Source: a virus. From it: a DNA stretch of 20,553 nt. This document shows positions 1 through 20,553 of this stretch, piece by piece. The DNA lies in the IMG/VR virus record IMGVR_UViG_3300022198_001368, positions 1-20,553 of that record; one strand, written 5' to 3'. How positions within the stretch are numbered: the stretch's first letter is position 1; each line of letters opens with the position of its first letter. The notes under the pieces are model-generated. The model was not told the origin of the DNA, searched no databases, and worked only from the letters and a program-made list of their open reading frames with translations. A program made the translations under genes and the position numbers.

Positions 1-1
1 G

Positions 2-511
2 TTCTGCAAGGACAGACCAACAGCCAAGACCTTTATTTATGCTTGGCTTCTTGGGGCTGGTCAGGCCAAGGTGGCACAGATACTGGGCTGTACTGTCCGA
101 CAGGCAGAGCAAGCAATGGACAACTTTCTCAGGTCTATTCCTGCATTAAAAGAACTGAAGAGGAAGGCTGGCATGGCTGCACAGAGAGGTTACCTTGTCG
201 GTCTTGACGGCAGAAGGATCAAGATAGAGTCTGAGCATAAGTCTCTGTCTGTCTACCTCCAAGGTGGTGAGACTGTGATCATGCGTATGGCAAACTATCT
301 TTGGTATACCCAAGCCAAGAAGCAGAAGATCAACTTTTGTCAGGTGGTCTGGGTACATGACGAATGGCAAACAGAAGTAGAGGAGGCTAGGGCAGAGGAT
401 CTGGGCAAACTACAGGTACAGGCTATCAGAGATACAGGCAAGTACTTCAAGCTTAACTGTCCTCTTGATGGTGAATACAAGACAGGAAAGAACTGGGCAG
501 AAACCCATTGA
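2..511 (+). CDS. DNA polymerase, family A (T7-type), C-terminal part; 5' end outside the window
   Basis: The reading frame is open from base 2, giving 169 residues of a polymerase whose start lies left of the window. It copies the phage genome; this part is the palm/fingers region. Motif B (O-helix) is visible as R5-x3-K9-T-F-I-Y13 followed by LLGAG, close to the T7 polymerase arrangement. The residue equivalent to E. coli Pol I Phe762 (T7 Tyr526) is Tyr13. Motif C is V-H119-D-E with HDE at bases 356-364, supplying a catalytic aspartate. The GTG at 71 is an internal valine, not a start, because the conserved helix begins upstream of it. The next gene downstream is a ssDNA-binding protein, as expected for a T7-type replication block. 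Family assignment is firm; the N-terminal exonuclease domain cannot be judged. Confidence 0.95.
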   Translation, partial: FCKDRPTAKTFIYAWLLGAGQAKVAQILGCTVRQAEQAMDNFLRSIPALKELKRKAGMAAQRGYLVGLDGRRIKIESEHKSLSVYLQGGETVIMRMANYLWYTQAKKQKINFCQVVWVHDEWQTEVEEARAEDLGKLQVQAIRDTGKYFKLNCPLDGEYKTGKNWAETH

Positions 512-536
512 CATCTGTCTGGAATAACTATACACT
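508..536 (+). promoter_or_regulatory. sigma70-like promoter before the ssDNA-binding protein gene
   Basis: A perfect -35 hexamer TTGACA (508-513) overlaps the polymerase stop codon. A -10-like TACACT lies at 531-536 with a 17-base spacer; TATACA at 529-534 is an alternative with a 15-base spacer. Transcription would begin about 20-25 bases before the ATG at 567. It sits in one of the few intergenic gaps of the rightward block. Inferred from sequence match only. Confidence 0.5.
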
Positions 537-547
537 ATAGACTATCG
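527..547 (+). repeat. three tandem 7-base repeats (ACTATAC / ACTATAG / ACTATCG)
   Basis: Three consecutive heptamers share the core ACTAT and span the -10 region and presumed transcription start of the promoter at 508-536. They could be a chance AT-rich array or a protein-binding operator; nothing else in the window decides between these. Confidence 0.5.
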
Positions 548-566
548 TTAACTGGAGAACCAACAA

Positions 567-1115
567 ATGGCTACTGCTACGAAGACTGTGACTGGTGAGT
601 TCCACACCAAGGTTTACTTCGCCCATGTTCAGGAACCTTCTCAGTTCGGGAACTATGAGGTTAACCTTGCAGTCACCCCTGAGATTGAGAAGAAGTTGAT
701 TGAGCTTCGCCTTGACAAGAAGATCAAGGACGGGAAGGAGCGGATCAATGACGGGGGGAAGTATATCACCCTTCGCAATCCTGTGGTTGATCTCAAGGGC
801 TTTGAGTCTGAGATGGTCATCATTGATCAGGCTGGTAAGAGGACCAAGGCGTTGATTGGTAATGGCTCTGAGTGTATTGTGTACTGGCGCTCTTACGACA
901 CACCCAAGTATGGCAAGGTTATCAAGCTTGGCAAGATGATTGACTGGGATGAGGACAACAAGAAGAAGAAGTTCGGAACCCTGAAGGTCATTGAACTTGT
1001 CGAGTTCTCAAAGCCTTCCGGTGACTTTGCTGATGCTCTTGAAGAGTCTGCTGATCCTTTCCCTCCTTCCGAGGATCTGAAGAAGAAGGACATGACCTTT
1101 GAGATTGAGGCTTAA
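567..1115 (+). CDS. probable ssDNA-binding protein (T7 gp2.5-like)
   Basis: The product is 182 residues and lies directly downstream of the DNA polymerase. It is predicted to coat single-stranded DNA during replication and recombination. The sequence is rich in beta-strand with alternating basic and aromatic residues, as in OB-fold phage SSBs: an N-terminal FHTKVYFAHVQEP segment, a central KYITLRNPVVDLKGF segment, and a lysine cluster near 144-149. From about residue 158 there is a Pro/Asp/Glu-rich tail ending FEIEA, comparable in position to the acidic tail of gp2.5 but less acidic and without the usual terminal aromatic residue. GGAG at 554-557 lies 9 bases before the ATG. The identity rests on length, composition and position rather than a diagnostic motif, so it is probable rather than certain. 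Confidence 0.65.
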   Translation: MATATKTVTGEFHTKVYFAHVQEPSQFGNYEVNLAVTPEIEKKLIELRLDKKIKDGKERINDGGKYITLRNPVVDLKGFESEMVIIDQAGKRTKALIGNGSECIVYWRSYDTPKYGKVIKLGKMIDWDEDNKKKKFGTLKVIELVEFSKPSGDFADALEESADPFPPSEDLKKKDMTFEIEA

Positions 1116-1439
1116 ATGGGAGAGCCAACACCAGACTACTATTCTATTCAAGAAGACACAGACTATGACATGTACTATAAACCTGTTGAATGGAAAGAGT
1201 TGGTAGAAGAAACCAAGGGGGATTCTGTGGAGTCCCCCTCCCACTATCGTTCAGGCAAGGTTGAATGTATCGACTACCTCAAGGATAACATGCCTTTTGA
1301 AACCTACCTTGGGTTTCTTGAGGGTAACACCAAGAAGTATCTCCACCGTTGGAGGTACAAGAAGAAGCCTCTGGAAGATCTTAAGAAAGCCCAGTGGTAC
1401 TTGAACAGACTTATTATGGAGCTTGATGATGGACCTTGA
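1116..1439 (+). CDS. DUF3310 family protein
   Basis: The product is 107 residues. Residues 41-103 match the DUF3310 pattern known from many phages: P-S-H-Y, then I-D-Y/F, then a G-N-x2-K-Y segment, then L-E-D-L-x-K-A-x-W-Y-L. The biochemical role of DUF3310 is not established; it is often found beside nucleotide-metabolism genes, as here (MazG follows). The N-terminal 40 residues are acidic, tyrosine-rich and look unstructured. The ATG directly follows the SSB stop codon, with GAGG at 1107-1110 five bases upstream, so the two genes are probably translationally coupled. The end overlaps the MazG start. Confidence 0.85.
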   Translation: MGEPTPDYYSIQEDTDYDMYYKPVEWKELVEETKGDSVESPSHYRSGKVECIDYLKDNMPFETYLGFLEGNTKKYLHRWRYKKKPLEDLKKAQWYLNRLIMELDDGP

Positions 1440-1779
1440 TGACTACCAGAACAAGGCACTGGATACTCTGTTGGTAAACACAGAAGAGCATCTGACCTAT
1501 GGCCTTGCAGCAGAGGTGGGCGAGGTTATGTCTTTGATGCAGAAGATTGCCCGTCAAGATCCAAGGTACTGGAGTCAGGAACCTGATGAGTTCTTTGGTG
1601 AGTACACCCCGTTGTTCAAGGAAAAGATCTTTGCTGAACTAGGTGATGTACTCTGGTATCTGGCTTGTCTGGCCAACTATCACGGCTTCCCTTTGTCTGC
1701 CATTGCCGAACATAACCTTGAGAAGTTGGGCAAAAGGAAGGCAGAAGGAAAGATTCAAGGTGATGGAGATAACAGGTGA
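1429..1779 (+). CDS. MazG-like nucleotide pyrophosphohydrolase
   Basis: The product is 116 residues with the all-alpha MazG/NTP-PPase signature. E29-x-x-E32 (in AAEVGEV) and E70-x-x-D73 (in AELGDVLWYL) are the Mg-binding acidic pairs. Members hydrolyse NTPs or dNTPs to the monophosphate and pyrophosphate; in marine phages they are thought to modify nucleotide pools or host stress signalling, but the substrate cannot be read from sequence. I chose the ATG at 1429 because GGAG (1418-1421) is 7 bases upstream. The in-frame ATG at 1426 (4-base spacing) and TTG at 1423 are less good. The start overlaps the DUF3310 gene by 11 bases and the end overlaps the exonuclease start as GTGA. Confidence 0.9.
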   Translation: MDLDDYQNKALDTLLVNTEEHLTYGLAAEVGEVMSLMQKIARQDPRYWSQEPDEFFGEYTPLFKEKIFAELGDVLWYLACLANYHGFPLSAIAEHNLEKLGKRKAEGKIQGDGDNR

Positions 1780-2606
1780 GTTCAATCAATACACTGGTCA
1801 AAGATATCTATCGTCTGCTTGAGGAAGGGACTGAACAGGATACCTTTGAGGCTTGTCAGATGTTTGGCCAAAGGCTGGCCAGTCTGATGTATGACAGGCT
1901 CAAGCCCAAGGAAGACAGACGTACCCTTAGGATGTCTAACGTAGGCAAACCTGACAGGATGTTGTGGTATGAGTGCAACCCCTATGTCAAGAAGGAAGAG
2001 TTCAATGGACCTACCTATCTTAAGTTTCTTTACGGAGATATTATTGAAGAGGTTGTACTTCTTCTGGCAGAAGTCTCAGGTCATTCTGTCTCAGACAGGC
2101 AGCGTGAGGTTGATGTTAACGGTATCATTGGTCATATTGATGCTGTCATTGACGGTGTGTTGGTTGATGTAAAGTCTACATCTCCGCACTCATTTAAGAA
2201 GTTCAGAGATGGCACCCTGAAAGAAGATGATCCCTTTGCATATATCCCTCAGTTGTCTGGGTATCTTCAAGGAACCAAGATGACTGATGGTGCTTACGTT
2301 GCTGTTGACAAACAGAATGGATACATCACTGTCATGCCTCTTGAAGACACAGACCGGGTTGGTATCAAGGAAAGGATTGATCACATCAAGGAAGTGGTCC
2401 TTCAGAAGGAACCACCTCCCCGGTGCTTCAGTCCTGAACCTATGGGTAAGTCCGGTAATCTTAAGCTTCCTCCGGGTTGTTCTTACTGTCCCTTCAAGGT
2501 AGAATGCTGGAAGGATGTTGGCCTGAGGAAGTTTATCTACTCCACTGGCCCTGTCTGGATGACACATGTAGAGAAAGAACCTGAAGTCATGGAAGTTGAT
2601 GTATAA
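1776..2606 (+). CDS. PD-(D/E)XK exonuclease with probable Fe-S cluster (Cas4/RecB-like)
   Basis: The product is 276 residues. Nuclease core: motif I region G-D88-I-I-E91-E, motif II G-H120-I-D122, motif III D131-V-K133 and motif IV Q159-x3-Y163, in the order seen in RecB/Cas4-type nucleases. Cysteines C67, C235, C238 and C244 have the one-plus-three layout (C...C-x2-C-x5-C) that holds a [4Fe-4S] cluster in Cas4 and AddB. It probably fills the place of the T7 gp6 exonuclease, degrading host DNA or processing replication intermediates. It starts with GTG at 1776, overlapping the MazG stop, with GGAG at 1765-1768 seven bases upstream. The family is clear; 5'-3' or 3'-5' polarity and the cluster itself are inferred. 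Confidence 0.85.
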   Translation: MSSINTLVKDIYRLLEEGTEQDTFEACQMFGQRLASLMYDRLKPKEDRRTLRMSNVGKPDRMLWYECNPYVKKEEFNGPTYLKFLYGDIIEEVVLLLAEVSGHSVSDRQREVDVNGIIGHIDAVIDGVLVDVKSTSPHSFKKFRDGTLKEDDPFAYIPQLSGYLQGTKMTDGAYVAVDKQNGYITVMPLEDTDRVGIKERIDHIKEVVLQKEPPPRCFSPEPMGKSGNLKLPPGCSYCPFKVECWKDVGLRKFIYSTGPVWMTHVEKEPEVMEVDV

Positions 2607-2988
2607 GTATGGACACTGGATCTCCAAGGTAAAGATAAACCCAGATGAATACTTTGGGTTTGTCTATCTTATCCATTGTCTTATCAATGGTAAAAAGTAT
2701 ATCGGGAAGAAACAGTTCCATTCCTATCGTAAAAAGAAGAAGCATAAGGAAACAGATTGGAAGACATACACAAGTTCTTCTGTTGAATTAAATCAGGATA
2801 TCAAGAACTTCAAGAAGAATAACTTCAGGTTTACTATCCTTGGTCTGTATAAAACAAGAGGAGGTCTGGTATATGCCGAGGCTAATCTACAGCACAAGCA
2901 TAATGTGTTGACAGAATCTGACATCAACGGTAGACTATGGTACAATAAACAGATAGGATCTATCAAGTTCATCCCAAAAGAATATTAA
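2599..2988 (+). CDS. GIY-YIG family endonuclease
   Basis: The product is 129 residues. The N-terminal half shows a GIY-like G20-F-V-Y-L-I strand and Y34-I-G36 in NGKKYIGKK. These are followed by a lysine-rich loop (44-50), the D-W-K-T-Y-x-S-S-S segment at 53-61 and a candidate catalytic glutamate E94 in VYAEANLQ. This matches small GIY-YIG nucleases widespread in phages, which act as homing enzymes or repair nucleases. The ATG at 2599 overlaps the exonuclease stop codon by 8 bases; its Shine-Dalgarno GGAAG (2591-2595) is close, so coupling is likely. It has no DNA-binding domain beyond the basic loop, so free-standing homing is only one possibility. It lies immediately before the two tRNA genes. 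Confidence 0.75.
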   Translation: MYKYGHWISKVKINPDEYFGFVYLIHCLINGKKYIGKKQFHSYRKKKKHKETDWKTYTSSSVELNQDIKNFKKNNFRFTILGLYKTRGGLVYAEANLQHKHNVLTESDINGRLWYNKQIGSIKFIPKEY

Positions 2989-3004
2989 CAGCCGTAAAGG
3001 CGTA

Positions 3005-3082
3005 CTACCCGTAGCTCAACTGGACAGTAGCAAGTGCCTTCTAAGCACTAGGTTAGAGGTTCGAGTCCTCTCGGGTAGGCCA
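3005..3082 (+). tRNA. tRNA-Arg (anticodon UCU)
   Basis: Cloverleaf: acceptor 3005-3011 pairs with 3072-3078 (seven Watson-Crick pairs), discriminator G3079, CCA encoded at 3080-3082. The D stem is 3014-3017 with 3028-3031 (one C-U mismatch), and the D loop carries GG. The anticodon stem 3033-3037/3045-3049 is perfect, with loop CTTCTAA and anticodon TCT at 3040-3042. The T stem AGAGG/CCTCT is perfect, with loop TTCGAGT. It reads AGA (and possibly AGG) codons, which are frequent in this phage and scarce in GC-rich hosts. It abuts the next tRNA with no spacer. Confidence 0.95.
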
Positions 3083-3157
3083 GCCCAGTTAGTTAAATGG
3101 AGATAACAGTTGATTTGTAATCATCAATTGCGGGTTCGATTCCTGCACTGGGCACCA
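3083..3157 (+). tRNA. tRNA-Thr (anticodon UGU)
   Basis: Cloverleaf: acceptor GCCCAGT (3083-3089) pairs fully with 3147-3153, discriminator A3154, CCA encoded at 3155-3157. The D stem is GTTA/TAAC. The anticodon loop is TTTGTAA with anticodon TGT at 3116-3118; the anticodon stem has one U-U mismatch. The T stem is GCGGG/CCTGC with one G-U pair and loop TTCGATT. The variable loop is four bases. It reads ACA codons. The gene begins at the base after the CCA of tRNA-Arg, so the pair must be separated by processing exactly at the CCA end. Its 3' half overlaps the best reading frame start of the RlpA-like gene. Confidence 0.93.
3099..3112 (+). promoter_or_regulatory. Shine-Dalgarno and TTG start lying inside tRNA-Thr
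   Basis: GGAG (3099-3102) falls in the D arm of tRNA-Thr, seven bases before TTG (3110-3112) in its anticodon stem. The 13 bases ATGGAGATAACAG here (3097-3109) are identical to those before the GTG start of the exonuclease (1763-1775), which argues that the spacing can work. Whether ribosomes use it is not shown by sequence. Confidence 0.4.
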
Positions 3158-3469
3158 GTTTTCCTGATGCTCACAGTACCAGCCAATGCAGATGTAGCGT
3201 CATGGTATGGTCCCGGTTTTCATGGAAGGTTGACTGCCAATGGAGAAAGATTCAATCGTAATGCTCTTACTGCTGCTCACCGTACCCTTCCTTTTGGGAC
3301 TATCGTTAGGGTTACTTATCGGGGCAAGTCTGTCGTTGTCAGGATTAATGACAGGGGTCCCTTTATAAAGGGCAGGACCATTGACTTGTCAGAAGCGGCA
3401 GCAAGGAAGATCGGTTGTTCAGGTGTTTGTGATGTGACTGTGACTGTAATCAAGCGAGGTAAGAAATGA
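3110..3469 (+). CDS. RlpA-like double-psi beta-barrel protein, probably exported
   Basis: From the TTG at 3110 the product is 119 residues; from the ATG at 3167 it is 100. Residues 30-105 are a complete RlpA-type DPBB domain ([15 protein letters not shown]46RF, TAAH57RTLPFGT, VRIND81RGPF, IDLS). The Glu, His and Asp conserved in lytic transglycosylase RlpA proteins are all present. RlpA proteins act on denuded glycan strands of peptidoglycan in the periplasm. The longer frame supplies a convincing signal peptide: a basic n-region (RVR), a hydrophobic core [13 protein letters not shown] and an A-N-A cleavage site before D28. Its first 16 codons lie within tRNA-Thr. The ATG start keeps only a stub (MLTVPANA), so the long form is functionally more plausible, though unproven. 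The SPOR domain of bacterial RlpA is absent. The end overlaps the next gene (ATGA). Confidence 0.8.
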
Positions 3470-3657
3470 CAGACTATCAGACAGACTACAAGATTATGTA
3501 TGAAGAACTCCGTGCCTTGGTCAGACTGTATTTTGAAATCAAAAACGATGATGGTACAGTATATGATCATGATGATTGGATTGAGGCTCTTGAAAATACA
3601 GAGATAGATCTTTGTTTGCTTGTTGGTCTTATCAGTGAAGAGGACCTTGATGACTAA
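3466..3657 (+). CDS. small acidic protein of unknown function
   Basis: The product is 63 residues, strongly acidic in its C-terminal half ([17 protein letters not shown]), and largely helical in appearance. I recognise no family. GAGG (3456-3459) lies six bases before the ATG, and the start overlaps the RlpA-like stop as ATGA, so it is a real coupled gene rather than a chance frame. The end overlaps the phosphoesterase start by eight bases. Its place between a cell-wall protein and a phosphoesterase gives no firm clue to function. Confidence 0.7.
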
Positions 3658-4402
3658 AACCCATCTGGTAATCCCAGATCCACATGCCAGTCCTGATGAG
3701 GATCTGTCCCGGTTTACCCTTCTTGGTAAACTGATTGCCAGTGTCAAGCCTGATACAGTAGTCTGTATTGGTGACTGGGCTGACATGCCTAGCCTGTGTT
3801 CCTATGACCGTGGGACCAAGGGCTTTGAGGGCAGGAGATACAGGAAGGATATCGAAGCATCATGTCTTGCACAGGAGATGATGTTCCGCCCTATTCGTGA
3901 GGCCAAGAAAAAGCTCCCACGGTTCATCATGACAACAGGGAACCATGACTATGCCCGTATTGAAAAGGCTATCCAGAAAGATGCAGTCTTGGATGGAACC
4001 ATCTCAGTTGAAGATCTACAATACAAGGACTTTGGGTGGGAGGCTTACCCTTTTCTGGAACCTGTTGAAGTGGACGGTGTATATTACGCGCACTATTTCC
4101 CAACGGGGGTTATGGGTAGAGCTACAAGCGGTGAACATCAGGCGTACACCCTCCTTACAAAACAATTTGTATCTGCCACGCAGGGTCACACTCACACTAG
4201 AGATTTCTGCGAGAGGACTGGACCTGATGGACGAAGACTTCTTGGACTTGTCGTCGGATGTTATGTAGACAGGGTGCATGAGTATGCAGGACAGGCCAAT
4301 AAGATGTGGTGGTCTGGAGTTGTGGTAAAGAGAGGGGTTAGTCAAGGGATGTATGATCATGAGTGGATCAGTCTGGACAGGATCAAAGATGAGTTTAAGT
4401 AG
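3650..4402 (+). CDS. calcineurin-like metallophosphoesterase
   Basis: The product is 250 residues with all the metal-binding motifs of the superfamily in order: D10-x-H12, G41-D42-x2-D45, G97-N98-H99-D100, H148 and G179-H180-T-H182. It should be a two-metal phosphoesterase acting on a phosphomonoester, phosphodiester or nucleotide in the cytoplasm; there is no signal peptide. The substrate is unknown; phage relatives are variously proposed to act on DNA, RNA ends or nucleotides. The ATG at 3650 has GAGGA (3640-3644) five bases upstream and overlaps the previous gene by eight bases. An in-frame TTG at 3620 would add ten residues, but it lies inside the upstream gene and the first motif starts so soon after 3650 that these are not needed. 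Confidence 0.9.
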   Translation: MTKTHLVIPDPHASPDEDLSRFTLLGKLIASVKPDTVVCIGDWADMPSLCSYDRGTKGFEGRRYRKDIEASCLAQEMMFRPIREAKKKLPRFIMTTGNHDYARIEKAIQKDAVLDGTISVEDLQYKDFGWEAYPFLEPVEVDGVYYAHYFPTGVMGRATSGEHQAYTLLTKQFVSATQGHTHTRDFCERTGPDGRRLLGLVVGCYVDRVHEYAGQANKMWWSGVVVKRGVSQGMYDHEWISLDRIKDEFK

Positions 4403-4413
4403 ACGAGGTTACG

Positions 4414-4596
4414 ATGTCGTTCGAACTTAAGCAACTCATCCTTGACAGGTTCTCTTTGACTGAGCTTGTGGAAGCTCTTGACTTGGACCCTGAAGAGTTC
4501 TATGATAGGTTTGAAGACATCATCTTGGCTCAACTGGATAAACTTAAAGAGATCGACAATGGGCTGGAGAAAGAAAACCTTTCAGAAGAAACCTAA
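4414..4596 (+). CDS. small helical acidic protein of unknown function
   Basis: The product is 60 residues, nearly all predicted helix, with an LTELVEALDLDPEEFYDRFED stretch that has the spacing of a short helix-turn-helix or helical hairpin. I do not recognise a family and a DNA-binding role is only a guess. GAGG (4405-4408) is five bases before the ATG, and the gene begins 11 bases after the phosphoesterase stop. Its end overlaps the next small gene by 38 bases in another frame. Confidence 0.65.
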   Translation: MSFELKQLILDRFSLTELVEALDLDPEEFYDRFEDIILAQLDKLKEIDNGLEKENLSEET

Positions 4597-4729
4597 GAAC
4601 AGAAACCCGTATGCAAGGGAGTTGGCTGAAGACAAGTACAGGCAACGTATAAAAGAATCAGATAAAGTATATACCAGAAAGAAATTGAGGATCAAAGATG
4701 TATACGAATATGATGACTCTGCCAACTGA
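4559..4729 (+). CDS. small basic protein of unknown function
   Basis: The product is 56 residues from the ATG at 4559, very rich in Lys and Arg in its first two thirds (GWRKKTFQKKPKNRNPYAR, then KYRQRIKES, then RKKLRIKD) with an acidic end (YEYDDSAN). The NPYAREL...KYRQR pattern resembles short conserved proteins of other phages of unknown role; this is from memory. The frame is open upstream to 4466, but that part is read from the coding strand of the 60-residue gene in another frame and looks like a shadow. The ribosome binding site is weak, so coupling to the upstream gene is likely. It overlaps the ribonucleotide reductase start by 32 bases. Confidence 0.6.
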   Translation: MGWRKKTFQKKPKNRNPYARELAEDKYRQRIKESDKVYTRKKLRIKDVYEYDDSAN

Positions 4730-6617
4730 CTATCAGGCTTTCATCCATAAGTCTAGGTATTCCAGATGGATTGAAGAAGAGAACCGTAGGGAGTCTTGGG
4801 AAGAAACTGTTGACAGGTTCATGGACAATGTTGTTGCCCCTAAGCTACATGACGTAGAGACTTTCAAGGCTATCAAAAATGCTATCCTCAACCTTGAGAT
4901 CATGCCCAGTATGCGTGCCATGATGACTGCTGGCAAGGCTCTGGACAGGGATAACACCTGTGCCTACAACTGTTCTTACCTTCCTGTGGATGACATGAAG
5001 TCCTTTGATGAGGCCATGTTTATCCTGATGTGCGGTACTGGTGTAGGCTTCAGTGTCGAACGTCAGTACGTTTCCAAGCTCCCTGAGATCCCTGAGAAGA
5101 TGTTTGATTCACAGACTGTAATCTCTGTGTCTGATAGCAAGGAAGGTTGGGCCAAGGCTCTTCGCCAGCTTATCTCTCTCCTCTACTCTGGTGAGATTCC
5201 CAAGTGGGATATGTCCAAGATCCGCCCTGCTGGTTCCAGACTGAAGGTCTTTGGTGGCCGTGCTTCTGGACCTGAGCCTTTGGACCAGCTCTTCAGGTTT
5301 GTTGTGTCTGTCTTCCGTGGAGCTTCTGGGCGTAAGCTCAACTCACTTGAATGCCATGACATCATGTGCAAGATCGGTGAGGTTGTTGTTGTTGGGGGTG
5401 TTCGTCGCTCTGCAATGATCTCCTTGTCTAACCTTAGCGATGACCGGATGCGTCATGCCAAGACTGGTCAGTTCTGGGAGACTAATCCCCAGAGGTCCTT
5501 GGCCAACAACTCTGTTGCCTATACCGAAAAGCCTGATGCCAGTACATTCCTTCATGAGTGGGCCAGTCTGGTTGACTCTGGTACTGGTGAACGTGGGATG
5601 TTCAGCCGGGTGGCAGCACAGAAACATACGGCAAAGAACGGCAGAAGAGATCCTGAGCATGAGTTCGGGACCAATCCTTGCTCAGAGATTATCCTTAGGC
5701 CGTACCAGTTCTGTAATCTTACCGAGGTAGTTGTCAGGGCTGAAGACAGCCTTGTTGATATTGAACGTAAGGTCAAGCTTGCCACTATTCTTGGCACTGT
5801 TCAGGCAACGTATACTCACTTCCCGTACCTCAGGAAGATCTGGACCAAGAACACTGAAGAGGAACGCCTTCTGGGTGTCTCCTTGACAGGTATCATGGAC
5901 CATGATGTTCTTAATGGACAGAACCCTTTGGGTAATCTTCCGGCTGCACTAACTGCCCTAAAGGAAGCAGCTATCAAGACGAACAAGGAATGGGCTGGAC
6001 TGTTGGGTATCCCTGAGTCTGCTGCTATCACCTGTGTCAAGCCCAGTGGTACAGTGTCTCAGCTTGTTGACTCTGCTTCTGGTATCCATCCCCGGCATAA
6101 CATCTACTACATCCGTAGAGTAAGGGGAGACAACAAGGACCCTATCACCCAGTTCATGAAGGACATGGGTATTCCTAATGAGCCTGACATCATGAAGCCT
6201 GACCATACGACTGTGTTCTCCTTCCCTGTCAAGGCTCCTGATGGTGCTGTTACTCGTCATGATCTTAGCGCAGAGGATCATCTCAATCTCTGGAAGATCT
6301 ATGCCGAGTTCTGGTGTGAGCATAAGCCTTCTATCACTGTCTCTGTCAAGGCAGACGAATGGGTTGATGTAGGTGCATGGCTTTACTGGAACTTCAACAT
6401 TGCTTCTGGTCTTAGCTTCCTCCCCCATTCAGATCATATCTACAAGCAAGCCCCATATGAGGACTGTTCCAAGGAAGAGTACGATAGTCTTCTTGCCAAG
6501 ATGCCTGAGACTATTGACTGGTCCCGGTTGTCTGACTATGAGAAAGAAGACACGACAAAAGCAAGCCAGACTGTTGCCTGTACTGCTGGCTCCTGTGAGA
6601 TTGTGGATCTTACGTAA
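4698..6617 (+). CDS. nrdJ: adenosylcobalamin-dependent ribonucleoside-triphosphate reductase (class II, monomeric type)
   Basis: The product is 639 residues. It reduces ribonucleotides to deoxyribonucleotides using a thiyl radical generated from coenzyme B12, supplying dNTPs for phage replication. Seen directly: N-C92-S-Y for one redox cysteine, N326-P-C328-S-E330 for the radical cysteine and its glutamate, C339 eleven residues later for the second redox cysteine (the C408/C419 spacing of the Lactobacillus enzyme), and a C-terminal C628-x4-C633 pair for re-reduction. The catalytic set is complete. It is about 100 residues shorter than the 739-residue Lactobacillus leichmannii enzyme. GAGG (4687-4690) seven bases before the ATG at 4698 supports this start over the ATGs at 4710 and 4713. 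The stop overlaps the next ATG by one base. Confidence 0.95.
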   Translation: MYTNMMTLPTDYQAFIHKSRYSRWIEEENRRESWEETVDRFMDNVVAPKLHDVETFKAIKNAILNLEIMPSMRAMMTAGKALDRDNTCAYNCSYLPVDDMKSFDEAMFILMCGTGVGFSVERQYVSKLPEIPEKMFDSQTVISVSDSKEGWAKALRQLISLLYSGEIPKWDMSKIRPAGSRLKVFGGRASGPEPLDQLFRFVVSVFRGASGRKLNSLECHDIMCKIGEVVVVGGVRRSAMISLSNLSDDRMRHAKTGQFWETNPQRSLANNSVAYTEKPDASTFLHEWASLVDSGTGERGMFSRVAAQKHTAKNGRRDPEHEFGTNPCSEIILRPYQFCNLTEVVVRAEDSLVDIERKVKLATILGTVQATYTHFPYLRKIWTKNTEEERLLGVSLTGIMDHDVLNGQNPLGNLPAALTALKEAAIKTNKEWAGLLGIPESAAITCVKPSGTVSQLVDSASGIHPRHNIYYIRRVRGDNKDPITQFMKDMGIPNEPDIMKPDHTTVFSFPVKAPDGAVTRHDLSAEDHLNLWKIYAEFWCEHKPSITVSVKADEWVDVGAWLYWNFNIASGLSFLPHSDHIYKQAPYEDCSKEEYDSLLAKMPETIDWSRLSDYEKEDTTKASQTVACTAGSCEIVDLT

Positions 6618-6856
6618 TGACAGAAGAGCCAAAGGTATTCAAGCTTGTCACAAAAGAAAAACCCCCGGAAGACCCGGGGGTTACAGCAAATGATTTGCTA
6701 AAAGAAGGGATTGATAACTACGATAACATCATCCTGATTGGCTGGCACGGAGATTCATTCAAGATCTCTTGGTCTGAAGACTTTACTCCAGAGGAAGTTT
6801 ATGTTCTTCTTGAAGTAGCCAAGGACAGGTTGATGAACAGGATGTACGTATTCTGA
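6617..6856 (+). CDS. small protein of unknown function, last gene of the rightward block
   Basis: The product is 79 residues. After a Lys/Glu/Pro-rich start, residues 25-79 read as a compact alpha/beta fold (DNYDNIILIGWHGDSFKISWS, then a helix EEVYVLLEVAKDRLMNRM). This general pattern occurs in small proteins of unknown role in other marine phages; no function can be given. The ATG shares its A with the reductase stop (TAATG), so translation is probably coupled. Codons 12-23 also encode, on the other strand, a strong hairpin with a U-tract, so this coding stretch must serve two purposes. It ends six bases from the converging gene. Confidence 0.75.
   Translation: MTEEPKVFKLVTKEKPPEDPGVTANDLLKEGIDNYDNIILIGWHGDSFKISWSEDFTPEEVYVLLEVAKDRLMNRMYVF
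6652..6682 (-). terminator. intrinsic terminator of the leftward late block, inside the opposing gene
   Basis: On the minus strand a 9-bp perfect stem (AACCCCCGG with CCGGGGGTT; 6682-6674 and 6668-6660) with loop GTCTT is followed by TTTCTTTT (including stem bases, TTTTTCTTTT). This is the classic form of a Rho-independent terminator for leftward transcription. It lies about 180 bases past the last leftward stop codon and within the coding region of the 79-residue rightward gene. Read rightward, the same hairpin has no U-tract after it. Confidence 0.8.
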
Positions 6857-6862
6857 CGTAGA

Positions 6863-7294
6863 TTACTTCTTACCCCTCAAGAGGCTCAAGAGATTGGGCC
6901 TTTTAATTTTTCTACCGCCTCTCTTCTGCATCTCAGTAGGGGCAGCACCAACCCAGTTACCTTTGAATGCAGGGGCCTTGGGAGGTCTTGCCGTAGACTT
7001 GCGCTTCTCTACCTTCTTCTTAGAGGCATTAGGATTAACAGGCTTTAGCTTAGGTTTGGGAATCTTTGCACCGCGAACAGGGTTTCCCTTACCCTCACGA
7101 TTAACGCGCTGCGGTTGGTCTCCCTTACCCTCACGATTAACGCGCTGCTGTTGATTGCCTTTTTCTTTTCTATTGACAATTTGCAGTTGGTTAACTTTTT
7201 CTGTTCTGTTTGGATACTGTTCAAGATCAACCTTGGTATTAGGATCACGATAGCGAATGCTACGATTAGACCCGGGGTATATAAAGTTTGCCAT
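6863..7294 (-). CDS. basic low-complexity protein with three 12-residue repeats
   Basis: The product is 143 residues, very rich in Lys, Arg, Asn, Pro and Gln. Residues 35-70 are three tandem 12-residue repeats (NQLQIVNRKEKG, NQQQRVNREGKG, DQPQRVNREGKG), followed by a KPKLKP/KKKVEKRK basic stretch and a KRGGRKIKRP tail. It looks disordered and nucleic-acid-binding, but no family is recognised. The start has a purine-rich AAGGAAAG upstream and lies one base after the stop of the preceding 31-codon gene. It is the last gene of the late block, so it is probably made late and may be a minor virion or DNA-packaging accessory protein; that is a guess. The rightward terminator lies within its last codons. 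Confidence 0.75.
   Translation of the reverse strand: MANFIYPGSNRSIRYRDPNTKVDLEQYPNRTEKVNQLQIVNRKEKGNQQQRVNREGKGDQPQRVNREGKGNPVRGAKIPKPKLKPVNPNASKKKVEKRKSTARPPKAPAFKGNWVGAAPTEMQKRGGRKIKRPNLLSLLRGKK
6882..6911 (+). terminator. intrinsic terminator of the rightward block, inside the opposing gene
   Basis: The stem AGGCTCAA (6882-6889) pairs with TTGGGCCT (6894-6901), eight pairs including one G-U. It is closed by a GAGA (GNRA) tetraloop and followed by TTTTAATTTTT (6901-6911). It starts 26 bases after the stop of the last rightward gene. It lies within the 3' coding end of the leftward 143-residue gene. On the minus strand the hairpin lacks a following U-tract, so it should act only rightward. 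Confidence 0.85.
7085..7192 (-). repeat. 36-base tandem repeat, three copies
   Basis: Two copies (7085-7120 and 7121-7156) share their first 28 bases exactly. The third (7157-7192) is degenerate but aligns in register. Each encodes one 12-residue unit of the basic protein. The first two copies look recent in origin and may vary in number between relatives. Confidence 0.9.
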
Positions 7295-7295
7295 G

Positions 7296-7391
7296 TTACT
7301 TTCCTTTCTTCTTCATAGCCTTTTTCATGGGCTTCTTCATTTCATTCATCTTCTTCATAGGCTTCTTATAGATCTGACCCTTACCCGGCAT
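7296..7391 (-). CDS. 31-residue Lys/Met-rich micro-protein
   Basis: The ORF begins MPGKGQIYKK, continues with repeated M-K-K and P-M-K-K units and ends KKKGK. A full AAGGAG lies seven bases before the ATG, and the stop is one base before the next start, so it fits the spacing of the operon. Nearly half of the residues are lysine. No family is recognised. It would bind polyanions such as DNA or RNA, by composition only. Confidence 0.65.
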   Translation of the reverse strand: MPGKGQIYKKPMKKMNEMKKPMKKAMKKKGK

Positions 7392-7432
7392 AACTGAACT
7401 CCTTCTTAAATCACCAGTGTTAGTTGTTTTCA

Positions 7433-7657
7433 TCATCTGTACTTAGCTACTTTCTTGGCGATTGCCTTTGGCTGGCGTACATGTTGAGTTTTCCCCTTTC
7501 TTTTAGCTGCTGTAGTAGCAGCATACTCTGAAGGTGTAAGAGCTTTTATTGCTTTTTCTGGTAGATATCTTTCTCCAGTTTTTGAAGAAGGTTTACCAGA
7601 CTTTGTTCTCCACTTTTGTTTTGTCCAATTAACAAGATCTTTCTGGGGCTTCTTCAC
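7433..7657 (-). CDS. small basic conserved viral protein (possibly DUF5872)
   Basis: The product is 74 residues with the pattern W-x-K-Q-K-W-R-T-K-S-G-K-P-S, then TGERYLPEKAI, then EYAATTAAKRKGK and a basic end. I associate this with a small family of unknown function found in phages and other DNA viruses, which I believe is DUF5872, from memory. It starts with GTG at 7657, which overlaps the stop of the upstream gene as GTGA; GGAGGT lies about eight bases upstream. It is very basic throughout. The function is not known. Confidence 0.8.
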   Translation of the reverse strand: MKKPQKDLVNWTKQKWRTKSGKPSSKTGERYLPEKAIKALTPSEYAATTAAKRKGKTQHVRQPKAIAKKVAKYR

Positions 7658-7839
7658 TTGTAACCACCTCCAGCTTTCTTGTATTCCTTGGCAAGAAGTT
7701 GAGCCTTACGGGCTGACCATTGTCCAGCCTTTGTACCCATTATAGCAGATCCTTTGATCTTGTTAAAGAGTCTTTTACGAAGTTCTGGTTTGGTATAGTT
7801 ACCAGCTTCGTTTACTTTGCTCTTAACTTTTTTTACCAT
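7654..7839 (-). CDS. small basic protein conserved in marine phages
   Basis: The product is 61 residues. VNEAGNYTKPELRKRLFNKIK and GQWSARKAQLLAKEYKKAGGGY are segments I recognise as typical of a short protein seen in many cyanophages and other marine phages, with no known role. It is strongly basic. The start overlaps the upstream stop by seven bases, with AAGG four bases before the ATG. The end overlaps the GTG of the next gene. An A7 run follows the start codon region, but no alternative frame of interest follows. Confidence 0.8.
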   Translation of the reverse strand: MVKKVKSKVNEAGNYTKPELRKRLFNKIKGSAIMGTKAGQWSARKAQLLAKEYKKAGGGYK

Positions 7840-8105
7840 TTGACCTTATCCGCCCAGTAAGCCGCAGACATCTTACCCTTGGAGATGTTCTTGGCATGTC
7901 TGGCCTTAAAGGATTCCCTACGCTTACGATAGGACTCAGACTCACCAGCTTTCTTAGGAGAACCAGACACTCCCTGCTGACCAAACCTGATAAGCTTTAC
8001 CTTTGAACCTTCCTTTGCCAGTACAGCATGAGACTTGCTGGCATTGGGTGTACGCTTGGGTTTGTTATACCCTGCAAACTTCTCACCTCTGTATTCAATT
8101 GCCAT
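7833..8105 (-). CDS. basic protein conserved in marine phages; intact copy of a duplicated 5' end
   Basis: The product is 90 residues. The IRFGQQGVSGSPKKAGESE, YRKRRESFKARHAKNI and MSAAYWADKVKW segments are typical of a conserved phage protein of unknown function. I place the start at the ATG at 8105, because GGAG lies six bases upstream and the truncated paralogue at 8358-8444 begins at the same residue. The frame is open four codons further upstream. The first 26 codons are duplicated there with one amino acid change (Glu4 to Lys). Highly basic, like its neighbours. Confidence 0.8.
   Translation of the reverse strand: MAIEYRGEKFAGYNKPKRTPNASKSHAVLAKEGSKVKLIRFGQQGVSGSPKKAGESESYRKRRESFKARHAKNISKGKMSAAYWADKVKW
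8028..8105 (-). repeat. 78-base repeat, copy A (within the 90-residue gene)
   Basis: Matches 8367-8444 in 74 of 78 bases. The four differences are all transitions and give three silent changes and one Glu-to-Lys change. Confidence 0.95.
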
Positions 8106-8160
8106 CATTAACTCCAATAATTATTACCTGATCCGGGTAAACCAACAAGAAAATAAACAA

Positions 8161-8346
8161 TCATTTCTTACCCTTTGGTTTCTTGCCTTTAGGTTTCCAC
8201 TTACCCAGATTATTATCTATCTCTTCTGTCCCTGAAAGTTTACCCTTCTTCTTCATGGCATAGAAGACAGACTCAGCTTTATCTTCGTCTTTGTAGTACT
8301 TCTTCATTGCACGAAGTACCTTTTTACCTTTACTTGTCAGCGCCAT
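8161..8346 (-). CDS. small lysine-rich conserved phage protein
   Basis: The product is 61 residues. The pattern MALTSKGKKVLRAMKKYY...KAESVFYAMKKKGKLSG resembles a short protein family common in phage late regions, sometimes found as a domain of larger proteins. Its function is unknown. The C-terminus is a K/P/G repeat (PKGKKPKGKK). AGGGG lies eight bases before the ATG. The gene lies between the intact and truncated copies of the duplicated sequence, so it is enclosed by direct repeats in the same orientation. Confidence 0.75.
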   Translation of the reverse strand: MALTSKGKKVLRAMKKYYKDEDKAESVFYAMKKKGKLSGTEEIDNNLGKWKPKGKKPKGKK

Positions 8347-8357
8347 TATTGATACCC

Positions 8358-8444
8358 CTATACTTTATGAGACTTGCTGGCATTGGGTGTACGTTTGGGT
8401 TTGTTATACCCTGCAAACTTTTCACCTCTATATTTAATTGCCAT
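8358..8444 (-). CDS. 28-residue truncated paralogue of the 90-residue basic protein
   Basis: The ORF reads MAIKYRGEKFAGYNKPKRTP, then six shared residues, then K-V-stop. It equals the first 26 residues of the 90-residue protein except for Glu4 to Lys. AAGGAG lies six bases before the ATG and overlaps the stop of the upstream murein hydrolase gene, so it should be well translated. It may be a duplication remnant or a retained micro-protein; three of the four base differences from the parent are silent, which mildly favours retained coding function. Confidence 0.6.
   Translation of the reverse strand: MAIKYRGEKFAGYNKPKRTPNASKSHKV
8367..8444 (-). repeat. 78-base repeat, copy B (the 28-codon ORF)
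   Basis: Direct repeat of 8028-8105. The pair is separated by about 260 bases that hold the 61-residue gene. It could support recombination that deletes that gene. Confidence 0.95.
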
Positions 8445-8454
8445 GATTTACTCC

Positions 8455-9513
8455 TTAATAAGTCCAAGTAGAAGCCATTCCCGGCTTGAGTTTATCTTTG
8501 GTCCATACATCAAAGTGTATACCAGCCTCTCCCATGTATGTACCAACTGATCCAAAATCGTTTTGAATCCAGTAATCTCTGAGCTTATCCAAAGTTTTTC
8601 TGTCCTTGACTTGTTTACCCTCAGGATTATAAATCTTTACATCAGCAGCAAGACCAAGACCATCCTTGTCTACATCATGTCTTTCTGTGCCAGTCTTTTT
8701 TTCACCTTCCTGACCACCAGAGTAAACTTCTACAGTGTACCCTGTACCCAAGACAGTCGAAACGGCCATATCAAGCTTGGCCTCAAGCTCAAATGTAACA
8801 GGTTTGTTTCTGATAACCTCTTGGTTTGTGTACTTGATTGTGGTAAAACCGACAGGCTTGAGGACTGTGGTAGACCTAGACCGAATATTATTACTGACTG
8901 TTTTTTCAAAGTTTTTGTCAATTACAATACCTGTCCATGTTTTCTGAAGAGCCTCTCTCAGAAACTGGGTATTACCAGCAGCAAGGTCTGCCTCAAGATC
9001 CCTGCCTTTGGTATTCTGTTTATATCTTTCCTTGGCCAGATAAAACGCAGCCTTATCCTGATTCTGAGGACTAAAGTCTCCAAGATCAGGATAGTTTTTC
9101 TTGAGGTACTGCCATGTTTCATTTGTAATCTGGTACTTACCAGCGGCTGTGCTAGGTCCAGCCTTTGTCACAACTCCTACAATGTTAGGATGCTCCAGAC
9201 CTTCAAACTTCTGACCACCTACAATGATATTGTAATCCCCACCTGTACCTTCTGCACTGGCAATGGCATCAAGAAAGCCTTGGGCTTGTGGAGACAACCC
9301 AGATCCATCCACAGCCGGGGTAATCACAGGCTCTCCAATCAAATCCTTTGTCTCAGGATCTACCTTTGGTTTTTCTTTCTTGGTAAAGGTATCAAGCAAA
9401 GCCTTGACAGAAGTACCAAGATTGTAGATATCCTGAGGATTTACTGTAGCAGCAGGGGCCTGTACAGTAGCATCCACATTTACATCAGATACTTCAGGTT
9501 TTAGCAAAGCCAT
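8455..9513 (-). CDS. two-domain murein hydrolase: GH104-type lysozyme plus M15-like peptidase
   Basis: The product is 352 residues. Residues about 76-195 match the lambda R / GH104 lysozyme pattern: FLDAIASAE88GT with the catalytic Glu, YNIIVGGQKF, EHPN, AAGKYQI, TW and DFSPQNQDKAA. Residues about 243-345 look like a D,D-peptidase of the M15 type: YSGG, then H279, then G-L-A-A-D291, then G-I-H333-F-D335, giving a His/Asp/His zinc site. The protein would thus cut both glycan and peptide bonds. There is no signal peptide. It follows the internal virion genes, so it may be a virion-borne hydrolase used at DNA entry, the endolysin, or both. The first 10 residues (MALLKPEVSD) resemble those of the preceding 620-residue virion protein. 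GAGGG precedes the ATG. The GH104 call is firm; the peptidase call is likely. Confidence 0.85.
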   Translation of the reverse strand: MALLKPEVSDVNVDATVQAPAATVNPQDIYNLGTSVKALLDTFTKKEKPKVDPETKDLIGEPVITPAVDGSGLSPQAQGFLDAIASAEGTGGDYNIIVGGQKFEGLEHPNIVGVVTKAGPSTAAGKYQITNETWQYLKKNYPDLGDFSPQNQDKAAFYLAKERYKQNTKGRDLEADLAAGNTQFLREALQKTWTGIVIDKNFEKTVSNNIRSRSTTVLKPVGFTTIKYTNQEVIRNKPVTFELEAKLDMAVSTVLGTGYTVEVYSGGQEGEKKTGTERHDVDKDGLGLAADVKIYNPEGKQVKDRKTLDKLRDYWIQNDFGSVGTYMGEAGIHFDVWTKDKLKPGMASTWTY

Positions 9514-9516
9514 TTA

Positions 9517-11379
9517 TTAACCCTCAGTCTCAAGGTTCTGGCGAATAATCGTAAGAGCATCCTTACCCTGCTTGACATTATCAGGGATCTTACGGCTTGT
9601 CCTTGCCAGAACATTCAAGGATTCGATTGTATCAAGGATAATCTTTTGGTTATTACCCTGAAGAAGTGTGACATAGTTATCCAAGATTCTTCTAGGATTA
9701 AGTTCCGTAGGAGCCTGTTCAATTCTAACCTTTCCTGTACGGCCTCTTGTCTCATACCTATAAGCACCCATAGCTTTCTTAAGATTATTGTCAAGCCTCA
9801 TGGCAACAGGATTTACCACAAGTTCAAGGTTACCAAATTCATCAACTTCAATCTTGAAAGGTTGGTATTCAGTCTGTTTTATTTCTTCAAACTGATTACG
9901 CAAAGTAGTGGTAAGAACCTGTGCAGATCTTTTTGAGTATGTGTTAATCACGTTAAACATACCCATGCCCTTGTCAGGCATGGTCTTTGCCATGTTTTCT
10001 GCAATCATAAATGTCTTGTCAGACAAAAGCTTCTTGATGTTAGTCGGCTTAATAGACTGACCACCAGTATCAAACTCAGGAAGAGAAACCATAAACATGG
10101 AAGTAAGAGAATTATAGGTAGCTTCCATAAACTCAGGGCTTTCACCTTCAAGTTTATACTGTTGTGTAGTATCCAAACTATCCTTTACAACAGCAGACCA
10201 TGCTGGCTTTGCATTGAAAGTAGTAATCAATGCCTCGCGGCTAAACACAGAATCGTATCTATTAGCTACTTCTGAAGCAGAGTCTGTCGGAGTACCCGGA
10301 GATGTGTCAGGACCTATTGCTTGAGGTGCTGTACCATTTACACTGAAAGGTCCCACCTTGTACTGAGCAATAGCAAGAACCTCTTCCAACACTTCTGGAC
10401 TTTTATTCAAAATATAAGTAGCCATAGTTGGGTCCATCTGTCCAGTAGCAATAAGGCGTGTAGCCAAATTACCAGTATTAGCAATTACCTTTGCCTGATC
10501 TTCTTTTGTTTTGTTGTTTAGCTCTCTATTCCACTGAGTAGAATAGTTTTCAAGATTAGAAATCAAAGCATCAAATTGAGTCATAAAAGTCTCAGGCTTA
10601 ACTGTTGTGGGATCAATACCACTCTTGTTGATATCATTGGTAATCTTAGAAAGTAGTGTTGCTCTTTGTGTTTTAACAGCATCAATCAAAAACTGTGTAG
10701 GAGTAGCTCCACTTTCTTCTGCTGACTGAAGAATAAGACTAATCTTCTTTTCATCAAACATGCTTTGATATACGCTGTCTACATCTTGCTGTAGTAAAGG
10801 TCTAAGTTCTAATTCAAACCTTTCTTTGTTGTCTTCAAATCTTTTCTTTCTTACATCAATTTCATATTCCAACTGCTTCTGTTTGGTGTAAGCAGCAAAG
10901 ATCATATTCTGCTGAGTCTCAACATCACCAGAAGCCTGAATCATTGCTTCAGCAACAGCCAGTTTACCAGCTTCACTCTTCTGCGCCCACTCTAACATAT
11001 TACTTTTTTGTATATCCTCAAGCGACATACCTGTGGCAGGGTAAATTTCACCGGATACTTCACCAAAGAACTTGTTAAGGTCATCCACATACACAGGATA
11101 CTCACGATAAGCATTCTGCTGTAGTGCCTTAAAGGCCACAGCCTTTCTTGTAGGATCTTCGATCTGATCAATCTTCATCATGTTGGCAGAGACAGTCCTC
11201 AAAGCCTCCATCTTTCTTTCAGCTTCTGTAGGACCCTTTACTTCCTTTTCCTCCAAAGATTCTCTGAAGATCTGTCCAACATTAGAAATAAAACCAGAGT
11301 AATCCATACTAGGAGGAGTATAGGCAGTGACATTACTACCACCCATGTCTCTTACTTCTGGTTTAAAAAGTTCAGCCAT
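9517..11379 (-). CDS. internal virion protein (T7 gp15-like position)
   Basis: The product is 620 residues, mostly charged helix with Gln/Glu/Lys-rich stretches (for example EYEIDVRKKRFEDNKERFEL around residue 172-191) and no catalytic motif. By size and by position among internal virion genes it is probably one of the ejected core proteins that form the trans-envelope DNA channel in T7-like phages. That is inferred from context. AGGAG lies eight bases before the ATG, overlapping the end of the upstream gene. The start MAELFKPEVRD is echoed in the downstream hydrolase. T7 gp15 is 747 residues; here the gene order relative to the largest protein is reversed. Confidence 0.75.
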   Translation of the reverse strand: MAELFKPEVRDMGGSNVTAYTPPSMDYSGFISNVGQIFRESLEEKEVKGPTEAERKMEALRTVSANMMKIDQIEDPTRKAVAFKALQQNAYREYPVYVDDLNKFFGEVSGEIYPATGMSLEDIQKSNMLEWAQKSEAGKLAVAEAMIQASGDVETQQNMIFAAYTKQKQLEYEIDVRKKRFEDNKERFELELRPLLQQDVDSVYQSMFDEKKISLILQSAEESGATPTQFLIDAVKTQRATLLSKITNDINKSGIDPTTVKPETFMTQFDALISNLENYSTQWNRELNNKTKEDQAKVIANTGNLATRLIATGQMDPTMATYILNKSPEVLEEVLAIAQYKVGPFSVNGTAPQAIGPDTSPGTPTDSASEVANRYDSVFSREALITTFNAKPAWSAVVKDSLDTTQQYKLEGESPEFMEATYNSLTSMFMVSLPEFDTGGQSIKPTNIKKLLSDKTFMIAENMAKTMPDKGMGMFNVINTYSKRSAQVLTTTLRNQFEEIKQTEYQPFKIEVDEFGNLELVVNPVAMRLDNNLKKAMGAYRYETRGRTGKVRIEQAPTELNPRRILDNYVTLLQGNNQKIILDTIESLNVLARTSRKIPDNVKQGKDALTIIRQNLETEG

Positions 11380-11384
11380 ACGGT

Positions 11385-14300
11385 TTACTCCTGTTCATTT
11401 AGCTTCTGATACTGTCTTGACAGACCTTGCTTGACAGTCAATGCGTCTTGTTCAATTGCAATCTCACCAAGAGACTTCCAGCTTTCACGACTACGCGTGA
11501 TAACATCTTTCTGCTGACTGAAGTTTAGCGGGGCCAAAAGAGACATAATTTCATCTCTGATATCTTCAGCAGCCTTGTAGTCATTCTCTTGCATGTATCT
11601 GCCCTTCAGTCTGGTAAGCTCTCTCACCCTGTCTGTAACCTTGGCAATCATGTCCTTTTCAGCAAACAAGGCTTGCTTAAGATCGTAGTACATCTCAACC
11701 TCTTGGAAAGGAATACCCAATGTATTCCAAAGAGCATTCCAAGGATTCATACCCTCGGCCAGTACCTGACCTTTCTTGTTTACAAACTCTCCTGTCAACA
11801 TCAGGTAATAAGCCTGAGTTACTTTGTTCCAAGTAGAAACATTTCTTGCTACCTTGTTAAGGTCATACTGCTGAAGAGTTATGTCTGATGTAAAGATAGA
11901 AGAAAAAAGACCAAAAGCACCCATTCCAGAATCAAACGCAATAGATCCGGCAGGACCACCAATAAGCTCTGCAAAGTTTTTATCCATTACATCATCATAA
12001 AGTTGATTAAGACCATCACCTGTACCCAGACGGCCACCAACAGCAGTATCCACACCAAGGATATTAGACAGAATACCATCAAGAAGGCCATACCTTAAAG
12101 TTGTATACAAGTCTTTATTGATACCTTCTGATGTCTGATCGACAAAGGCATTAACACCCCAACTTGCAAACGGAACACCCGCAGCACCAAAGAAAACAAG
12201 CTGACTAAGACCAAGCCTTGCTCTTTCCTTGCCAGTAAGGTTTCTGCCAAAGAAGATATTCTCCATCAGCTTTGCCTGATAGCCAAGCCACTGTGTAGGC
12301 AGAGACAAGAAACCCTGTTGCCAAGAAGCAGCAGAAGCCCTTGTCATATTCAGAGTAAGAGTGTCTGCTCTCTTGGTAATGAACTCATCCATGATCCTGT
12401 ACCCTGACTCTGTGGTAATATCCAGAGTAGGATAAGCTCTTCTAAACTCACGATAACCAACATTCGTAGCCATCAGTCGGCCAACTCTGTCACCTTCGTT
12501 GAAGAACATACGTCCAGTTTCCCTGATGTTTCTGATCACACCACGGGTCATGTCATAAGTAGAGTTAATCTCGGAGATATTCTGATTGACCTGAAATCGT
12601 CCAGACTTGTGCATATAGTCCACGACTTCAAGAAAGTCCTTTTCAGGCATACCAATAAAGGTACTGGATCTTTTGTACAAAGCTTTCAGAACCTCAGGGT
12701 TCCTGTTAATCATGGCGATACGCATTGGAAGATACGCAGCAGCAGCTTTAAGTCCATGCACCGGGGCAATGGCCATGATAGACAAGGCAGCAGAACCTTG
12801 GACAAGGTACTGGTCTGGATTAAACATACCCATTTTAAGGTCAAAAGCAAAAGATCTCAGAGCCACATCAGGTCTGAAGCTCATCCTGTCAATAACATCT
12901 ACCCTGCCTTTGGTCTTTTCAAAGATAAACTCACCAAAGCCCTGCATCCTTCTTTCCCAAGCTTGGGCAAACTCGTTTGTCTCATTAAGCCTGTTCATGA
13001 TGACTCTTCTTTCTGTTCTGAAGAGTTCACCAGTCTTGCTATTTGCAAACTTGGCTTGTCTAAGCTGCTGGATAAAAGGCAGATTCTTGATCTGGTCTGC
13101 GTTTGTTATGGCATTGTTAGCCTTGGCACCCTTCAGGAAACCTTCAATGGCTTTGTAAGAGTACTCCCTTTCAGCCATGTAGTTAATACCCTTGGCAAAG
13201 TCTCTTTCCACAGATACAAGAGGATCAATATGCTTAAACTTGCCACTTCCATAACCATAAATAACCTCGTTCTCCAGCCTACCCTTGGCATAGAGTTCTT
13301 CGTATGTGGTAAACTTACCAAGTCTGTAATTTTCAAACTGACCAACACCTACAGCAGGAAGCTCTGCGTCCTTGGTAACAATATCTACATCATTCTCAAT
13401 ACCAGACTTTTCCAGATACTTCTCAAACATCCCGACATCTTCAATGTTAGGATTGAATCCGTTGTTAGCCTTGATAAGATCATCAGCCGCAGACTTTGAG
13501 ATAGTCCCTGCCTTGAAATCAGACAAAGCTTTCATCGAAGACTTGATGTCTTTGGCAGCATCGGCAAGCTCTTTGGCTGTTCTACCAACAAACACAATAT
13601 TGGGTGTAAGGTTAAGGACATTACCCGACAGATCCGTTCTGATCCTCTTGGATGCAAGATAACCGTGTATGTTTCCTGTATCTCTATAACCACCAGCAAT
13701 ACGAGGTACAACATCAGACAAAGTAACAGGTCTTGAAGACTTCAGAGAGCCTGTGGCATACAGAACCTTCTTGCCATCAATAACCGGAGCATTGTCTACA
13801 TCCACAATTTGATACAGGTTATTCTGCTTCTTTGTCTTCTTAAGTTCAAACAAAGTTTTTCTGTCAATAACCTTACCAGTGCTAAGATCAAGTACAAAGT
13901 TTTGAGGATAATCTTTACCAGCAGGAAGGTTACCAACATCATCAAGTCTTTTCATACGGTAATAGTTGATACCATCACCAGTACCCATGAACTGACCATA
14001 TCGCTCACCAGATGTTCTCTTCAAAACCTTGTCAGCATCAAGCCATTTGGCTGCTTCAGAAAGCTTATAGGTAGAGACATAAGCATCTTGAACTTCTTGT
14101 GTGGCTTCTCTCCCTGTCTGTCTACGATAGATATCCTTGAATGTTCCAAGATCGTACCAGTCACTGTCTTCTACCTTGATCTTGGAAATAACCTGATCAA
14201 GACCTCTTTTGTCAGCCCTAGAAACTTTCTTCAAAAGGTTGTTATGCTGAGTAACAATTTCAGCTTCGATGTAACCAATCTGCTGAAGACCTCTTTTCAA

Positions 14301-15752
14301 AACAGTGTTAAGTCTGTCTGAAGAAGTAATCTCAGGAGAGGCAAGAAAATCAAACAAAGAAGACCTAAGCTCTGAAACTTGAGTAGGACTTGCCAGTCCC
14401 TTCATGCCAAGGTTTCTTTCAAAGGTAACAACATATCCCTCAGGCTTGTCACCCTTGGCATTGATACCATACGGTTCTACCTTGCCACCAAAAGGCTTGG
14501 CAAACTTTTGAGCATTGGCCCAGTCCTTGAAAGGAACACCATCTTCTCTGCCAAGGGTGACCTTCACAGCAAAGTTATCCAGACCCAAGTCTTTTTCCTG
14601 AATGTCCAAGACATGAAACTTGGTTTTCTTCTCAAGATAGTTCTTGTATCTTGTCTTTGCAGCCTGAAGCATTTCAGGAGAATAAATACCACGATAAGCC
14701 GTGGCAATCTTCTCAAAGTAATCGTTCGTGACCTCATTGGCTAAGGTAGGCTTAAGGGTTGCTCCAAGACCATTAGACCCCACAGCAGAACTGCTAGGGG
14801 CTGTCTGAATGGCAAGGTTAACAGAAGTCTGTCCAGTACTTAGGGCATTGTCTACAACCTGATTAGCCGCTGCCTTGCCTCCTGTGGCCTCTGCTACCTG
14901 TGCAGCATCCGTAGCCAAGGCAAGCTTTGCTGTTGTACCTGATGTACTTGCAACACCTTTGCCAAGACCAAGGACCTTACCAACAGGGATAAAACCAGCC
15001 ACATCAACAGCCAGCCAAAGTCCTTCATTCTCTGATGTACCCATGCTGGCAATGGTATTGTACCTAGACCAGTACAACAAGGAGTTATCACCAAAAACAC
15101 CAAGATCCTTGGCTTGTTTGGCAAACTTTCTGGCCAGCATTCTTTTCTTGTTCAGATCAGGCTCAAGAAAGATTTCAAGATACTGTTCTCTGCCAAGCTG
15201 AGACTTACCTTTCCAGTCTCCTACACTTGTTTCTGTAACACCAAAGAAGTTTTCAGGTACACCTACTGTTGCTTCTCTGGCAATCATGCCAAGAAAAGAA
15301 CCGACATACCCAAGCACTGATTCATCTGGGGCAGCAGCCTTGAACTCTTCAGAAAGGATAGCCATAGTCAAGGCTGTCTGATCCACATCAGGATTGAATA
15401 CATCCACAACGATGTTTTCTATGACATCCTTGCTTTCTTGTGCGCTCTGAACATACTGTGTGTTACGTTGGTATGTCTCAAGAGTTTCCTTGAAAGTCTC
15501 AGGAGAAAAGCTTTCTGCATAAGCTCTTTCAACCAGATCAGGTTGTTCCTTTTCCTTGAAGATATCATAGTACTTGCCTTCCTCAACAGCAATCAAAGCC
15601 TCATCAACAGGAATATTATTATGCTGTGCATACCTCTCTGCAAGAGAAAGCTTGTACTTCTTGCTCTTTTCAATCTCTTGGGTAATCTCTTCCTCACTGG
15701 GGAAAAGACTTTCTACTACCTCAAAAGATTGATCTTCAGGAAAAAGAGACAT
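11385..15752 (-). CDS. large internal virion protein (T7 gp16-like position)
   Basis: The product is 1455 residues, the largest in the window, comparable to T7 gp16 (1318). No lysozyme or transglycosylase motif is visible, unlike gp16, and that activity appears to reside in the separate 352-residue protein. Hydrophobic or Gly/Ala-rich segments occur near residues 245-268 (GLWLAVDVAGFIPVGKVLGL), 970-1010, 1190 and 1275, consistent with a protein that enters the host envelope on DNA ejection. The rest is long helix and mixed sequence. The start shares its A with the stop of the gp14-like gene (TAATG), with GAGG eight bases upstream. Identity is by size, position and composition. Confidence 0.8.
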   Translation of the reverse strand: MSLFPEDQSFEVVESLFPSEEEITQEIEKSKKYKLSLAERYAQHNNIPVDEALIAVEEGKYYDIFKEKEQPDLVERAYAESFSPETFKETLETYQRNTQYVQSAQESKDVIENIVVDVFNPDVDQTALTMAILSEEFKAAAPDESVLGYVGSFLGMIAREATVGVPENFFGVTETSVGDWKGKSQLGREQYLEIFLEPDLNKKRMLARKFAKQAKDLGVFGDNSLLYWSRYNTIASMGTSENEGLWLAVDVAGFIPVGKVLGLGKGVASTSGTTAKLALATDAAQVAEATGGKAAANQVVDNALSTGQTSVNLAIQTAPSSSAVGSNGLGATLKPTLANEVTNDYFEKIATAYRGIYSPEMLQAAKTRYKNYLEKKTKFHVLDIQEKDLGLDNFAVKVTLGREDGVPFKDWANAQKFAKPFGGKVEPYGINAKGDKPEGYVVTFERNLGMKGLASPTQVSELRSSLFDFLASPEITSSDRLNTVLKRGLQQIGYIEAEIVTQHNNLLKKVSRADKRGLDQVISKIKVEDSDWYDLGTFKDIYRRQTGREATQEVQDAYVSTYKLSEAAKWLDADKVLKRTSGERYGQFMGTGDGINYYRMKRLDDVGNLPAGKDYPQNFVLDLSTGKVIDRKTLFELKKTKKQNNLYQIVDVDNAPVIDGKKVLYATGSLKSSRPVTLSDVVPRIAGGYRDTGNIHGYLASKRIRTDLSGNVLNLTPNIVFVGRTAKELADAAKDIKSSMKALSDFKAGTISKSAADDLIKANNGFNPNIEDVGMFEKYLEKSGIENDVDIVTKDAELPAVGVGQFENYRLGKFTTYEELYAKGRLENEVIYGYGSGKFKHIDPLVSVERDFAKGINYMAEREYSYKAIEGFLKGAKANNAITNADQIKNLPFIQQLRQAKFANSKTGELFRTERRVIMNRLNETNEFAQAWERRMQGFGEFIFEKTKGRVDVIDRMSFRPDVALRSFAFDLKMGMFNPDQYLVQGSAALSIMAIAPVHGLKAAAAYLPMRIAMINRNPEVLKALYKRSSTFIGMPEKDFLEVVDYMHKSGRFQVNQNISEINSTYDMTRGVIRNIRETGRMFFNEGDRVGRLMATNVGYREFRRAYPTLDITTESGYRIMDEFITKRADTLTLNMTRASAASWQQGFLSLPTQWLGYQAKLMENIFFGRNLTGKERARLGLSQLVFFGAAGVPFASWGVNAFVDQTSEGINKDLYTTLRYGLLDGILSNILGVDTAVGGRLGTGDGLNQLYDDVMDKNFAELIGGPAGSIAFDSGMGAFGLFSSIFTSDITLQQYDLNKVARNVSTWNKVTQAYYLMLTGEFVNKKGQVLAEGMNPWNALWNTLGIPFQEVEMYYDLKQALFAEKDMIAKVTDRVRELTRLKGRYMQENDYKAAEDIRDEIMSLLAPLNFSQQKDVITRSRESWKSLGEIAIEQDALTVKQGLSRQYQKLNEQE

Positions 15753-16243
15753 TAAACATACCTCATACCAAACCCGCTAGACTGTATCGGGTTAGCCATA
15801 CGGCCAAGTGTCTGCATACCAGTATTGTAAAGACCAGAGCCAAGAGTGCCAAGCTCTGGTCCAATAGAAGCAATACCCTGTGCAATACCAGCCTGAGTCT
15901 GATACTGAGCAGCCTGATTAAGGAATCCCTGCTGTCTTTCAACAGATCTTCTGGTCATCCCTTGGAATCCAAGAGTAGACAAGACCTGATTCTGAAGACC
16001 GCTCAGACCCCCGGTAAGTCCTGTACTTCCAAGACCACCAATCTGTGAAGCCACATTTACTGTTTGCCCTGAGGCAATAGCCTGTTGTCTCAGAAGCTGT
16101 CTACGTTCCCTCTCATCAGCAGCCCTCTGCATCCGGCGCTGTTCCCTCATAGCCCTCTGCTGTTCCTGCATAGCCTGTCTCTGAGAGTACATCCCAAACA
16201 GACTTGCACCAATACCAATCACCGCTCCTGCTGCCTGTGCCAT
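15752..16243 (-). CDS. gp14-like internal virion protein
   Basis: The product is 163 residues: an N-terminal hydrophobic Ala/Gly segment (residues 3-18, QAAGAVIGIGASLFGM), a Gln/Arg-rich coiled coil (about 19-55), then a Gly/Gln/Leu-rich half. This layout is that of T7 gp14-type proteins, which are ejected first and insert in the outer membrane. It sits just before the large internal virion protein, as expected. AGGAG lies nine bases before the ATG. The family is judged from layout and context, not strict motifs. Confidence 0.75.
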   Translation of the reverse strand: MAQAAGAVIGIGASLFGMYSQRQAMQEQQRAMREQRRMQRAADERERRQLLRQQAIASGQTVNVASQIGGLGSTGLTGGLSGLQNQVLSTLGFQGMTRRSVERQQGFLNQAAQYQTQAGIAQGIASIGPELGTLGSGLYNTGMQTLGRMANPIQSSGFGMRYV

Positions 16244-16262
16244 TAGGATTCACTCCTGTTCA

Positions 16263-16745
16263 TTAAAGATCCTTCCAATAAATTACTTCTTTTTCAGAGT
16301 ATCCAAGTCTCTTGTACAATTTGCCTAAGTTGTTTGGACTAAGGTTTGTGAATGTGGATACAGAAAGTATGTCTGCTTTCTTGTATTTACCCCATGCTTC
16401 AAATGCCTTCAGCATCTCAAGTCCGTACTTCCTGTACTCCTCTTCTACATAGATAGACATACAGTATGCCATCATTGAATAGTGAAAGTAATGCGGGGTA
16501 AGGTAGCCAAAGATGTATCCTCTTACCTTTCCACAAATGACCAAGACAATACCTGTTGCCTTGTCATTCCTGAGGGCTTCCCTGAACAGGGCTTCTATCC
16601 GGTCTTCCTCAAACTCTTTGTCAGGTACAGCAGCCTTGACAGGAACTCTGGATAGTCTTACGATATCTTCGTAGTCTTCTTCTTTGATGTACCTTATACT
16701 GACGTCAGTATTTCTTCCTACGTCAGTATCTTGGATTTGTCCCAC
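16263..16745 (-). CDS. GNAT-fold acetyltransferase-like protein (T7 gp13 position)
   Basis: The product is 160 residues. The GNAT fold is suggested by an N-terminal IRYIKEEDYEDIVRLS, a central MSIYVEEEYRKYGLEMLKAFEAW covering motif A, and a C-terminal LGKLYKRLGYSEKEVIYWK. The acetyl-CoA loop is degenerate: R105-x-x-G108-x-E110 instead of R/Q-x-x-G-x-G/A, so activity is doubtful. T7 gp13, encoded between gp12 and gp14, belongs to a family of the same clan, and this gene has exactly that position. It therefore probably aids virion assembly. The start is GTG at 16745, overlapping the gp12 gene by 23 bases, with GGGA about eight bases upstream; no ATG is available near the N-terminus. Confidence 0.75.
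   Translation of the reverse strand: MGQIQDTDVGRNTDVSIRYIKEEDYEDIVRLSRVPVKAAVPDKEFEEDRIEALFREALRNDKATGIVLVICGKVRGYIFGYLTPHYFHYSMMAYCMSIYVEEEYRKYGLEMLKAFEAWGKYKKADILSVSTFTNLSPNNLGKLYKRLGYSEKEVIYWKDL
16696..16711. repeat. 16-base perfect palindrome with a nearby second half-site
   Basis: ATACTGACGTCAGTAT is a perfect inverted repeat. Its right half, ACGTCAGTAT (16702-16711), recurs at 16720-16729, 18 bases further on. It lies in the first codons of the GNAT-like gene and touches the end of the gp12-like gene. It encodes two Thr-Asp-Val units, so coding repetition may explain part of it. It could also be an operator or a nuclease target. Confidence 0.7.
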
Positions 16746-19152
16746 TTACAATTTCCCATCCAATAAGATAAAAATCCTTGCCAGTCTCAGATTCAAAACG
16801 CATACGCATTACCCTGCCTTTGCCTCTGACTTTTGTCCTGCAAACAATTGTATCATATGGATAAGTAAATGTCAAATCGTTTGGGTTAACCGTAGGATAG
16901 TTTATTATTCTGTATATCTGACTAGGGGTACTCCACCTTGAGTTATCCCCTGACAGATCCCACTTGGTTGTAAGAATACATCCAGAAGGATAGTCAGCCT
17001 CGTACCCACCTCCAGACACCACAAATTTTTCTTCTGTTCTTTTCAGGTATGAGGTGATGTAGGGGGTGTTCTTCTTGATCGTGGCAGAACCCATAAAGTC
17101 ATATCCTGTCTCGGCATACGACGAATAATCAGCAGACTCCCAGTCAAGGAAGTCTCTGTTTCTGAACTCTGCAAATGTTATCTTGTCATCATCTGTCTTG
17201 ACAATAAACTTGATTTCTGTCTGAATAGACGAAGAAGTTGTAATTGTCTGAATAACAGTATCTGAACTTGAGTCTATAACTTGATCCGCTCCTGCCAGTA
17301 CATTAAAATCAACTGGTGCAGAACCAAGACCAGACAGATAAAAAGACTCAAGCATATAGACACTAGACCCTGAAAGATCAGATACCTCCCATGGGAAGTA
17401 TGCCTGAAGGCTCATGTCCAAGATAAGTATCTTGTTTTTCTTATGGTCTGTTGTTTCGTCTTCTGTTGGGTATATCCAGTAAATTCTGTTATTCAACCTG
17501 TCGTATACTGCTGATGATTCTTTTTTTGTATCATTACTTATACTGTCATAAAAAGTCTTGATAGGTTCAGAGATATTCTGTACTGAAGGTTTATCAAGTT
17601 CTGTTGTGATGGCATAGATACCGGACACACCCCAATAAATCGGAGTACCGGAAACATCCACCAGTGTCTTCTTATCCACAATACCAAAGTTTGACAGTCT
17701 GCTGACATAGTACTCTGTGGCTTTGAAGACCTGATCCACACCACCAATAATCCATACGCCATTACTGGCCAAGGCATACAGGACTGAGCCTGTGCTATAC
17801 AAGGCTTGAATGTTACTGGCATCGGGAATGACAAGATAACCACCGTCAGAGTCTACAAGACCCGGAGTATCTTCTGCGGTAGGATCAGCTTTCTGATAAC
17901 AGTTACCAAAGTCCTGCTTGTCTTCAATCACTCTGGAAAAGAAAACCTTACCACCGTTCTTTGCAGAGTCAAGACCAGCATACCATACCCGTCCAGCATA
18001 AGCTTCTGTGGAATTAAATCGGGCTTCTTCTACAATGGTAGTAAGACCTGAGATAGAACCCGGGGCAGCACCTGTGGTAGCTCCACTTCTGTTTTGATTG
18101 AAGAAGTCAAGGATATACCGGCCATTAGGAGCAAGAGTAGAGCCTTGCTTTACGTTGATAAACTGAGAATAATCAAAATAGTTTGAAGAAGAAATACGCC
18201 CAACCCACCAAGGTTTATTTCTTGGAGGATAATCATTTCTATTCAATCCGTTGGCATTTGATCTCCAGTAAGTATACAGATTATTCCGGTTACCAAAAGT
18301 ACCTGTCTCAGCCCAACCCATGTTGTACAGGTCATACTGATAGTTCCGGGTAATTTTTGTCGGAAACTTTTCTGTATTGGTATCCCAGTAAGACTCGTAC
18401 ACAAAACCTGTGGCTGATGTTGTGCCAAGGTCAGATCCAGTCAAAGAGTATGTAAATCTTGTTGATGTTGGAATACCTGTGACTGCAAATGTACCGTTAA
18501 ACTCACCAAGAGAACAGTCAATCTGGACTGTATCTCCTGTTGTTAGTTCGTGAGAAGTATTGGTTGTAATGGAAACAACATTACTTGTCCTAGACACAGA
18601 CACAATGTTTGAAGACATACCAAGATATTCAAAGTCTCTGATCTTGATAGTGATAGGTTCAACAGAAATTGAATCTGAAGAAGAAAAATACTGCACAACA
18701 ATAGGGTTTATTGCGGCAGAAACAATGACAAGGTAACCTGTGATAGAAGAACAGCTAATGGGTGTTTCACTTACAGAGAATGAATTACTAGCAGAAAAAT
18801 CACCAAGGTCAATGCTAAAAGGTCTTTCAGAAGCGGAGACAGGATTGGTACTCTTATCATAAAAGTATATCTTGTCATTTACCTGAAGGACAAGAAACTC
18901 CTTACCACCAATACCAGACACATTCTGCCATGTCTCTCTGTGTACATAGTCTCCAGAGTTTACGGTAAAGGAACTCTTCTGGTAGTTTTCTTCAAACTGG
19001 ATACCCCTACGCCTCTGTCTGGCCCCGTTCTTCAACAAGTCACAGTTAAGTTCATCTGAAGAAGCACCCTCAGGGAACGTCATCACCGTTGCTTCAGTGA
19101 TAAGTCCCTTGTTGAAGGTGTTAACAGGCTTTAGATTAACTTGCTGTGGCAA
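16723..19152 (-). CDS. tail tubular protein B (T7 gp12-like)
   Basis: The product is 809 residues, close to T7 gp12 (794). It forms the tail nozzle. The N-terminal signature NTFNKGLITEA, FPEGASSDELNCDL and GARQRRRGI is that of the family; the rest is beta-rich with repeated Ser/Thr/Tyr stretches, as for a nozzle propeller. The only start that keeps the conserved N-terminus is TTG at 19152, with AAGGA about eight bases upstream and a 17-base overlap with the upstream gene. The next ATG (Met23) would remove the signature. The gp11-like gene lies two genes upstream, as in T7-like phages with a small gene in between. Confidence 0.92.
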   Translation of the reverse strand: MPQQVNLKPVNTFNKGLITEATVMTFPEGASSDELNCDLLKNGARQRRRGIQFEENYQKSSFTVNSGDYVHRETWQNVSGIGGKEFLVLQVNDKIYFYDKSTNPVSASERPFSIDLGDFSASNSFSVSETPISCSSITGYLVIVSAAINPIVVQYFSSSDSISVEPITIKIRDFEYLGMSSNIVSVSRTSNVVSITTNTSHELTTGDTVQIDCSLGEFNGTFAVTGIPTSTRFTYSLTGSDLGTTSATGFVYESYWDTNTEKFPTKITRNYQYDLYNMGWAETGTFGNRNNLYTYWRSNANGLNRNDYPPRNKPWWVGRISSSNYFDYSQFINVKQGSTLAPNGRYILDFFNQNRSGATTGAAPGSISGLTTIVEEARFNSTEAYAGRVWYAGLDSAKNGGKVFFSRVIEDKQDFGNCYQKADPTAEDTPGLVDSDGGYLVIPDASNIQALYSTGSVLYALASNGVWIIGGVDQVFKATEYYVSRLSNFGIVDKKTLVDVSGTPIYWGVSGIYAITTELDKPSVQNISEPIKTFYDSISNDTKKESSAVYDRLNNRIYWIYPTEDETTDHKKNKILILDMSLQAYFPWEVSDLSGSSVYMLESFYLSGLGSAPVDFNVLAGADQVIDSSSDTVIQTITTSSSIQTEIKFIVKTDDDKITFAEFRNRDFLDWESADYSSYAETGYDFMGSATIKKNTPYITSYLKRTEEKFVVSGGGYEADYPSGCILTTKWDLSGDNSRWSTPSQIYRIINYPTVNPNDLTFTYPYDTIVCRTKVRGKGRVMRMRFESETGKDFYLIGWEIVSGTNPRY

Positions 19153-19477
19153 CCTTTACTTCCTTATTCTTTTTAGTCTTCAGAGGAGGAGCCTTTTCTT
19201 CCCCAAACATCCTGTCCCACTTGGCCTGTTTGGTTTCCTTGGTATGATCAAGATAAAACTGGAGTGTCTTCAAGGCTGTCTTTCTTGATGTATAAGACCC
19301 GGAAAGTTCTTCAGCAACCTCACCACCATTGTCTTGCTTGATCTTGAACATCCCATACCCATCTTCGGGCTTGTAGATGATGTACTTGGCTTTTCTCTTA
19401 GGGGAGGTGACACTCATCAGTGTACCCTCAGGGTTTTCTTCTACGATAATTTCCTTATCTGTGTCTTCCATAGTCAT
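19136..19477 (-). CDS. small protein of unknown function between tail tube genes
   Basis: The product is 113 residues from the ATG at 19477. The middle (YIIYKPEDGYGMFKIKQDNG, then GSYTSRKTALKTLQFYL) looks like a small alpha/beta domain; the C-terminal 30 residues are lysine-rich and probably disordered. I do not recognise a named family. The frame is open to a TTG at 19543 inside the gp11-like gene. I chose 19477 because it overlaps that gene by only 23 bases, though no strong ribosome binding site decides it; 19471 is also possible. Being inserted between the gp11 and gp12 genes it may be a virion or assembly protein, by position only. Confidence 0.7.
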   Translation of the reverse strand: MTMEDTDKEIIVEENPEGTLMSVTSPKRKAKYIIYKPEDGYGMFKIKQDNGGEVAEELSGSYTSRKTALKTLQFYLDHTKETKQAKWDRMFGEEKAPPLKTKKNKEVKVATAS

Positions 19478-20210
19478 TGAGTATTCTCTTTTCTCCAGTT
19501 TTCCAGCGATTGTTTCTCTGGAAGTATCTGTGCTTTCTGGCAAACTGTTCTACCTTCAAATCAGGACCACCTTTGAACAAAGAGAAGGCCCGGGACTTTA
19601 CTTCTGCAAGGTAGTAGGGGAAGATCGTGTCATCAATGTCAGGCACTTCCGAGTCTGTCAGTGTGAATGTCGGGATCTTTACCCCTAGCACCATAGTCTT
19701 GTTTGTCTGTAGCGTTGTATCAACAGACGAATCATACGAATCGAAACAAAGATACCTGTCATCGAAAGATGTGTAATAATCAGGCATCTTGTCATTCAGA
19801 ATCGGTAGGGAGATACCGGACGTAGGGTCCGTGACAATGATTACTTCGGACGCAGAGGTATCCCTTGAGACAATGTTCTGTATAAATTCATCCGGTGAAA
19901 CATAATCGATAAGTTTATACTCAAGTTCCCCAACAGTCTCTGATACATTGTACCTCAACTCTTTTATTTCTGTTACAGACTCCGCATCCATATAATTGGG
20001 ACGCGAGGAGTTGGACAGACCGGAGACTGTCATCAACTCCATATGTTCAGGGAGATCGACAGTTGTAATCACATCATAGTACACACTCCTACAGATGTTG
20101 GCAATCTGGGTTGCTTCTACTGTATCAGAAATAGAGTTGACTTCATCAGAGTCCAAGTCATTCAGCACATCCTGAACAACTTCCAGAAGTGTCATTTTAA
20201 CTGTTGCCAT
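19455..20210 (-). CDS. tail tubular protein A (T7 gp11-like)
   Basis: The product is 251 residues. It forms the adaptor or gatekeeper ring between portal and nozzle. The N-terminal LLEVVQDVLNDLDSDEVNSI and EATQIANICRSVYYDVI helices, the central PDYYTSFDDRYLCFDSYDS segment and the C-terminal FKGGPDLKVEQFARKHRYFQ stretch followed by basic residues are characteristic. AGGGG lies eight bases before the ATG. The end overlaps the next gene by 23 bases in another frame. Confidence 0.92.
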   Translation of the reverse strand: MATVKMTLLEVVQDVLNDLDSDEVNSISDTVEATQIANICRSVYYDVITTVDLPEHMELMTVSGLSNSSRPNYMDAESVTEIKELRYNVSETVGELEYKLIDYVSPDEFIQNIVSRDTSASEVIIVTDPTSGISLPILNDKMPDYYTSFDDRYLCFDSYDSSVDTTLQTNKTMVLGVKIPTFTLTDSEVPDIDDTIFPYYLAEVKSRAFSLFKGGPDLKVEQFARKHRYFQRNNRWKTGEKRILNDYGRHR

Positions 20211-20221
20211 TATAATTACCC

Positions 20222-20553
20222 CTATCTAGCCTTATGTACCCGGGCAGAGATAAGACCAATGTTGATGATATTGGCTGTGCCTGTGTTTGTCTTGAGGGCT
20301 ACCCTTGCCCCGTGTGTGGCCATGTTAGAAGTGACGGCGAACAAGGAAGACTCTGTGATAACCTGACCAGTACCCTTTGCAAGGGATACCGTAGTTTCTC
20401 CAAGAAGTGTGGCATAGGTACTGCCATCAGAAGAACCATAAAGCTTAAGATCAATTATTGTAGGATTACCAACAATTGAGTAGACAGAAAAGGTAAAGGT
20501 GATGGAATGCAGATCCCCGGCAGAAACAAACTGGAGAGTTTCTGTACCAAGGT
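20222..20553 (-). CDS. C-terminal part of a probable virion protein; 5' end outside the window
   Basis: The frame is open from the right edge (first full codon at 20551-20549) and gives 109 residues ending SARVHKAR. The sequence is beta-rich with Thr/Ser/Gly turns (SITFTFSVYS, DLKLYGSSDGSTYATLLGET, ARVALKTNTGTANIINIGLI), like small head-decoration or jelly-roll-type virion proteins. No family is recognised. In T7-like phages the gene before gp11 is the major capsid gene; this C-terminus does not look like a T7 capsid end, so an accessory head protein is more likely. The next gene starts 11 bases downstream. Confidence 0.6.
   Translation of the reverse strand, partial: LGTETLQFVSAGDLHSITFTFSVYSIVGNPTIIDLKLYGSSDGSTYATLLGETTVSLAKGTGQVITESSLFAVTSNMATHGARVALKTNTGTANIINIGLISARVHKAR

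Follow-up and report, generated by a model that had tools for sequence, protein, structure and literature searches.

The small-gene block and its genomic setting

What is encoded by the seven very small, strongly basic ORFs that follow one another where the late arm of this virus ends, and do their products act together? The window, i.e. the whole stretch of DNA analyzed here, comprises 20,553 nt of one IMG/VR virus record, with the replication and nucleotide genes on the plus strand and the late genes on the minus strand. A long ribonucleotide reductase (RNR) ORF (4698–6617, plus strand) lies toward the end of the replication arm and is followed by a 79-aa ORF (6617–6856, plus strand). On the late strand, a protein of 1455 aa matches the 'internal virion protein D' of Lentibacter phage ICBM2 and has homologs also in SIO1, CRP-4 and CRP-5. 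In cobaviruses, two arms converge on terminators, one with the replication genes and RNR, the other with the lysis genes and then the internal virion proteins (PMC6775973). The window exhibits the same converging RNR and lysis/internal-virion-protein arms, hence the cobavirus plan, and belongs to a marine, cobavirus-like podovirus. At the nucleotide level, the comparison with annotated phages returned a match of 64 bp only, in SIO1-type phages. The window also carries tRNA-Arg(tct) and tRNA-Thr(tgt) genes side by side (3005–3157), and tRNAs are reported as absent from ICBM1 and ICBM2 (PMC6775973); a GNAT acetyltransferase gene (16263–16745) is placed within the late arm, a feature shared with other cobaviruses.

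In the late arm, the small-ORF block is the 3'-most part and is preceded by a 352-aa gene with a lysozyme-like domain (8455..9513, minus strand; phrog_90 endolysin, 9e-19). The arm is closed by a predicted intrinsic terminator (6660..6682, minus strand; 10-bp stem and T tract, fold z −4.5) within the convergent plus-strand gene, and a terminator-like site of the plus-strand arm (6879–6904) is found within the final gene of the minus-strand arm. Since each of these sites lies inside the last gene of the opposing arm, the transcripts of the two arms probably overlap.

Six candidate genes and a relic

All seven ORFs described in the initial annotation are present on the minus strand (143, 31, 74, 61, 90, 61 and 28 aa in coordinate order), and their coordinates, overlaps or short gaps and charge were reproduced throughout. 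The 143-aa and 31-aa ORFs are separated by 1 nt and the 31-aa and 74-aa (C) ORFs by 41 nt; C overlaps the first 61-aa ORF (B) by 4 nt, B overlaps the 90-aa ORF (D) by 7 nt, and gaps of 55 nt and 11 nt separate D from the second 61-aa ORF (A) and A from the 28-aa ORF. In the same order, the net charges of the products are +28, +12, +18, +14, +16, +13 and +7, with pI values of 10.1–11.4; for comparison, the four upstream late genes that were checked have net charges of −4, −14, −7 and +8. Of the six intact genes, the least basic one is equaled or exceeded in basicity per residue by 31% of 120 small phage genes, a reference set that is enriched because it was taken from carriers of these families. 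A clear Shine-Dalgarno sequence precedes the 28-, 31-, 74-, 90- and 143-aa ORFs and a weak one both 61-aa ORFs.

Scans of the window proteins against Pfam and NCBIfam gave no matches. The comparison with PHROG profiles confidently identified phrog_14910 for C (7433..7657, minus strand, 74 aa, GTG start; 4e-31), phrog_17747 for B (7654..7839, minus strand, 61 aa; 2e-30) and phrog_7595 for D (7833..8105, minus strand, 90 aa; 3e-38), in each case over nearly all residues. The fourth gene, A (8161..8346, minus strand, 61 aa), encodes a protein of the KGKKI..AM..YG..KGE.VFYA..NKG type, for which an HMM family could be built. Comparison of B, C and D with their nearest distinct relatives yielded pS values of 0.78–0.85 against pN values of 0.10–0.19, and the 143-aa gene has a dN/dS of 0.44; these ratios argue for purifying selection on the protein, which for B, C and D is strong. 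These are thus real genes. They had been supposed to be overlooked because of their length, and the SIO1 record (AF189021, 24065–24277) indeed contains D without annotating it; in other records the genes have been called, as hypothetical proteins, and B, C and D fall into PHROG families of no assigned function. By profile comparison, these three are also relatives of DUF5754 and DUF5872.

The remaining three ORFs differ in standing. The 28-aa ORF (8358..8444, minus strand) copies the first 26–28 codons of the 90-aa gene together with its ribosome binding site (8367–8454 vs 8028–8115, 93% identity over 88 nt), and past codon 28 the copy decays into stops. With the start of D repeated and the similarity then broken off, this ORF is best read as a truncated relic of a duplication of gene D, which reduces the seven proteins proposed initially to six candidate genes. 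The weakest of these is the Lys-rich 31-aa ORF (7296..7391, minus strand), which has a good Shine-Dalgarno sequence (AAGGAG) and a homolog only within the same virus (L091/L183). In its slot, the close relative L184 holds a basic gene of 63 aa that belongs to a different small family (AIKKPGALR type) and L185 a 46-aa gene of the KPQKQA type, which indicates that the content of the slot is exchanged between relatives. The final gene of the late arm encodes the 143-aa protein (6863..7294, minus strand), in which a 36-nt tandem repeat (7081–7152) gives rise to 12-aa repeats (QRVNREGKG..). Its relatives are found in L184 (73% identity), from which the above dN/dS was obtained, and in L185, where the gene is located between TerL and portal. 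The tblastn searches with the 143-aa protein and with A against annotated phages gave no match.

Families A–D form a module

The initial annotation proposed a functional module and named co-occurrence of the families as the check. Viral contigs were picked by similarity to the window, and the proportions that follow therefore describe close relatives, not phages at large. C lies within 3 kb of B on the same strand in 79 of 80 B-anchored contigs, and B within the same distance of C in 76 of 80 C-anchored contigs, most often with the close spacing or stop/start overlap seen in the window. The other associations are looser: B or C is near D in 24–25 of 80 D-anchored contigs (D with C in 25), A is accompanied by both B and C in 13 of 69 A-anchored contigs, and 60 of 80 C-anchored loci carry B-C alone, without D. 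When B-C contexts were grouped by shared neighbors, all collapsed into a single group of 188, which gives no usable count of independent contexts. Among annotated phages, 16 records hold B, 17 hold C and 15 hold both, and these 15 cover HMO-2011-type phages, pelagiphages of 34–36 kb and Methylophilales podoviruses; the corresponding hypergeometric P-value (8e-56) was computed as if the phages were unrelated and is not a usable probability. The cassette is common, as B, C and D each occur in at least ~580–600 IMG/VR contigs.

The families are also joined to one another in single ORFs. Family HMMs were made per domain, as iteration with full ORFs merged A, B and C owing to fusions. A, a family of 79 domains, is the N-terminal partner of B in 11 ORFs (including HMO-2011 gp63), B-C fusions were found 25 times and C-B fusions 26 times, and one C-D fusion (L233) occurs immediately downstream of B; other small basic families are fused to B as well (H-B in three cases, F-B in one). 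That each of the four families is somewhere fused to another of the four is the strongest evidence of joint action. With fusions linking all four and B and C together in 15 of 16–17 annotated records and about 95–99% of contigs, the proposal of a functional module stands, and the objection that a lack of co-occurrence would have raised falls away; by these genomic criteria, the module of A–D is genuine.

B and C correspond to the two halves of DUF5872

Searched singly, window B and window C showed no match to DUF5872 (PF19197). Jointly, they cover most of its profile, B as the N-terminal and C as the C-terminal half, and the cut-off of 27.5 bits is exceeded by L090, a B-C fusion from a phage (28.6 bits), as well as by a protein of Methylobacterium (30 bits) to which window C is 53% identical. 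By profile coverage, B plus C is thus a split form of DUF5872, which in bacteria is whole, whereas in the window it is divided between two overlapping genes and does not include the Rho_N/SAP-like tail. This C-terminal segment was detected on chromosomal B-C proteins from Pseudomonas, Alsobacter and an alphaproteobacterial MAG (L383:5821-6339, L382:5821-6354 and L391:5839-6372), with E-values of 1e-4 to 0.02, below the cut-off. A chromosomal gene with the phage order reversed, C-B, occurs in 26 Pelagibacteraceae contigs (L343–L380; e.g. L380:5998-6414), next to SDR (22 of 24 loci), TspO, DUF3833, CMAS (cyclopropane synthase) and DUF1365 genes, a neighborhood that presumably resembles a photo-oxidative stress regulon. 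From this setting, the Pelagibacteraceae C-B gene has the appearance of a stress gene of the host with kinship to the phage cassette, and the chromosomal homologs in general show that B-C works also without a capsid. The matching of an AlphaFold model of B-C (pLDDT 88) with Foldseek and VIA-align revealed no significant similarity to a solved fold.

D is related to Tlr6F/DUF5754

No DUF5754 (PF19058) match was found for window D in Pfam at E≤1, and none of the phage D proteins tested scored above the Pfam cut-off for this family. A relationship became apparent through the intermediate protein L332, which is similar both to DUF5754 (E 3e-5; 24.3 bits, under the cut-off of 27.4 bits) and to the D family (HMM 7e-27; hhalign: 45% identity over 82 columns, 99%). 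Since L332 matches both, D is by way of this intermediate a homolog of Tlr6F/DUF5754, from which it differs in that the cysteines of the RHKC...YWAC/YWSC forms (L332, L344) are absent from window D. DUF5754 corresponds to Tlr6F (PMC12220804), which has been reported as conserved in almost every polinton-like virus and as occurring in several virophages, in many giant viruses and in some phages, and described without a known function (PMC4642659, Yutin et al. 2015); like D, it is a small viral protein to which no function has been assigned. The phycodnavirus CpV-BQ1 is listed with both DUF5754 and DUF5872 proteins (PMC12085832). Several of the families had been described initially as found across marine phages; their range is not confined to these and also includes bacterial chromosomes (DUF5872-type proteins) and, according to the literature, eukaryotic viruses (Tlr6F/DUF5754). 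Two further loci were noticed in this connection. On a contig of Pelagibacter AG-892-J03 (L344:5129-6240), a D-like gene with the RHKC...YWSC cysteines is followed by B and C, with phage-type genes before and host-type genes after, as at the end of a prophage. On a contig of Candidatus Dependentiae (L348:5291-6234), D, B and C occur together without obvious phage context.

Structure-based searches with D were less informative. The alignment of D showed no significant match among PDB sequences (ribosomal protein L24 at E 0.2–0.4), and for the AlphaFold model (pLDDT 84) Foldseek and VIA-align identified no significant solved fold, the best being Sac7d, a DNA-binding protein (E 0.14). The lack of a solved match for the D and B-C models is no proof that the predicted structures represent new folds. 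Among viral structure models, D returned its own family, an XkdF-like protein and a ChaB phage protein, and a weak profile match linked it to the phrog_220 minor head protein.

Links to head and packaging genes

The D domain is found in a protein connected with capsid assembly. Gp125 of phage ICP1 is an XkdF-type serine protease (Peptidase_S78_2, Pfam 3.5e-10), expected to be the scaffold-degrading protease (PMC9040626), and its residues 184–261 constitute a D domain. D is thus located at the C-terminus of the protease in ICP1, whereas in the window it is free-standing, with no protease domain. In KBS-S-2A and MED4-117, the D gene has a minor-head gene on one side and a major-head gene on the other, and in 15 contigs a phrog_206 scaffold gene directly follows D (median distance ~40 nt). 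A adjoins the large terminase gene (TerL) in HTVC033P and a head-tail connector gene in MW202711, and B-C adjoins TerL in MEP401. Overall, a head or packaging gene is present within 5 kb in 46 of 80 D contigs and 39 of 80 C contigs, raw counts that have to be read with the frequent proximity of late genes to head genes in mind. In the cobaviruses, the window included, the genes are located by the lysis gene at the end of the arm and not among the head genes, and in CRP-13, too, they are closer to lysis genes. A D homolog occupies the same place, between the endolysin gene and the converging early arm, in the cobaviruses (Zobellviridae, Cobavirinae) ICBM2 (gp31) and SIO1; the loci examined in these two phages are without A, B and C near D, whereas the window has all four.

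The literature yielded no virion proteomics placing any of the products in a virion; ICP1 virions have not been fully analyzed according to PMC9040626, and the cobavirus paper (PMC6775973) holds no virion proteomics of a carrier.

Possible function of the cassette

Of the roles suggested in the initial annotation, packaging is the better supported, owing to the head-gene context and the capsid-protease fusion; for takeover of host ribosomes or nucleoid, the only indication was the insignificant L24 match (E 0.2). Our tentative preference, held at somewhat below even confidence, is for a cassette whose members, A, B, C and D together with lineage-specific ones such as the 31- and 143-aa products, are expressed late as single-domain polycationic proteins and can replace one another. 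They would act jointly on DNA in head assembly, most likely by entering the prohead or by binding the genome while it is packaged. Once bound, they may neutralize or organize the packaged DNA and perhaps travel with it into the next cell, as the T4 internal proteins do. The latter are basic, about 8–20 kDa in size, present in ~300 copies each, variable between relatives and able to bind DNA at low salt (PMC9026906). The window set is like IPI, IPII and IPIII of T4 in being small, basic and variable between relatives; its intact genes are small, lie on the late strand and encode products with net charges of +12 to +28. As the window revealed no maturation protease, a T4-style cleavage is not indicated. 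That the products bind DNA, are present in the prohead or virion and may be ejected is what we infer from the fusions, the co-occurrence, the D domain of gp125, the head-gene neighbors, the Rho_N/SAP-like tail and the likeness to T4. The position next to lysis genes in this virus, the lack of a significant match to a solved structure and the bacterial homologs count against this explanation.

The bacterial homologs suggest the chief rival, according to which the products are intracellular DNA-protection or nucleoid proteins: late in infection, they would coat the DNA of the phage or of its host and stay out of virions altogether, as viral counterparts of the small basic stress proteins of bacteria. 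The B-C and C-B genes of bacterial chromosomes, some with the Rho_N/SAP-like tail (Pseudomonas, Alsobacter, alphaproteobacterium), and the 26 Pelagibacteraceae contigs with C-B amid SDR, TspO, DUF3833, CMAS and DUF1365 genes agree with it; as it leaves the fusion of D to a capsid protease and the location of D before scaffold and capsid genes unexplained, we regard it as possible, but rather doubtful. These same two features of D, at the C-terminus of gp125 and immediately upstream of scaffold genes, would be expected of factors that assist prohead assembly as helpers of the core or scaffold and have no role on DNA, among which D docks on the prohead core and the others are its partners. Neither the high charge that A, B and C uniformly carry nor the bacterial chromosomal homologs would then be accounted for, and B-C mostly occurs without D, which makes such factors an unlikely solution. 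Still more unlikely is that the genes are morons, loosely held small cassettes recombined at the end of the arm, with unrelated or marginal functions: the relic of gene D and the differently filled 31-aa slot of L184 and L185 are what one would predict for morons, but the near-obligate linkage of B and C, the pairwise fusions and the strong purifying selection are not. Binding to RNA or the ribosome with an effect on translation is highly improbable, for although the products resemble ribosomal proteins in being small and basic, the L24 match of D is not significant and no ribosomal fold appears among the top structure matches.

Implications

The chain of fusions that ties the families to one another and to a capsid protease appears to be new, no paper describing it having been found in a limited search of open papers. 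A bolder extension, which we consider conceivable though rather unlikely, is that combinatorial small polycationic domains (A–D and families E–H) constitute a common viral DNA-packing toolkit across tailed phages. It is an equally speculative part of this idea that D and B-C are shared with eukaryotic DNA viruses, with Tlr6F/DUF5754 and DUF5872 as the widest members. If true, tailed phages would supply the capsid-linked function that Tlr6F has been missing. With D tied to a capsid protease, to scaffold neighborhoods and to three small basic families, a testable hypothesis becomes available for two orphan families, DUF5754 and DUF5872, which span viruses of bacteria and eukaryotes, and it may be addressed in cultured phages.

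Follow-up and report, generated by a model that had tools for sequence, protein, structure and literature searches.

A 28-codon open reading frame in a marine podovirus of the SIO1/cobavirus group is, with a probability of about 0.7 by our estimate, a by-product of recombination at a site with turnover of small genes. The window, meaning the whole stretch of 20,553 bases that was analysed, is a virus record covering a fragment of the genome of a podovirus, a marine virus that infects bacteria. At the far end of its virion arm, amid small lysine-rich genes, lies a direct repeat of 88 nt (8028-8115 and 8367-8454, both on the minus strand); no other repeat family in the window is as large. Its two copies are 93% identical and 339 nt apart from start to start. 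Copy B (8028-8115) consists of GGAG, six bases, ATG and codons 1-26 of the gene for P90, a conserved 90-aa protein (7833-8105, minus strand). Copy A (8367-8454) likewise contains GGAG, six bases, ATG and codons 1-26, and is followed by two codons and a TAG. This gives the 28-codon frame (8358-8444, minus strand) with the translation MAIKYRGEKFAGYNKPKRTPNASKSHKV. The same virus has another IMG/VR record, 3300007538_000310, with the identical arrangement at the repeat. It differs from the window by 16 mismatches in 14,810 compared bases, none of which lies at window positions 7,620-16,857.

The window's phage is related to SIO1 and the cobaviruses. Its tail tube protein has 43-44% identity to the homologues of Lentibacter phage ICBM1 and Roseobacter phage SIO1, and the alignments cover 93% (ICBM1) and 89% (SIO1) of the window protein. 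The window also encodes a class II RNR, and its genes form two opposed arms, so that three marks of the group are present. Direct terminal repeats and genomes of about 40 kb are further marks of the group, while the window is a fragment of 20.5 kb. In the consulted part of the cobavirus report, two opposed gene arms and a cobalamin-type RNR are described for the cobaviruses (PMC6775973), and together with the related tail tube protein these are common to the cobaviruses, the SIO1-like podoviruses and the window.

The initial annotation had described the first 26 codons of P90 as repeated upstream at about 95% identity with a fresh stop, the copies being in direct orientation around a 61-residue gene and separated by four transitions, three of them silent. 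This description was confirmed. In the coding part 74 of 78 bases match, the short frame ends in TAG, and P61a, a lysine-rich gene of 61 aa (8346-8161, minus strand) that has homologues in L114-L119 and L191 at the corresponding position, sits between the copies. Given as copy A/copy B, the differences fall on base 10 (codon 4, A/G, AAA/GAA, K/E), base 15 (codon 5, T/C, TAT/TAC, silent), base 24 (codon 8, A/G, GAA/GAG, silent) and base 51 (codon 17, A/G, AAA/AAG, silent). At codons 4 and 17 it is the short copy that has changed, the base of copy B being found in 13 of 14 relatives. At codon 5 the full copy probably changed (base of copy A in 12 of 14), and at codon 8 the 14 relatives are mixed, 8 against 6.

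The repeat takes in 10 nt 5' of the start codon, and therefore the translation-start region was duplicated as well. Copy A abuts the TAA stop (8457-8455) of P352, a 352-aa gene with a lysozyme/endolysin-like part (8455-9513, minus strand; phrog_90 endolysin, E=9e-19). The short frame had been credited with a better ribosome binding site than its parent. It does read AAGGAG against GGAG, but its pairing with the 16S tail is predicted to be only slightly stronger, at −6.6 kcal/mol compared to −5.9 kcal/mol for copy B. Moreover, the AA is the end of the P352 stop codon and the repeat proper begins at GGAG, so the difference is an effect of the junction. With these good start signals the short frame is probably translated. 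It is still open, has four changes against the full copy, is identical in the two records, and keeps all the invariant residues of the N-terminal arm. The open frame, the silent changes and the kept residues speak against a passenger, but they are also expected from recency alone. No RNA element was seen: an Rfam scan of 6800-9600 gave no RNA family and the fold of the short-frame region was ordinary (z 0.04). Promoter- or terminator-like sites in 7700-9600 were no commoner than in shuffles.

P90 matches phrog_7595 over its full length, residues 2-90 aligning to positions 6-96 of the 96-position profile (E=2.9e-38). Weaker profile matches were obtained to phrog_9979 (E=3e-9) and to the minor-head-protein family phrog_220; in terms of the 35 aligned members, phrog_7595 matched 35, phrog_9979 30 and phrog_220 29. 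The 28-codon frame matches phrog_7595 at E=2.4e-5 over profile positions 6-33 of 96 only and by this match is a fragment of a phrog_7595 protein, lacking the remainder. To gp125 of ICP1, annotated as a capsid protease, P90 has 36.7% identity by tblastn (E=2e-6). The P90-like domain is the C-terminal part of gp125, and its gene adjoins the scaffold gene. The relation of P90 to ICP1 gp125 and to the phrog_220 minor head proteins is thus that of a domain: ICP1 has it within a larger protein, the window has a free 90-aa protein, and the short copy corresponds to the N-terminal arm only. The minor head and coat protein genes of the cyanophage KBS-S-2A enclose a P90-type gene, together with other small genes. 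From these relationships P90 is probably head-associated.

A structure of P90 was predicted from a 35-row alignment with a mean pLDDT of 83. The model has an N-terminal arm up to residue 25 with two short strands, after which come two further strands (26-32 and 35-41) and two helices. The duplication reaches as far as the predicted folded core and stops there. In the arm region N14, P16, K17, T19, K24 and V28 are invariant in 38 rows, and all six are present in the short product. A Foldseek search of the PDB gave no usable match (best E 0.66), nor did the sequence profile of P90 against the PDB (best E 0.25). In the Foldseek search of the viral library four matches had E <= 0.001, all of them unnamed, followed by an XkdF-type protein (E 0.004) and ICP1 ORF125 (E 0.0055). 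By this model the short product is without the P90 core; most likely it has no selected role.

Relatives of the clade were found by searching with the 1455-aa, 620-aa and 352-aa proteins of the virion arm, the last search covering the best 80 of 97 loci. P352 is followed directly by P90 in three relatives of two lineages, L095 and L112, which are close to each other, and L096. The order P352-P61a-P90 was found in L114, L115, L116, L117, L118 and L191, the P352 homologue of L191 being shorter and diverged, and the order P352-P61a-kinase-P90 in L119. In L113 the sequence ends inside P61a. The seven loci with P61a and then P90 represent five or six lineages, L114 and L115 being near-identical, and the repeat was found at this place in none of the seven. 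The stop of P352 and the start of P61a are one or two bases apart in L114-L119. Among the best 80 of 153 P61a loci, four from more distant phages (L249-L252) have P61a and P90 about 0.9 kb apart, and these four have no second P90 copy. In a midpoint-rooted P352 tree, with long branches for L119 and L096, the window is sister to L095/L112 (100/99), and the window, L095/L112 and L096 together are set apart from the P61a-bearing rows (97/97). A loss of P61a in the P352-P90 set with a regain in the window requires as many events as two losses. The P352 alignment found no relative in bacterial and archaeal genome contigs. Directly behind P90, L095 as the nearest relative has a PhoH-type ATPase gene (16531-17235, Pfam PF02562, E=5e-68) where the window has other small genes, a further sign of turnover.

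Between P61a and P90 the window contains an 18-codon frame (8108-8164, minus strand) that overlaps the P61a stop and reads MIVYFLVGLPGSGNNYWS, which resembles a degenerate P-loop. The P-loop motif is GxxxxGK[ST]; the frame has GLPGSGNN and then a stop, and is not a complete P-loop. In L119 an intact kinase gene beginning MSTVYFLVGLPGSGKSTWA lies between P61a and P90 and belongs to Pfam AAA_33 (E=2.3e-18, 67.3 bits against a curated cut-off of 27). The window frame matches the start of this kinase gene at 32 of 33 bases, whereas the next-best place in L119 for the same 33 bases gives 21, and none of 5000 shuffles aligned as well. Its last part matches the 3' end of the kinase gene and the start of P90 at 28 of 34 bases. 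The window has thus lost the middle of the kinase gene, and a scar is left. The L119 kinase has 27.7% GC in a locus of 42.6%, and this AT-richness suggests that the gene arrived recently. A scan with the kinase gave L119's own contig as the sole match, and that the gene is seen in one relative only speaks against our explanation.

Both copies of the repeat start with ATGGCAATT, each with GGAG six bases before the start. Among 70 P90 homologues with alignments beginning within the first three residues, this start occurs in L119 alone, where the kinase frame ends ...ATGGCAATTGA and overlaps the first bases of P90. Since ATGGCAATT is rare and common to L119, copy A probably descends from a kinase-flanked P90; the match of two codons could also be convergent. 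A derivation of copy A from a plain old P352-P90 junction of the L095/L096 type is disfavoured by the same start. Donor tracing along P90, using sites where L095 and L112 agree and differ from L117 and L191, gave 7 matches of one type and 3 of the other within the first 78 bases; over the remainder the counts were 9 and 8. It was dropped because the excess comes mainly from the very first bases, a stretch in which the L095/L112 start is shifted.

On the other side, 3' of codon 26, copy A runs AAAGTATAGGGGTATCAATAATG into P61a. Together with one preceding base this sequence (8344-8367, minus strand) aligns without gaps to the P352/P61a boundary of L117 with 19 of 24 bases identical, which none of 2000 shuffles achieved, and the boundary is the best match on both strands of the 9.8-kb locus. 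We regard it as a probable remnant of a P352 3' end, and copy A was probably joined to the tail of a P352 gene, in which TGG turned into the TAG stop. Against this stands that the joint is significant in one of the ten tails tested: with the nine others, including the window's own, 543 to 1976 of 2000 shuffles were as good. L112 has an unrelated 18/24 match to the joint sequence.

The repeat, the scar, the alternative gene orders and the rare start in common with L119 can be read directly from the DNA; from them we infer the nature of the joints and their possible order as follows. The ancestral order in the window lineage would have been P61a, an AT-rich P-loop kinase gene and P90, as in L119. 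The start of the kinase-flanked P90, with its ribosome-binding site, would then have been placed behind the P352 stop, and codon 26 of P90 joined to the sequence just 5' of P61a. Two non-homologous joints would be required, one from the P352 stop to GGAG and one from P90 codon 26 to the sequence before P61a. They may have arisen by an unequal exchange of a P352-P90 genome with one of the order P352-P61a-kinase-P90, by a tandem duplication followed by a deletion, or by a template switch with two jumps. In a separate event, the middle of the kinase gene would have been deleted with the 18-codon scar left behind. No intermediate genome was seen among the relatives found.

Second copies of the P90 start were looked for in other phages. 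Among the best 80 of at least 596 P90 loci, none had a second N-terminal copy of P90 and none had P61a at E 0.01. For a search of 5' copies within limited flanks, 245 of 269 loci were taken; the 24 left out were 10 of the same virus, 13 from contigs already included and L108, which has no P90 match. A P90 homologue was present in 100 of the 245, and none of these 100 had a second 5' copy. As a positive control, the repeat of the second record was recovered with E=5e-34. Seven loci gave matches of 15-25 nt outside the 5' part, and L021 a weak protein match (27% over 22 residues, E 0.016). Searches of 15 other whole records gave exactly one P90 match in 10 and none in 5, which are possibly fragments. 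L051 shows, 360 nt downstream of its P90 homologue's end, an echo of the 20 C-terminal residues (3632-3691, 65% identity, E=3e-6), outside any frame of at least 30 aa. This is a 3' counterpart of the partial copy in the window.

An assembly or sequencing artefact is barely conceivable. Only two records are available and they are nearly identical, but the copies differ from each other and the second record, distinct at 16 bases, has the same structure, which makes an assembly artefact unlikely. The repeats might instead be the normal borders of a mobile cassette carrying P61a, which would move by exchange between them, in line with the earlier suggestion that the repeat reflects gain or loss of the gene. 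That suggestion holds in so far as P61a varies in presence (absent in L095, L112 and L096, present in L114-L119 and L191) and an exchange between the copies would drop P61a and restore one intact 90-codon frame. In Kayvirus 812, moreover, a 2-kb insertion/deletion is bordered by the direct repeat GGAGGTTAATTWATGAA in the part of the report consulted (PMC6445280). But the repeat as the usual route finds no support, since it flanks P61a in none of the seven relatives found that have P61a and then P90. A cassette bounded by the repeats was therefore rejected as very improbable. The same result, P61a without the repeat in all seven, came from the comparison of relatives that the initial annotation had proposed, and is one half of what it had named as evidence against its own reading.

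The remaining alternatives give the short frame a function. It was proposed that the 28-residue product competes with P90 by binding a partner of the arm and modulating it. The arm is conserved in the family and N14, P16, K17, T19, K24 and V28 are all kept, yet their retention would follow from recency, the copy stops short of the predicted core, and such a copy is found in none of the 100 other loci. A competitor or regulator peptide is thus unsupported and decidedly unlikely. A translational leader, kept for feeding ribosomes to P61a in place of a coupling to P352, is an unlikely reading as well. Its start signal is good, P61a starts 11 nt behind its stop, and in L114-L119 the stop of P352 is as near to the start of P61a as described above; against it, P61a's own start signal is of similar strength (−6.3 kcal/mol) and no second case was found. 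It is similarly doubtful that the frame is a translated chimeric micro-gene, composed of the P90 arm and two codons of another tail, which links translation to P61a or modulates P90 in the course of assembly. If true, it would be a very young gene with its parents and joints all visible. We favour the recombination by-product, with the short copy probably a passenger. The lack of a second 5' copy in the 100 other loci, the end of the copy at the predicted core and the place of the window among P352-P90 genomes in the P352 tree also speak for it.

The case is clear but ordinary, and the mechanism is of a kind already documented, although no report of the repeat locus was found in those parts of the literature that were searched. 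Rearrangement between direct repeats is documented for Kayvirus 812, where mutants of this lytic phage, like the window, have gained or lost genes, or duplicated a gene, with direct repeats at the borders (excerpts of PMC6445280). By our own reading of these excerpts, one of the Kayvirus repeats looks like a ribosome-binding site with a start codon. The Kayvirus repeats border the variable segment, whereas in the window's relatives the enclosed gene stands without a repeat in all seven (PMC6445280, same excerpts). For the T4-related phages illegitimate exchange is discussed as a source of mosaics in the sections consulted (PMC2993671), and non-homologous joints add or replace small genes there as in the window. 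Unlike the T4-relative cases in those sections, the joint in the window made a second copy of a neighbouring gene's start, and a further scar, that of a deleted kinase, was left. The locus is a readable example of how small-gene turnover in lytic phages leaves truncated frames with good start signals. Annotation can mistake such frames for genes, and further changes can use them as repeats. A kinase gene, caught after it was lost, has left its scar within the same few hundred bases. The point of interest is whether freshly made, well-started micro-ORFs do anything.

Other features of the window were noted. It has two tRNA genes, Arg TCT (3005-3082) and Thr TGT (3083-3157), whereas none were found in ICBM1 and ICBM2 according to the consulted part of PMC6775973. 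Just before them lies a GIY-YIG endonuclease gene of the SegE kind (2596-2988, Pfam PF19835, E=2.3e-32). Unlike the features common to the cobavirus/SIO1 group, a 620-aa protein of the virion arm (9517-11379) matches nothing in 50,697 phage records at E 1e-5, nothing in PHROGs and nothing above the cut-off in Pfam; relatives in IMG/VR do exist. A 36-nt tandem duplication (7081-7152, 94%) within a 143-aa gene (6863-7294) is the second recent-looking one in the same small-gene region. Homologues of P61a, of the other 61-aa gene (7654-7839) and of a 74-aa gene (7433-7657) co-occur in other phages (L203, L235, L243-L245, L248, L253 and L256), so that the small lysine-rich genes look like a recurring set.
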